From positions 1 to 51,261 of the IMG/VR virus record IMGVR_UViG_3300027659_000047: a DNA stretch of 51,261 bases; one strand, given 5' to 3'. Positions within the stretch are counted from its first letter, which is position 1; each line of letters begins with the position of its first letter. Shown here one piece after another: positions 1-51,261 of this stretch. The notes beneath the pieces were generated by a model that did not search any database, was not told the origin of the DNA, and saw only the letters and a program-made list of their open reading frames with translations. Source of the DNA: a virus. The position numbers were made by a program, and so were the translations under genes.

Positions 1-261
1 AGCGGTAAGGTATTTAAAATAAATTCATTAATAATTGCAAACGTGAATGGTACAACAGCAGCAGATATTACTGCTGATGTATATAAAAATCAAACAACTG
101 CGTTTAGAATAGCATTTACAATTTCAGTACCTGCTGATGCTACACTAGTATTGATATCAAAAGATACTTCTATCTACTTAGAAGAAAATGATAGTATTCG
201 TCTTACATCTAGCGCAAACAGTATTCTTGAGGCATTGTGTTCATTTGAAGAGATTTCTTGA
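1..261 (+). CDS. virion structural protein, C-terminal part (5' end outside window)
   Basis: The reading frame is open from the first base and ends with TGA at 259-261, so this is the last 86 residues of a gene that begins upstream. A GTG at 43 is possible as a start but the frame before it is open, so a partial gene is the better reading. The sequence alternates short hydrophobic beta-like strands (LIIANVNGT, FRIAFTISVP, ATLVLISKD, DSIRLTSS). This is the style of small beta-sandwich proteins in the tail-fibre and neck regions of T4-like aquatic phages, and it loosely resembles the protein at 21124-21537. The next gene starts in its stop codon (TGATG), so the two are translationally coupled. 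The exact role is unknown; a structural role is inferred from position. Confidence 0.6.
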   Translation, partial: SGKVFKINSLIIANVNGTTAADITADVYKNQTTAFRIAFTISVPADATLVLISKDTSIYLEENDSIRLTSSANSILEALCSFEEIS

Positions 262-1415
262 TGGGATTCTATACAAAACATCAAAACTACATTGGAAACC
301 AGAGTGTTGCTAATAGACCACTCAATCTACCATTGATAGGTTCAACTGGTTCTTTGTTTTCGTTCACAACTTTTACATTTACGTCAGCTGGACTATGCGG
401 AAGATTTGGACCAACATTTGCATCGTTGACGGCAAATGCAACCTATGCTGCACAACCTTGGACTAGTAATGCAGCTTTCTTTTCACAGGGACGAGCACAA
501 GGTTATCAGGTTTGGCAACCACCAGCAAGCGGAATTTACGAAATTGAAGTTGCTGGCGCAAGAGGTAATTATGGCACCAGTGGCGTGGTAGGTGGCCATG
601 GGCGTGGCGCAATAGTACGTGGAAACTTTATATTAAGTACTGCTAATAAGTTAGAAATGGTGGTAGGACAAAGCGCAGGTGCTTCTGTAGACATCGCTAG
701 CAACACCACTGCCTCAGGAGTAGCCATGGCTGGCGCTGGTGGTGGAAGTTTTGTTGTGTTGCAAGGTACAAGTACTCCTATCATAATTGCTGGCGGTGGT
801 GGTGGATCTTACTCAACTTGGACTACACAAGCAATTATTAACGGTCAAACTCGAGAACGACCAAGATGGGATGGCTATGCGCTTTCTCCACTTGTTCTTG
901 GTACCCATCCCGCAATAGGTGGGGGCGGCCATGGATATCATGGTGGTGGTGGTGGTGGACTACTCACTGCAGGACAACCGTATAATTTTACAACTAACTA
1001 TACTGGATCTGCAGCAGTCACAGACGGTAATGGTGGACAACAAACTACACATGGAGCATCATTCATAGGCGGATCTGTAGATAATGCGGCAGGAACATGG
1101 TATGCTACTGGCGGTGCTGCCAGCGCTGTAACTAATGCTCGTGGTGGTTTTGGTGGTGGCGGTGGTGGACATACTGGAAACAATACAGGAGGCGGTGGTG
1201 GTGGTTATTCAGGAGGGCATGGAGGGCAGACATCTATGGGCGGTAGTTTTCTTTCAGGTATAGGTGGCGGTTCATATATTGATTCTACTGCAACAGCTGT
1301 AGCAACCAGTGATGGTGTATATAACACATCTGGTACATTTAATGGTTCAGCTATAACTAACATAGCATCATTTAATGATAGTAATGGATACATTAAAATA
1401 ACCTTTCTAGGTTGA
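261..1415 (+). CDS. glycine-rich tail/adhesin protein
   Basis: The protein has 384 residues. The ATG at 261 overlaps the preceding stop codon; a TTG one codon earlier is less likely. The first 80 residues look like an attachment domain. The rest is very rich in glycine, with repeated GGGGGG stretches separated by beta-strand segments (IEVAGARG, LEMVVGQSAG, IIIAGGGGGS, GGGGHTGNN), ending in GGGSYIDS. This pattern matches the glycine-rich domain seen in ALK/LTK receptor ectodomains and in many phage fibres, where polyglycine helices pack into a compact tip. In phages such proteins are usually distal receptor-binding parts, for example the glycine-rich adhesin gp38 of T-even phages, though I see no direct similarity to gp38. 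It lies in a run of fibre-like genes. Function as an adhesin is inferred. Confidence 0.7.
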   Translation: MGFYTKHQNYIGNQSVANRPLNLPLIGSTGSLFSFTTFTFTSAGLCGRFGPTFASLTANATYAAQPWTSNAAFFSQGRAQGYQVWQPPASGIYEIEVAGARGNYGTSGVVGGHGRGAIVRGNFILSTANKLEMVVGQSAGASVDIASNTTASGVAMAGAGGGSFVVLQGTSTPIIIAGGGGGSYSTWTTQAIINGQTRERPRWDGYALSPLVLGTHPAIGGGGHGYHGGGGGGLLTAGQPYNFTTNYTGSAAVTDGNGGQQTTHGASFIGGSVDNAAGTWYATGGAASAVTNARGGFGGGGGGHTGNNTGGGGGGYSGGHGGQTSMGGSFLSGIGGGSYIDSTATAVATSDGVYNTSGTFNGSAITNIASFNDSNGYIKITFLG

Positions 1416-1427
1416 GGATACTTTAAC

Positions 1428-3692
1428 ATGACCGCAAATGGCAATATAATTGGAAAATTAAACTCCACCTCAACTAGTTCTACAGTTGGAGTATATGATA
1501 CGCTTGATCAATATACCGCAAAACGTGTAAATGCATGGCCAATAACTATAAAATATTCAAGCATTACTGTAAATTCATCTACTTCAGCATTATCATTAAA
1601 TGAAGGAAGTTCTATTACTGTAGTTGTAGCGACTGAAGGTATAACTTCTGGAACACTTTATTACTCAATAAGTTCTGTAGGTGGCACTGTCAATACAAGC
1701 GATTTTACAGATTTCACTGTGACTGGATCATTTGCAATAGCATCTAATACTGGAACTTTTACAAAGACATTACGAGCAGATGGAACGAGCGAAGCAGGTG
1801 ACGCATTCCAAGTACAAATAAGAACTGGTAGTACATCTGGACCAATAGTACTTACATCCTCAACTATAACAATTAATGATCCTACATTTACAGTAAGCAC
1901 GTCAGCTACTTATAATGAAGGACAATCTCCGTATATTAATTTTAGTGCCACTAACTGGAATACTCAAACTTTATATTGGAGATCTAGTAATGCTGCAGAT
2001 GATAATTCATCTGGGTTGACACAAAGTACCTTTTCTTATACAGCAGGTGTTACGGCAGCATTTTTTCCATACACACTTAAACAAGATATGATTACTGAGG
2101 GTAATGAAACCCACACGATATCAATATATGATAGTACTAATACGTATCTTCTTGCATCTACGACATATACTGCAGTAGATACTTCACTTGCACCAACTGT
2201 TACTGAATCTACTCTTTCTATAAACGAAGGTGATCCAGTAACATTTACTGTTACGTTTCCTGGAGGTCCAACTAGCGGTACGATATATTGGACTACTACT
2301 GGTACAATGACTGCCAATGATTTTACAAATGGTGTCTTGAGTGGAACAGCATCGATATCTGCTTCGGGTAGTAATGGTGTTGCAACTATCACTAGAACAG
2401 CACGTCGTGATTATATCACAGATGGAGCAAAATCATTCGGATTAAATTTATATAGAGATGGAGTAGCAAGTGCTCTAGTGTACACTGGGTCACCAACACG
2501 AATTTCAGTGGCAGATACTGTACAAACACCGACAATAACTCCTTCTTCTGTTAGCATTAACGAAGGAGATACTGTTACGTTTACAGTTAACACTACTGGT
2601 GTAGTAGATGGTACAGTATTACCAGTCACAATGGTACTAGTGAGTTCTGTCAGTGGTTTTGGTAATGCATCAGATTTTACAGATAATAGTTTAACTACAA
2701 GTGTTACTATAACAAGTAACACTGGAACTTTCACAAGAACTTGGGCAAACGATACATTTACAGAAGGTACAGAAGTTTGGAAAGCAGATTTAAAGTATCC
2801 TTCTGGAGATCCACTATTTGGTCAAACTATAATATCTTCTGCTAATATAACTGTTGCTGATACGAGCACTGGAACTGCTGAGGTTAGTGATTATGTTCCT
2901 GCAATACCTACAACAAACTTATACAGTCATTACGACTTTAGTAAACTAACTGATGCAGTAGGCACATCGTATAGTACAAACGGACAAGTTATTACAAATT
3001 CTTCAGGAACATCGATTGGTGCAGCAGCAGGAACTCCGTCATTATCGTTTGTATATTCATCTGGGACGAATACCCCTGCTACTATTTTACAAACAGCAAA
3101 CGGAAAAAAATATCTTTCTCTTCCCAATACTACTGGCTCGAACACAGGTGGACTGCTAAGATCGGCAGCTGACGCTTTTCCTAATGTAACATCTGCTGGT
3201 TATTCATGTATTGCAGTTTGGAGATACCACACAACCCAAGGAAGTAGCTACATTACACCACCTTTTAGATACATGTTGGCTGGATATTCATATGACTATA
3301 ATGGTTTAATGTATTTCTCAAACTCTGGCGGTAATAATGAGTTAGAGACTATAAATTATGCAGCCGTAGCTGCATATTCATCGACCACGACACCTAATAG
3401 AAGTGGAATAACTGGAATAGTTATTGATATGATAACTGTAATTAATAACACTGTAACTATTCGAACAACTATTGGTGGAAGTGCTGCTACAATATATACT
3501 CATACAGGCACTACATCCAACACACCAACTTACAGCACAACAGCAAGCAGCAATCGATACTTAGAACTCGGAACTATTTTTTATAGTGCTCGCCCTCCAA
3601 TGTATCTATATGAATTTGCTTTTTATAGTGCTCCATTAACACTGGCGAACTTAACATCTACATTTACAACATTATACGCAAAATGGTCATAA
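1428..3692 (+). CDS. Calx-beta-like repeat adhesin with C-terminal lectin-like domain
   Basis: The protein has 754 residues. After about 45 N-terminal residues there are about four copies of a roughly 100-residue unit carrying the signature SxNEGxxVTFTV, then G(T)xYW, then a DFTxG-like segment, and ending in xxVxDT. These features are typical of Calx-beta/Ig-like repeats of surface adhesins (approximately residues 45-150, 150-245, 246-360 and 361-480). The remaining 250 residues start with a YDFSKL segment and look like a concanavalin A/LamG-type beta-sandwich (aromatic strands, LELGTIFYS, YLYEFAFYSAPL), a fold often used for sugar binding. It is probably a tail-fibre or side-fibre protein that reaches the host surface. 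Repeat and lectin assignments come from sequence pattern only. Confidence 0.72.
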   Translation: MTANGNIIGKLNSTSTSSTVGVYDTLDQYTAKRVNAWPITIKYSSITVNSSTSALSLNEGSSITVVVATEGITSGTLYYSISSVGGTVNTSDFTDFTVTGSFAIASNTGTFTKTLRADGTSEAGDAFQVQIRTGSTSGPIVLTSSTITINDPTFTVSTSATYNEGQSPYINFSATNWNTQTLYWRSSNAADDNSSGLTQSTFSYTAGVTAAFFPYTLKQDMITEGNETHTISIYDSTNTYLLASTTYTAVDTSLAPTVTESTLSINEGDPVTFTVTFPGGPTSGTIYWTTTGTMTANDFTNGVLSGTASISASGSNGVATITRTARRDYITDGAKSFGLNLYRDGVASALVYTGSPTRISVADTVQTPTITPSSVSINEGDTVTFTVNTTGVVDGTVLPVTMVLVSSVSGFGNASDFTDNSLTTSVTITSNTGTFTRTWANDTFTEGTEVWKADLKYPSGDPLFGQTIISSANITVADTSTGTAEVSDYVPAIPTTNLYSHYDFSKLTDAVGTSYSTNGQVITNSSGTSIGAAAGTPSLSFVYSSGTNTPATILQTANGKKYLSLPNTTGSNTGGLLRSAADAFPNVTSAGYSCIAVWRYHTTQGSSYITPPFRYMLAGYSYDYNGLMYFSNSGGNNELETINYAAVAAYSSTTTPNRSGITGIVIDMITVINNTVTIRTTIGGSAATIYTHTGTTSNTPTYSTTASSNRYLELGTIFYSARPPMYLYEFAFYSAPLTLANLTSTFTTLYAKWS

Positions 3693-3714
3693 AATAACAG
3701 AGATGAGGTTAAAT

Positions 3715-4170
3715 ATGTACAGCTACAATAACGAATATCCTATCAAAGATCTTCCTCATAGAATCCGTCTTTCTAATGGGATGACCAAAACTGATTCTTC
3801 TACATTTACAGAAGAAGATATTACATATGCTGGGTATAGATATATAGAAGAGCCACCTTCTTATGATTCACTCAGAGAGCGTTTAGAATGGATTATGGAA
3901 GATGGCATTGGTAAATGGAATGTTGCCCAAGTAACTAATGAACACAAATGGCAAGAAATTCGTAATCAACGAGATAAAATTATGAATGATTTTGAATGGA
4001 GAATTTTACGATATAATAGAGAAATTAGCCTAAGAGAATTTATTGGTGCAACATATCCGATAACTGATAATATTAGAGAATTACATTTGTATATGCAATC
4101 TCTTGCAGACATTACAAAACAAGAAGATCCTTGGAATATAGTTTGGCCAGAATATTCTACTATTGACTAA
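3715..4170 (+). CDS. tail-fibre assembly chaperone candidate (Phage_tail_APC-like)
   Basis: The protein has 151 residues from the ATG at 3715, chosen because GAGG lies six bases upstream; an in-frame ATG at 3703 has no such site. The C-terminal half reads W-x2-IR-x-QRD, then a tryptophan, and closes with Y-x3-LADIT-x2-DP-x-NI-x-WPE. This matches the tryptophan-rich end of phage tail assembly chaperones (LRxxRDxLLxxxDW ... YRQxLRDI ... VxWP). Such proteins are small, lie next to fibre genes and help fold or trimerise fibres. The stop codon lies inside a perfect 8-bp hairpin with an AAAA loop. The assignment rests on the C-terminal pattern. Confidence 0.6.
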   Translation: MYSYNNEYPIKDLPHRIRLSNGMTKTDSSTFTEEDITYAGYRYIEEPPSYDSLRERLEWIMEDGIGKWNVAQVTNEHKWQEIRNQRDKIMNDFEWRILRYNREISLREFIGATYPITDNIRELHLYMQSLADITKQEDPWNIVWPEYSTID

Positions 4171-4210
4171 CAAAAGTTAGTCAGTAACGCAAAATCACAT
4201 TGGAGAAGAA

Positions 4211-6058
4211 ATGAGCGGTTTTAAACTTAATAATATCGATTTAGACGAAAGTCTAGCATTAGGATATGATGAATTGCTCGATAAGAGTAACGCTCAAACT
4301 CGTATGTGGTTTGCCACGACATACGCAGGTTTTAGTTTAGGCATTATGGGAAGAATTGATTCATACAGTTTTCCCATGTCTCATGCAATAGCAGCTTTAG
4401 GTACTGCAATTGATCCTACTTCTTCTGATACGATTAATGCGTATGGCACAGCAGCTTCAGGCTGGAAGAAAATAATAGCGTTAAGTATGTTCGAAAGGAT
4501 TGGACTTAAGTATGATGGAACTGCATATACTTGGGGCCTTTTTAAAGAAGATGGTTGGAAAGAAGATGGTGTTGCACCAAGATATACTCGCGGAAAATTA
4601 GGTGGACCATCATATTCAGTAAAGTTTAAAGATATATTTGCAAACAATATAGGTCCACTTTATGAGGCGTATAGTAATCATATAAGTGCTATTGATGAAA
4701 ATGGCGATGTGTGGTTAGGTGAATCTACAGCACTTGAATTTGGTGGTGATCCTCAAGAAGATGCAGCATCTGCAGTAACTCTTGGAAAATACGCAGACTA
4801 TACATCGGCGGCCGCAGCATCATTTGACGAAAGAAAAACATTTGCAAAAGCTACAGAGCTTAATAAACTTGGTCCATGGAAAAAGGCTGTTGTAGCTTCT
4901 GGGCGCGCTGATTCTTTAGATAGAAGTGGAATGGCTATACGTGCAGATGGCTCATTATGGGCATGGGGAATGTATCCAATAAAACCTAGTACAACATATC
5001 CAAACATCAGTACCACTAGTGAAGTAGGAGCTTTCACTTATAAAAGAACTATTCCTATCTTTGGAACTAGTAAATTGTATACGTACACACCAGTGTTAGT
5101 TGATTCTGGTGAGTGGATAGATATTGTTAATAACGGATCTTATTGGTGTGGTATCAAAAAGAATGGCGATGTTGGCGTGTTCGGATCATTTGGAACTAGC
5201 GCATCTAACGTTTATAGCGAAACCGTTGAAAGTACTGGTTTAACAATTTATCCTGTAGGAGCTAAAGCATTTTCAAGTGATGGTTATTACATAATAAAGT
5301 CTGATGGTAGCTTAATGTTCAATGCTATCCATAGAAAAACACTTGTTGAACTAAACGTAACAAGTGTGGCTAGTGGAGGCGGTAGCACAGCCATAGTAAC
5401 TCATGATGGTACTTCAACTTTGCTTACTGGCGCAAAAATAAGAGTACTTGGGTGCGTTGGTACTCAGCAAGGACCTCTAAATACAGAAGATCCAGCAGCA
5501 ATTACTGTGTTGAGTGCTACGACTTTTAGCTACGGGCAAGGGCTCGCAACTGGTACAACCTTAACTACAGGTTTGGGTTCTTTTATAGTTGAAGAAAATT
5601 TAAGTTTATACTCCTATCCTCCAACAAATTATATAAACTATCGCACTAAGACTAATCAGATAGCTGTTATAAAACCTCCACTTGAAACAGGATTTAAAGA
5701 AGTATCTGGGCATCAGGGATGGATGGATATAGTTTATAAAAATTATTCGAGCGAATCTCTTTATATACATAATGCTTCTGTTTTTAATGGCTATCATGAA
5801 GCATCTTATCTTGGGTTAAAAGATGACGGTAGTCTTTATATATGGGGTGAATGGTACGATGTAAACTTTGATAAAGGATCTTTCGATGTTAGACAAAGTG
5901 TTAAATTTGATCCAGGTTATAGAACTTCATCTGGCACGGTGAGCACGGTGATTGGTGGTCCCGGCGCCAATGGTCTTTACGCCACTAATAATCAATATAA
6001 AAAATTCTTGAGTATAGCACATACATTTCAAGGTAATCATCTAATAGAAAAAATTTAA
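4211..6058 (+). CDS. RCC1-repeat tail protein 1
   Basis: The protein has 615 residues, preceded by GGAGAAG. It carries degenerate RCC1-type blades, recognised by repeats of the form (A/G)(I/L)xxDGxLxxWG: GLKYDGTAYTWG, AIRADGSLWAWG, GIKKNGDVGVFG, GLKDDGSLYIWG. Such repeats build seven-bladed beta-propellers. Around residues 384-462 the propeller is interrupted by a segment (AIVTHDGTST ... ATTFSYGQG) that resembles the small beta domain often inserted in phage structural proteins. It is the first of three adjacent RCC1-type genes and presumably forms part of the tail fibre or its tip. What the propeller binds is unknown. Confidence 0.72.
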   Translation: MSGFKLNNIDLDESLALGYDELLDKSNAQTRMWFATTYAGFSLGIMGRIDSYSFPMSHAIAALGTAIDPTSSDTINAYGTAASGWKKIIALSMFERIGLKYDGTAYTWGLFKEDGWKEDGVAPRYTRGKLGGPSYSVKFKDIFANNIGPLYEAYSNHISAIDENGDVWLGESTALEFGGDPQEDAASAVTLGKYADYTSAAAASFDERKTFAKATELNKLGPWKKAVVASGRADSLDRSGMAIRADGSLWAWGMYPIKPSTTYPNISTTSEVGAFTYKRTIPIFGTSKLYTYTPVLVDSGEWIDIVNNGSYWCGIKKNGDVGVFGSFGTSASNVYSETVESTGLTIYPVGAKAFSSDGYYIIKSDGSLMFNAIHRKTLVELNVTSVASGGGSTAIVTHDGTSTLLTGAKIRVLGCVGTQQGPLNTEDPAAITVLSATTFSYGQGLATGTTLTTGLGSFIVEENLSLYSYPPTNYINYRTKTNQIAVIKPPLETGFKEVSGHQGWMDIVYKNYSSESLYIHNASVFNGYHEASYLGLKDDGSLYIWGEWYDVNFDKGSFDVRQSVKFDPGYRTSSGTVSTVIGGPGANGLYATNNQYKKFLSIAHTFQGNHLIEKI

Positions 6059-6059
6059 T

Positions 6060-7376
6060 ATGCCATTAGGAAAATTAGGTTATACAATTAACGACGCTGC
6101 GCTGCAGGATAGATATGTTTCTAAAGCATATCTGATGGATAACTACGCATCTTTAAACATTCCTACATACTTGTGGGTGTGGGGTTATAGTGTTGATGGC
6201 GCGCAGGGCTTGGAGGGTGGTGTGTTTCAAGCATCATGGCCTAAAAGAATCTATCATCCTGCTGGTAGGTATAGTCGTTTTTCAAATAGCAATGGTTATT
6301 CACGCACAGGAATGGCCATAGACTATTCTGGAAAATTGTGGATATGGGGAAGAGGGCCGCAAGGGCAGATTGGATCTTCCGCACTAGTTAGTAGACAAAG
6401 AACGCCAATTAATCCATACGACACTGTAAACTATAAATGGATTCAAGCAGCTCATAGTTATTATACAAGTGCTGCTATTAGAGAAGATGGAACTTTGTGG
6501 GTTTGGGGTCTTAACGGTTATGGAGAAGCTGGTGTTGCAGGTGGTGCAATCCGTAATATACCAAATCAAATAGTATACCCTGCAGCATATGGATGGAAGA
6601 AAGTCGCGTGTGCACATTATCACAACGTTGCAGTACGAAATGATGGAACGCTGTGGACGTGGGGTAGAGGCGAGTTGGGAGAAGAGGCTGGATGTGATTT
6701 ACTTGGAAGAGCTACAGCTGGAGCAAGTAATTATCAACCTATTCAAATAGGAACTGCTAATGATTGGAGTGATATTGCATGTGGTGAATTTCACTCACTA
6801 GCAATTAAAGCAAATGGAACATTGTGGAGTTGGGGAGCACAAAGATTTTCTGCATATTACACTCCTTCTAGTAGCGGAAGTGTATTAGGAAGAACTGCAG
6901 CGACTGCTGCAATAGCAAACGTTCCTACGCAAATTGGAACTAGTACAGATTGGGAAAGCATATATGGAACTATTGGCGGTTCTTATGCAATTAATAAAAA
7001 TGGTCAGTTATATGCATGGGGATTAGATAGACCTGGCACTTTGTTAGGTGCCGCAAACACATCCGCACCTACTCTAATTGAATCTGTGTCTAGCACAATG
7101 GGCGTATTTAAGAAAATTTTATGCGCGCCAGGACAAACGATAGGTATAAGACACGATGGACACACCATGATTTGGTCCGATGGTCCTGGCACTCAGTCTG
7201 TTAATGGTGTTCAGGTCGGTTCATGGTGGGAAGCAACTCCTCTTAGTAATGGATTTGCTGGGAAGAAAACACGAAAATCAGTACCTTCTACAATAGATGG
7301 AATTATTATTTCAGGTGATTTCGGCATACCAGACTATAACGTAGTACTCCTAAATAGATTAGATTCTATTATTTAA
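6060..7376 (+). CDS. RCC1-repeat tail protein 2
   Basis: The protein has 438 residues and starts one base after the previous stop. It is the cleanest RCC1-type propeller of the three, with six to seven consecutive blades: LWVWGYSVDGAQG, LWIWGRGPQGQIG, LWVWGLNGYGEAG, LWTWGRGELGEE, LWSWGA, LYAWGLDRPG. Most blades are preceded by (A/S)xAIRxDGT and separated by QIGTxxDWxxI linkers. The short N-terminus (first 35 residues) probably anchors it to a neighbouring tail protein. RCC1 proteins in cells are beta-propellers that bind protein partners or chromatin. Here it is most likely a receptor-binding or spacer module. No eukaryote-like localisation signal is visible. Confidence 0.78.
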   Translation: MPLGKLGYTINDAALQDRYVSKAYLMDNYASLNIPTYLWVWGYSVDGAQGLEGGVFQASWPKRIYHPAGRYSRFSNSNGYSRTGMAIDYSGKLWIWGRGPQGQIGSSALVSRQRTPINPYDTVNYKWIQAAHSYYTSAAIREDGTLWVWGLNGYGEAGVAGGAIRNIPNQIVYPAAYGWKKVACAHYHNVAVRNDGTLWTWGRGELGEEAGCDLLGRATAGASNYQPIQIGTANDWSDIACGEFHSLAIKANGTLWSWGAQRFSAYYTPSSSGSVLGRTAATAAIANVPTQIGTSTDWESIYGTIGGSYAINKNGQLYAWGLDRPGTLLGAANTSAPTLIESVSSTMGVFKKILCAPGQTIGIRHDGHTMIWSDGPGTQSVNGVQVGSWWEATPLSNGFAGKKTRKSVPSTIDGIIISGDFGIPDYNVVLLNRLDSII

Positions 7377-7386
7377 TGAGAATATA

Positions 7387-10300
7387 ATGACTTCTAATTT
7401 AAAGAAAACCTTTTCAGTAGCAGGATATGTTCCTTCGGAATACACCATGTCTATTGACGACTTAACGTTTAGCGTTGATAAGATTTCCACAAATAATCTG
7501 GTGTATTCGTGGGGTCGTAATGACTGCGGACAACTTACAAACAATTCTTCTATAGATAATGTTTATGGCACAAGCTCTTCCACTTCATATCCGCAATCTG
7601 TAGTTCCTTCAGGTGTTGGAAAGACTGCAAAGTTTAAGAAAATTTCTGCAGGAAGTAACCACACTCACGCAATTGCAACTGATGGAAGCTTGTGGGGATG
7701 GGGAAGTAATAAACATGGAGAACTTGGTACTGATAAAACTATTGGTACTAAGTCATTAACATTCACTAGCGGTGTTGCTACTGGAGTTACGTATGGAATA
7801 CACAGCGATCCTCATGACGAATCTATAGTTGGAGTTGGGACTAATGGTTTAATTTTCCAAAGTTATCGTAATCCTGGAAATACTATTCGCACAATACCCA
7901 CTAAAGCCGATGCAACAACGGCATTTAATTATGGTTATCATAACACGAGTGGCATTAATTTCAAAGGTATAATAAAAATTAATACTAATAGTGATTATAG
8001 AACCAAATATAACATGAGATATGTTGCATATGGTTTTAACTCAGGTGTTAACGACGGTGTTTTTGGCAGAGGTCTTATCTCGCTAAGTAGTAATATTAAT
8101 GAGAGCAATGCTTTAACATTTGATCCTGTAGCATCTGCTTCTGCTGGTCAATGGACTACGTGGGGTGCGAATGATTTAACACAAAGTGTTAATTCAGCAG
8201 CTGCACTGGATAATGGTTCTTTAATTTTAGTTGGAAATGTTGGACAAGTTATAAGATGCTCCAATATTGCTGGACAAGTTGCGGCTGGTACTGCCAGTAG
8301 CAATCCAGGATTCTCGGTGTCTCAAGCTGGGTCAGTAAACTTAAATCAAGTCATTGCAATATCAAATAAAAGACCTAATGGTACAACTGGCGAGGTGTCA
8401 GTAAATCCAACATCTATATCTAGATTTATTATGGTCGGTGACTCTGATACTATCAAATATTCTACTGATGACGGGGTCACATGGATTAATAAAACTACGA
8501 TTACTAGATTAGATCCTTCAGGAAATTACCATTTTAAAAGCATAACATGGGATCAAAACCGCAATAGACTTTATGCAGTAGGTTCTAATACTAACTCTTC
8601 GCTTGAAATTCAAGCTGTGTTAATATATAGTGACGACCTTGGTATAACTTGGACTGAAATGGATATAGTTACATTATCATGTAGAAGTCTTCGTTCAGTT
8701 GTATATGATTCTATGACTGGAATACTATACATGAGTGGAGACGGTGGTTGCATGGTAAAGTATGACGCTGCAACTTCTATTTTTACAAAAATAGATCCTA
8801 CAACAATAGGTTTACCAGCAACATCTACTATATCAGCAGCAGTTAACCATATAGTTGGTGATAATGGTCAAATCACTAATCTATTTTGTTTCAATAATGT
8901 TCACTCATCTTTAAGCTCTTCGAAATGGCCATATAGACCAGACTCATATCCTGAGCACAGTTATTCATCTACTGGAGGAAACATAAGTTTAGATTCTAGT
9001 GTGTTTGCATTCTTATCATATAATTCAAGCAAGATTTTTTATGATGTATTTGAAGATAAATTTACTCCAACGCAAATTGGTACTAGTTATGATTGGGAAG
9101 ATGTTATAGCTGGAACGTCTAGAATGTCTTCTAAAAGATTATCTCTACAAGATACAGGTTCCCCATCCACTACCCGAACTATTAATACTAGTAATTACCC
9201 AATAGCTGCATCAGATATAAACAGCAATGGAACATTTTGGTGGTCCGGAATAGACAAATATTTGTGCAGAGGAACTAGTACACTTCTTAGAAACAATGGG
9301 CAAATTTATAGAACTGGCATGTTATCGGCAGCTACGCCAGGTTTAGCATTTGGCTGCGATAGAACTAATGAAGTTTACGGTATTCTATCAACTTCATCGT
9401 ATCCTACTATGGTTATGAAAACACCAACTCTCTTCTCTAGCTTTTTTTACTATAGCAGTACATATAATGGAACATACGTAAAATTAATAGATACACACGC
9501 AGCAGTAAGTCATTTCAATGCAAAAAGTAGTGCTCTTTATGAACCCACAGAGTATCCTTCTGGTTACGCCTATATGGTATGGGGTCCTAAAGATTTTGGA
9601 GTTGCTGGTAATACTTATATTGGGAGTACTCTCGCGAGTCCTTTTTCAGCTAGTCCACAGAAAGACGGCTATTGGACCATATCAAATAACGCTTATACTT
9701 TTTACGATGATTATGATGATCCTATAGATTGGCTCACAGTAAAGCATAATAATAATATGCATGTAGCTATTTCTAAAGATGGTACGAAGATATATTATAA
9801 TGGCCTCAAAGCTGGAATTGGAATAACTTCCCAGTATTTAAGTATTCATAATAGCGGCACTGCAGCAGGAGCAATAAGAAATGATGGATTTGTAATTCTT
9901 GCTACTGACGCTATAGGATGGAAGTCTATAGCAGTATGTTCGCGATGCATTCTTGCTGTAAAGAAAAATGGTACGCTATGGGGAATTGGATGGGGTCAAA
10001 ATGGAACCCTAGGTCTTGGGAATACACCGTATAGCGTAACGTCATTTACACAGATAGGAACAGCTACAAACTGGAATGAAGTGTACAGTAATGGAAAATA
10101 TTTAGCTGGCGCATTAACGACATCTGGTTCTGTATATATGTGGGGTTCGGTTGTAGAACATGACATTAGTGAATGTCTAAAGACAGCCATGAATATCTTT
10201 AATAGATTTGACGTTCCAACTCCGACGTATGTTACCACTTATGATACATGGGTTTCTACTACATCTATACCTCTTGATTACGAGTATAGTTATAGATGTG

Positions 10301-11745
10301 GTTATTCTACTCCGCAACTAATTAATATTCCGCAGTCATTTACTTCATTATCTATTGGTCAGCGACATGTTCATGGTATTTTCTCAAAGAAACAAATTAA
10401 ACCAGTACCTAATAATCTTGATAAGATTTTAGTTTCGTATATCGATAATGGCACTGAAAAAATAATTTACACAAATCCATTTACTGGAGTAAGTAGTTCA
10501 ATAAGTGGTATTTCATATTTGCAAATTACTAGTACACTAAGAGTGCGCATAGTTGGTGCTGGTGGTTATTCCACAATTCAAGATGCGTTTGATGAAATAG
10601 TAAATGATGATATTGTTTATATCACAAAGTATTATGCAGGTGCAACAGCGCCTTTGGCAGACGCAGTAGGGCCGACGGTGGGGGCGCCACGAGGCGATAA
10701 ATTTGGATTATACTTAGAACCAGGAATTGCTGCAGCTTCTTTAACGGCTATTTACATAAGCTCTTCTTATTTTAATTCAGATAATAATCTGACATACGTA
10801 GGGATTACAGTAACCTTATATGGTCGCGTAGGGCTACAAGTAGTTGCGGTTGGCGATGAACCAGATAAACTTATTGTTTATCGCGACAATAGCAAAATAT
10901 CCTATGCTACTAGTAGTGTAACAGCACCTAGACTTTATAGTCAAATAGGAAGTGACTCTTTATTAGCAGTTGGTGTATATGATTCTATATATCCAATACT
11001 TTTAAGTGCTAGCACTGATTCAGATATTTTAGTCAATGCGTCTGTTATGAGTGTAACAGACGGCGTTGGTGTTAATATGAATGGCGGCAATAATGGTGAT
11101 GTGCTAATGGTTGCTGGTGGTATTGGCGCAAGTTCTGGTATTTCTAAAACAAAGATGTTAGATGTTTCCGCGGCCGCAGGAGATAGAGTAGATCTATCTC
11201 TTCTGAAAACTATAAACGGCAGTTTACTAACAGCAGAAATGATAAATGGAAGTATTGTTACTGCTAGTAACATAACATCTACTGGAACGATTACAACTTC
11301 TAATCATAGTTATTATGTTGGACAAAATATAACTATCACTCCAAGTGGTGGTGGTTCTATTACTATAAATGGAACTGCGTACACCAGTGGAGCACAAAGC
11401 GTAAAAATATCTAGTACGAATGGATATAATTCATTTACTGTAGTATCTACTACAAATGGAAGTGCTGTGACAATGACTGTTACTACAAGTCAGTTTACAA
11501 TATTTGCAGGATCTAGAGTAACATATTTAGGTGGTGATTACACAATTAATATAGCGAATATGTATGCAACTCGTGCAGGTGATATATCGCAAGCAACATT
11601 GCTGCTAACCGGTTCTGTCATAGTAATTTATGCGACTACTACATCAAATGCTTTATCTTCTATGGTATACAATGGTTCTGGAAGAACATTAGATAGTATA
11701 TTTGGCAGCACTTTAATTAATAAGTTGATATCTGAAGCACAATAA
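7387..11745 (+). CDS. giant RCC1/BNR-like beta-propeller tail protein 3
   Basis: The protein has 1452 residues and is the largest in the window. The N-terminal third begins with RCC1 blades (YSWGRNDCGQL, AIATDGSLWGWGSNKHGELG). About residues 340-500 contain Asp-box/BNR-like segments (KYSTDDGVTW, IYSDDLGITWTEM, YMSGDGG), as in sialidase and photosystem-stability-factor propellers. RCC1 blades return near residues 790-950 (AVKKNGTLWGIGWGQNG). From about residue 1015 the sequence changes to a low-complexity beta-rich tail with NGG and SST motifs, resembling fibre shafts or tips. It sits last in the RCC1 triplet, just before the neck genes. It is presumably a long tail fibre or similar appendage; the carbohydrate or protein target is unknown. 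Confidence 0.72.
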   Translation: MTSNLKKTFSVAGYVPSEYTMSIDDLTFSVDKISTNNLVYSWGRNDCGQLTNNSSIDNVYGTSSSTSYPQSVVPSGVGKTAKFKKISAGSNHTHAIATDGSLWGWGSNKHGELGTDKTIGTKSLTFTSGVATGVTYGIHSDPHDESIVGVGTNGLIFQSYRNPGNTIRTIPTKADATTAFNYGYHNTSGINFKGIIKINTNSDYRTKYNMRYVAYGFNSGVNDGVFGRGLISLSSNINESNALTFDPVASASAGQWTTWGANDLTQSVNSAAALDNGSLILVGNVGQVIRCSNIAGQVAAGTASSNPGFSVSQAGSVNLNQVIAISNKRPNGTTGEVSVNPTSISRFIMVGDSDTIKYSTDDGVTWINKTTITRLDPSGNYHFKSITWDQNRNRLYAVGSNTNSSLEIQAVLIYSDDLGITWTEMDIVTLSCRSLRSVVYDSMTGILYMSGDGGCMVKYDAATSIFTKIDPTTIGLPATSTISAAVNHIVGDNGQITNLFCFNNVHSSLSSSKWPYRPDSYPEHSYSSTGGNISLDSSVFAFLSYNSSKIFYDVFEDKFTPTQIGTSYDWEDVIAGTSRMSSKRLSLQDTGSPSTTRTINTSNYPIAASDINSNGTFWWSGIDKYLCRGTSTLLRNNGQIYRTGMLSAATPGLAFGCDRTNEVYGILSTSSYPTMVMKTPTLFSSFFYYSSTYNGTYVKLIDTHAAVSHFNAKSSALYEPTEYPSGYAYMVWGPKDFGVAGNTYIGSTLASPFSASPQKDGYWTISNNAYTFYDDYDDPIDWLTVKHNNNMHVAISKDGTKIYYNGLKAGIGITSQYLSIHNSGTAAGAIRNDGFVILATDAIGWKSIAVCSRCILAVKKNGTLWGIGWGQNGTLGLGNTPYSVTSFTQIGTATNWNEVYSNGKYLAGALTTSGSVYMWGSVVEHDISECLKTAMNIFNRFDVPTPTYVTTYDTWVSTTSIPLDYEYSYRCGYSTPQLINIPQSFTSLSIGQRHVHGIFSKKQIKPVPNNLDKILVSYIDNGTEKIIYTNPFTGVSSSISGISYLQITSTLRVRIVGAGGYSTIQDAFDEIVNDDIVYITKYYAGATAPLADAVGPTVGAPRGDKFGLYLEPGIAAASLTAIYISSSYFNSDNNLTYVGITVTLYGRVGLQVVAVGDEPDKLIVYRDNSKISYATSSVTAPRLYSQIGSDSLLAVGVYDSIYPILLSASTDSDILVNASVMSVTDGVGVNMNGGNNGDVLMVAGGIGASSGISKTKMLDVSAAAGDRVDLSLLKTINGSLLTAEMINGSIVTASNITSTGTITTSNHSYYVGQNITITPSGGGSITINGTAYTSGAQSVKISSTNGYNSFTVVSTTNGSAVTMTVTTSQFTIFAGSRVTYLGGDYTINIANMYATRAGDISQATLLLTGSVIVIYATTTSNALSSMVYNGSGRTLDSIFGSTLINKLISEAQ

Positions 11746-11748
11746 ATA
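11741..11748 (+). promoter_or_regulatory. possible late promoter -10 box before gene 13 (AATAAATA)
   Basis: AATAAATA overlaps the stop codon of the giant RCC1 gene, about 20 bases upstream of gene 13. It differs by one base from the T4 late box TATAAATA. The 15-nt stretch ACAATAAATATAAGA recurs exactly before regA (about 38414-38428), which supports a regulatory role. The evidence is moderate to weak. Confidence 0.35.
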
Positions 11749-11768
11749 TAAGATAACTAAGGAAGAAC

Positions 11769-12509
11769 ATGGCCGTAACAACAAGACAAGGATTAATCGA
11801 CTGGTGCCTAAGAGAATTAGGTGAACCTGTTGTCGAGATTAATATTGACGATGCTCAGGTCGAAGATAGAGTAGATGAGGCTATTGAGTATTTCCGACAG
11901 TATCACTTCGATGGTATCGAGAAAGTTTATCTAAAACATCTTGTCACTACAACAGATGTGACTAATAGATATATTCCAGTGCCAGATTTGGTTTATGGCG
12001 TAACTCGCGTATTCCCAATTGCATCAGGGACCTCAACATCTAAGTCTATTTTTGATCTACAGTATCAATTAAGACTAAACGATTTATATGATCTGACTGC
12101 TACGTCAGTCATTTATTATACACAAGTGATGGCTCATCTTTCGCTATTAGATTTAACACTTAACGGCCATCCATTATATCGTTTCAATCGATTAACAAAC
12201 AAACTTTATATTGAAGAACAATGGCAAGAAAATATTCAACCTGGCACCTTTCTTCTTGTAGAGTGCTATAGAGTTTTAGATCCAACTGATGCACCAAGAA
12301 TGTATGGTGATTCGTGGTTGAAGCACTATACGACTGCTTTGATTAAAAAGCAATGGGCCACTAACATCAAGAAGTTTCAGGGAATGCAACTTCCAGGTGG
12401 TGTAACTATCGATGGAGATAGGTTATATCAAGAAGCTGTTACAGAAATAGAAAAACTAGAAGATAACTTATTAACAAAGTCAGCTCCTTTAGAATTCTTC
12501 ATGGGCTAA
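11769..12509 (+). CDS. 13: neck protein gp13
   Basis: The protein has 246 residues, somewhat shorter than T4 gp13 (309). The N-terminus ([20 protein letters not shown], then [10 protein letters not shown]) is the hallmark of gp13 proteins of T4-like aquatic phages. In T4, gp13 and gp14 form the neck rings that close the filled head below the portal and allow tail attachment. It is preceded by AAGGAAG, follows a late-type box, and is separated from gene 14 by a single base, so the two are probably co-translated. Gene order 13-14-15 is as in T4. Confidence 0.9.
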
Positions 12510-12510
12510 T

Positions 12511-13419
12511 ATGGCACGTAACGTTTATTTTTCTCACGGTACTAAGAACGAACAGTACCTACTAGAAGATCTTACGATAGAGTCAATCTCTATCTATGGT
12601 CAGGAAATGTTTTACATTCCTAGAACTCTAGTAGCTAAAGACGAGATTCTCGGAGAAGACCGTATGTCGAAGTTTCAAGACGCGTATCCTATCGATATGT
12701 ATCTTGAGACAGTAGATGGATTTGCAGGTCAAGGCGCATTCATTCAAAAGTTTGGTCTGATGATGGAACAGTCTGCAACACTTACTGTTGCACGTAGGAC
12801 ATGGGAAAGGTTTGTAGGAAAGCATAATGACATCATTTTGCCTAATCGTCCAGCTGAAGGTGATCTATTATATTTCCCATTAACAAGAGGTTTATTTGAG
12901 ATTAAGTTTGTAGATCACCAAGATCCATTTTATCAACTCAAGAAACTATACGTATATCGCTTACAAGTAGAGTTGTTCCAGTATAGCTCTGAGAAAATTG
13001 AGACTGGTAATGCGGATATTGATACTTTCGAATCTCTTAAAACTTTTTCCACTGATGTCACAAGATCTGTATATGGTGAAGTGTTGAGCATAAATGTAAC
13101 TAATAATGGTTCTGGTTATACTTCTATTCCAACTGTAACGATAAGTGATGGAGGAGGTTTAGGTGCTACTGCAGTGGCAACTTTAGGAACTGGATCTAAT
13201 GCTGGAAAAGTAATTGCAATTACCATCACTAATGCGGGATCTCAATATACTTCTATTCCAACTGTGACGATATCATCTCCAGCATCAGGAGTTACAGCTG
13301 TAGCTGTAGCAACAATACATATTAATGTAGATAATCCAAATTCATTTGGCAGCAATACATCGTTCAAACAAGAAGCTATAACTCATGTGTTTGATACCTC
13401 TAATCCGTTTGGAGATTAA
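12511..13419 (+). CDS. 14: neck protein gp14 with inserted SGYT-repeat module
   Basis: The protein has 302 residues (T4 gp14 has 256). The first 190 residues are typical gp14: [10 protein letters not shown], a [10 protein letters not shown] motif, then [16 protein letters not shown] and [10 protein letters not shown]. Between about residues 190 and 275 there are two copies of a unit reading [12 protein letters not shown] and [12 protein letters not shown], followed by alanine/valine-rich strands. T4 gp14 does not have this module, and a related one occurs in the sheath gp18 of this phage. The typical C-terminal gp14 tail follows. gp14 works with gp13 in the neck. The insertion probably sits on the surface and may be decorative or adhesive; that is an inference. 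Confidence 0.92.
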
Positions 13420-13422
13420 CAC

Positions 13423-14145
13423 ATGTTGAACAATGATATTTTTTATCACGGCATTACAAGAAAAACTATTGTAGCATTTGGTAGTTTATTTAGTGACATC
13501 AAAATCAAGCGTGAGAATGCCGATAAGAGTCAGCAACAGACGATAGCAGTGCCTATTACGTATGCACCAAAGGAAAAATGGTTAGTCAGAATTGAACAAG
13601 ATTCTTCTCTTGAGAATCATGTATATACAGTATTACCAAGAATGGCATTTGAAATTACAGGATTTAGTTATGATGCTCAACGTAAGTTTAATAGAACATC
13701 ATTTATAACATGTTCTACTCCTAATCTTACTAAGAAGACTTATGCTCCAGTACCATATAATATTGAGATAAGTTTATATGCCCTCGCTAAGACATCAGAA
13801 GATGGTCTTCAGATTATGGAACAAATAGTTCCGTACTTCTCTCCAGAATTAACAATGGTTATTAATGTAATTCCTGATTCGAATATCAAAAGTGATGTTC
13901 CAGTTATATTGAATTCTGTAACTATGAGTGATGAATATGATGGCGACTTTCAGACTAGAAGATTCGTAACATATACATTCAACTTTACTATCAAGGCATG
14001 GATGTACGGACCAGTTCAAAATGGCGATATCGTTAAGACTATATTTGTCAATACTAATAATACTGACTTAACGTCTCTTGCTGCTTTAGAACAACAGGGT
14101 AATACTACTACGGGAAATACGACAACTTCTTGGGATGAATATTAA
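13423..14145 (+). CDS. 15: tail sheath terminator gp15
   Basis: The protein has 240 residues (T4 gp15 has 272). The N-terminal pattern FYHGITRKTIVAFGSLFSDI, then KIKR and VPITYAPKEKW, closely follows T4 gp15. In T4 this protein forms a hexamer that caps the sheath and joins the tail to the neck. It starts three bases after gene 14 and ends six bases before gene 17. In T4 the small terminase gene 16 lies in that gap; here there is no room for it. The last 25 residues are threonine- and asparagine-rich and look like a flexible end. Confidence 0.93.
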   Translation: MLNNDIFYHGITRKTIVAFGSLFSDIKIKRENADKSQQQTIAVPITYAPKEKWLVRIEQDSSLENHVYTVLPRMAFEITGFSYDAQRKFNRTSFITCSTPNLTKKTYAPVPYNIEISLYALAKTSEDGLQIMEQIVPYFSPELTMVINVIPDSNIKSDVPVILNSVTMSDEYDGDFQTRRFVTYTFNFTIKAWMYGPVQNGDIVKTIFVNTNNTDLTSLAALEQQGNTTTGNTTTSWDEY

Positions 14146-14151
14146 TATAGT

Positions 14152-15762
14152 ATGGCAACCAATGATGTAAAGTTTTATAATTCTAACTCTAATCTAAAGA
14201 GTGCTGGTCAAGTCATATCCTTTGACAAGGATCAACTTGAAGAGTACATGAAGTGTGCGGAAGATCCAATCTACTTCATCGAGAACTATTGCTATATCGT
14301 AACTCTTGATCATGGTCTACAGTTGTTTAAGTTGTACCCATGTCAAGTCAATAAGATTAATGTTATACATAGTAATCGTATGGTTATCCTTATGGAAGGA
14401 CGCCAACAAGGTAAGACGACTTCCTCTGCTGCATACATTCTTTGGTATACATTGTTTCAAGCAAATAAGTCAGTTGCTATTCTTGCTAACAAAGCAAGTG
14501 CAGCTCGAGAAGTTCTTGATCGTTATCAAGTGATGTATGAAATGCTTCCAAAGTGGATGCAGCAAGGTGTTGTAACTTGGAATAAAGGTGACATTGAATT
14601 AGAGAATGGATCTAAGGTATTCACTTCAGCAACTACTACATCTGGTATTCGTGGTAAATCTGTAAACATGTTGTATGTTGACGAAGCTGCAATTGTTCCA
14701 AACACAGTTGCTGAGCAATTCTTTACTTCTGTTTATCCTACAATTTCTGCAGGTCAAACTACAAAGATTCTATTAAGTTCTACACCTCTTGGCTATAATC
14801 ACTTTTGGAAATTCTGGAATGATGCTGAGAAAGGACGTAATGGATTTGTCACATTGTTTATTCCTTACACCGACATTCCTGGGCGTGATGAAAAATGGGC
14901 GACTGAACAGCATAAACTTCTAGGTGATCTTAAGTTTAACCAAGAGGTATTATGTAAGTTCCTTGGCTCTAGTCTTACGCTCGTATCAGCTAATGCTATA
15001 TCACAAATGTCTCCAGGAGACATCATATATAGTAAGGACGGATTGGATGTTTATGAAAAGCCTGTTAGAGCTTCTGATGGAGAAGACAAGGCATACTGTA
15101 TAGTTGCAGATACTGCAAAAGGAGTAGATGGAGACTATTCAGCATTTGTTATAATAGATATGACAACCATGCCTTATAAGGTTGTAGGAAAATATCGTGA
15201 TAATAAGATTAGTCCTTTGCTATACCCAACGGTCATATACACCGTCGCAAAGGAATATAATAATGCATATGTTCTTGTAGAAATTAATAGCTCAGAGCAG
15301 GTTGCAGACATTCTATATAATGAGTATGAATATGACAATTTGATAATGGTAAACAGAAACACAGACGGACAAGTAATATCTGGCGGATTTGGTGGAGGTA
15401 AAACTCAGTTTGGAGTTACTACTGACAAGAAAGTTAAAAGAATTGGATGTTCTAACTTCAAGACTTTGGTTGAGGAAAAGAAACTTCTAATTCCTGATGC
15501 TGATATCATATCCGAAATCTCAACTTTCATACAAAAGAAGAATTCATTTGAAGCAGATGATGGATACCATGATGATTTAGTTATGCCTCTTGTTTTATTT
15601 TCGTGGGCAACGACTAATTCATATTTCAAAGAATTAAGTAATATAAATATTAGACAAGTGATATACGAAAATAAAATTAAGATGATCGAGGATCAGCTAA
15701 CACCATTCGGATTTTATAATGATGGAAATACAGACAGTGAGCAAGTACTTGCTAACTTCTAA
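14152..15762 (+). CDS. 17: terminase large subunit gp17
   Basis: The protein has 536 residues (T4 gp17 has 610). The N-terminal ATPase carries Walker A GRQQGKTT at 83-90, Walker B MLYVDEAA at 173-180 (catalytic Glu178), and coupling motif LLSSTP near 207-212. The C-terminal RNase H-like nuclease follows, with Asp320 in VADTAKGVDGDYS, Glu377 in LVEIN, and the metal site GYHDDLVM with Asp474/Asp475. It pumps DNA into proheads through the portal gp20 and cuts concatemers. All active-site residues are present. The missing neighbour is the small subunit gp16, normally encoded just upstream. Confidence 0.97.
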   Translation: MATNDVKFYNSNSNLKSAGQVISFDKDQLEEYMKCAEDPIYFIENYCYIVTLDHGLQLFKLYPCQVNKINVIHSNRMVILMEGRQQGKTTSSAAYILWYTLFQANKSVAILANKASAAREVLDRYQVMYEMLPKWMQQGVVTWNKGDIELENGSKVFTSATTTSGIRGKSVNMLYVDEAAIVPNTVAEQFFTSVYPTISAGQTTKILLSSTPLGYNHFWKFWNDAEKGRNGFVTLFIPYTDIPGRDEKWATEQHKLLGDLKFNQEVLCKFLGSSLTLVSANAISQMSPGDIIYSKDGLDVYEKPVRASDGEDKAYCIVADTAKGVDGDYSAFVIIDMTTMPYKVVGKYRDNKISPLLYPTVIYTVAKEYNNAYVLVEINSSEQVADILYNEYEYDNLIMVNRNTDGQVISGGFGGGKTQFGVTTDKKVKRIGCSNFKTLVEEKKLLIPDADIISEISTFIQKKNSFEADDGYHDDLVMPLVLFSWATTNSYFKELSNINIRQVIYENKIKMIEDQLTPFGFYNDGNTDSEQVLANF

Positions 15763-15774
15763 AAACTGATTATA

Positions 15775-15782
15775 GATAAATA
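15775..15782 (+). promoter_or_regulatory. late promoter-like box before gene 18 (GATAAATA)
   Basis: GATAAATA in the context TATAGATAAATA lies about 48 bases upstream of the gp18 start. It differs from the T4 late box TATAAATA at the first base. The same TAGATAAATA context occurs before gene 22, suggesting a local variant of the late promoter. Confidence 0.45.
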
Positions 15783-15829
15783 AAATAGACATCACAAGGT
15801 GTTTATTGCATAATAACAGGAGTTTTAAC

Positions 15830-18193
15830 ATGCCTTTTCAACTAAGCCCAGGAGTAGCCGTTGTAGAAAAAGATTTTTCTTCAATTGTGCCAGCAGTTTC
15901 TTCTTCGGCTGGAGCCTTCGCTGGACCATTTGCTTGGGGTCCGGTTGAAGATCCGGTTAGAGTTTCTTCAGAAACCGATTTAGTATCGAGATTCGGTACG
16001 CCAACTGATTATAATTATCAGTCTTTCTTTACAGCTGCTAATTTCTTAGCATATACTAACAACATGCTAATTGTAAGAAGTGATGCTTCTGGTTTAAGAA
16101 ACGCAGTTTCAGTCGCAAGTGGCGGCGTAACTGGAGTTTTTAACTTCGCGGCAGGTAGCGGGTATGCTCCACCTCTGAATGGTGCAACCGGTGAACTTCC
16201 AACGGTTGGATTCAGCGATCCACAAATTGCTGGAGGTGTTAAGCCAACCGCAATCGTTACATTTACAGATAACGTTACTGGTACTGCTCCTAATCAAAGT
16301 GGAACACGTACTATCACGGGCGTTACAATTCTAACACCAGGTAGTGGTTATACTGCTGCTCCAACAATTACTATTACAGCACCAGGTAGTGGCGATCGCG
16401 CAACAGCACAAGCACTTATTGCAGCGGCCGCGCCAAAGATTAAGAACGTCAATCAATATCTAGAATCATATAACGATGGCTCTGGTACATCTGGTACATG
16501 GGCTGCTAAGTTTCCTGGTACTAAAGGAAATGGATTACGCGTTGTACGTCTAGATGCTGGTAACTGGGCTAGCGCAACTACTGGAATTAAAGCTTTATTC
16601 CAAGGCATTCCTGGAACGAGTTTATATGCAGAACAAATGGGTGTCACAAATGATGAGATCCACGTAGTAATATACGATAATAATAGAGGTGATTTCAGTG
16701 GTGTACCTGGATCAGTCTTAGAAAAATATTCATTCTTATCTAAACTATCTGATGCTAAGAATTCGGATGGTTCTAACAACTATTATAAGAGTGTTATCAA
16801 CTCTAGTTCTAGATACATTTGGTGGATGGATCACGCAAGTGATACAACATCAGAACCAAATAGTTCAGTAATTACTGCAGCAACTGGCGTAGCTGGTACT
16901 TTGGCGGCAGTAGGTAATGAAACTGGTGTAGGTGGAAGTATTACCATTACAGACAGCGATGGTTTCACTACACTAGCTGCTTATAAAGCATGGTACGATT
17001 TGGCACCAGATAAAGCATCACGTAAGTTGCTGCTTTCTGGATCAGTTATTAATAACGGAACTTATACAATTGTAAGTATCACGACAACCGGTAGCCCAAC
17101 TATTACAGGTTACACTATTAAAGTAGTTGAAGGATTAACAAACGAAAGCGTTGTTAATTTACAATTAACTTCTGTAGCTAAAAGCGGATGGGGTTTAACC
17201 CGTGCACAAGTAGCAGCAACATCTTCTAAAGCTGTTGCGGTTATGGTTCCATTCGTAACAAACGCTATAACAAACGATGTAACACTATCAGGCGGTGTAG
17301 ATGATTATGAATCTTCACCTGCAAATATTGTATCTGCATATGCTCCATTAACTAATTCAGAACAATATGATATCTCTCTAGTTCCACTCGGTAATGTATC
17401 AGCTACAACTGCTAAACAAATTCTAGATCTTCTAGAGCAGCGTAAAGATTGTATTGTGTTTATTTCTCCAAATACAAATGGAGCACCTATCACTTCTCTA
17501 GGTTCTACTGCAACAAGTGCAATGATTACCTATAAGAATGCAACTTCAATTAATAGTTCTTATGCAGTAATGGATTCTGGATTTAAGTATCAATACGATC
17601 GTTATAATGACTCATATCGTTGGATTCCATTAAACGGAGACGTAGCTGGTTTATGTGCTCGTACTGATTACACTGCTGATCCTTGGTTCTCTCCAGGTGG
17701 TTTCAACCGCGGTCAGATTAAGAATATCGTTAAACTTGGATTCAACCCAAGTCAAGCAGATCGTGATATATTATATCAGAATGGTATTAATCCAGTTACA
17801 GCATTCCCAGGTCAAGGAACTATCCTTTACGGCGATAAGACAATGTTGGCAAGACCAAGTGCGTTTGATCGTATTAACGTACGTCGCTTGTTTGTAGTTC
17901 TTGAAAAATCTATTGCAACTGCAGCACGTTATCAGATGTTTGAATTCAATGATTCCTTTACACGTGCACAGTTTAAGAACTTGGTTGAACCATTCTTACG
18001 TGATGTACAGGGTCGTCGCGGTGTAACCGACTTCCGTGTTAAGTGTGATGAGTCTAACAACACTGGTGAAGTTATCGATCGCAACGAATTCATTGCTGAT
18101 ATCTTTATCAAGCCAAACCGTTCTATCAACTTCATCACACTTAACTTCATCGCTGCTCGCTCAAGTGTAAGCTTTGACGAAATTGGTGGTTAA
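15830..18193 (+). CDS. 18: tail sheath protein gp18
   Basis: The protein has 787 residues (T4 gp18 has 659). The ATG at 15830 is preceded by AGGAG. An in-frame TTG at 15806 would add eight residues that do not fit the family, whose proteins start MxFxLSPGVxVxEKD as seen here. The N- and C-terminal parts are typical contractile sheath, including the conserved end (FIADIFIKPNRSINFITLNF). Two internal expansions explain the extra length: a module near residues 100-205 with GSGYTAAPTITI and a degenerate copy, and a beta-rich segment near 370-440 (SGSVINNGTYTIVSI). The sheath surrounds the tube of gp19 and contracts during infection. A hairpin follows the gene. Confidence 0.96.
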   Translation: MPFQLSPGVAVVEKDFSSIVPAVSSSAGAFAGPFAWGPVEDPVRVSSETDLVSRFGTPTDYNYQSFFTAANFLAYTNNMLIVRSDASGLRNAVSVASGGVTGVFNFAAGSGYAPPLNGATGELPTVGFSDPQIAGGVKPTAIVTFTDNVTGTAPNQSGTRTITGVTILTPGSGYTAAPTITITAPGSGDRATAQALIAAAAPKIKNVNQYLESYNDGSGTSGTWAAKFPGTKGNGLRVVRLDAGNWASATTGIKALFQGIPGTSLYAEQMGVTNDEIHVVIYDNNRGDFSGVPGSVLEKYSFLSKLSDAKNSDGSNNYYKSVINSSSRYIWWMDHASDTTSEPNSSVITAATGVAGTLAAVGNETGVGGSITITDSDGFTTLAAYKAWYDLAPDKASRKLLLSGSVINNGTYTIVSITTTGSPTITGYTIKVVEGLTNESVVNLQLTSVAKSGWGLTRAQVAATSSKAVAVMVPFVTNAITNDVTLSGGVDDYESSPANIVSAYAPLTNSEQYDISLVPLGNVSATTAKQILDLLEQRKDCIVFISPNTNGAPITSLGSTATSAMITYKNATSINSSYAVMDSGFKYQYDRYNDSYRWIPLNGDVAGLCARTDYTADPWFSPGGFNRGQIKNIVKLGFNPSQADRDILYQNGINPVTAFPGQGTILYGDKTMLARPSAFDRINVRRLFVVLEKSIATAARYQMFEFNDSFTRAQFKNLVEPFLRDVQGRRGVTDFRVKCDESNNTGEVIDRNEFIADIFIKPNRSINFITLNFIAARSSVSFDEIGG

Positions 18194-18196
18194 TAA

Positions 18197-18223
18197 ATTG
18201 GCGAGACTAATCCTCTCGCCAAT
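18197..18223 (+). terminator. hairpin after gene 18
   Basis: A 9-bp perfect stem (ATTGGCGAG / CTCGCCAAT) with a 9-nt loop lies a few bases after the gp18 stop codon. The following run is only CTTAT, so termination is probably partial. It may instead protect the 3' end of the abundant sheath mRNA. Confidence 0.5.
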
Positions 18224-18225
18224 CT

Positions 18226-18233
18226 TATAAATA
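18226..18233 (+). promoter_or_regulatory. late promoter -10 box before gene 19 (TATAAATA)
   Basis: A perfect T4-type late box TATAAATA stands between the hairpin after gene 18 and the ribosome-binding site of gene 19 (AAGGAG). No -35 element is expected for gp55-dependent promoters. It would give the tube gene its own late transcript. Confidence 0.7.
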
Positions 18234-18256
18234 TTAAGAACAACAAGGAGTCATTA

Positions 18257-18844
18257 ATGGCTAATATTTCAGATTTTAAAGCTCAGCTAATTGGTGGCGG
18301 TGCTCGTGCCAATCAATTTAGAGTAGAGTTAGCTTTCCCTACATACGTAGCTGCAGGACCAATAGTTGGTATTAAAAGCCAATTCCTTTGCAAGGCTGCA
18401 CAACTTCCAGCTTCTACTATTGAAAACGTTCCACTTCAATATCGTGGACGTGCAGTAAACATCGCTGGTGAGCGCACATTCGCACCTTGGGCTATTACAG
18501 TATATAATGATACGGATTTTGCAATTCGTAACGCTATGGAAAATTGGTCTAATGGTGTTCAGAATCTAACCTCAACAAATGGCCGCGTAAATCCACGTGA
18601 TTATCAGGTGGATCTATTAGTACATCAACTAGATCGTAACGGCGCAATCGTTAAGACCTACAAGTTTGTTGATGCTTATCCAACTGAAATTGGTGCGATT
18701 GCTCTCGATTTCGATTCAGCTAATACTATCGAAACTTTTGATGTTACATTCCAGTACAACTATTGGACATCTAATACAGCTGAAGGAGCAGGATTTGGAG
18801 TTAATGTAAGCATTGACACTCCAATTGGATCGTTCCCTCTATAA
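18257..18844 (+). CDS. 19: tail tube protein gp19
   Basis: The protein has 195 residues (T4 gp19 has 163). The pattern is that of phage tube proteins: an N-terminal segment (ANQFRVELAFP), PASTIENVPLQYRGR, then FAPWAITVYNDTDF, and the closing strands VDAYPTEIGAIALDFDS and FQYNYW. It forms the inner tube through which DNA passes. The ATG at 18257 has a strong AAGGAG site. The gene sits between sheath and portal as in T4. A divergent second member of this fold is encoded at 24778. Confidence 0.94.
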   Translation: MANISDFKAQLIGGGARANQFRVELAFPTYVAAGPIVGIKSQFLCKAAQLPASTIENVPLQYRGRAVNIAGERTFAPWAITVYNDTDFAIRNAMENWSNGVQNLTSTNGRVNPRDYQVDLLVHQLDRNGAIVKTYKFVDAYPTEIGAIALDFDSANTIETFDVTFQYNYWTSNTAEGAGFGVNVSIDTPIGSFPL

Positions 18845-18860
18845 TTAATCGGATTATATA

Positions 18861-20426
18861 ATGCAGGTTTTTGGTTTTGAGATAAAGCGTAAAAAGCAGC
18901 CTCATCAAGCGACAGTTGTATCACCATCGCAAGATGATGGTTCAACTGTTGTCTCTTCGTCTGCGTCTGGTTATTATGCACAAGTGATGAGCCTTGAGGC
19001 TCAAATTAAGAATGAGAATGATCTTATTCGTAGATACAGAGAGATATCACAATACTCTGATTGTGATAGTGCAATCGATGATATTGTGAATGAAGCTATT
19101 GTTTCAGAAGAAGATACCGCACCAGTTGAGATCGTCTTAGATGATGTGAAATTATCTGCATCTATAAAGACAAAGATCACTGATGAATTTAATCAAGTTT
19201 TGTCTTTATTAAAGTTTAGTCAAAGAGGACATGATATATTTAGATCATGGTATATTGACGGTAGATTATATTATCAGATTTTAGTAGACGAAACTAAACC
19301 AAAAAATGGTATTGTCGAATTACGCCAAGTTGATCCACGAAAGATTCGTAAGATCAAAAACGTTCAGAAAGAAAAGAACGCCACTGGTGTAGATATCGTT
19401 AAAAGTATAGAAGAATATTATCTTTATAATGATAAAGGAATTAGTGAAGGCGGAATGCAAGGAATTAAACTTCCTTTAGACTCTATCGTTTATGCACCAT
19501 CAGGTGTAACAGATTCTAATTCTGGATTAATGTTATCCTATTTGCATAAGGCAATTAAGATAGTTAATCAATTAAAGATGATGGAAGACGCGTTGGTTAT
19601 CTATAGAATTAGTAGAGCACCAGAGCGCAGAATTTTTTATGTTGATGTAGGTAATCTGCCAAAACAAAAGGCAGAACAATACGTTAACGATATTATGAAC
19701 AAATTTCGTAATAAAGTTGTTTATGATGCTACAACAGGCGAAGTAAGAGATGATCGTAAACATATGTCTCTTATGGAAGATTTTTGGATGCCACGCCGAG
19801 AAGGCGGTAAAGGCACAGAGATCACAACACTTCCAGGCGGACAAACCCTTGGACAGATTGAAGACATTGAGTATTTCCAAGATAAGTTATATCAAGCACT
19901 CAATGTTCCAGCTAGTAGATTAAAGTCAGATAGCACTTTCAACCTTGGTCGCTCATCAGAGATTACTCGTGATGAAATTAAGTTTACTAAGTTTGTACAA
20001 AGAATTCGTAAGAAATTTGCGATGTTATTCATAGACACTCTAAAGATACAATTGGTTCTTAAAGGTGTTATAAATGTAGATGACTGGGATGAAATATCAA
20101 AAGATATTAGGTTTGACTTCGTTAAGGATAATCACTTTGCCGAAATCAAAGATAGCGAAATCATGCAAGCAAGAATGAACTTACTTGCAACGATTGATCC
20201 TTTTGTTGGTAAGTATTATTCTCCTTCGTATATTAAGAAGCATATTCTTCGCCTAAGTGAAGAAGATATCAAAGAAATTGATGCAGAAAACGAAGAACAT
20301 AACGCTGAACAGCTACAAGGTGAAGTTGAAAACATTAAAGCTAAGGGCGCAGCCCAAGCCGAAGTGAATGCGCAATCGGCTGAAATGTCAGCACAAATTG
20401 ATCAAAAGTATGGAGATAAACAATGA
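18861..20426 (+). CDS. 20: portal protein gp20
   Basis: The protein has 521 residues, the same size as T4 gp20 (524). Recognisable features are the N-terminal VFGFEIKRKK, the YREISQYSDCDSAIDDIVNEAI-type segment, the core VDPRKIRKIKN and YAPSGV, and the crown-side motif TTLPGGQTLGQIEDIEYFQ followed by LNVPASRL. The portal is the 12-subunit ring at one head vertex. It starts head assembly, is the channel for gp17-driven packaging and docks the neck. The stop codon overlaps the start of the prohead core gene (ATGA). The C-terminal 40 residues are charged and Ala/Glu-rich, consistent with a coiled coil. Confidence 0.96.
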   Translation: MQVFGFEIKRKKQPHQATVVSPSQDDGSTVVSSSASGYYAQVMSLEAQIKNENDLIRRYREISQYSDCDSAIDDIVNEAIVSEEDTAPVEIVLDDVKLSASIKTKITDEFNQVLSLLKFSQRGHDIFRSWYIDGRLYYQILVDETKPKNGIVELRQVDPRKIRKIKNVQKEKNATGVDIVKSIEEYYLYNDKGISEGGMQGIKLPLDSIVYAPSGVTDSNSGLMLSYLHKAIKIVNQLKMMEDALVIYRISRAPERRIFYVDVGNLPKQKAEQYVNDIMNKFRNKVVYDATTGEVRDDRKHMSLMEDFWMPRREGGKGTEITTLPGGQTLGQIEDIEYFQDKLYQALNVPASRLKSDSTFNLGRSSEITRDEIKFTKFVQRIRKKFAMLFIDTLKIQLVLKGVINVDDWDEISKDIRFDFVKDNHFAEIKDSEIMQARMNLLATIDPFVGKYYSPSYIKKHILRLSEEDIKEIDAENEEHNAEQLQGEVENIKAKGAAQAEVNAQSAEMSAQIDQKYGDKQ

Positions 20427-20602
20427 CACGTGAATTAGTTGATGCCCTAGTAGCAGGAGATTCTATTGCAATCGAGAACACCTTTAATAGTGCGATATCG
20501 CAAAGGGTTTCATCGGCTCTTGATGATTATAGAGTTAAAGTAGCACAGAGTATGTTTAACGTACAAGAACCAGAAGTCGATGATAACGTACAGCAAGCTT
20601 AA
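20423..20602 (+). CDS. 67: prohead core protein gp67-like
   Basis: This is a 59-residue gene. ATG at 20423 overlaps the portal stop by four bases. The start MTRELVDALVAGD followed by SIAIENTFNSA, and the acidic end, match the small prohead core protein that follows the portal gene in T4-like phages of aquatic bacteria. In T4 the gp67 core peptide is needed for correct head length and is cleaved by gp21. The 3' end overlaps the next gene by 23 bases. The identification rests on the N-terminal pattern and the position between 20 and 21. Confidence 0.8.
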   Translation: MTRELVDALVAGDSIAIENTFNSAISQRVSSALDDYRVKVAQSMFNVQEPEVDDNVQQA

Positions 20603-21122
20603 GTTAAATGTATTAGCAGAAAACAATCTCCTTGATAGCTTTGTATATCAAGGAGATCGCATTGCTATAACTAATGACTTAACTGTATACGTTAATAATA
20701 AGAAAACTGATTTGGTTATAGAGAGTTTGGAAGAAGCAAGGGAAGATATAGTAAGTTATATCAAGAATAATAAATTAGTAAACGATATAGACAATATAAT
20801 TCCAGAAGAAAAGATAGCTACGTTAATAAGAAAATATCACAAAGTTAATAAAATTACCGATACATTAGTAGAATCCTATATTGAACTTGCTTCTTCTAAT
20901 ATGTTTTCAATTGATCCCGTTATAACCGAGATTAAGCGACAGACCGTGGGAAACTTTAATAATAAGTTAGAGTACACGTTAAATGATGGAAGTGTAGTTG
21001 CTATTGATGAAGAGACTCAAAGTAACTTAAGTACACTATTAAAGAATAAATATGAGATAATAGATTATATGCGTGAATCAAAAAATAACTTTATGTATGT
21101 AATAAAGCAAATCGGGGAATAA
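20580..21122 (+). CDS. prohead core-region protein (gp68 position), unrecognised
   Basis: The protein has 180 residues and is charged, rich in Ile, Asn, Glu and Lys, without membrane segments. It starts inside the gp67-like gene (23-base overlap) and ends one base before the next gene. In T4 the place between 67 and 21 is held by gene 68, another prohead core component, so a role in the scaffold core is plausible. I cannot see clear similarity to gp68 (141 residues in T4). Visible segments include a predicted helix (ESLEEAREDIVSYIKNN) and a short beta pair (LEYTLNDGSVVAID). Confidence 0.55.
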   Translation: MITYSKLKLNVLAENNLLDSFVYQGDRIAITNDLTVYVNNKKTDLVIESLEEAREDIVSYIKNNKLVNDIDNIIPEEKIATLIRKYHKVNKITDTLVESYIELASSNMFSIDPVITEIKRQTVGNFNNKLEYTLNDGSVVAIDEETQSNLSTLLKNKYEIIDYMRESKNNFMYVIKQIGE

Positions 21123-21123
21123 G

Positions 21124-21537
21124 ATGGCAAAAACAATTTTAAGAAAAACACCTCAGAAAGTTGCAATAAAAGTATATGGCAGTGGAGTGAGTGAAACCAT
21201 TTCACTTGCAACCGATTGCTTGCACACTACTGAAGTCGTTGACGGCACTCCAGCAGTTAATATTCTTGCTTTACATTGGACGGGAGCTGCAGCTGGTGTT
21301 GCTACTATTACACGAAACAGTGTAGTCATTGCAACATTATTAGGTGCTGCCGGAGGTGAATTATTATTCAACGATGCAGACTTTGTTGATAATATTGAAA
21401 ACACTTCAAATATCGCAGTGGCAACTACGGGTCAGATGGAAGTATGGTTGTCATTGAGAAAGCAATCTGGTTATTCTAGCAAGATTGAAACTGCACAGTT
21501 TAGTGTTTATGATAACACCGCAGTAGTAGGAAGCTAA
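21124..21537 (+). CDS. small virion structural protein between prohead core genes and gp21
   Basis: The protein has 137 residues and is predicted all-beta: KVAIKVYGSG, VNILALHWTG, GVATITRNSVVIATL, GGELLFNDADF, QMEVWLSLRKQ. It sits exactly between the prohead core genes and the protease, with one or two bases on each side. A gene of this type in this place occurs in other T4-like aquatic phages, where it is annotated only as structural. A capsid decoration role is possible. The general strand pattern resembles the partial protein at the start of this window, which may belong to the same fold. No enzymatic motif is visible. Confidence 0.6.
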   Translation: MAKTILRKTPQKVAIKVYGSGVSETISLATDCLHTTEVVDGTPAVNILALHWTGAAAGVATITRNSVVIATLLGAAGGELLFNDADFVDNIENTSNIAVATTGQMEVWLSLRKQSGYSSKIETAQFSVYDNTAVVGS

Positions 21538-21539
21538 CC

Positions 21540-22193
21540 ATGTATCTAATTAGAGAAACCGTAGAACAAACTAAATTCATTACTGAGAATAAACTCGGTA
21601 AGGGTAAAGAATATTTTATTGAAGGAGTATTCCTTCAGTCAGAATTACAAAATCGTAATGGCCGTATGTATCCTGAGTCTGTAATGGACAAGGAAGTTGG
21701 TCGTTACATGGAATCACTCGTTAAGCAAAATCGTGCTTATGGTGAACTAGGACACCCAGATACACCTTCTATTAATTTAGATCGTGTTTCACACCTTATC
21801 GTCGATCTTCGTAAAGAAGGTACCAATTGGATTGGTAAGGCAAAGATTATGGAAACACCAATGGGAAATATTGCTCGCGGTCTTTTAGATGGCGGAGCAA
21901 ATCTCGGTGTTTCCAGTCGAGCACTTGGATCTCTAAAGTCTAACAACGAAGGAGTTCAAATTGTTCAAGACGATTTTATGCTGGCAACTGCAGCAGACAT
22001 CGTCGCCGACCCTTCTGCTCCAGATGCTTTCGTAAGAGGTATTATGGAGTCGGTGGAATGGGTTTTTATTGATGGAAAATTTGAACAAAGACAGATAGAG
22101 GATACTAAGAAGTTTATTCAACGTACTCCATCTAAGAAATTAAATGAAGCCTCTATCGCGGCTTTTCAGAATTTTCTAAAAAATCTGAAATAA
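21540..22193 (+). CDS. 21: prohead maturation protease gp21
   Basis: The protein has 217 residues (T4 gp21 has 212). The catalytic histidine is His72 in YGELGHP and the catalytic serine is within GVSSR at 123-127; both motifs define the herpesvirus-assemblin-like fold of T4 prohead proteases. The strand RVSHLIVDL lies between them. The enzyme sits inside the prohead, cleaves the core proteins gp22, gp67 and the N-terminus of gp23, and finally degrades itself. The C-terminal tail (after about residue 185) is basic and probably removed during self-processing. The gene starts two bases after its neighbour. Confidence 0.95.
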   Translation: MYLIRETVEQTKFITENKLGKGKEYFIEGVFLQSELQNRNGRMYPESVMDKEVGRYMESLVKQNRAYGELGHPDTPSINLDRVSHLIVDLRKEGTNWIGKAKIMETPMGNIARGLLDGGANLGVSSRALGSLKSNNEGVQIVQDDFMLATAADIVADPSAPDAFVRGIMESVEWVFIDGKFEQRQIEDTKKFIQRTPSKKLNEASIAAFQNFLKNLK

Positions 22194-22200
22194 ATAAATA

Positions 22201-22208
22201 GATAAATA
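22201..22208 (+). promoter_or_regulatory. late promoter-like box before gene 22 (GATAAATA)
   Basis: GATAAATA within AATAGATAAATAATTA, about 35 bases upstream of the gp22 start, which also has an AGGAG site. The TAGATAAATA context is the same as before gene 18. It probably serves as a late promoter for the scaffold and capsid genes. Confidence 0.5.
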
Positions 22209-22242
22209 ATTATAGAACTCATCCAGTTATTAGGAGAACACG

Positions 22243-23397
22243 ATGTCAATCGAAGAAAAAATTGCCCAACTTCTTGAGGAATCAAAGAAGTTACAAGCAG
22301 AAGAATTAGTAGCCGAAGGTTTAACCGAAGAAGAATTTAAAGCTCTTTCGGAAGAAGAACAGTCTGAATACGAATTAGACGAAGCTTCTTCATGTTATAA
22401 CAAAAAGGCTATGAAAGAAGAAACTCTTAGTGAAGAAGAATTTCAAGCTCTTTCAGAAGAAGAACAAGCAGAACGTTTACATGAACTATCTTCAGAATTA
22501 AAACAAAAGTATGCTGATAAAGTTTCAGCACGATTATCGTCAAAGCGTGGCTCGCGTGATCATGATGCTCATACTGGTAGAACTTATACTGGTAGAGAAA
22601 CATCAGACATGTTCCATAGAGGCGCAAATTTAGATAAACACGTAGAACGAGTTAGAAAAATGAATAAAGAAGAAGTAATCGTTGACGTTGCAGAAGACGT
22701 TGCTGCTCTTATTAACGGCGAAGAACTATCAGAAGAATTTAAAACTAAGGCTGCTACAATTTTTGAAGCCGCAGTAGTTACACGAGTAAAGCAAGAGATT
22801 GCTAAACTCGAAGAAGAGTTTGATGAAAAACTTGCAGAGCAAGTAGAATCAATCAAAGAGGGTATTGTTGAAAAAGTTGATGGATATCTCAACTACGTAG
22901 TTGAGCAGTGGATGACAGATAATGAGCTTGCCCTTGAAAATGGTATGAAGACTGAAATTACTGAAAGCTTTATTGCTGGTATGAAAGGTCTTTTCGAACA
23001 ACACCACATCGACGTTCCAGAAGAAAAGTTCGATGTTCTAGCAGAATTGCAAGAAGAAGCAGAGTCTACCAAGGCTAAGCTTGATGAGCAATTAGCTGCT
23101 AACGTTGAGTTGACCAAACAGATCAATGAAATGAAGCGTGTTGCAGAGATTATAGAATTCTCGACTGATATGGCAGATACAGATGCAGAAAAGTTCAAAG
23201 GCTTAGCTGAAGAACTTGCATATGACGATGCTGAATCTTTCAAGGTAAAACTTCAAACCATTAAAGAAAATTATTTTGGTAAGAAGGCTACATCTAACAT
23301 TAGTTCAGTTGTAACCGATGAACCAGTATCCCTAACAGAAGAAACTGTAGTGTCTCCAGAATTTGCAGCAACTCTTCGTTTGTTGGGCAAGAAATAA
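22243..23397 (+). CDS. 22: prohead scaffold core protein gp22
   Basis: The protein has 384 residues, longer than T4 gp22 (269). It is extremely rich in Glu, Lys and Ala and predicted to be almost wholly helical with coiled coils (for example VKQEIAKLEEEFDEKLAEQ). Near the N-terminus two related segments occur: LTEEEFKALSEEEQSE and LSEEEFQALSEEEQAE, about 40 residues apart. The scaffold fills the prohead, sets its size and is then digested by gp21. Position between the protease and the capsid gene, acidic helical composition and a strong AGGAG ribosome site identify it. The duplicated ALSEEEQ motif may be an internal duplication. Confidence 0.9.
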   Translation: MSIEEKIAQLLEESKKLQAEELVAEGLTEEEFKALSEEEQSEYELDEASSCYNKKAMKEETLSEEEFQALSEEEQAERLHELSSELKQKYADKVSARLSSKRGSRDHDAHTGRTYTGRETSDMFHRGANLDKHVERVRKMNKEEVIVDVAEDVAALINGEELSEEFKTKAATIFEAAVVTRVKQEIAKLEEEFDEKLAEQVESIKEGIVEKVDGYLNYVVEQWMTDNELALENGMKTEITESFIAGMKGLFEQHHIDVPEEKFDVLAELQEEAESTKAKLDEQLAANVELTKQINEMKRVAEIIEFSTDMADTDAEKFKGLAEELAYDDAESFKVKLQTIKENYFGKKATSNISSVVTDEPVSLTEETVVSPEFAATLRLLGKK

Positions 23398-23422
23398 ACA
23401 TCCACAATTAAAGGAAAATAAA

Positions 23423-24706
23423 ATGACTACACGTCCTGAATTAGTTAAAAAATGGGGTCCTATTTTAGAAGCACAAGGCGCTTCTCCAATTAAGGATTCG
23501 TATCGCAAAGAAGTAACTGCGGTTCTTCTAGAAAACCAAGAGCGCGCAATGCGCGAAGGCGCACAAGCTCTTAACGAAGCAGTTCCAACCAACTCCGGTG
23601 GTGATGGTATTAGCTTAGGTGGTGCAGGTACTAACACAAACATGGCAGGTTACGACCCAGTTCTAATCTCCCTAGTACGTCGTTCAGCTCCACAGATGAT
23701 CGCTTATGATATCGCTGGTGTTCAGCCAATGACACAACCAACTGGTCTTATCTTCGCAATGAAGAGCCGTTATGCTACTCAAGACGGTACAGAAGCATTG
23801 TTCAACGAAGCAGATACTGACTTCTCCGGTGCAGCTTCTCCAGCTCACGCAGGTGCTAACCCAGTTTCTGGTACTTATACAACTGGTGGTGGTCTAACTA
23901 CAGCAACTGCTGAAGATCTTGGCGCTGGCACTGCATTCGGTCAGATGGCATTCAGTATCGAAAAGACAACTGTTACTGCTAAAACACGCGCTTTAAAGGC
24001 AGAATATTCAGTTGAACTTGCACAAGACTTGAAAGCAGTTCATGGTCTTGATGCTGAAGGCGAACTAAGCAACATTCTCTCAAGCGAAATTCTTGGTGAG
24101 ATCAATCGTGAAGTTGTTCGTACTGTATATACCTCTGCTAAAACTGGTGCACAAGCAGGTACAGCAGCTGCTGGTACCTTTGACCTAGACGTTGACTCTA
24201 ACGGCCGCTGGTCTGTTGAGAAGTTTAAGGGCCTAATGTTCCAAATCGAACGTGAAGCAAATGCTATCGCACAAACAACACGTCGTGGCCGTGGTAACTT
24301 CATCATCTGTTCTTCAGATGTTGCAAGTGCATTGGCAATGGCTGGTGTTCTAGACTATGCTCCAGCATTGAGCACTGGTTTAAATGTTGACGAATCAAGC
24401 ACCACTTTCGCTGGTGTACTAAACGGTAAGTATAAAGTGTATGTTGATCCATACTCTGCAAATGCTAATGCTTCTAATGCAACACAATTCTTTGTTGTTG
24501 GTTACAAAGGAACTTCAGCGTTTGATGCTGGTCTATTCTATTGCCCATACGTTCCACTAGAGAAAGTACGTGCTATCGACCCAGCAACTTTCCAACCAAA
24601 GATTGGTTTCAAAACACGTTATGGTATGGTTGCAAACCCATTCACTAGCTTGTCTTCTGGCGCAAACATCTACTATCGCAAAGTAGCAGTTACCAACATC
24701 ATGTAA
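23423..24706 (+). CDS. 23: major capsid protein gp23
   Basis: The protein has 427 residues from ATG 23423 (AAAGGAAAA upstream). An in-frame upstream extension starting at 23363 overlaps gene 22 and is rejected. Typical gp23 features are the N-terminal LVKKWGPIL, the DPVLISLVRRSAPQMIAYDI-type segment followed by GVQPMTQPTGLIFAMKSRY, and the central SIEKTTVTAKTRALKAEYS region with AVHGLDAE. The HK97-like fold builds the head. It is shorter than T4 gp23 (521), as in other aquatic T4-like phages. Codons here are more biased to C/T-ending forms than in the tail-fibre genes, as expected for a highly expressed gene. A strong terminator follows. Confidence 0.97.
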   Translation: MTTRPELVKKWGPILEAQGASPIKDSYRKEVTAVLLENQERAMREGAQALNEAVPTNSGGDGISLGGAGTNTNMAGYDPVLISLVRRSAPQMIAYDIAGVQPMTQPTGLIFAMKSRYATQDGTEALFNEADTDFSGAASPAHAGANPVSGTYTTGGGLTTATAEDLGAGTAFGQMAFSIEKTTVTAKTRALKAEYSVELAQDLKAVHGLDAEGELSNILSSEILGEINREVVRTVYTSAKTGAQAGTAAAGTFDLDVDSNGRWSVEKFKGLMFQIEREANAIAQTTRRGRGNFIICSSDVASALAMAGVLDYAPALSTGLNVDESSTTFAGVLNGKYKVYVDPYSANANASNATQFFVVGYKGTSAFDAGLFYCPYVPLEKVRAIDPATFQPKIGFKTRYGMVANPFTSLSSGANIYYRKVAVTNIM

Positions 24707-24717
24707 TTGATGTGGTT

Positions 24718-24760
24718 CAACCTTCGGGTTGTTTGTGGGAGGCTTCGGCCTCCCTTTTTT
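24718..24760 (+). terminator. tandem UUCG hairpins and terminator after gene 23
   Basis: Two hairpins closed by UUCG tetraloops follow the capsid gene: CAACC-ttcg-GGTTG at 24718-24731 and GGGAGGC-ttcg-GCCTCCC at 24737-24754. The second is followed directly by six T residues. This is a textbook intrinsic terminator and the strongest in the window; it should end the capsid transcript. Confidence 0.95.
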
Positions 24761-24764
24761 ATTT

Positions 24765-24772
24765 TATAAATA
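24765..24772 (+). promoter_or_regulatory. late promoter-like box immediately before 24778 (TATAAATA)
   Basis: A perfect TATAAATA lies just after the gene 23 terminator and only five bases before the ATG of the next gene. If used like a T4 late promoter, transcription would start at about the start codon and give an almost leaderless message. It may also be chance in AT-rich DNA. Confidence 0.4.
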
Positions 24773-24777
24773 ATAAT

Positions 24778-25314
24778 ATGACAAACAGAATACTTTCTTG
24801 CCCATTCCCAGAAAATCTTAGTCCATTATCACCTAATGGCTATAGGTTCTCTATTCAGAAAATCGCTGAACTAAGTTATTTTTGCCAAGAGGTTCAATTA
24901 CCAGATTTAATTCTAGGTGATATATTACAAGCTAACCCTCTTACAAACATTGCTCTTCCTGGAGATCAGGTTGCCTATAGTCCTTTAGAGGTAACTTTTC
25001 TAGTCGATAATAAAATGTCTAATTATAAAGCTATACATAACTGGATAGTTGGATTAGGATTCCCTCAAGATAACAAACAGTATCAAGATTTATTGGATAC
25101 ATCGACTCAGCCTGACATTTCAGATACAGCAAAGATTCACTCTGACGGTACTCTAATCGTATTAGACAATATGTCTAATCCTATACAAACTATTCAATTC
25201 ATTGACATGGTTCCAATATCACTTGGAAGTATAACATTCACTTCAACTTCTCAAGACGTTCAGTACTTAGTTGGACGTGCTTCTTTCAGATACACTTACT
25301 ACAAATTCATTTAA
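24778..25314 (+). CDS. tail tube-like protein (gp19 fold), tail completion or tube-initiator candidate
   Basis: The protein has 178 residues from ATG 24778; an in-frame start at 24712 would translate through the terminator. The pattern is that of tube proteins: NGYRFSIQKI, CQEVQLPDLILGD, then LPGDQVAYSPLEVTFLVDNK, a tryptophan helix (YKAIHNWIVGLGFP), and the final FIDMVPISLGSITFTSTS with FRYTYYKF. It parallels the closing strands of gp19. Proteins of this fold include the tube (gp19) and the tube initiators gp48/gp54. Other T4-like aquatic phages also have a tail gene after gene 23. I infer a component at one end of the tube. No Shine-Dalgarno sequence precedes the start. Confidence 0.7.
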   Translation: MTNRILSCPFPENLSPLSPNGYRFSIQKIAELSYFCQEVQLPDLILGDILQANPLTNIALPGDQVAYSPLEVTFLVDNKMSNYKAIHNWIVGLGFPQDNKQYQDLLDTSTQPDISDTAKIHSDGTLIVLDNMSNPIQTIQFIDMVPISLGSITFTSTSQDVQYLVGRASFRYTYYKFI

Positions 25315-25315
25315 T

Positions 25316-25344
25316 TGTACAATCTTATTAGTCTATGATATAAT
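25316..25344 (+). promoter_or_regulatory. sigma70-like promoter before uvsY (TGTACA-N17-TATAAT)
   Basis: TGTACA at 25316-25321 and TATAAT at 25339-25344 are separated by 17 bases. The element follows the structural block and opens the recombination operon. It is one of a family of promoters with the same -35 and spacing in this window. Confidence 0.8.
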
Positions 25345-25365
25345 AGATTAATTTGGAGATATATT

Positions 25366-25803
25366 ATGACACTTGAAGATTTACTAGATCTATGGCAAGA
25401 AGACTGCAAGATCAACGACGATCACCTCGATCGTGAATCAGTTAAGACTCCCAATCTGCACGCAAAATACATACGCTTTCTTATTCAACATAAGATGAAA
25501 CATGCTGCGCTTCGTACTGAATACAACATAATGCGTCAAAGAAAGTTTCGCTACTATCGTGGTGAAATGGGAAAGCAAGAACTAGAAGAACTTAGTTGGA
25601 ATCAATGGCAGGGTAATAAACCATTGAAGAATGAGATGGATGAGTTCCTTGAAGGAGACTCAGACTTAAACAAGATCAATATAAAGTGTGAATATATAAA
25701 AGGTATAATTGAAGCGTTAGAGTCTATACTTGGACAAATTAAAGCTAGAGATTGGCAGATTCGTAATGCAATTCAGTGGAAGCAATTTATAGCAGGATCG
25801 TGA
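25366..25803 (+). CDS. uvsY: UvsY recombination mediator
   Basis: The protein has 145 residues (T4 UvsY has 137). It starts MTLEDLLDLWQEDCKIND, the typical UvsY opening, and continues with KTPNLHAKYIRFL, an aromatic/basic helix (MRQRKFRYYRGEM) and a C-terminal coiled-coil helix ending in IRNAIQWKQF. UvsY is a hexamer that loads the UvsX recombinase on single-stranded DNA coated by gp32. The start has GGAGAT upstream and its own promoter. Its stop overlaps the start of uvsW by one base (TGATG), as in related phages. Confidence 0.94.
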   Translation: MTLEDLLDLWQEDCKINDDHLDRESVKTPNLHAKYIRFLIQHKMKHAALRTEYNIMRQRKFRYYRGEMGKQELEELSWNQWQGNKPLKNEMDEFLEGDSDLNKINIKCEYIKGIIEALESILGQIKARDWQIRNAIQWKQFIAGS

Positions 25804-27284
25804 TGATAACTATTGAGAAGATAAACGAAGTTTATATAAGGATCTATACAGATCCATCTATCGCACAAGAACTATCAGAGTTCTTTACATTTGAAGTTCC
25901 TGGAGCAAGATTTACACCAGCATTCAAAGCAAGAATCTGGGATGGGAAGATCCGCATGTTTGATCTTCATAGAAAGACACTCTATCTTGGCTTACTCAAA
26001 TACGTTCAAGACTTTGCTGAACGTAATGGATACAGCATCACTTATCAGAATGACGTCGTTTCTAACACACGAATATCACGAGAAGATATTTTAGAATACG
26101 CAACTTGGCTAAATCTACAAGGAAGAGGTAAGCCAATCCAAATCAGAGACTATCAAATAGATGCTATTCATAAAGCACTGACATCCGAAAGAACAGTACT
26201 CTTATCTCCTACCGCATCTGGTAAATCGCTCATCATTTATACTACTATGAGACATCACCTCGAAGAAGGCAGAAAGTGTATACTCGTAGTTCCGACTACA
26301 TCTTTAGTTGAACAGATGTATGCAGACTTTCAAGATTACTCTAGTGTTAATGGATGGAGAGTAGATCGTCACTGCCAAAAACTGTATAGTGGTTTCACTC
26401 GTGATTTTACCAGTGATGTATTGATTACAACGTGGCAGTCGATCTATAAACAACCTGCTACTTGGTTCAATCAATTTGATGTCATCTTTGGAGATGAAGC
26501 ACACAATTTCAAAGCTAAATCACTCACTACAGTGATGGAGAAGATGACTAATGTACGATATCGTATAGGTACTACAGGTACACTCGATAACAAGAAGGTA
26601 CATAAACTTGTGTTAGAAGGAATCTTTGGACCCATTTATCGAGTAATTACGACAAAAGAATTGATGGATAGTAATCAAGTTGCTAATCTAGAAATCACAT
26701 GTCTTGTTCTAAAGTATGACGATGTAACTCGCAAAATCGTTAACAAGTCTACGTATCAAGAAGAGATGGACTATATAGTCAAACACGAGAAACGAAATAA
26801 ATTCATTCGTAACCTTGCTGTAAATTCAGAGGGTAATACACTAGTGTTATTTCAATACGTTGAAAAACACGGTAAAGTATTGTTTGATATGATAAAGGAC
26901 AAAGTCCATGATAAAAGAAAAGTGTTCTTTATATATGGCGGAACAGATACAGAAGCTCGTGAAGAAGCTCGTAAGTTGATGGAACATGAGAATGATGCTA
27001 TAGCAATCGCTTCCTTTGGTGTATTTTCTACAGGAATAAATATACCATCTATCGAAAATGTTATCTTTGCATCTCCTAGTAAATCAAAGATTCGCAATCT
27101 TCAATCGATAGGAAGAGGGTTACGTCTTAAAGAAGGAAAGACTCATTGTAATCTATATGACATATCAGATGATCTACAATGGAAGTCATGGAAGAATCAT
27201 ACCCTTGGTCACTTTGCAGAAAGACTTAAGACGTATTCAGAAGAAAAATTTAGTTACAAGATTGTGGAGGTAGATCTTGAATGA
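25803..27284 (+). CDS. uvsW: UvsW DNA helicase
   Basis: The protein has 493 residues from ATG 25803, which overlaps the uvsY stop; an in-frame upstream start is rejected. It is a superfamily 2 helicase: N-terminal DNA-binding domain with FEVPGARFTPAF and WDGKIRMFD, motif Q RDYQ near 115, Walker A SPTASGKS at 135-142, DEAH at 231-234, motif III-like GTTGTLDN near 255, and motif VI QSIGRGLR near 434. UvsW unwinds branched DNA and R-loops and switches replication from origin to recombination mode. Its 3' end overlaps the next gene by eight bases. Confidence 0.96.
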   Translation: MITIEKINEVYIRIYTDPSIAQELSEFFTFEVPGARFTPAFKARIWDGKIRMFDLHRKTLYLGLLKYVQDFAERNGYSITYQNDVVSNTRISREDILEYATWLNLQGRGKPIQIRDYQIDAIHKALTSERTVLLSPTASGKSLIIYTTMRHHLEEGRKCILVVPTTSLVEQMYADFQDYSSVNGWRVDRHCQKLYSGFTRDFTSDVLITTWQSIYKQPATWFNQFDVIFGDEAHNFKAKSLTTVMEKMTNVRYRIGTTGTLDNKKVHKLVLEGIFGPIYRVITTKELMDSNQVANLEITCLVLKYDDVTRKIVNKSTYQEEMDYIVKHEKRNKFIRNLAVNSEGNTLVLFQYVEKHGKVLFDMIKDKVHDKRKVFFIYGGTDTEAREEARKLMEHENDAIAIASFGVFSTGINIPSIENVIFASPSKSKIRNLQSIGRGLRLKEGKTHCNLYDISDDLQWKSWKNHTLGHFAERLKTYSEEKFSYKIVEVDLE

Positions 27285-27633
27285 CTACGTAGTACTTAAA
27301 TTAATTTCTGGTGAACAACTATTTGCTCGACTTCTCAACGAGACAGATGATGGCGTTGTTATCTTAAATCCCATTCATATAAAAATGATTCCTATTATGC
27401 AGGATGGTGATCTAGTAGAAAAGGCTGTGCTCAGTTCCTTTGGCCAATTTACAGAAGACAAGCAATTTGTTCTAGATAGAAAGAATGTGATCTTCTGTAA
27501 AGATCTTCATCACAAGATGATTCCGTTCTATAGAAGATCGGTGAAGCAGTTGGTGCTGATAGAAGAAAGAACGGAAATGATTGAAACTGATCCAGAACCA
27601 GAAGAAGAAGTACAAAAGGTTAATTACCACTAA
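27277..27633 (+). CDS. conserved small protein after uvsW, Sm-like fold candidate
   Basis: The protein has 118 residues. The TTG at 27277 is taken as start because GGAGG lies six bases upstream. The only nearby ATG (27281) is in another frame. The first 45 residues (YVVLKLISGEQLFARLLNE followed by DGVVILNPIHI) have the strand-turn-strand pattern of Sm/Lsm-like barrels. The C-terminus is acidic. A gene of this kind often sits between uvsW and 55 in T4-like aquatic phages and has no known function. The Sm-like idea is my reading of the pattern only. Confidence 0.65.
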   Translation: MNDYVVLKLISGEQLFARLLNETDDGVVILNPIHIKMIPIMQDGDLVEKAVLSSFGQFTEDKQFVLDRKNVIFCKDLHHKMIPFYRRSVKQLVLIEERTEMIETDPEPEEEVQKVNYH

Positions 27634-27708
27634 TAGTTTGTAACCCGAAGAACTATTATACTATCGCCTTCGAAAGCAGTACAATCTATTTTTTCAATAC
27701 ATAAAAAT

Positions 27709-27737
27709 TTTACAATAGCCCGTAAATAGTGTATAAT
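27709..27737 (+). promoter_or_regulatory. sigma70-like promoter before gene 55 (TTTACA-N17-TATAAT)
   Basis: TTTACA at 27709-27714 and TATAAT at 27732-27737 are separated by 17 bases, close to the bacterial consensus. A strong ACGGAGG site for gene 55 follows. It lies in a 129-base gap that also holds an inverted repeat (AATAGTT ... AACTATT) just after the preceding stop. Confidence 0.85.
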
Positions 27738-27762
27738 CGAACAAAATAATTACGGAGGTACA

Positions 27763-28308
27763 ATGGCCCATTATGTCAACAACGCCGAGATGCTCGAGGC
27801 TATTAAAACATACAAAACACGATTGAAGGATGCTCGAGATAACGGTACTGATGAACCGAGAATTCCAGAGTATCTAGGTAAGTGTGTACTGATGATAGCT
27901 AATAGACTATCTCATAAATCAAACTTTATCAACTATTCATATCGTGATGATATGGTTCTAGATGGAATTGAAAACTGTATTCAGTGTATGAATAGTTTTG
28001 ATCCCGATAAATCTTCAAACCCCTTCTCGTATTTTACTCAAGTTATCTACTTTGCATTCCTTCGCAGAATTGCAAAGGAAAAGAAACAGTCTTATATTAA
28101 AGGTAAGCTTATTCAAGACATGGCATTTGAAAGCTTTGAATTACAAGACCACGATGACGATGGCGATTTTAGGAATGCTTATGCTGCATTCATGCAAGCT
28201 AACTCGACATTCGATGATTCTTTTATAAAGAATAAAGAAAAGAAAAAGAAAATCAAACAAGAACAATCACTTGAAAACTTCATTGAAAAAGATCCTAAAG
28301 ATGAATGA
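27763..28308 (+). CDS. 55: late-transcription sigma factor gp55
   Basis: The protein has 181 residues (T4 gp55 has 185). It contains the sigma-2-like core: MIANRLSHKSNFINYSYRDDM, then GIENCIQCMNSFDP and NPFSYFTQVIYFAFLRRI, the segment that contacts core polymerase and the late -10 box. The end is basic and then acidic (KKKIKQEQSLENFIEKD). T4 gp55's C-terminal tail binds the gp45 sliding clamp, and LENFIEK here could play that part. With host core RNA polymerase it reads TATAAATA promoters, several of which occur in this window. It has its own sigma70-like promoter. Confidence 0.95.
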   Translation: MAHYVNNAEMLEAIKTYKTRLKDARDNGTDEPRIPEYLGKCVLMIANRLSHKSNFINYSYRDDMVLDGIENCIQCMNSFDPDKSSNPFSYFTQVIYFAFLRRIAKEKKQSYIKGKLIQDMAFESFELQDHDDDGDFRNAYAAFMQANSTFDDSFIKNKEKKKKIKQEQSLENFIEKDPKDE

Positions 28309-28456
28309 TCGTGATTGGTTAGATAAAGTCGCACTAGCAGCATCAGTCTATTGTGAATCACCTGATGTGAATGAAGAAGAAATTGACAAATTTATAGAAT
28401 ACCTTTTCAAGGTTTATGGTTACAGAGAGTTATTAAAATTGAGGAGTAATAAATGA
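28301..28456 (+). CDS. 51-residue protein between genes 55 and 47
   Basis: The ATG at 28301 overlaps the end of gene 55 by eight bases; the stop overlaps the gene 47 start (ATGA). The protein starts MNDRDWLDKVALAASVYCE and is acidic, then helical (DKFIEYLFKVYGYRELLKL). A TTG ten codons earlier is in frame but less likely. No family recognised. The tight coupling on both sides supports a real gene. Confidence 0.6.
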   Translation: MNDRDWLDKVALAASVYCESPDVNEEEIDKFIEYLFKVYGYRELLKLRSNK

Positions 28457-29505
28457 AAGTAGCAATTATTACAGACCAGCACTTTGGTGCTCGTAATGAT
28501 AGTACTCAATGTTTAGATTATTACGAACAATTTTATAAGAATGTCTTCTTTCCAAAACTTAAAGAACAAGGTATCACCACTATCTTAATTCTAGGTGATA
28601 CATTCGATCGACGCAAGTATATAAACTTCAATAGTCTTGCTCGCGCAAAGAAGATGTTCTTTGACGTAGCATACGAAAATGACATGATGATTACGATGAT
28701 TGCTGGTAATCACGACACATACTATAAAAACACCAATGATGTTAATAGTCCAGAACTAACACTGGCAGAATATATTAACATTGTTATAGTTACACGACCA
28801 GAAACAGTTCCTATTCATGGAATTCCAGTATGTTTCTTACCTTGGATATGCGCAGACAATTACCAAGATTCAATGAATGAAATCAAGAACACTAAAGCAG
28901 ATATCTGTATGGGTCATCTTGAAATCGCAGGCTTTGCAATGTATAGAGGAGTAGAATCACATGATGGATTATCTAAAGACGCTTTCAACAAATTTGATAT
29001 GGTATTTTCAGGACATTACCATCATCGCTCTGACGACGGGCATATTTATTATCTCGGGAATCCTTATGAATTAACGTGGCAAGACTATAACGATCCACGC
29101 GGTTTTCATCTTTTTGATCTTCAGACTCGTAAACTAGAGTTTATTCAAAATCCTTATAGTCTATTTGAACGATATGAATATGATGATACACTTGATGAAG
29201 AAGATCCACTCTTTGTAAACTTTAAAGATAAGTATGTTAAGGTGGTTGTCGTTAATAAGACTGATTATCATAAGTTCGACAAGTTCATTACTAACTTATA
29301 TAATGCTAATCCTCTTGAAGTTAAAATCATAGAAGATTTTTCAGAGTTTACAGAAGGCCAAGTAGATGATACAATAAACCTCGAGGATACATCAAGCGTA
29401 TTGTCTAATTATATTGATTCGCTTGAGACTGATTTAGACAAAGAACGCATCAAGAATTTTATGAAATCACTTTATACTGAAGCGATCAATATCGAGGTGG
29501 TATGA
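28453..29505 (+). CDS. 47: recombination nuclease subunit gp47 (Mre11-like)
   Basis: The protein has 350 residues (T4 gp47 has about 339). All metal-binding phosphoesterase motifs are present: DQH (Asp8, His10), GDTFDRR (Asp49), GNHD (Asn86, His87), GHLE (His155) and GHYHH (His188, His190). With gp46 it forms the Rad50/Mre11-type complex that resects DNA ends for recombination-dependent replication and degrades host DNA. The start has GAGGAG upstream. The small gene between 47 and 46 is encoded with four-base overlaps. Confidence 0.97.
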   Translation: MKVAIITDQHFGARNDSTQCLDYYEQFYKNVFFPKLKEQGITTILILGDTFDRRKYINFNSLARAKKMFFDVAYENDMMITMIAGNHDTYYKNTNDVNSPELTLAEYINIVIVTRPETVPIHGIPVCFLPWICADNYQDSMNEIKNTKADICMGHLEIAGFAMYRGVESHDGLSKDAFNKFDMVFSGHYHHRSDDGHIYYLGNPYELTWQDYNDPRGFHLFDLQTRKLEFIQNPYSLFERYEYDDTLDEEDPLFVNFKDKYVKVVVVNKTDYHKFDKFITNLYNANPLEVKIIEDFSEFTEGQVDDTINLEDTSSVLSNYIDSLETDLDKERIKNFMKSLYTEAINIEVV

Positions 29506-29807
29506 TGCATCAACTTAATATAGAGTATTTCTTTCCACTCACGGAACAGATTCCACTTGAGTTAGATTTTAAACCCTGTGCTGACTATGCTGAAGAACAG
29601 CGTAAGAAACAAAATTATACTGGTTACACTCTTAGTGATTGGAATGGTAATGGTACTGGTTACATTACAATGTCATCTAATATCGGTAGTCCATCTTTTA
29701 CTATTAATGTTGATCAATGTCCAATTACTATTATCTCTAAAAAGAAACCCAATTTTATAATGAAGTTCATTTATAAGTCTATGGGTATGAAATGGAAAGC
29801 CGAATGA
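29502..29807 (+). CDS. conserved protein between genes 47 and 46
   Basis: The protein has 101 residues (ATG 29502 or 29505). The middle (TGYTLSDWNGNGTGYITMSS) looks like a small beta domain. The last 20 residues are basic and amphipathic (KKPNFIMKFIYKSMGMKWK). It overlaps both the gp47 stop and the gp46 start (ATGA at each junction), so it is translated with the nuclease complex. I do not recognise the family. A helper of the gp46/gp47 complex is only a guess from position. Confidence 0.6.
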   Translation: MMHQLNIEYFFPLTEQIPLELDFKPCADYAEEQRKKQNYTGYTLSDWNGNGTGYITMSSNIGSPSFTINVDQCPITIISKKKPNFIMKFIYKSMGMKWKAE

Positions 29808-31516
29808 TTGTATTTAAAACTTTATCGTGGAAAAACTTTTTATCTACTGGCAGTTCACCTAATACACTTCTTCTAGATAAATCACAAAGCACTTTAGTAG
29901 TGGGTCGTAATGGTGAAGGTAAGTCGACCATGCTTGACGCTCTCACCTTTGCACTATTTGGCAAACCATTTCGCAATATCAATAAGCCTCAGTTAATCAA
30001 TTCTATCAATCAGAAAAATTGTATAGTTACTATAGAATTTTCTATTGGTACTGCTGAATATAAAATCATACGTGGTATCAAGCCAAACATCTTTGAGATA
30101 TGGTGTAATGATACGATGATCAATCAAGATGCTGCTGCAAAAGATTATCAGAAGGTACTAGAGCAACAGATTCTACGTCTTAACTATAAGACCTTCACTC
30201 AAGTCGTTATACTTGGATCTGCATCGTTCGTTCCGTTCATGCAACTACCAGCATGGCAACGTCGTGAAGTTATTGAAGATATTCTTGATATTGGCGTATT
30301 TTCTACAATGAATCAAATTCTTAAAGGACACATCAATGAGAACAAAGATCAACTCATTTCAATCGACAATAAGATCACGATCGCGAAAAATAACGGTGAG
30401 GTACAGAAGAAACTTATTGGGACATTGGTTAATTCTAAAAGGGATCAGGTGGCACAGATACGTAAGCAAATTGCAGATAATGAAACAGAGATTGCGTCGA
30501 ATGAGGAACGTTGGGAGGTTCTCACTAATCAGATGAATACTATCATGGCTGATGCTGAGAATGCTAAAGAGCTTGAACAATATATTTTCGCAGCAGTAAA
30601 AGCAAAAAGTAAATTCGTACATACTAAAGATCAGACTGAAGAAAATCTTTCGTTCTTTCTTAATAATGAAGTATGTCCTTCTTGTTCTCAAGGTATTCCT
30701 CATGAACATAAGAACGAAATCGTTACTAAACTAAATGAAGACTTAGTTGAGATTGATAATAGTCTTATGGTTATTACTGAAGCACATACTAAATTAGCTG
30801 AACGCCAAGAAACGCTCAACAAAATTAATAAAGAACTTCTTACGCTTAACGCTCAATGTAACGCAATCAATAGTGCTAACTTAATGTTATCGAAACAAAA
30901 TAAGAAGTTAGAAATGGATATTCAATCTGCTAATGAAGACACTACTAACATTGATGTTGAAAAAGCAAAACTGAAAGATATTGCAGATGAGGCTTTAATC
31001 CTTATTGATAGAAAGAATCAATTGTATCAAGAAAAGCAAATACATGATGTGTCTGCTATTCTACTAAAAGATACTGGAATCAAGACTGCTATCATTAAAG
31101 AGTACTTACCAGTAATGAATAAAGTTATCAATGGTTACCTTACTTCTATGGACTTCTATGTTCACTTTGAACTAGATGAAGCATTCAATGAAAAGATTAA
31201 GTCTAGATTCAGAGATGAATTTACTTATGCATCTTTCTCTGAAGGCGAAAAGATGAGAATAGATCTAGCAATACTTTTCACGTGGCGTCAGATTGCAAAA
31301 ATGAAGAACAGCGTTAATACAAATCTTTTAATTCTTGACGAGATTTTTGATTCAAGTTTAGACAATACTGGAACAGACTACTTTCTCTCTATGATGAATG
31401 CGCTCGGTGAAAAGTCAAACATCTTTGTGATATCACATAAAGGCGATCAACTCTTTGACAAGTTCCATTCTGTCGTCAAATTCGAGAAGAAAAACGATTT
31501 TTCAACTATAGTGTAA
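29804..31516 (+). CDS. 46: recombination nuclease subunit gp46 (Rad50/SMC-like ATPase)
   Basis: The protein has 570 residues (T4 gp46 has 560). Walker A is GRNGEGKST at 34-42 and the following ALFGKPFRNINKPQLINS matches T4 gp46 closely. A coiled-coil centre carries the zinc hook CPSC near residue 290. The ABC signature FSEGEKMRIDL is near 477 and Walker B LLILDEIFD near 508. The ATG at 29804 overlaps the previous stop (ATGA); an ATG four codons upstream is less likely. It drives gp47 nuclease in end resection. Confidence 0.97.
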   Translation: MIVFKTLSWKNFLSTGSSPNTLLLDKSQSTLVVGRNGEGKSTMLDALTFALFGKPFRNINKPQLINSINQKNCIVTIEFSIGTAEYKIIRGIKPNIFEIWCNDTMINQDAAAKDYQKVLEQQILRLNYKTFTQVVILGSASFVPFMQLPAWQRREVIEDILDIGVFSTMNQILKGHINENKDQLISIDNKITIAKNNGEVQKKLIGTLVNSKRDQVAQIRKQIADNETEIASNEERWEVLTNQMNTIMADAENAKELEQYIFAAVKAKSKFVHTKDQTEENLSFFLNNEVCPSCSQGIPHEHKNEIVTKLNEDLVEIDNSLMVITEAHTKLAERQETLNKINKELLTLNAQCNAINSANLMLSKQNKKLEMDIQSANEDTTNIDVEKAKLKDIADEALILIDRKNQLYQEKQIHDVSAILLKDTGIKTAIIKEYLPVMNKVINGYLTSMDFYVHFELDEAFNEKIKSRFRDEFTYASFSEGEKMRIDLAILFTWRQIAKMKNSVNTNLLILDEIFDSSLDNTGTDYFLSMMNALGEKSNIFVISHKGDQLFDKFHSVVKFEKKNDFSTIV

Positions 31517-31565
31517 ACAAAAGTATTCAAAAAATAATAGACGAACTATGTACAAATATTCGTCT
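31515..31565 (+). repeat. 51-nt direct repeat, copy 1 (before cobT-like gene)
   Basis: This block starts in the stop codon of gene 46 and is identical over 51 bases to 33741-33791, which starts in the stop codon of the cobT-like gene. It includes the inverted repeat AGACGAA ... TTCGTCT flanking TGTACA, the -35 of the promoter that follows. After the block the two copies diverge. Confidence 0.95.
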
Positions 31566-31577
31566 TATAGATAGAAT
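31549..31577 (+). promoter_or_regulatory. sigma70-like promoter before cobT-like gene (TGTACA-N17-TAGAAT)
   Basis: TGTACA at 31549-31554 and TAGAAT at 31572-31577 with a 17-base spacer. The -35 sits in the loop of an inverted repeat (31539-31545 with 31559-31565), a likely operator or RNA hairpin. The -10 is weaker than in the sister copy upstream of cobS. Confidence 0.75.
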
Positions 31578-31602
31578 TAACCTACAAATTAGGAAAGGTT
31601 CT

Positions 31603-33741
31603 ATGAATATTCAATCCCAATCACAGGACATGCTGGCTCGTCTGCTAGCCACAGAGAATATCGACATTGTACGTGGTCGAGTTCGTACTGCTATGTTTGA
31701 CATTCTCAATCGTCGACTGATCCTCCCTCGTTGGAAGGAAATGAGTTCTACTGTTGAAGAAATGCTCATGCTACATGAAGTTGGTCATGCTCTCTTTACT
31801 GGAGTTGATACCTATAGCATAGTCTTCGATGAGAAGAAACATCTTAAGACATATGCAAACGTTATTGAAGACGTTCGTATCGAAAAGAAAATGAAGGATC
31901 GTTATCCTGGTTCTCGAAAGTCTTTTAATATTGGCTATCGCGAGCTAAACGAACGTGACTTCTTCGGTGTTAAGAAAGTCGATTTATCGCAACTTCTTCT
32001 CATTGACCGCATTAATCTCTACTACAAAGTAGGATTTAACTGTGGTGTAAAGTTTACACCTGAAGAACAAATGTTCATTCGTCGTGTTGATTCGTGTGAC
32101 ACCGAAGAGGATGTAATTCAACTCGCCCAAGACATCTATGACTACAGTAAGTCTGATCGTGAACAGCGTAAGAAGTTAGTTCAGTCAATGAAAAACGCAC
32201 TGCAACAAGAACTTCAAGAAGAGGAAGATGAGTACGACGACTTAGACAATGAAGACTTGGACATGGAGGACATCGACGAATGGGATACCGAAGACAGCGT
32301 CGATGTAGAAACTCATGAAGAAAAAACCGACGAAAAACCTAGAGCAGTTCATACTTCACACGATGAAGATGAACAAGATGAAAATCAACTAGAATCAGTT
32401 ACTGCAAATAAGTTTGAAGAAACTCTGAATCAATTTGCCGATGAAAATCTTGAGATCCAATATTTCACTCCTCAATTTGAGTATGGTAATGACAAGGATC
32501 CTATCATCGGTTACAAGCGTATAATGAAAGAGATGTTAGATTACAAAACTTATCTAAATACAGAAAGTGCTCTTAAGTTTAAGACTACTAACTCGCCAGT
32601 AGTGAGTTATCTAGTGAAAGAATTCGAGATGCGTAAGTCTGCTTCTGCTATGAAAAGAGCTAAAATCGCTAAGCTCGGTCAACTCGATAGTCGTAAGCTT
32701 TATGCGTATAAACTTAAGGATGATCTGTTCCGTCAAATCATGCAAGTTAAAGATGGTAAGAAACATGGAATGGTGTTTCTTCTAGATTGGTCAGGTTCTA
32801 TGTGTGACTACATTCGTGAAACTCTTGAACAGGTTATGAATCTTGCAATGTTCTGTCAGCGAATTCAAATTCCTTATCAGGTCTTTGCATTTACAGATGG
32901 ATATATCGACGAATCTCGAGAATCATGTGACAAATACGCTCATACTGGTCCTATAAACGAAAATGGTTTGTCTAACCTCAATAACTTCTTTCTACTCGAA
33001 CTATTCTCGAATAAGATGTCGACAACTGAATTCAACAAGATGATCGAAATCATGTTGTCTAATCCCTGGAATGTTCCAGGCTATGGTTTGAATGGAACAC
33101 CTCTCAATGAAGCTCTGCTTTATATGACAGACTACATTGGTAAGTTCATCAAGAATAATTCTGTTGAAAAAATGTCATTCATTACTCTTACTGACGGTGA
33201 AGGCAGCGGACTTTATTCGAACAGTAAGCGACTCTCTAATGGTATCATTTGGAGATATAACGCCGAAGGTAAGGCTTGTAAAGTTAATGTTAAAAACTAT
33301 ATGCGTGATCCTCTGACCAAGAAAGATTACGAAATTGATGATAACGGTCAGCAACAAACTGGTGTATTACTAAACATCATTAAAGATAGATACAATGTGA
33401 ATAACATTGGCTTCTATGTAATGTCAGCGACTACGCGTCAAGCAAATACGTTTATTCGCAATAACATGTCTAATACTCTTGCAGATACTAATAACGTATA
33501 TTCGATGATGGAGACTATCACTTCATCTCTTAGAAAACAAAAGTATTGCATTCTGAATAATATTGCAGGACGTGATGAATATTATCTTCTAAGTTCTAAA
33601 GCTAAGATTGAAGATAGTAATCTTAATGATGTGAATACAACTATGTCGTCAACCCAAATGTCAAAAGCACTTGGAAAGGTCTTCAACTCGCGCAAAACTT
33701 CTAGGATCGTTTTGAATAAATTCGTCGGTATAGTGGCCTAA
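31603..33741 (+). CDS. cobT: CobT-like VWA-domain protein with HExxH motif
   Basis: The protein has 712 residues. The N-terminal region holds HEVGHALF (His58, Glu59, His62) followed by NVIEDVRIE at 86-94, a gluzincin-style zinc-protease pattern. The NxxEDxRIE part is also typical of CobT-type proteins. Residues about 205-265 are strongly acidic. A VWA domain follows with the MIDAS motif DWSGSM near 394 and LTDGEGSG near 530. In bacteria CobT pairs with the AAA+ protein CobS in cobaltochelatase; MoxR/VWA pairs act more widely as remodelling machines. A cobS-like gene comes next, so the two very likely form such a pair. The phage role is unknown; corrin synthesis is not implied, since no CobN is present here. 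Confidence 0.82.
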   Translation: MNIQSQSQDMLARLLATENIDIVRGRVRTAMFDILNRRLILPRWKEMSSTVEEMLMLHEVGHALFTGVDTYSIVFDEKKHLKTYANVIEDVRIEKKMKDRYPGSRKSFNIGYRELNERDFFGVKKVDLSQLLLIDRINLYYKVGFNCGVKFTPEEQMFIRRVDSCDTEEDVIQLAQDIYDYSKSDREQRKKLVQSMKNALQQELQEEEDEYDDLDNEDLDMEDIDEWDTEDSVDVETHEEKTDEKPRAVHTSHDEDEQDENQLESVTANKFEETLNQFADENLEIQYFTPQFEYGNDKDPIIGYKRIMKEMLDYKTYLNTESALKFKTTNSPVVSYLVKEFEMRKSASAMKRAKIAKLGQLDSRKLYAYKLKDDLFRQIMQVKDGKKHGMVFLLDWSGSMCDYIRETLEQVMNLAMFCQRIQIPYQVFAFTDGYIDESRESCDKYAHTGPINENGLSNLNNFFLLELFSNKMSTTEFNKMIEIMLSNPWNVPGYGLNGTPLNEALLYMTDYIGKFIKNNSVEKMSFITLTDGEGSGLYSNSKRLSNGIIWRYNAEGKACKVNVKNYMRDPLTKKDYEIDDNGQQQTGVLLNIIKDRYNVNNIGFYVMSATTRQANTFIRNNMSNTLADTNNVYSMMETITSSLRKQKYCILNNIAGRDEYYLLSSKAKIEDSNLNDVNTTMSSTQMSKALGKVFNSRKTSRIVLNKFVGIVA

Positions 33742-33791
33742 AACAAAAGTATTCAAAAAATAATAGACGAACTATGTACAAATATTCGTCT
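33741..33791 (+). repeat. 51-nt direct repeat, copy 2 (before cobS-like gene)
   Basis: This copy is identical to 31515-31565 and again begins in the upstream stop codon. Here the inverted repeat is 10 bp (AATAGACGAA at 33762-33771 with TTCGTCTATT at 33785-33794) and brackets the promoter -35. Confidence 0.95.
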
Positions 33792-33803
33792 ATTGGATAT
33801 AAT
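33775..33803 (+). promoter_or_regulatory. sigma70-like promoter before cobS-like gene (TGTACA-N17-TATAAT)
   Basis: TGTACA at 33775-33780 and TATAAT at 33798-33803 with a 17-base spacer. The -35 lies in the 13-base loop of a 10-bp inverted repeat. It differs from the cobT promoter mainly by a perfect -10, so stronger expression of cobS is likely. Confidence 0.85.
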
Positions 33804-33836
33804 TACTATACAACAACTTGATGGAGTACCTATATT

Positions 33837-34937
33837 ATGGATCAGAAATTTCTTGATGTGCTGGTTGAAACTTACCCCGATGTAGGTTCTACTGGCATAG
33901 TAAATCGAGCACAAATCGTTGGCGTAATGCAAAAGCTTGGAACGACTAAATACCCTATGTGGATCATGGAGAATCGAGTCGGTCGTGGCCTCTATGCAGT
34001 TCCAGGCCGTGCTATTGATACAGTAGAAGACACAATGCAACAACCTACAGAAAAAGACACTTCGCTAGTGCCAAAGATTGACCCCAACTATGTGGCCTTT
34101 GGTAATCACAAAGACATTGACATTATCATTAAGTCACGTCAATTCTATCCAGCATATATAAGTGGTCCTACTGGCAATGGTAAGTCTACTACTGTTGAAC
34201 AATGTTGCGCTAAGAATAAACTCCCTTTGATTCGCGTTAACTTGAATATGATGACTGATGAAGATCAGCTCATTGGATCTAAGACATTGGTTGATGGCAA
34301 CGTACAAATTATAGAAGGTCCAGTTTTGATTGCAATGCGAATGGGTATTCCACTTTTGCTTGACGAAATTGATGCAGGTTCTGCAAACACTCTGCTTTGC
34401 TTGCAGCCTATCCTTGAAGGTAAGCCTTACTACTTCAAACTTAAAAATGAACTCGTGTATCCAGCAGCTGGATTTACAGTATTTGCTACTGCTAACACTA
34501 AAGGTAAGGGTTCCGATGACGGCCGTTACATCGGTACGAATGTTCTTAATGAAGCATTCCTTGAACGTTTCGCAATCACTTTCAACCAAGACTATCCTTC
34601 AGCTACAGTTGAAAAGAAAATTGTTATGAATCTAATGAAGTCTTACTCATGTGAAGATGAGGAATTCGCAAACAACCTAGTTAAATGGGCTGATGCAATT
34701 CGTAGGACTTTTGCAGATGGTGGTGTGGATGAAACCATTACCACTCGTCGACTAGTACACATCGTACGAGCTTTCTCTATCTTCAAAGATAAAAAGAAAG
34801 CAATCGAGTTGTGTATTAATCGATTTGACGATATAACTAGAAATGCCTTCGCTGATCTGTTTGAAAAGGTTACCATGCCTGAAGCAGTTGAAGTAGAAGC
34901 TCAAGCGCCTTCACCAAAGGAAGAAATTCCATTCTAA
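33837..34937 (+). CDS. cobS: CobS-like AAA+ (MoxR-type) ATPase
   Basis: The protein has 366 residues. Walker A GPTGNGKST is at 110-118, Walker B LLLDEID near 172-178, and the sensor segment FATANTKGKG follows, then RF(A)ITF with the typical CobS/MoxR ending. The first 65 residues form a separate small domain with YPMWIMENRVGRGLYAVP, which also makes up the N-terminal part of the next protein. cobS is common in T4-like phages of marine cyanobacteria, but its viral role is not settled. Next to a CobT-like VWA protein it probably forms an ATP-driven remodelling complex. The gene has its own promoter within a repeated control block. Confidence 0.88.
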   Translation: MDQKFLDVLVETYPDVGSTGIVNRAQIVGVMQKLGTTKYPMWIMENRVGRGLYAVPGRAIDTVEDTMQQPTEKDTSLVPKIDPNYVAFGNHKDIDIIIKSRQFYPAYISGPTGNGKSTTVEQCCAKNKLPLIRVNLNMMTDEDQLIGSKTLVDGNVQIIEGPVLIAMRMGIPLLLDEIDAGSANTLLCLQPILEGKPYYFKLKNELVYPAAGFTVFATANTKGKGSDDGRYIGTNVLNEAFLERFAITFNQDYPSATVEKKIVMNLMKSYSCEDEEFANNLVKWADAIRRTFADGGVDETITTRRLVHIVRAFSIFKDKKKAIELCINRFDDITRNAFADLFEKVTMPEAVEVEAQAPSPKEEIPF

Positions 34938-34940
34938 CCC

Positions 34941-34969
34941 TGTACAAATATTCACGAATGTGATATAAT
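34941..34969 (+). promoter_or_regulatory. sigma70-like promoter before 35001 (TGTACA-N17-TATAAT)
   Basis: TGTACA at 34941-34946 and TATAAT at 34964-34969 with a 17-base spacer. The sequence after the -35 (AATATTC) is shared with the cobS, cobT and 47465 promoters. It begins a few bases after the cobS stop codon. Confidence 0.85.
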
Positions 34970-35000
34970 TTTATTTGAAAACTTTATAAGGAAATATATT

Positions 35001-35354
35001 ATGAACTACTCCGATCTCAACAAAACTCAAAAGCGTTGTATTGATGCTTTCATCGAGCTTAATCCTAAGCTTGAGTCTCAGGCTACAATCACTCGTCCAG
35101 AAGTTGAAGAACTATTCTTCAATTTGCATGCAAACCGTGCAAAAGGTGGATCTAAAATTGGTTACCCTATGTGGCTTGTCAAAGGTGACAAGATCTCTCG
35201 TGGCGTATATCAATTCCCTGCTCCCAAACTTGATACTGCATCGGCAAAGACTGCTTCTAAATCTAAAGTCTCTGCTTCTAGCGTGAAAGTTGACGAAGAA
35301 GAAAAAGAATTTTTTACAAACCTTAAAGACTATGGTATTATGGAAACAGCTTAA
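35001..35354 (+). CDS. small protein sharing the N-terminal domain of the CobS-like ATPase
   Basis: The protein has 117 residues. Residues 1-75 align by eye with the N-terminus of the CobS-like protein upstream: a helix ending in DAFIELNP, a second helix, then IGYPMWLVKGDKISRGVYQFP against KYPMWIMENRVGRGLYAVP. The order of helices followed by a two-strand wing suggests a winged-helix-like fold. The C-terminal part is a Ser/Ala/Lys-rich linker followed by an acidic helix. It may bind the same partner or DNA as the CobS N-terminus and so regulate or target the complex. It has its own promoter and is closed by a strong terminator. Confidence 0.7.
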   Translation: MNYSDLNKTQKRCIDAFIELNPKLESQATITRPEVEELFFNLHANRAKGGSKIGYPMWLVKGDKISRGVYQFPAPKLDTASAKTASKSKVSASSVKVDEEEKEFFTNLKDYGIMETA

Positions 35355-35372
35355 GCAATTAAGTCATTCCTA

Positions 35373-35407
35373 GGAGTGCAGCTTAACCATCGCTGCACTC
35401 CTTTTTT
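35373..35407 (+). terminator. intrinsic terminator after 35001 gene
   Basis: A perfect 9-bp stem GGAGTGCAG (35373-35381) / CTGCACTCC (35393-35401) with an 11-base loop is followed by TTTTTT. It ends the cob cassette transcript. Confidence 0.93.
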
Positions 35408-35435
35408 CGTCAGATGGTTATATTATGGAGACACT

Positions 35436-35681
35436 ATGTCCAAACTTGCACGTCTTGAAAAATACCTGAATTCAGGTTCCACCGCCACTCCACGCCAGAT
35501 CACTGGTATGTTTGGTATCTCTAACCCTACTGCTGCTATTCATGCATTGCGTAGCAAAGGTGTTTGTGTTTATGCAAACCAAGCTACTCTAAGCACTGGC
35601 GAGCGTACTACTAAGTACGCAGTTGGTCGTCCTACTAAGACCATGATTCAAGTAGCACACTCACTTGGTCTGTTTGCTTAA
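35436..35681 (+). CDS. small helix-turn-helix protein
   Basis: The protein has 81 residues from ATG 35436, which has TGGAGA upstream; an in-frame start at 35376 lies inside the terminator and is rejected. Residues 1-50 (LARLEKYLNSGSTATPRQIT, then GMFGISNPTAAIHALRSKG) have the helix-turn-helix layout, followed by a wing (VCVYANQATLS ... RTTKYAVG). Proteins of this type occur in many phages as putative transcription or replication-initiation factors. It lies between two terminators, with no good promoter of the TGTAC family seen directly upstream, so read-through or an unrecognised promoter is needed. Confidence 0.72.
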   Translation: MSKLARLEKYLNSGSTATPRQITGMFGISNPTAAIHALRSKGVCVYANQATLSTGERTTKYAVGRPTKTMIQVAHSLGLFA

Positions 35682-35687
35682 TTGATT

Positions 35688-35716
35688 TGTACTTAGAAGA
35701 GGGCTCAGGTTATAAT
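35688..35716 (+). promoter_or_regulatory. sigma70-like promoter inside a terminator hairpin (TGTACT-N17-TATAAT)
   Basis: TGTACT at 35688-35693 and TATAAT at 35711-35716 have the 17-base spacing of the family. The -10 box forms part of the loop of the terminator at 35697-35734, so the expected start point lies in the descending arm. It would drive the 35746 gene and the clamp genes after it. Confidence 0.6.
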
Positions 35717-35734
35717 TAATCTGAGCCCTCTTTT
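35697..35734 (+). terminator. intrinsic terminator overlapping a promoter
   Basis: A perfect 12-bp stem AAGAGGGCTCAG (35697-35708) / CTGAGCCCTCTT (35721-35732) with a 12-base loop ends in a short T run. The loop contains TATAAT. The element ends the HTH-gene transcript and may start the next. Confidence 0.88.
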
Positions 35735-35745
35735 ATTAATGAACT

Positions 35746-36096
35746 ATGGCAACTAAAACCGATATAAAGAAATCACAAAATGCTACTACCGGCGGACGAA
35801 AGTTCGATGGTGGCAAGCTTCGTTATGGATTGATACCTCCTCTAGCTCAGGCTGAAATGGTGAAGGTTCTCACTTTTGGTGCAGAGAAATACGAGCCAGA
35901 CAACTGGAAGAAAGTACCAGATTCGCTTAATCGATATTTCGATGCTCTAGAAAGACATATCTGGGCGTGGAAAATGGGAGAGCAGATAGATCCTGAAAGT
36001 GGTATCAATCACCTAGCACATGCTATGTGTTGTCTTGCTTTCTTATATGAACACGATGTTAAATATTCTAAGGAGAATATCAATGGAACTAAGTAA
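35746..36096 (+). CDS. dATP/dGTP diphosphohydrolase-like protein (DUF5664, MazG-like)
   Basis: The protein has 116 residues. The core is FDGGKLRYGLIPPLAQAEMV, then KVLTFGAEKYEPDNWKKV, RYFDALERHIWAWKMGE and GINHLAHAMCCLAFLYE, which matches the DUF5664/dGTP_diPhyd_N family of all-alpha nucleotide pyrophosphohydrolases. Acidic residues in the E-x4-DNWKK and HLAHAxCC helices would bind Mg2+. Members hydrolyse purine dNTPs and often adjust pools in phages with modified DNA. Its 3' end overlaps the clamp gene by 14 bases. The upstream region holds a promoter/terminator element, so it heads the clamp operon. Confidence 0.85.
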   Translation: MATKTDIKKSQNATTGGRKFDGGKLRYGLIPPLAQAEMVKVLTFGAEKYEPDNWKKVPDSLNRYFDALERHIWAWKMGEQIDPESGINHLAHAMCCLAFLYEHDVKYSKENINGTK

Positions 36097-36742
36097 AGAA
36101 ACACTTGCGCTTATAAAGAATTTTGCTAGCATTAATGGCAGCATTATTCTAAAGCAAGGAAACAAATTGGCTACGATCTCTGAAGGCAAGAACGTAATGG
36201 CCGAGGCGACTATCGCCGAAACTCTGCCTATGGATTTTCCTATCTATGATCTAGGTGAATTTCTAAATGTAATATCGCTATTCACTACTACGAATCTTGA
36301 CTTCTCAGAGAAGCAAGTGATGGTCTCTGATGGTGGAACTAGCAAGATTAAATATTTTGCTGCTGGTGAAGGTCTTGTAAAATCTGCACCAAACACTGTA
36401 AAGTTTCCAAGTGAAGATGTAACCTTTCGACTAGATGCATCCCAACTTGCAATGATTCAACGTACTTCATCTGTACTTAAAGCAAGTGATGTGTCAATCG
36501 TTGGTGATGGAACTGAGCTTAAAGTTCTTGTATCCGATAAGAAAAACGCAACATCTAATGCTTATGAAGTTACGATCGGCCAGACTTCTGAAGAATTCAA
36601 AGCAAACATCAAGGTTGAAAATCTGAAGATGCTTCCTAATGATTACGATGTAGCAATCTCTAAGAAGAAGATCTCTCGCTTCAAGCATACTGCATCTGAT
36701 CTAACTTACTACGTTGCAATCGAGGCTGACTCGGAGTTCTAA
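36083..36742 (+). CDS. 45: sliding clamp gp45
   Basis: The protein has 219 residues (T4 gp45 has 228). ATG 36083 has AAGGAGA upstream; an in-frame ATG at 36020 lies deep in the previous gene and is rejected. Recognisable segments are MELSKETLALIKNFASINGS, the VMAEATI and FPIYDLGEFLNVISLF core, and YYVAIEADSEF at the end. It forms the trimeric ring that tethers gp43 to DNA and, in T4, activates late transcription with gp55 and gp33. It is directly followed by gene 44 with no spacing, so clamp and loader are made together. Confidence 0.95.
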   Translation: MELSKETLALIKNFASINGSIILKQGNKLATISEGKNVMAEATIAETLPMDFPIYDLGEFLNVISLFTTTNLDFSEKQVMVSDGGTSKIKYFAAGEGLVKSAPNTVKFPSEDVTFRLDASQLAMIQRTSSVLKASDVSIVGDGTELKVLVSDKKNATSNAYEVTIGQTSEEFKANIKVENLKMLPNDYDVAISKKKISRFKHTASDLTYYVAIEADSEF

Positions 36743-37681
36743 ATGAGTAACCAATATTTGTGGGTCGAGAAGTATCGTCCTCAGACTATCGATGAATGTA
36801 TTCTGCCAGATTCGATGAAGAAGACGTTTAGGGAATTCATCAACTCTGGTGAACTTCCTAACTTCTTGTTTTGTGGTGGAGCAGGTGTAGGTAAGACTAC
36901 AGTTGCAAAAGCGCTATGCAATGAGATTGGTGCTGAATATCTATTCATCAACGGCTCAGAAGAATCAGGTATCGATATTCTTCGTAGCAAGATTAAGAAC
37001 TTTGCATCATCTGTTTCTCTAACAGATGCAAAGAAAGTTGTTATTCTTGACGAGGCTGATTATCTTAATGCTAATAGCACTCAACCAGCTCTGCGTGGGT
37101 TCATCGAAGAGTTCAGTAGTAATTGTAGATTCATCTTTACATGTAACTTTAAGAATCGCATCATTGAACCTCTACACTCTCGTTGTGCAGTTGTTGAATT
37201 TAAGATCGATAATTCTGAAAAGCCGAAGATCGCTGGCGACTTCTTTAAGCGTGTTAAGACTATCCTTCAAACCGAAGGTGTTGAATCAGACTCAAAGGTT
37301 GTAGCTGAACTAATCACTAAATACTTTCCAGACTATCGTAGAATCTTAAATGAACTGCAGCGATATTCTGTGAGTGGTGTTATTGATTCGGGTCTTCTCG
37401 TTAATCTAGGTGATGAATCTTACATAGAACTTGTTAAGAATCTTAAAGCTAAGAACTTCACTGAAGTGCGTAAGTGGGTAGGAAGATATAGTGATATTGA
37501 ATCCACTGAACTTTTCCGCAAACTCTATGATAAAGCTGTTGATTATCTCGAGCAGTCTTCTATTCCTCAACTCGTTTTGATACTCGCTGAATATCAATAT
37601 AAGGCGGCGTTCGTTGCAGATCGTGAAATTAATACGATGGCTGCACTCACTGAATGTATGGCCCAACTGAAGTTTAAGTAA
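36743..37681 (+). CDS. 44: clamp loader large subunit gp44
   Basis: The protein has 312 residues (T4 gp44 has 319). It is an AAA+ ATPase with WVEKYRPQTIDECILP, Walker A GGAGVGKT at 45-52, DEAD at 103-106 and the arginine-finger motif SRC at 146-148. With gp62 it opens and loads the gp45 clamp on primed DNA. The start follows the clamp stop immediately; the stop overlaps the next start (TAATG). Confidence 0.97.
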   Translation: MSNQYLWVEKYRPQTIDECILPDSMKKTFREFINSGELPNFLFCGGAGVGKTTVAKALCNEIGAEYLFINGSEESGIDILRSKIKNFASSVSLTDAKKVVILDEADYLNANSTQPALRGFIEEFSSNCRFIFTCNFKNRIIEPLHSRCAVVEFKIDNSEKPKIAGDFFKRVKTILQTEGVESDSKVVAELITKYFPDYRRILNELQRYSVSGVIDSGLLVNLGDESYIELVKNLKAKNFTEVRKWVGRYSDIESTELFRKLYDKAVDYLEQSSIPQLVLILAEYQYKAAFVADREINTMAALTECMAQLKFK

Positions 37682-37995
37682 TGGACCCAATTTTTCTAGA
37701 TTTTTTAACATATGGTTTCTTCTTCTGGCTAGGCTGGAATTGCCGAGAGTTGCGCGCATATCTTTGGCTAAGAAAAAACGTTTCATATGAAGAAGAAGAA
37801 GAAGAGAAAGACTTTAGTCGAGTACAAATCATTGTAGATATAAAAGATGATATGATTTTTATTTACGAAAGAGATACTCTTCAATATCTTGCTCACGGTA
37901 AAGATCATGAGGTTATAGAAAAAATGCTAGTGGAAAAGTTTCCAGATAAAATCTTTGCAGCATCGCCACAAGATCTTTTGAAATTAAGCAAATGA
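37681..37995 (+). CDS. 104-residue protein between clamp-loader genes, possible membrane anchor
   Basis: The gene is nested between 44 and 62 with overlaps at both ends. The first 30 residues are hydrophobic and aromatic (FLDFLTYGFFFWLGWNCREL) and could form a short membrane-associated helix. An acidic stretch EEEEEEKD and a small alpha/beta region follow (VQIIVDIKDDMIFIYERD). Similar small genes occur at this place in other T4-like aquatic phages. No family or function recognised. A role tying the replication complex to the membrane is conjecture. Confidence 0.6.
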   Translation: MDPIFLDFLTYGFFFWLGWNCRELRAYLWLRKNVSYEEEEEEKDFSRVQIIVDIKDDMIFIYERDTLQYLAHGKDHEVIEKMLVEKFPDKIFAASPQDLLKLSK

Positions 37996-38378
37996 CAACA
38001 TCATTCTTTGATTTTCTAAATGCTATAAACGACACTAAGGTTGACCTAATGAAGGAAGATCCTCAGAATGAAAAGGATTACATTCCATTCATGGTTAATC
38101 GCGGGTTATCTTACTTTGCAGACACTGTTATGTTTGCGAACGAAATGAACTCGTATTCTTCTATCAATAAAAACTGGCAATTTGATTTTTATAGAATTGG
38201 TATAACGAAAAAGAAACGCTTTTCAAAGTGGCATAAAAAAGATCAAGCTACTGATGAAATTAAAATTGTTATGAAAGAGTATGGTTACTCCTCTGAAAAA
38301 GCTGCTAGAGCTTTAGAGTTACTTACTGAAGAACAAGTTAAAACTCTTAAGGAAAAGTACAAAACCGGAGGTAGATAA
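37992..38378 (+). CDS. 62: clamp loader small subunit gp62
   Basis: The protein has 128 residues, shorter than T4 gp62 (187). The conserved block is NKNWQFDFYRIGITKKKRFS followed by KWHK, the signature of gp62 proteins, then a helical C-terminus (EYGYSSEKAARALELLTEEQ). It bridges the gp44 tetramer and holds the clamp. ATGA overlap with the upstream gene. The T4 N-terminal part is reduced here, as in cyanophage relatives. Confidence 0.88.
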   Translation: MTTSFFDFLNAINDTKVDLMKEDPQNEKDYIPFMVNRGLSYFADTVMFANEMNSYSSINKNWQFDFYRIGITKKKRFSKWHKKDQATDEIKIVMKEYGYSSEKAARALELLTEEQVKTLKEKYKTGGR

Positions 38379-38381
38379 GCG

Positions 38382-38389
38382 TATAAATA
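38382..38389 (+). promoter_or_regulatory. late promoter -10 box before regA (TATAAATA)
   Basis: A perfect TATAAATA just after the gene 62 stop, about 50 bases before regA. A second ATAAATA element follows at about 38418-38424 in the context ACAATAAATATAAGA that also occurs before gene 13. Confidence 0.5.
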
Positions 38390-38438
38390 TTACAGTCTAA
38401 TTCAAATATTATGACAATAAATATAAGAGGTAGTGAAA

Positions 38439-38861
38439 ATGACTGTAGAATTAATATATTACGATTGGACTCCTGATTCAATGCTTGAGGTGATTTTGCC
38501 TGAACCTGATAACTTTCTAAAGGTTCGTGAAACACTCACTCGTATCGGAGTGGCTTCCCGTAAAGATAAAACACTGTATCAATCTTGCCACATTTTGCAT
38601 AAGCAAGGTAGATATTTTATCGTTCACTTTAAAGAATTGTTTGCGCTTGATGGTAAAGAAGCAAACCTTACAAGTGGAGATATAGAGCGTAGGAATACTA
38701 TCACCGGTCTTTTATCAGACTGGGGATTGTTAAAAATCGTTGTACCGACTAAAGCGGAACAGCGAGTTTCTTTGTCTCAAATCAAGGTTGTATCCTTTAA
38801 GGAAAAGACCGATTGGACACTAACCGCCAAATATAATATTGGCAACAAAAAAACTAAGTAA
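38439..38861 (+). CDS. regA: RegA translational repressor
   Basis: The protein has 140 residues (T4 RegA has 122). ATG 38439 is preferred because AAGAGG lies eight bases upstream; a GTG two codons earlier is possible. The family pattern is clear: DNFLKVRETLTRIGVASRKD, LYQSCHILHKQGRYFIVHFK, ELFALDGK, then RRNTITGLLSDWGLLKIV. RegA binds AU-rich sequences around start codons of early mRNAs, including its own and replication genes, and blocks ribosome entry. Position after 62 is as in T4. Confidence 0.95.
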   Translation: MTVELIYYDWTPDSMLEVILPEPDNFLKVRETLTRIGVASRKDKTLYQSCHILHKQGRYFIVHFKELFALDGKEANLTSGDIERRNTITGLLSDWGLLKIVVPTKAEQRVSLSQIKVVSFKEKTDWTLTAKYNIGNKKTK

Positions 38862-38872
38862 TGGAGAAATAA

Positions 38873-39097
38873 ATGTTAAAATTTGAATTGACACTTGATG
38901 AAGCTAACACAATTCTTGGTTCTTTAGGCAAGCAGCCATTTGACATAGTGGCAAGCCTTATTACCAAAATCCAAGAACAAGCTCAACCTCAACTTCCAGC
39001 TCTAGAAGCTAAGATGAAGGCCGAAGCAGAAGCTAAGGCTGCTGCAGCATCTGTAGTAGCACCTGCAGAAAAAGTTCAAGCAGAAGCCGTAAACTAA
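38873..39097 (+). CDS. conserved 74-residue phage protein of unknown function
   Basis: Starts after AATGGAGAA. The first 45 residues (LTLDEANTILGSLGKQPFDI followed by VASLITKIQEQ) form a pattern seen in many unrelated tailed phages: a helix pair with GxxPF in the turn and a closing Gln-rich helix. The C-terminal half is Ala/Glu/Lys-rich and probably disordered or helical. No enzymatic motif. Function unknown to me. A late box follows the stop codon. Confidence 0.7.
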   Translation: MLKFELTLDEANTILGSLGKQPFDIVASLITKIQEQAQPQLPALEAKMKAEAEAKAAAASVVAPAEKVQAEAVN

Positions 39098-39105
39098 TAT
39101 AAATA
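39098..39105 (+). promoter_or_regulatory. late promoter -10 box upstream of structured leader (TATAAATA)
   Basis: A perfect TATAAATA overlaps the end of the 38873 gene. A start about six bases downstream would place the whole structured region at 39110-39260 in the 5' leader of the phasin-like/hsp20 transcript. Confidence 0.6.
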
Positions 39106-39260
39106 GTTTTATCCCTCGGGATGGGAACGTAGGAACTCTTCTACCTTAGGAGCGTTAAGGCTGGCAGTACGATAAGCTGCCCCTGTAACCAGTAAGCAGG
39201 ATTTAACCGGCATGCCTTTGGGGTGTCATTTTTATTTTACTCGCTTAATAGGAGCAAACT
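39106..39260 (+). ncRNA. structured leader RNA, riboswitch-like candidate
   Basis: This 155-base non-coding stretch is richer in G and C than its surroundings and shows several stems: GTAGGA (39129-39134) with TTCTAC (39139-39144) enclosed by AACG/CGTT (39126-39129 and 39153-39156), GGCAG (39163-39167) with CTGCC (39177-39181), and a final GC-rich hairpin (39209-39227) followed by ATTTTTATTTT. The last element looks like a terminator placed before the ribosome site of the next gene. The segment GCTGCCCCTGTAACCAGTAA resembles the conserved GCUGCCCC-G-AACUGUAA core of cobalamin riboswitches, but the usual upstream GGUG..AAUCC part is not evident. A ligand-binding or otherwise cis-acting RNA is an inference. 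Confidence 0.5.
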
Positions 39261-39485
39261 ATGTTGCAAAACATTAACACGGCTATTGATACATTTCAAA
39301 ACGCCAAAACTCAGTTCGTCAAAACATTCGTCACGAATGAAGAACTGGCAAAACCCTTCAACACCTTTATTCAAGCACAAAGCGATTACGCTAAAGCTGT
39401 AGCTGCAGAAGCATCTAAGTTTTTTACAACTCTTGGTCTTGCTGCATATACTTTTGACGCTAAAAAAGCTTACGCTAAGAAATAA
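39261..39485 (+). CDS. phasin-like small protein
   Basis: The protein has 74 residues, starting after AGGAGCAAACT. It is entirely helical and amphipathic with the phasin pattern: an N-terminal helix (NTAIDTFQNAKTQFVKTFV), then FIQAQSDYAKAVAAEASKFF and a Lys/Ala-rich end. Phasins coat polyhydroxyalkanoate granules in proteobacteria and can act as chaperones. They are normally over 100 residues, so this is a short form. It lies behind the structured leader and directly before hsp20, suggesting a joint protein-protection role late in infection. Family assignment is tentative. Confidence 0.55.
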   Translation: MLQNINTAIDTFQNAKTQFVKTFVTNEELAKPFNTFIQAQSDYAKAVAAEASKFFTTLGLAAYTFDAKKAYAKK

Positions 39486-39495
39486 GGAGTTAACT

Positions 39496-40002
39496 ATGAC
39501 ATACATTAAAGATGTATTTGGCCGTGATGTCTTTAAAGACTTCGATAAATTCTACGTAGGATTTGACGATCAGTTCAATCGACTAGCCAAGATTCACGAT
39601 GATATAACTAAATCTATTCCTAACTATCCTCCTTATAATATTAAGAAGATCGGTGATAATCAATACACTATTGAAATTGCTGTAGCAGGTTTTGCTCAGC
39701 AAGACATTGACATTGAAATTCAAGGTGGTCAACTTATTGTTAAGGGTAATGTTAAGAATGCTGAAGAAGATGATACCAATTATCTATTCAAAGGCATCGC
39801 AGCTCGCAACTTCACTCGTACCTTCGCTCTTGAAGATCAGATTGAAATTAAAGATGCAGAGTTGTTTAATGGTATGCTAAAGGTATTCCTTGAGCGTATT
39901 ATTCCTGAATACAAGAAGCCTAAGAAGATCGCTGTTAAAGAGGGCGGTAAAAAACAACTCCTAACCGAGGAGCGTAAAAATGAAATTACTGAATCTCTTT
40001 AA
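39496..40002 (+). CDS. hsp20: small heat-shock protein Hsp20
   Basis: The protein has 168 residues from ATG 39496 (AAGGAG upstream); an in-frame ATG 63 bases earlier lies in the preceding gene. The alpha-crystallin domain spans about residues 38-135: YPPYNIKKIGDNQYTIEIAV, then AGFAQQDIDIEIQGGQLIVKG, ARNFTRTFALEDQIE, and ELFNGMLKVFLERIIPE with the A-x-x-x-G-x-L motif modified to A-x-x-x-NGML. Hsp20 genes are a common feature of T4-like phages of cyanobacteria and other aquatic bacteria. There the product is thought to help tail or head protein folding. Confidence 0.94.
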   Translation: MTYIKDVFGRDVFKDFDKFYVGFDDQFNRLAKIHDDITKSIPNYPPYNIKKIGDNQYTIEIAVAGFAQQDIDIEIQGGQLIVKGNVKNAEEDDTNYLFKGIAARNFTRTFALEDQIEIKDAELFNGMLKVFLERIIPEYKKPKKIAVKEGGKKQLLTEERKNEITESL

Positions 40003-40090
40003 GAATGCTATCTTGTTCTGGATTGAAATGACACAAGAAGTTGTAGAATCGATCAAGAAATCAAAGGCTGAAAAGTATAAAAATATATAA
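39980..40090 (+). CDS. 36-residue protein after hsp20
   Basis: A very small gene with a good GAGGAG site, overlapping the end of hsp20 by 23 bases. The product (MKLLNLFKNAILFWIEMTQE, then a Lys/Glu-rich helix) is amphipathic at the start and basic at the end, suggesting membrane or protein association. It is coupled to hsp20. No family recognised; the strong ribosome site supports it being real. Confidence 0.5.
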   Translation: MKLLNLFKNAILFWIEMTQEVVESIKKSKAEKYKNI

Positions 40091-40095
40091 AATAT

Positions 40096-40124
40096 TGTAC
40101 TTTTAATCATAAATGGGATATAAT
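40096..40124 (+). promoter_or_regulatory. sigma70-like promoter before gene 43 (TGTACT-N17-TATAAT), within a hairpin
   Basis: TGTACT at 40096-40101 and TATAAT at 40119-40124 with a 17-base spacer. The spacer (TTTTAATCATAA) is shared with the promoter before 46023. The -10 lies in the ascending arm and loop of the hairpin at 40111-40139. Confidence 0.8.
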
Positions 40125-40140
40125 TACTATATCCCATTTT
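40111..40140 (+). terminator. terminator-like hairpin overlapping the gene 43 promoter
   Basis: A perfect 12-bp stem AAATGGGATATA (40111-40122) / TATATCCCATTT (40128-40139) with a five-base loop, ending in TTTT. It would end the hsp20 transcript while its DNA contains the -10 of the polymerase promoter. Confidence 0.7.
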
Positions 40141-40150
40141 CAATTTTATT

Positions 40151-42664
40151 ATGCGATTCTACACATCTGTCAATCGTTATGGCAACAACCTCTTATATCG
40201 TGGATATCAAGACGGTCGTCGCATCAAGAAAAAGATTGCTTTTAAGCCTACACTCTATGTGAAAGGTAAAGGCAACTCTAAGTTCACATCGCTCGATGGA
40301 GTTAATGTTGATTCTATCGAGTTCGACTCTATGCGCGAAGCAAAGGAGTTTGTAGAAAGATACTCAGACGTTGAGAACTTTAATGTCTATGGTAATGCAA
40401 ACTATATTGCGCAATTTATCGCACAAGAATTTCCAAATGAAATTAAGTTTGAACGCAACAAGATTCGTGTTCATACAATCGATATTGAGGTTGCTTCTGA
40501 TCAAGGATTCCCTCAACCACACGAAGCACTGCATCCAGTAATCTCTATTGCAATTAAGGATAGTATCCTTGACACATACTTTGTGTGGGCACTAGGCGAT
40601 TACGATGTTGAGAAGACTATCATGAAAACTTCTCAGGTTCGATATACTAAATGCAAGGATGAACAAGATCTGTTGAAGCAGTTCATTGCATTTTGGCATG
40701 ATGAATTCACTTGCCCTGATGCAATTACTGGATGGAACATTCGTACATTTGATATTCCATATCTTGTAAACCGAATCAATCGTATGCTTGGTGAAGATGA
40801 TGTGAAGAAGCTTTCACCTTGGGGATTAGTTGAAGAACGTATGGTCACAATGCGTAAAGGCCAAGTTCAGATTTATGATTTGATTGGCATTGCACAACTT
40901 GACTACATGGATCTATTCATGAAGTTTGGTTATTCTTTTGGTCCGCAAGAATCATATCGTCTTGATCACATTGCATATGTAGTACTCGGTGAACGCAAAC
41001 TTGCTTACGATGGAACACTGCATACTCTGTACCAAACGGATCACCAAAAGTTTATTGACTATAACATTAAAGACGTAGACCTTGTCGACCGAATGGAAGA
41101 TAAGATCGCTATGATTACACTTACTCTAACTATGGCTTATAAAGCTGGAGTAAACTATTCTGATACGATGGGCACTGTTGCGATATGGGATTCTCTTATT
41201 CACAGAACTCTTATGGCGCAGAATATTATTGTGCCTCCAAACAATAATAGTTTTAAGCGAGAGTATGATGGTGGATATGTTAAGGAACCTCAGTGTGGCA
41301 TTCACGACTGGGTATGTTCTTTTGACGTTAACTCACTATATCCTAACATCATTGTTCAATGGAACATGAGTCCTGAGACAATCCTGAAAGGTGATATTCA
41401 ACCTAGTGTTACAGTAGATAAATGTCTTGTTGGTTTGACTAATAACAGTGACAAGTGTATGGCTGCAACTGGTCAATTCTTCTCAAAGCAAAAGCAAGGC
41501 TTCATGCCAAAGATCATTGAAGAAATGTATGATGAACGTTCTGCAATCAAGAAGAAGATGCTTGTCGCTAAACAAGAACTTGAACTAGCTGATAAGAGTA
41601 ACAAGGCTGAGATCTATAGAATCGAACGTGACATCAATCATTACGAAAATCAACAACTAGCAATTAAGATTCTTCTTAACTCGCTTTATGGTGCACTTGG
41701 CAACAAGTACTTCCGTTACTTCACGATGGAGATTGCAGAAGGTATTACCCTGACTGGTCAATTGATTATCAAGTGGGGCGAGAAATATATTAATGAGTAT
41801 CTCAATAAAGCACTAAAAGGTAATAAAGACTATGTTATCGCAATCGATACTGACTCAATTTATGCAAACTTCTCAAACTTGGTTGATGCAGTCGTCCCCG
41901 ACGCAACCACAGCAAAGAAAGTTGACTTCCTCGACAAGGTCTGTAAGAAGATCGAGACGGACGTCTTCGACACCGCATTCCACCAGCTCGGCACAAACCT
42001 CAATGTATTCAAACACAGAATCGGAATGAAGCGTGAAAGCATTGCAGATCGTGGAATCTGGACTGCTAAGAAAAGATACATACTTAATGTATGGGACAAT
42101 GAAGGAGTTAGATATTCTAAACCGAAACTTAAAATCATGGGGATCGAGGCGATCAAATCGTCTACTCCAGCGCCGTGTAGAGAAGCTATGGAGAAACTCT
42201 TCAAGATTCTCATTAATGGTACTGAGCTTGAAACTCAATCGTTTATACGAGACTTTAGGAATACCTTTGACAGTTTACCCGTCGAAGAGAAAGCCTTCCC
42301 ACGCAGTGTATCCTCTCTCAAGCAATATTCGGATCCCAAAATAATCTACAGGAAGGGAACTCCGATGAATTCCCGTGCAGCACTGCTGTATAATCACTTG
42401 CTAAAGCAACACGGTCTTGAAAATACATATGAAATGATCAAAGAAGGTGAGAAGATTAAGTACATATATCTTGATCCAAAGAATCCTATTCGCGAAGATG
42501 TTATTGCATTCACACAAGTCCTTCCAGCTGAATTTGGCTTGCATCGTTATATTGATAATGACACACAGTTTGAAAAATCATTCCTCGACCCAGCTAAGAT
42601 TATTCTGAATGCTATTGGTTGGAAGGCAGAAGAAGAAGCAACACTAGAGGATTTCTTCGCATGA
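40151..42664 (+). CDS. 43: DNA polymerase gp43 (family B)
   Basis: The protein has 837 residues (T4 gp43 has 898). Exonuclease motifs: HTIDIEVAS (Asp111, Glu113), GWNIRTFDIPYL, and YNIKDVDLVDRM. Polymerase motifs: A FDVNSLYPNI (Asp392), B KILLNSLYGALGN, and C AIDTDSIYANF (Asp566, Asp568). All catalytic residues are intact, with proofreading. The C-terminus ends in TLEDFFA, which fits the clamp-binding peptide of T4-like polymerases. The ATG at 40151 has no Shine-Dalgarno sequence (CAATTTTATT precedes it), which may reflect control by RegA or the leader. Between about 41880 and 42010 codon use shifts sharply to C/G-ending codons. Confidence 0.97.
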   Translation: MRFYTSVNRYGNNLLYRGYQDGRRIKKKIAFKPTLYVKGKGNSKFTSLDGVNVDSIEFDSMREAKEFVERYSDVENFNVYGNANYIAQFIAQEFPNEIKFERNKIRVHTIDIEVASDQGFPQPHEALHPVISIAIKDSILDTYFVWALGDYDVEKTIMKTSQVRYTKCKDEQDLLKQFIAFWHDEFTCPDAITGWNIRTFDIPYLVNRINRMLGEDDVKKLSPWGLVEERMVTMRKGQVQIYDLIGIAQLDYMDLFMKFGYSFGPQESYRLDHIAYVVLGERKLAYDGTLHTLYQTDHQKFIDYNIKDVDLVDRMEDKIAMITLTLTMAYKAGVNYSDTMGTVAIWDSLIHRTLMAQNIIVPPNNNSFKREYDGGYVKEPQCGIHDWVCSFDVNSLYPNIIVQWNMSPETILKGDIQPSVTVDKCLVGLTNNSDKCMAATGQFFSKQKQGFMPKIIEEMYDERSAIKKKMLVAKQELELADKSNKAEIYRIERDINHYENQQLAIKILLNSLYGALGNKYFRYFTMEIAEGITLTGQLIIKWGEKYINEYLNKALKGNKDYVIAIDTDSIYANFSNLVDAVVPDATTAKKVDFLDKVCKKIETDVFDTAFHQLGTNLNVFKHRIGMKRESIADRGIWTAKKRYILNVWDNEGVRYSKPKLKIMGIEAIKSSTPAPCREAMEKLFKILINGTELETQSFIRDFRNTFDSLPVEEKAFPRSVSSLKQYSDPKIIYRKGTPMNSRAALLYNHLLKQHGLENTYEMIKEGEKIKYIYLDPKNPIREDVIAFTQVLPAEFGLHRYIDNDTQFEKSFLDPAKIILNAIGWKAEEEATLEDFFA

Positions 42665-43233
42665 ACACACAAAGCCTAAGTCATTACGTTAGAGTGTATG
42701 ATGATGTATTAGAACCAGATACATGTAAGAAGATGATTGACATCTTTAATGAAAAACAAAATGAATTTAATTCTCGACGAGAATCAAAATATAGCTGGGA
42801 AAAAGATTATAGATCATTTGTAGAAGTTAACATTACTGCTGAAGAGTCATTCAAAGAATTTATTGAAGACTATTATGCAAGAATGAAAAACGTTTACGAA
42901 CATTATAAACAAGTAACTGGCACAGAATTCTTTCCTCCTAAGTTTGCATTTGAAGACGCAAGACTAAAAAGATATTTCAATAATGACTATGATCAATTTG
43001 GTTGGCATGTAGATGTAGGTGATAGACCATCAGCATCAAGATATCTGGTAATGTTTGCTTATCTGAATGATGTTGAAAAAGGAGGAGAAACAGAATTCGA
43101 AATAGATTGTCTTGTAAAACCAAAGTGTGGTAGAATGGTGGTATTCCCGCCTATGTGGATGTATCCTCATAAAGGAAGAAAGCCAATTAGCAATGACAAA
43201 TATATTCTATCAACATACCTGCATTACACATAG
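42661..43233 (+). CDS. 2OG-Fe(II) oxygenase (prolyl-hydroxylase-like)
   Basis: The protein has 190 residues from ATG 42661, overlapping the polymerase stop (ATGA). The iron site is GWHVDVGD (His116, Asp118) and YPHKGRKP (His170); Lys180 in SNDKYILSTYLHY is the likely 2-oxoglutarate contact. These belong to the P4Hc class of dioxygenases. Such genes are very common in T4-like aquatic phages, with unproven substrates (protein proline or lysine, or nucleic-acid bases). Since this phage also encodes cytosine-modifying enzymes, a base substrate is conceivable, but nothing in the sequence decides it. Confidence 0.9.
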   Translation: MNTQSLSHYVRVYDDVLEPDTCKKMIDIFNEKQNEFNSRRESKYSWEKDYRSFVEVNITAEESFKEFIEDYYARMKNVYEHYKQVTGTEFFPPKFAFEDARLKRYFNNDYDQFGWHVDVGDRPSASRYLVMFAYLNDVEKGGETEFEIDCLVKPKCGRMVVFPPMWMYPHKGRKPISNDKYILSTYLHYT

Positions 43234-43241
43234 GAGAAATA

Positions 43242-44324
43242 ATGAGCATATTAGATAAAATTAAAAAGAATAGTACGATTAAAGAATCAGCAATTCTTTC
43301 GCAGTCTAAGTTCTTCACTAAGAAGGACATGATTTCTACTTCTATCCCAGCGATAAACATTGCGTTAAGTGGAAGACTAGATGGTGGACTTACTCCAGGC
43401 CTTACAATGTGGGCAGGTCCTTCTAAACATTTCAAAACAGCGTTCAGCTTGCTTATGGCAAGATCATATTTAGATAAGTATCCAGATGCAGCACTTCTCT
43501 TTTACGATTCGGAGTTTGGTACTCCGCAGTCTTATTTCGATAGCTTTGGTATTGACACAGACAGGGTGCTCCATACTCCTCTTACAGATATTGAACAACT
43601 CAAGTTCGACATAATGCAACAACTGACTGCTCTTGAGCGTGGTGAACATTTAATTATTGTGATTGATTCCATTGGCAATCTTGCATCCAAGAAAGAAGTT
43701 GATGATGCACTTGATGGCAAATCAGTTGCTGATATGTCCAGAGCAAAACAAGTAAAGAGTTTGTTCCGTATGGTTACACCTCACTTGAATTTAAAAGACA
43801 TACCAATGATTGTAGTGAATCACACATACATGGAAATTGGTATGTTCCCTAAAGCAATTATTGGTGGTGGCACCGGCTCGTACTATTCTGCTGATAATAT
43901 TTTCATTATCGGTCGACAACAAGAAAAAGAAGGAACTGAGATTGTTGGATATAATTTTATCATCAATGTGGAAAAATCTAGATATGTTAAAGAGAAATCT
44001 AAAATCCCTGTCACTGTTTCTTTTGATGGTGGTATTAGCAAATGGTCTGGCTTACTTGATATTGCTCTCGAATCCGGACATGTTATCAAGCCTAGCAATG
44101 GTTGGTATTCGAAAGTAGATAAAGAAACTGGCGAGATCTCAGATAAGAAGTATCGTGTTAAAGATACTGATACTAAAGACTTTTGGATGTCTATTGTAAC
44201 GTCAAAGTCATTCAACGAATACGTACAAAATAAGTATGCAATCGCTCACGGCGATATTATTCATGATGAAGAGATCATAGAGGAAATGCAATCATATGAA
44301 GACGACACCGCTGCGGCCGCATAA
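43242..44324 (+). CDS. uvsX: UvsX recombinase
   Basis: The protein has 360 residues (T4 UvsX has about 390). RecA-type core: STSIPAINIALSGRLDGGL, Walker A GPSKHFKT at 59-66 (T4-like variant), Walker B LIIVIDSIGNL near 130, and the conserved VVNHTYMEIG and GGGTGSYYSADNI segments. It pairs homologous strands, loaded by UvsY. It starts after TAGGAGAAA. The C-terminus is acidic and ends in a run of alanines (AAAA), where the DNA contains a NotI-type octamer. Its last 29 bases overlap the next gene. Confidence 0.96.
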   Translation: MSILDKIKKNSTIKESAILSQSKFFTKKDMISTSIPAINIALSGRLDGGLTPGLTMWAGPSKHFKTAFSLLMARSYLDKYPDAALLFYDSEFGTPQSYFDSFGIDTDRVLHTPLTDIEQLKFDIMQQLTALERGEHLIIVIDSIGNLASKKEVDDALDGKSVADMSRAKQVKSLFRMVTPHLNLKDIPMIVVNHTYMEIGMFPKAIIGGGTGSYYSADNIFIIGRQQEKEGTEIVGYNFIINVEKSRYVKEKSKIPVTVSFDGGISKWSGLLDIALESGHVIKPSNGWYSKVDKETGEISDKKYRVKDTDTKDFWMSIVTSKSFNEYVQNKYAIAHGDIIHDEEIIEEMQSYEDDTAAAA

Positions 44325-44643
44325 AGTTCTTGGAAGACCTGGACACGATGGTGACCAGCACGCTTTGTGTTTTGAAACTGGCGAGTTTGCTAACATCGTT
44401 TTTACATACACTAATGTTAGCTTTAAAGAAGACACCGAGCATGATAAACTTATAGTTGGATTCGAGTATTATGTTCACGATGTTCCAAAAGAATGTTATG
44501 GATATAATAAAGAAGCTTTTGAAAAAGAACTCGGTGACTTTGTGGTAGAATTACTACATTATGGACTTGAACGTGATAAACTAGGATTTATTGATGACAA
44601 AGAGAATAGAACAGACCATCCTTTCGAATCTAATTCACAATGA
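44296..44643 (+). CDS. conserved protein between uvsX and 41
   Basis: The protein has 115 residues. It starts inside uvsX (29-base overlap) and overlaps gene 41 by about 50 bases, which is long for this genome but typical for this junction. Visible segments: PHKVLGRPGHDGDQHALCFE, a beta strand pair (ANIVFTYTNVSFKED) and HDKLIVGFEYYVHDVP, then an acidic end. No known family recognised by me. Position suggests a part in helicase loading or recombination; unproven. In T4 the helicase loader gp59 is encoded elsewhere and I see no similarity. Confidence 0.6.
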   Translation: MKTTPLRPHKVLGRPGHDGDQHALCFETGEFANIVFTYTNVSFKEDTEHDKLIVGFEYYVHDVPKECYGYNKEAFEKELGDFVVELLHYGLERDKLGFIDDKENRTDHPFESNSQ

Positions 44644-45985
44644 GGAATTTTGTCGAAAGACTGTACCATTTCTAAAAACAGAATATTTTTCTGATCACTT
44701 TGAAAATGTGATAGCTCAAGAACTTATAACGTTCTTTACTGAGTATAACAAACCAGCATCGCTTGAGATCCTTGCAATTCAACTTGGAAATCGTAAGGAT
44801 CTTCGTCATGAGCAATTGAATCAAATAGAGTCTTATATCAATGAACTCACATATAAAACAGACAACAATGATTGGCTTTATAAGCACACTGAAAAGTTTT
44901 GCAAAGATCGTGCTGTTTACAATGCTATCATTAGTTCTATTGAGATCATTGACGGAAAAGATAAAAACAGAACTCAAGACGCAATCCCCTCATTGCTTTC
45001 AGACGCCCTTGCAGTATCCTTTGATAATGCTATTGGCCATGATTATCTCGAAGACTTCGCAGAACGCTATGACTTCTATCATCGCCAAGAGGAAAAGCTA
45101 GAATTCGATCTAGACTTACTTAATAAGATTACAAAGGGTGGTTTATCTAGGAAAACTCTTAATGTAATTCTTGCAGGAACTGGTGTTGGTAAGTCATTAT
45201 TCATGTGTCATTACGCAGCATCATCCTTGATGCAAGGTAAAAATGTTTTGTATATCACATTGGAAATGGCTGAGGAAAGAATTGCGGAACGTATTGATGC
45301 AAACCTTCTTAACATGACGATGGATGAACTTGGCAAAGTTGATAAGGATGCTTATGAATCTCGAGTTGGTAAGTTAATCAAGAAGACTGCTGGTAAACTA
45401 ATCGTTAAAGAATACCCAACTGCATCAGCTCATGCAGGACACTTTAAAGCTTTGCTTGAAGAACTTAAGATGAAGCGTAACTTCAAGCCAGATCTTATTG
45501 TTATCGATTATCTAAACATCTGTGCATCATCTCGAATCAAACATGGCTCAGGTGTTAATTCCTATACATATGTTAAGTCTATCGCTGAAGAACTTCGTGG
45601 TCTTGGCGTAGAGTATAATGTTCCGGTTCTTTCAGCAACACAAACAACTCGAGGTGGATATGATAATACCGACGTAGACCTTACTGATACATCCGAGTCT
45701 TTTGGCTTGCCTGCTACTGTCGATTTTATGTTCGCCCTTATTTCAACTGAAGAGCTTGAAAATCTTAACCAGATCATGGTTAAACAACTTAAGAATCGCT
45801 ACAATGATCCTTCTTATTATAAGCGTTTCGTCATTGGCGTTGACCGTTCTAGGATGAAACTCTATGATGTTGAAGATACTGCACAAAAGAACATTGCAGA
45901 TTCTGGACAAAATAATGAATCATCTTTTGATAAGACTTCCTTTGGGCAAAAGATGAAACAAGCTGGAGATGGATTTAACTTTTAA
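44594..45985 (+). CDS. 41: replicative DNA helicase gp41
   Basis: The protein has 463 residues (T4 gp41 has 475). DnaB-like: N-terminal helical domain (IEQTILSNLIHNEEFCRKTV), then the RecA-type motor with Walker A GTGVGKS at 195-201, TLEMAEERIAERID, Walker B DLIVIDYLNI near 295, LSATQTTRGG near 340 and the arginine-finger region GVDRSRMKLYD. ATG 44594 fits the family start; a TTG one codon earlier is less likely. It unwinds DNA 5' to 3' at the fork and normally works with the gp61 primase, which is not seen in this window. Confidence 0.96.
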   Translation: MTKRIEQTILSNLIHNEEFCRKTVPFLKTEYFSDHFENVIAQELITFFTEYNKPASLEILAIQLGNRKDLRHEQLNQIESYINELTYKTDNNDWLYKHTEKFCKDRAVYNAIISSIEIIDGKDKNRTQDAIPSLLSDALAVSFDNAIGHDYLEDFAERYDFYHRQEEKLEFDLDLLNKITKGGLSRKTLNVILAGTGVGKSLFMCHYAASSLMQGKNVLYITLEMAEERIAERIDANLLNMTMDELGKVDKDAYESRVGKLIKKTAGKLIVKEYPTASAHAGHFKALLEELKMKRNFKPDLIVIDYLNICASSRIKHGSGVNSYTYVKSIAEELRGLGVEYNVPVLSATQTTRGGYDNTDVDLTDTSESFGLPATVDFMFALISTEELENLNQIMVKQLKNRYNDPSYYKRFVIGVDRSRMKLYDVEDTAQKNIADSGQNNESSFDKTSFGQKMKQAGDGFNF

Positions 45986-46003
45986 TCATAAGTGTGTTAT
46001 AAT
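45975..46003 (+). promoter_or_regulatory. sigma70-like promoter before 46023 (TTAACT-N17-TATAAT)
   Basis: TATAAT at 45998-46003 with a weaker -35 TTAACT at 45975-45980, 17 bases apart, overlapping the end of gene 41. The spacer begins TTTTAATCATAA from the -35 end, identical to the gene 43 promoter. Confidence 0.65.
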
Positions 46004-46022
46004 TTAATTTTGGAGATATGTT

Positions 46023-46421
46023 ATGAGTAATAATTGGGTTTGGGATATGGAACGTATGCACAGTAAATATGGTGTACGTGATGTGATTGAAACTTTTGAT
46101 AAAGAAAAACTTGAAAAGTTTTTGGAATTTCGAATTAAGTTCTTACAAGAAGAACTTGATGAAATGAAAGGTGCAACTAATGCAGATGACGTAGTTGATG
46201 CATTGATCGATCTTTGCGTGGTTGCCATTGGAACTCTTGATGCATATCAAGTTGATTCTCTTGAAGCATGGAATCGTGTATTAGACGCAAACATGGCAAA
46301 GGAAATTGGCATTAAACCTTCTCGTCCTAATCCACTAGGTCTTCCAGATCTAATTAAACCAGAAGGTTGGATTGCACCAACTCATGCAGATAACGTAGGA
46401 TTATTGGCAAAGGTATTTTAA
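46023..46421 (+). CDS. MazG/PRA-PH-like nucleotide pyrophosphohydrolase
   Basis: The protein has 132 residues, with TGGAGATA upstream and its own promoter. The signature is FLQEELDEMKGATNADDVVD followed by ALIDLCVVAIGTLDA: an ExxE helix and a DDVVDAxxDL helix that bind Mg2+ in the all-alpha NTP pyrophosphatase superfamily (phosphoribosyl-ATP pyrophosphohydrolase-like). Members hydrolyse (d)NTPs or (p)ppGpp-type nucleotides. The C-terminal NPLGLPDLIKPEGW segment is typical of phage versions. With the 35746 gene and dCMP enzymes it suggests active control of nucleotide pools. Confidence 0.85.
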   Translation: MSNNWVWDMERMHSKYGVRDVIETFDKEKLEKFLEFRIKFLQEELDEMKGATNADDVVDALIDLCVVAIGTLDAYQVDSLEAWNRVLDANMAKEIGIKPSRPNPLGLPDLIKPEGWIAPTHADNVGLLAKVF

Positions 46422-47389
46422 TGTATAGCCTCACCGTCTTTAAGTCTATCTTTGATAACAAGACAGATACACGAGTTGACTTCGATTCTTTCGAGAAATT
46501 CGAGAAGTCGTTGTATCATCTGTCTACTCTTCCTGGATATAAAGCTAAGCGCGGTGAGTTTACTAACAAAGCATCGCCTCTAATTTCTCCAGCGATTTAT
46601 AAATCTGATACAACTAGAGCAAACGTTAACGTAATCGAGTGGGCAAATTGGGCCGCACTAGATGTAGACAGCACAACATATGATGGAGATCTTGAAGATG
46701 AATTGGCTAGGCTTTACCCTAATATCTATTTTATTTGTTATTCAACTGCTAGCAGTAGTCGTAGTGCGCCGAAGTTCCGCTTGGTGTTCCCACTTACAAG
46801 AGCTGTTAGGGGAGAAGAAATTCGACACTTTTGGTTTGCACTCAACACAGAATTTGGCATGGTGGGAGATAGACAGACTAAAGATTTGTCTAGGATGTAT
46901 TACGTCCCAGCGCAATACCCTAATGCTTACAATTTTATTTTTACTCATCGCGCAGATGGGTATCTTAACGTTGATGATCTTCTAAGAAAGCATGAATACA
47001 ATGACAACTCTTCTTCTAGTAGTTTTATTGACAGGCTTCCTGTTGAGATTCAAAAGGAAGTCATAGCTCATCGTCAGCAACAGCTTCAGAGTAACAAGAG
47101 AACTTATGAATGGAAGTCATATGGCGATTGTCCATTCGTGAATCGTAAACTTGTAAGTGAGTATAAGCAAATATCAGGAGTAGATGGTTCTGGTCGTTAC
47201 TCGATGATTTATAAGATTATGACATCAATTGCTTGCAATGCTATTAAGAATAAGTATCCTATCACTGAGTATGAGATTGTAGATCTTGTGAGACAGCTCG
47301 ATCGTGATACCGCAAATAGATACGCCAAGCGACCACTTAACGTAGAGGCTTCTCGAGCCATAGAATTTGCCTATAAGAATGCTCTATAA
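46421..47389 (+). CDS. AEP-like primase/PrimPol candidate next to gp41
   Basis: The protein has 322 residues and overlaps the previous stop by one base (TAATG). Residues 75-165 show the layout of archaeo-eukaryotic primase-type domains: ALDVDST (Asp81, Asp83), then YFICYSTASSS, KFRLVFPLTR (Lys118, Arg120), an Asp at 150 and the LSRMYYVPAQYP segment typical of plasmid and phage prim-pols. The C-terminal part (residues 235-322) is helical and may be the PriCT-like region. T4 uses the DnaG-type primase gp61 with gp41; this gene stands in the place where a primase would be expected. The assignment is by motif and context; activity is unproven. Confidence 0.6.
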   Translation: MYSLTVFKSIFDNKTDTRVDFDSFEKFEKSLYHLSTLPGYKAKRGEFTNKASPLISPAIYKSDTTRANVNVIEWANWAALDVDSTTYDGDLEDELARLYPNIYFICYSTASSSRSAPKFRLVFPLTRAVRGEEIRHFWFALNTEFGMVGDRQTKDLSRMYYVPAQYPNAYNFIFTHRADGYLNVDDLLRKHEYNDNSSSSSFIDRLPVEIQKEVIAHRQQQLQSNKRTYEWKSYGDCPFVNRKLVSEYKQISGVDGSGRYSMIYKIMTSIACNAIKNKYPITEYEIVDLVRQLDRDTANRYAKRPLNVEASRAIEFAYKNAL

Positions 47390-47411
47390 GGCAAGAATAT
47401 TCGTAAAACCC

Positions 47412-47440
47412 TGTACAAATATTCGTCTATTTGATATAAT
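47412..47440 (+). promoter_or_regulatory. sigma70-like promoter before 47465 (TGTACA-N17-TATAAT)
   Basis: TGTACA at 47412-47417 and TATAAT at 47435-47440 with a 17-base spacer. From TGTACA through TTCGTCTAT it is identical to the cobS promoter, and the inverted-repeat left arm is missing here. Confidence 0.85.
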
Positions 47441-47464
47441 ACTACTACAACATTGGAGAATTGT

Positions 47465-47689
47465 ATGAATGATCATGATCGTGGTAACCTCAACTTCCTT
47501 CTGAATATTACTTCAGAAGTCTTTGACGACTGGATGGATCAAGCAGACACTGACGATATTGACTATGCTTTAGAATTAATTGCAATGCATAAGTCAGAAC
47601 TCGTGGTAGGAATGCTTGAACTGAAAGATAACGTTGAAGATACTACTCAGGCTAATGAAATTTTGAAAGCATTTACTCTGAAAGCCTAA
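47465..47689 (+). CDS. 74-residue acidic protein
   Basis: ATG 47465 has TTGGAGA upstream and follows a strong promoter; a TTG four codons earlier is in frame but lies in the ribosome site. The product is acidic and helical (SEVFDDWMDQADTDDIDYAL, then a helix with VEDTTQANEILKAF). No family recognised. As the first gene of the operon leading to the nuclease and cytosine-modification genes it may be an early protein that interacts with a host factor; this is only suggested by position and size. Confidence 0.65.
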   Translation: MNDHDRGNLNFLLNITSEVFDDWMDQADTDDIDYALELIAMHKSELVVGMLELKDNVEDTTQANEILKAFTLKA

Positions 47690-47690
47690 T

Positions 47691-48155
47691 ATGAAACACA
47701 CTAGCAAAAAATCAAAGTTAGGTGATCTTGGAGAACGAATAGCAGCGCAAGCTTTAAACGCTACTCGTAACGACAATTGGTGGGATCCTAATGGTGACAT
47801 GACGCTCAATGAAAGCGGTGATGAATCTGAAGTTAAGACTCAGCGACGAGACATTTATCGTAATATGTTTACCGTTAACACAATGCATGCAAATCAAGTA
47901 GAAAAGTGTGTGAAGGTTACACGCTTATTCTTTGTTGAATATGATGAGACTGATGTTGTTAAAATTTGGGAATGTACTGATAGACAGTACACAATATTTG
48001 AAACGCGTGATGGTAGACTTATGGCCGGTTGGCCAGTGAATAAGATGAACTTAGTGCGAGAAATTGATGATGTTTCTCTTGCAAAAGAAATGAGATCTCT
48101 ATCACAATCACGTCACTTTGATGTGAATTCGCCTTATGCAATTAATAAATTTTGA
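47691..48155 (+). CDS. PD-(D/E)XK nuclease candidate
   Basis: The protein has 154 residues. The N-terminal half has the restriction-nuclease layout: KLGDLGERIAAQ with Glu15 in a helix, then DPNGDMTL with acidic residues at 32 and 36, and the catalytic-like SEVKTQ with Glu47 and Lys49. The rest is strand-rich (LFFVEYDETDVVKIWECTD, YTIFETRDGRLMAGWPV). This fits small phage nucleases of the PD-(D/E)XK fold. In a phage that makes modified cytosine, a nuclease could attack unmodified host DNA, but Holliday-junction or repair roles are equally possible. Starts one base after the previous stop. Confidence 0.55.
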   Translation: MKHTSKKSKLGDLGERIAAQALNATRNDNWWDPNGDMTLNESGDESEVKTQRRDIYRNMFTVNTMHANQVEKCVKVTRLFFVEYDETDVVKIWECTDRQYTIFETRDGRLMAGWPVNKMNLVREIDDVSLAKEMRSLSQSRHFDVNSPYAINKF

Positions 48156-48163
48156 GGAATGAT

Positions 48164-48634
48164 ATGAAAGAAGGTAAACAATTTACTCGTGAATCAGCAA
48201 ACATTCTATTGGAAGCTGCTGCACTTCAAGAACGTAAAGGTCAGGATTATCAGAATCCTTTGAGCCGAGTACGCCAAGCCGATCACTATCCACGTGGCGT
48301 ATATACTATTCTGGATACCATTAATGGTAAGATGCTTCGTATGTATTCTGTATTGGAAACTATGGAAGCAGGCGGTAACGTCAACTTTGAATCGGTTGAA
48401 GATTCTGCAATTGACATGATTAACTATGCATCATTCCTTGTTGCATATATGCGTGGCGATATTAATGGTCAAGAAATGGGTAAGGATATCTTCAATCGTC
48501 GTGTAAGTAAGGAAACTCATCCAACTACGCAATTGTATCCTAGCAAATTCCGTGAAATGCCTAAGGAATCATATGTCATCAATGACATTGATAAGATTGG
48601 TGAGTATATTCCAAAGGGAAGGTTTATAGAATGA
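48164..48634 (+). CDS. DUF1599-like (nucleotide modification associated) protein
   Basis: The protein has 156 residues from ATG 48164 (GAGGA five bases upstream); a TTG at 48152 overlaps the ribosome site. The core KGQDYQNPLSRVRQADHYPR, then GKMLRMYSVLE and SVEDSAIDMINYASFLVAYM, matches the DUF1599 / nucleotide modification associated domain 1 family. This family is often found next to genes for modified bases in phages. The helices with E/D pairs resemble MazG-type NTP pyrophosphatases. Here it precedes dCMP hydroxymethylase, which supports a role in nucleotide supply. The stop overlaps the next start. Confidence 0.78.
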   Translation: MKEGKQFTRESANILLEAAALQERKGQDYQNPLSRVRQADHYPRGVYTILDTINGKMLRMYSVLETMEAGGNVNFESVEDSAIDMINYASFLVAYMRGDINGQEMGKDIFNRRVSKETHPTTQLYPSKFREMPKESYVINDIDKIGEYIPKGRFIE

Positions 48635-49395
48635 TGTTTACTCACAAACAAACTGTACATGAAATTCGTCAGGAATTTGCAAAACTTTATCGATCAAATA
48701 AGTTTGTAACTGATAAGTCTGGTGTAAAGACTATTGAAATTGTAGGCGCTAGCTTCTGGGCTAACTCGCCTCTTATCTTTGGTGCAGTAAATGAAGACTA
48801 CATTGAGCGAGAACTAGACTGGTATAAGTCTATGTCATTGAATGTAAATGATATTCCTGGTGGACCTCCGGCGATTTGGAAACAAGTGGCAGACAAAGAA
48901 GGTTACATCAATTCAAACTATGGATGGTGTATCTATTCACATGAAAACAATAATCAGTTTCTTCATGTAGTAACTGAACTTGAAGATCGTCCAGATTCTC
49001 GTCGTGCTATTATGATTTACACACGTCCTACTATGTGGGGTGATCATAATAAGAATGGTCGTTCAGACTTTATGTGCACTAACACTGTGCAATATCTAAT
49101 TCGCGATAATAGGATTCATGCAGTAGTTGATATGCGAAGTAATGATGCTTGGGCCGGTTATCGCAATGATTATGCTTGGCAAGTTTATGTTCTAGAACAA
49201 GTAACGCAAGAACTTCGCTACCGCGGAAAGTTTTATGACCGAGGCGAGATTATTTGGAATGCAGGATCACTTCACGTCTATGAACGACAGTTCTATCTCG
49301 TTGATAACTATATTAAGACTCGCGAATTGAGTATCACTAAGGAAGAATATGATAAACGGCAAGAATTGGCAAAGTCGTTATCTATCGCTAGCTAA
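48631..49395 (+). CDS. 42: dCMP hydroxymethylase (gp42-like)
   Basis: The protein has 254 residues, close to T4 gp42 (246). It has the thymidylate-synthase fold: nucleophile Cys149 in DFMCTNTVQYLIRD, the phosphate-binding arginine region EDRPDSRRAIM, and MRSNDAWAGYRNDYAWQ with Asp180 where thymidylate synthases have Asn. T4 gp42 has Cys148 and Asp179 at the same places, and the Asp is what favours dCMP over dUMP. It makes hydroxymethyl-dCMP from dCMP and methylene-THF. The following dCMP deaminase overlaps it by 47 bases and alpha-glucosyltransferase is two genes further, so the pathway is nearly complete here. Confidence 0.92.
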   Translation: MMFTHKQTVHEIRQEFAKLYRSNKFVTDKSGVKTIEIVGASFWANSPLIFGAVNEDYIERELDWYKSMSLNVNDIPGGPPAIWKQVADKEGYINSNYGWCIYSHENNNQFLHVVTELEDRPDSRRAIMIYTRPTMWGDHNKNGRSDFMCTNTVQYLIRDNRIHAVVDMRSNDAWAGYRNDYAWQVYVLEQVTQELRYRGKFYDRGEIIWNAGSLHVYERQFYLVDNYIKTRELSITKEEYDKRQELAKSLSIAS

Positions 49396-49801
49396 AGAAA
49401 TTTCTACTTGGAGTAAAGATCCAAGTAGAAAGATTGGCGCAGTTGCAGTAGGTTCTAAAGGTCAGATTCTTGCTCAAGGATATAATGGCTTTCCTCGTGG
49501 AATACTAGACTCGGCTGATCGTTATAGCGATCGTCCTACAAAATATAAGTTAGTAGTTCATGCAGAAATGAACGTCATCTATAATGCTACATTTAATGGC
49601 GTATCGCTAGATGGTGCATCGTTGTACGTATACGGTCTTCCAGTATGCTCTGAATGTGCTAAGGGTATCATCCAAGTTGGTATTAAAAAAGTTTTCATAT
49701 ATACAGATGATGCGGTACCAGCAATTTGGACAGAAGCATTTGAGTTAACGTGGGATATGTTTAAAGAAGCCGGAATACATTGTGAGTGGATCCAATCTTA
49801 A
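49349..49801 (+). CDS. cd: dCMP deaminase
   Basis: The protein has 150 residues (T4 Cd has 193). The zinc site is HAEMN (His71, catalytic Glu73) and PVCSEC (Cys100, Cys103), with the conserved NGFPRG and SKDPSRKIGAVAV segments. It converts dCMP to dUMP for thymidylate synthesis and, with gp42, sets the dCTP/dTTP balance. ATG 49349 lies inside gene 42 (47-base overlap); no better start exists. The T4 insertion that carries an extra zinc site appears reduced, which explains the shorter length. Confidence 0.95.
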   Translation: MINGKNWQSRYLSLAKEISTWSKDPSRKIGAVAVGSKGQILAQGYNGFPRGILDSADRYSDRPTKYKLVVHAEMNVIYNATFNGVSLDGASLYVYGLPVCSECAKGIIQVGIKKVFIYTDDAVPAIWTEAFELTWDMFKEAGIHCEWIQS

Positions 49802-49819
49802 TTTAAGGATTATTTTGAA

Positions 49820-50368
49820 ATGAAACAAGAACTTGATGAACTATTGTGTGCAAAGTACCCTCTGATCTTTAAAGATCGAAATGCGCCAATGACTCAAACA
49901 GCTATGTGCTGGGGATTTGATTGCGGTGATGGGTGGTTTACTATCATTGATACTCTCTGTGGTTTGTTGACTAACAAATACAATCAAGCCAAAGAACGAT
50001 ATGACTATCGTGCAGAAGTGGGTGTTGGCGGTATTCTTTATGGAACAAGAACAATAACGCAAGAAGATCTTGACGAAGCAAAGCAAAAAATGGAAGAAGA
50101 AAAAGAACTAGTTCCAATTGCTTCTCAGATTAAAGAAAAGTTTGGTGGTCTTCGATTCTATGTTCAATCAGCAACTCCCGAGCATTATAATTACATTTCC
50201 TTTGCTGAAAGTATGAGTTATCGCACGTGTGAAAAGTGCGGTTCTCCTGGTCGAACTTATCATCAGGGATGGCACCGAACTCTATGTGAAGCTCATGCCG
50301 ATGAAGCGTATGGAGAGGACGCAGCCCATGAAAGAAATAAAACCGGAGAATGGAGCGAAGAAGAATGA
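49820..50368 (+). CDS. conserved phage protein with C-terminal zinc-ribbon-like motif
   Basis: The protein has 182 residues, preceded by TAAGGA. Pattern: LLCAKYPLIFKDRN, then CGDGWFTIIDTLCGLL, QIKEKFGGLRFYVQS, and a metal-binding end CEKCGSPG ... GWHRTLCEAHADEA. The last motif has two Cys plus Cys/His ligands. This combination occurs in many tailed phages without known function; it may bind nucleic acid or protein. It sits between dCMP deaminase and alpha-glucosyltransferase and its stop overlaps the next start (ATGA), so it is co-expressed with the modification enzymes. Confidence 0.72.
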   Translation: MKQELDELLCAKYPLIFKDRNAPMTQTAMCWGFDCGDGWFTIIDTLCGLLTNKYNQAKERYDYRAEVGVGGILYGTRTITQEDLDEAKQKMEEEKELVPIASQIKEKFGGLRFYVQSATPEHYNYISFAESMSYRTCEKCGSPGRTYHQGWHRTLCEAHADEAYGEDAAHERNKTGEWSEEE

Positions 50369-51261
50369 AGATAGCAATCATCATGGGACGTGGCATCGAA
50401 GGATGTGGCGTCACTAAATTTACTGTTGAGCAAACTAAATGGATGGCCAAGAATGGATACGACTTTGTAGTCTTTTCATCTAAGGATAAATCATGGACTC
50501 GTAAGAATGCTCATGATGTTTCTAATGTTGTACAATTAAAGTTTGCAAAACCTGAAGAAACTAACAAGATGATTGAAGGTTGTAACAAAGCCGATGTTGT
50601 CATCATCAATAGCCTACCTTCTGTAGGACACACTGAAGAATGTATTAATCAATTTAAGCGAGCACTAAATGAAATTGTTAAACCAATCGTCCTCATTCAG
50701 CACGACCATTCGTCACTCTCGATTAAGCGCAATGCTGCAATCAATGAATCTGTTAGAAAAGCTAGCATTCTGTTTGGCCATAGTACTAGCAACGATTTCG
50801 CTAGGTATGTCTCTACAGTAACTGATGGTGGAGGTTTAGCAGGATTCTTTGAAGAGGATAACTCTAAGAAGATTCTTAACTTTCAACCAGGGATGGACTT
50901 CGATTCAGTAAGAGCTAAGTACTGGCTTGACATTGATCAGACTAGACCTCATATGCATAAGTGGATTGGGCGTACAACTTCGTGGAAGGGTTACGTCCAA
51001 ATGTTTAAGTTTCATAACGAATTCCTACGTCCCAATGGATGTATCACTACGTTCGAAGGAATTGAAAAATCTCCAGCGTATCTTGCATTCAGAGAACTAT
51101 CAGAATTTAATGGTCACATCGCCGATGATATTAACACTGTGAACTTACAAAAGAATGAACCAGCATATGTCTTTGGTCCATATGTAAATGAACAAATGCT
51201 ATATCGTATGTCGGCATGTGGCTTTGGCTATCAGCTATCGATTCTCGATGAAAGATTTATT
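50365..51261 (+). CDS. agt: DNA alpha-glucosyltransferase (T4 alpha-gt-like), 3' end outside window
   Basis: The frame runs from ATG 50365 to the window end (299 residues; T4 alpha-gt has about 400). The first 50 residues match T4 alpha-glucosyltransferase very closely: MGRGIEGCGVTKFTVEQTKW, then SSKDKSWTR. Later segments also match: VVIINSLPS, QHDHSSLSIKRN, LNFQPGMD, KWIGRTTSWKGYVQMFKFH, EGIEKSPA, and MSACGFGYQLS. The enzyme is a GT-B transferase that moves glucose from UDP-glucose to 5-hydroxymethylcytosine in DNA, protecting it from host restriction. Its presence behind dCMP hydroxymethylase strongly supports glucosylated hydroxymethylcytosine DNA. Confidence 0.95.
   Translation, partial: MKIAIIMGRGIEGCGVTKFTVEQTKWMAKNGYDFVVFSSKDKSWTRKNAHDVSNVVQLKFAKPEETNKMIEGCNKADVVIINSLPSVGHTEECINQFKRALNEIVKPIVLIQHDHSSLSIKRNAAINESVRKASILFGHSTSNDFARYVSTVTDGGGLAGFFEEDNSKKILNFQPGMDFDSVRAKYWLDIDQTRPHMHKWIGRTTSWKGYVQMFKFHNEFLRPNGCITTFEGIEKSPAYLAFRELSEFNGHIADDINTVNLQKNEPAYVFGPYVNEQMLYRMSACGFGYQLSILDERFI

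Follow-up and report, generated by a model that had tools for sequence, protein, structure and literature searches.

RCC1-type proteins have been described in several phage groups. In coliphage W70, three adjacent RCC1 proteins (W70_237-239) were detected in the virion by mass spectrometry (PMC11370258), as were RCC1 proteins of GAP32 (PMC5259590), and Rak2-like phages (121Q, PBEC04, GAP32 and phAPEC6) carry many RCC1 gene copies (PMC5259590, PMC7247149). A role in DNA packing was proposed by the authors for the coliphage virion proteins (PMC7247149, PMC11370258). Our literature search returned no phage RCC1 protein described as a receptor-binding protein. Two other systems link the fold to tail genes. 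The T4-like Synechococcus phage S-SRM01 has three RCC1 genes (gp335, gp337 and gp344) in its tail-fibre/baseplate region, and in PollyC gp38 and SeaP4_12 a T7-type tail-fibre N-terminus is joined to an RCC1 propeller at the fibre gene position. Eukaryotic UVR8, the RLDs of HERC1/2 and RCC1 itself share the repeat and the seven-bladed architecture by sequence; however, these are cellular regulators with neither a tag nor a phage context.

The DNA examined here (the window, 51,261 nucleotides) represents part of a T4-like myovirus of the cyanophage type. As the original prediction correctly had it, three consecutive plus-strand genes, here P1, P2 and P3 (615 + 438 + 1452 = 2505 residues), lie ahead of the neck genes, which were identified as gp13 and gp14 through PHROG and Pfam. 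All three frames are intact, long and tightly packed, with P1 and P2 separated by 1 base. The features of the region are as follows.

258-1415, + strand: glycine-rich protein of 385 residues, putative tail gene (ALK_LTK_GRD, 6.8e-7).
1428-3692, + strand: Ig-like protein of 754 residues, putative tail gene (Ig_3, 1.3e-5, below the cut-off).
3703-4170, + strand: tail-fibre-assembly-type gene (Phage_tail_APC-like), 155 residues, immediately before P1.
4211-6058, + strand: P1, degenerate RCC1-like protein, 615 residues.
6060-7376, + strand: P2, seven-repeat RCC1 propeller by sequence, 438 residues.
6060-6170, + strand: P2 N-terminal tag QDRYVSKAYLMDNYASL, of the class found on the second gene of phage RCC1 trios.
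7387-11745, + strand: P3, composite protein, 1452 residues.
7483-7746, + strand: first RCC1 stretch of P3, residues ~33-120 (RCC1 profile matches).
8374-8790, + strand: BNR/Asp-box-like stretch of P3, residues ~330-468, between the RCC1 stretches.
9727-10149, + strand: second RCC1 stretch of P3, residues ~781-921 (own-profile matches).
10507-11742, + strand: C-terminal domain of P3, residues ~1041-1452.
11731-11745, + strand: exchange boundary, where nucleotide homology to close relatives starts.
11769-12509, + strand: gp13-type neck protein, head-tail adaptor (phrog_211, 3.2e-39).
12511-13419, + strand: gp14-type neck protein, head closure (T4_neck-protein, 7.6e-35; phrog_460, 1.1e-81).

The product of the gene upstream of P1 narrowly missed the Pfam PF16778 cut-off (7.9e-6; 26.1 bits vs 26.6), matched tail fibre/tail fibre assembly PHROGs at 3e-7 and has an orthologue in locus L138 (280 bits).

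The locus resembles that of S-SRM01 in lineage, in having three RCC1 genes in the tail region, in the seven-repeat propeller (here P2) and in the tag on the second gene, which is of the same class as that of P2. By contrast, the S-SRM01 genes encode standard propellers of 344-405 residues with ~30% identity to P2, are spread across 8 kb, carry a DUF4376-type gene between the first and second and lack a BNR insertion. W70 and the Rak2-like phages are alike in that their RCC1 genes are adjacent or multi-copy, but they belong to other phage lineages; the W70 RCC1 gene numbers (237-239) are far from its tail genes (106-127; PMC11370258) and not beside neck or tail genes, and their products (40-43 kDa) lack the additions found in P3. 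PollyC and SeaP4, in which the RCC1 propeller likewise lies within a tail-fibre gene, differ in being T7-like podoviruses in which a single gene encodes both a T7 gp17-type N-terminus and the propeller joined to it. When isolate phages were searched at the DNA and protein levels for counterparts of the window genes, there was no DNA match, no match to P1 and otherwise distant RCC1 matches only.

By sequence, P2 is unmistakably a seven-repeat RCC1 propeller. All three RCC1 models of Pfam score above their curated cut-offs (WD40_RLD at 1.1e-46, RCC1_2 at 5e-26), HERC1 and UVR8 are matched in the PDB at 5e-23, RCC1 is among the PDB matches too, and seven repeat matches span residues 38-375. RCC1 blades had been claimed for all three proteins; in P2 and P3 they lie far beyond chance, while P1 is weak. 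Linkers of the QIGTxxDW type are present in P2 and P3 and absent from P1. In P1 only RCC1_2 exceeds its Pfam cut-off (3.2e-5; 24 bits vs 22), there is a large insertion at ~residues 385-500, and a sequence search of the PDB gave no match. P1 nevertheless aligns with P2 by BLASTP at 2.5e-6 across 230 residues and, on this comparison, is a degenerate relative of P2.

P3 combines several elements. WD40_RLD matches at 3.7e-24, below that model's cut-off, RCC1_2 and RCC1 match at ~1e-14, above theirs, UVR8 is matched in the PDB at 3.6e-14, and BLASTP links the second RCC1 stretch to P2 at 1.6e-12. The RCC1 signal is confined to residues ~35-120 and ~780-925. The predicted Asp-box/BNR segments correspond to a real signal that stays below the Pfam cut-offs: the fragment 330-468 matched Sortilin-Vps10 at 7.3e-5 (22 bits vs a cut-off of 33) and BNR at 2.5e-4, BNR reached 17.5-21 bits against a cut-off of 27 (0.0035 in the Pfam search), and strands are predicted at residues 435-468. 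The C-terminus had been called fibre-like, yet it matched no fibre family; it is instead a domain also present in two relatives, L087 and L090, in the last protein before gp13 (phmmer 1.4e-26 and 6e-21; 35-39% identity). The N-terminal parts of those two proteins bear no relation to P3. Weak HPr-type and tail-tube matches at this end were rejected.

These data could also be taken to mean that P2 is the sole functional RCC1 propeller, P1 and P3 being adhesins that have decayed or are unrelated and in which RCC1-like blades are scattered. The low score of P1, the two separated stretches of P3, the poor AlphaFold models of both (mean pLDDT of 52 for P1 and pLDDT of 45 for P3) and the N-terminal tags described below, established for neither protein, would fit such an explanation. 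We consider it doubtful, as the frames of all three are long, intact and closely spaced, both P1 and P3 match P2, and P1 has several recognisable, if weakly matching, repeat strands spread along its length. The best PDB matches of both models were RCC1 propellers, with TM scores (target length) of ≤0.47 for P1 and ≤0.28 for P3; these matches arise partly by construction because the input alignments were RCC1-only.

The region upstream of gp13 differs among close relatives. In blastn comparisons of the window with L087, L088, L089 and L090, homology starts at 11731-11742, at the P3 stop codon; gp13 is 92-96% identical, while the genes upstream are different. In this slot L089 has a Ycf48-type BNR protein, accompanied by a Phage_tail_APC chaperone gene of its own, and L087 and L090 have a large repetitive protein together with a protein sharing only the C-terminal domain of P3. 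In more distant relatives the slot is occupied by Mtd_N (major tropism determinant N-terminal domain) and Peptidase_S74 proteins; among relatives' slot proteins overall, Mtd_N was found in 15/52 and Peptidase_S74 in 7/52, and slot genes also match tail-fibre PHROGs. No RCC1 genes were found in the nearest relatives of the window. As judged from these comparisons, the slot before gp13 is exchangeable in the manner of an adhesin slot, and wholesale replacement among close relatives, including by known tropism-type folds, is typical of host-recognition genes.

This variability bears on the proposal that the RCC1 proteins, as internal or DNA-associated components of the virion, help to organise packaged DNA. 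PHROG categories place RCC1 proteins under DNA metabolism, eukaryotic RCC1 binds nucleosomes and the coliphage authors suggested DNA packing. However, that last suggestion was drawn from the family name, packaging genes are conserved where this slot is variable, the nearest relatives do without RCC1 genes and the PollyC/SeaP4 propeller sits on a tail-fibre N-terminus; we therefore regard a DNA-organising role as very improbable.

RCC1 clusters upstream of gp13 were found at no fewer than 14 other environmental loci in IMG/VR, and the window, with three successive RCC1 genes in the tail region upstream of gp13, has the same arrangement. RCC1 trios recur in environmental viruses, an arrangement that apparently had not been described; together with the published W70 proteins, this runs counter to the original prediction that such a triplet is unusual. 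Three N-terminal tag classes track gene order in these loci (50/57 in leave-one-locus-out assignment), the order was as predicted in 6/6 new loci, and the tags occur on RCC1 ORFs only; a search for them on other tail proteins found none. Between phages the tags keep their class (0.302 vs 0.029; permutation, 0/2000) while the propellers do not (0.573 vs 0.574), the latter being most alike within a phage (0.680; permutation, 0/2000). A DUF4376-type gene, where present in three-gene loci, lies between genes 1 and 2 in 21/22.

The P2 tag scores 19.5 bits against a model built without the window, a value reached by 0/1354 other ORF N-termini and 0/700 shuffles. The P1 N-terminus matches class one weakly (3.1 bits; 14/1354 others equally high) and that of P3 does not match class three (1.5 bits; 111/1354 equally high), so that trio tags on all three window proteins hold for P2 only. 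The window trio also has an APC-like gene upstream of P1 rather than a DUF4376-type gene between P1 and P2, and its propellers are unlike one another. The P2 tag alone found nothing among isolate phages, and the S-SRM01 tag as a query gave no convincing match except itself.

The propellers might instead be tail-borne structural spacers, decoration or fibre scaffolds that bind no receptor. Propellers are common scaffolds, and fixed gene positions with growth by whole propellers would suit this role. It is unlikely, given the wholesale slot replacement, known tropism-type folds included, and the retention of tags while propellers vary between phages.

We favour, with a probability of roughly 0.72, the reading that the trio encodes RCC1-type β-propeller tail adhesins that bind receptors, are exchangeable and represent a divergent version of the recurrent trio. 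Support for the tail and receptor-binding role first suggested is indirect, coming from location, the replacements in close relatives and the T7-type fibre N-terminus joined to an RCC1 propeller in isolates. The proteins would be carried in the virion, each anchored through an N-terminal segment to the tail or the baseplate, with the seven-bladed disc offering variable loops to the cell surface. Short N-terminal tags would denote first, second and third position, with P1 and P3 presumably taking the first and third, and propellers would exchange freely. The slot evolves by whole-gene replacement as far as the gp13 boundary and by domain swaps inside P3. Observations that count against this reading are the unestablished tags of P1 and P3, the absent DUF4376-type gene, the dissimilar propellers, the low-confidence models and the W70 gene distance.

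More tentatively, aquatic phages may share an adhesin system of three RCC1 genes, with position-specific tags that dock three non-equivalent propellers on the tail, with propellers homogenised within a phage by recombination and growing in whole seven-blade units. This would amount to a receptor-binding organ that is modular and rapidly re-tuned, and a second phage lineage would use a parallel trio whose tags are unrelated. Databases file phage RCC1 proteins under chromosome condensation or DNA metabolism; the evidence points instead to exchangeable tail adhesins, candidates for which are widespread in environmental (IMG/VR) phages. The split between anchor and head makes the proposed host-recognition role directly testable, and the system would offer a natural case of β-propeller evolution by homogenisation and whole-propeller growth. 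The expandability that had been suggested finds support in the wider family, mostly by whole seven-blade propellers over single blades; in the window no tandem DNA repeats were found, and a search for copy-number variants of its trio gave none. The sole other copy of the trio found is on a contig that is 99.99% identical.

The three RCC1-type genes under study abut one another, and the trio ends 23 bases before a gp13-type neck gene; next come gp14, gp15-type (sheath-stabiliser) and gp17-type (terminase) genes and more structural genes.

4211-6058, + strand: P1, 615 aa
6060-7376, + strand: P2, 438 aa
7387-11745, + strand: P3, 1452 aa

The terminase is closest to those of Synechococcus T4-like phages (about 50%), and the 51 kb IMG/VR record may be incomplete, that is, a fragment. 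Short GSGYTxxPTxTI-type repeats occur in both the gp14-type neck protein (12511-13419, residues ~180-285), where they match tail-fibre and virion-structural PHROGs, and a sheath-type protein (15806-18193).

Judged by sequence, P2 is beyond doubt an RCC1 protein, with seven repeat matches from residues 38 to 375, a Pfam WD40_RLD match of 1.1e-46 and matches to the UVR8, HERC1 and RCC1 structures. P1 is a degenerate relative: it matches RCC1_2 at 24 bits and P2 at 2.5e-6, and sequence comparison with the PDB gave no match. P3 carries RCC1 blades in two stretches, at residues of about 33-120 and 781-921. It also has a segment resembling BNR/Asp-box repeats (about 330-468), which scores below curated cut-offs, and a C-terminal domain that matched no known family. 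The best PDB matches of the AlphaFold models of P1 (mean pLDDT 52) and P3 (residues 1-1061, 45) are RCC1 propellers, which is weak evidence because the alignments supplied were themselves of RCC1 proteins.

The region upstream of gp13 is exchanged among relatives. Among 80 IMG/VR loci retrieved with gp14 as bait, RCC1 genes were found in none save the window's own resample; of the others, 32, including some duplicates, have 5 kb or more of sequence in view upstream of gp13. The gp13 proteins of the three closest long relatives are 92-96% identical to the window's, and nucleotide homology to these relatives begins at 11731-11742, the final codons of P3. Upstream of this boundary, L089 has a Phage_tail_APC gene of its own and encodes a protein of 1985 aa that bears Ycf48-type BNR repeats. 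L087 and L090 instead encode a protein that is large and repetitive (1743 aa in L087; truncated in L090, where the contig ends) and another of 989-1021 aa, the final part of which is homologous to the P3 C-terminus (1.4e-26 and 6e-21) and the first part of which is not homologous to P3. In a further relative, L138, which shares the window's tail-assembly-type gene, gp13 is preceded by sulfotransferase, cytidylyltransferase-type and glycosyltransferase-like genes. Across relatives, 15 of 52 proteins in this slot matched Mtd_N and seven Peptidase_S74, and tail-fibre PHROGs were matched also. Together with the gene replacement, these matches indicate that the slot behaves as an adhesin locus.

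RCC1 proteins occur in the virions of coliphage W70 and of GAP32 (PMC11370258, PMC5259590). The coliphage papers put forward a role in DNA condensation, a suggestion that derives from the family name, and we consider DNA packing improbable. In PollyC, an isolated T7-like phage, and in SeaP4, the RCC1 propeller is borne by a protein whose N-terminus is of the T7 tail-fibre type (Pfam 6e-5, slightly under cut-off; tail-fibre PHROGs 1e-66 and below) and whose gene occupies the tail-fibre position, and in LIBA6276 a 1627-aa RCC1 protein is flanked by annotated tail-fibre genes. These contexts, the virion proteins and the nominal basis of the DNA role favour a receptor-binding tail role (probability roughly 0.7), with other structural roles ranking between it and DNA packing. 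PHROGs 4219, 7220 and 16766 are filed under DNA, RNA and nucleotide metabolism, probably a misfiling, as the proteins that phrog_4219 matches, over almost their full length, have N-termini of the T7 tail-fibre type.

Among the matches listed from RCC1-baited IMG/VR searches, RCC1 genes are tightly clustered, most often in threes; the clusters often lie near tail-fibre or baseplate genes and, in at least 14 loci, upstream of gp13, with L077, in which gp13 comes first, as an exception. A DUF4376-type gene (S-SRM01 gp336 family) lies between the first and second RCC1 genes in 21 of the 22 three-gene loci having one. Models of the N-terminal tags preceding the propellers, grouped solely by gene order, recovered that order in 50/57 cases with each locus left out in turn, and in all six new loci that had two or more tag classes the order was as expected. 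Over 17 trios, N-terminal similarity tracked position (between phages, 0.302 where positions agree versus 0.029 otherwise) and propeller similarity tracked phage (0.680 within versus 0.573-0.574 between, irrespective of position); neither effect was equalled in 2000 permutations. No trio tags were found on non-RCC1 ORFs.

P2, the second gene, bears the second-position tag at 19.5 bits, a score reached by 0/1354 other N-termini; the match of P1 to the first-position model is weak, and P3 shows none to the third. The window trio lacks a DUF4376-type gene, and its propellers are divergent from one another with no sign of recent repeat growth. The trio is thus a divergent or partly independent example, for which membership of the first-second-third tag scheme is only partly shown. 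A second phage lineage has RCC1 trios with three tag types unrelated to those of this scheme, the second of the form SGVWTLQAQMQAxAAGTWxG (L193, L197, L201, L210, L211, L213, L216, L226, L227, L232 and L237). IMG/VR contig L225 carries eight consecutive RCC1 genes of roughly one propeller apiece, and their N-termini do not resemble the trio tags.

RCC1 repeat counts peak at eight, which we read as seven blades plus a closing strand. Large RCC1 proteins, with up to 50 repeats, have 7m or 7m+1 repeats in 12 of 15 cases (binomial p 5e-5, for a rule chosen after the counts were seen). Two phage proteins, of 2484 aa (L083:3095-10549; 50 repeats) and 2141 aa (L063:2956-9381; 43 repeats), hold about seven and six propellers' worth, respectively. 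Both RCC1 proteins in virions and multi-copy RCC1 clusters were known before; the tag-and-propeller trio, trio exchange and growth rule are apparently undescribed, no account having been found in the literature searched, which includes few subscription journals.

Over 21,742 bases, the window differs from contig L006, its resample, by just two changes, at 10591 and 10601; both are nonsynonymous and lie three codons apart (codons 1069 and 1072) in the P3 C-terminal domain, and they could be microvariation or assembly noise.
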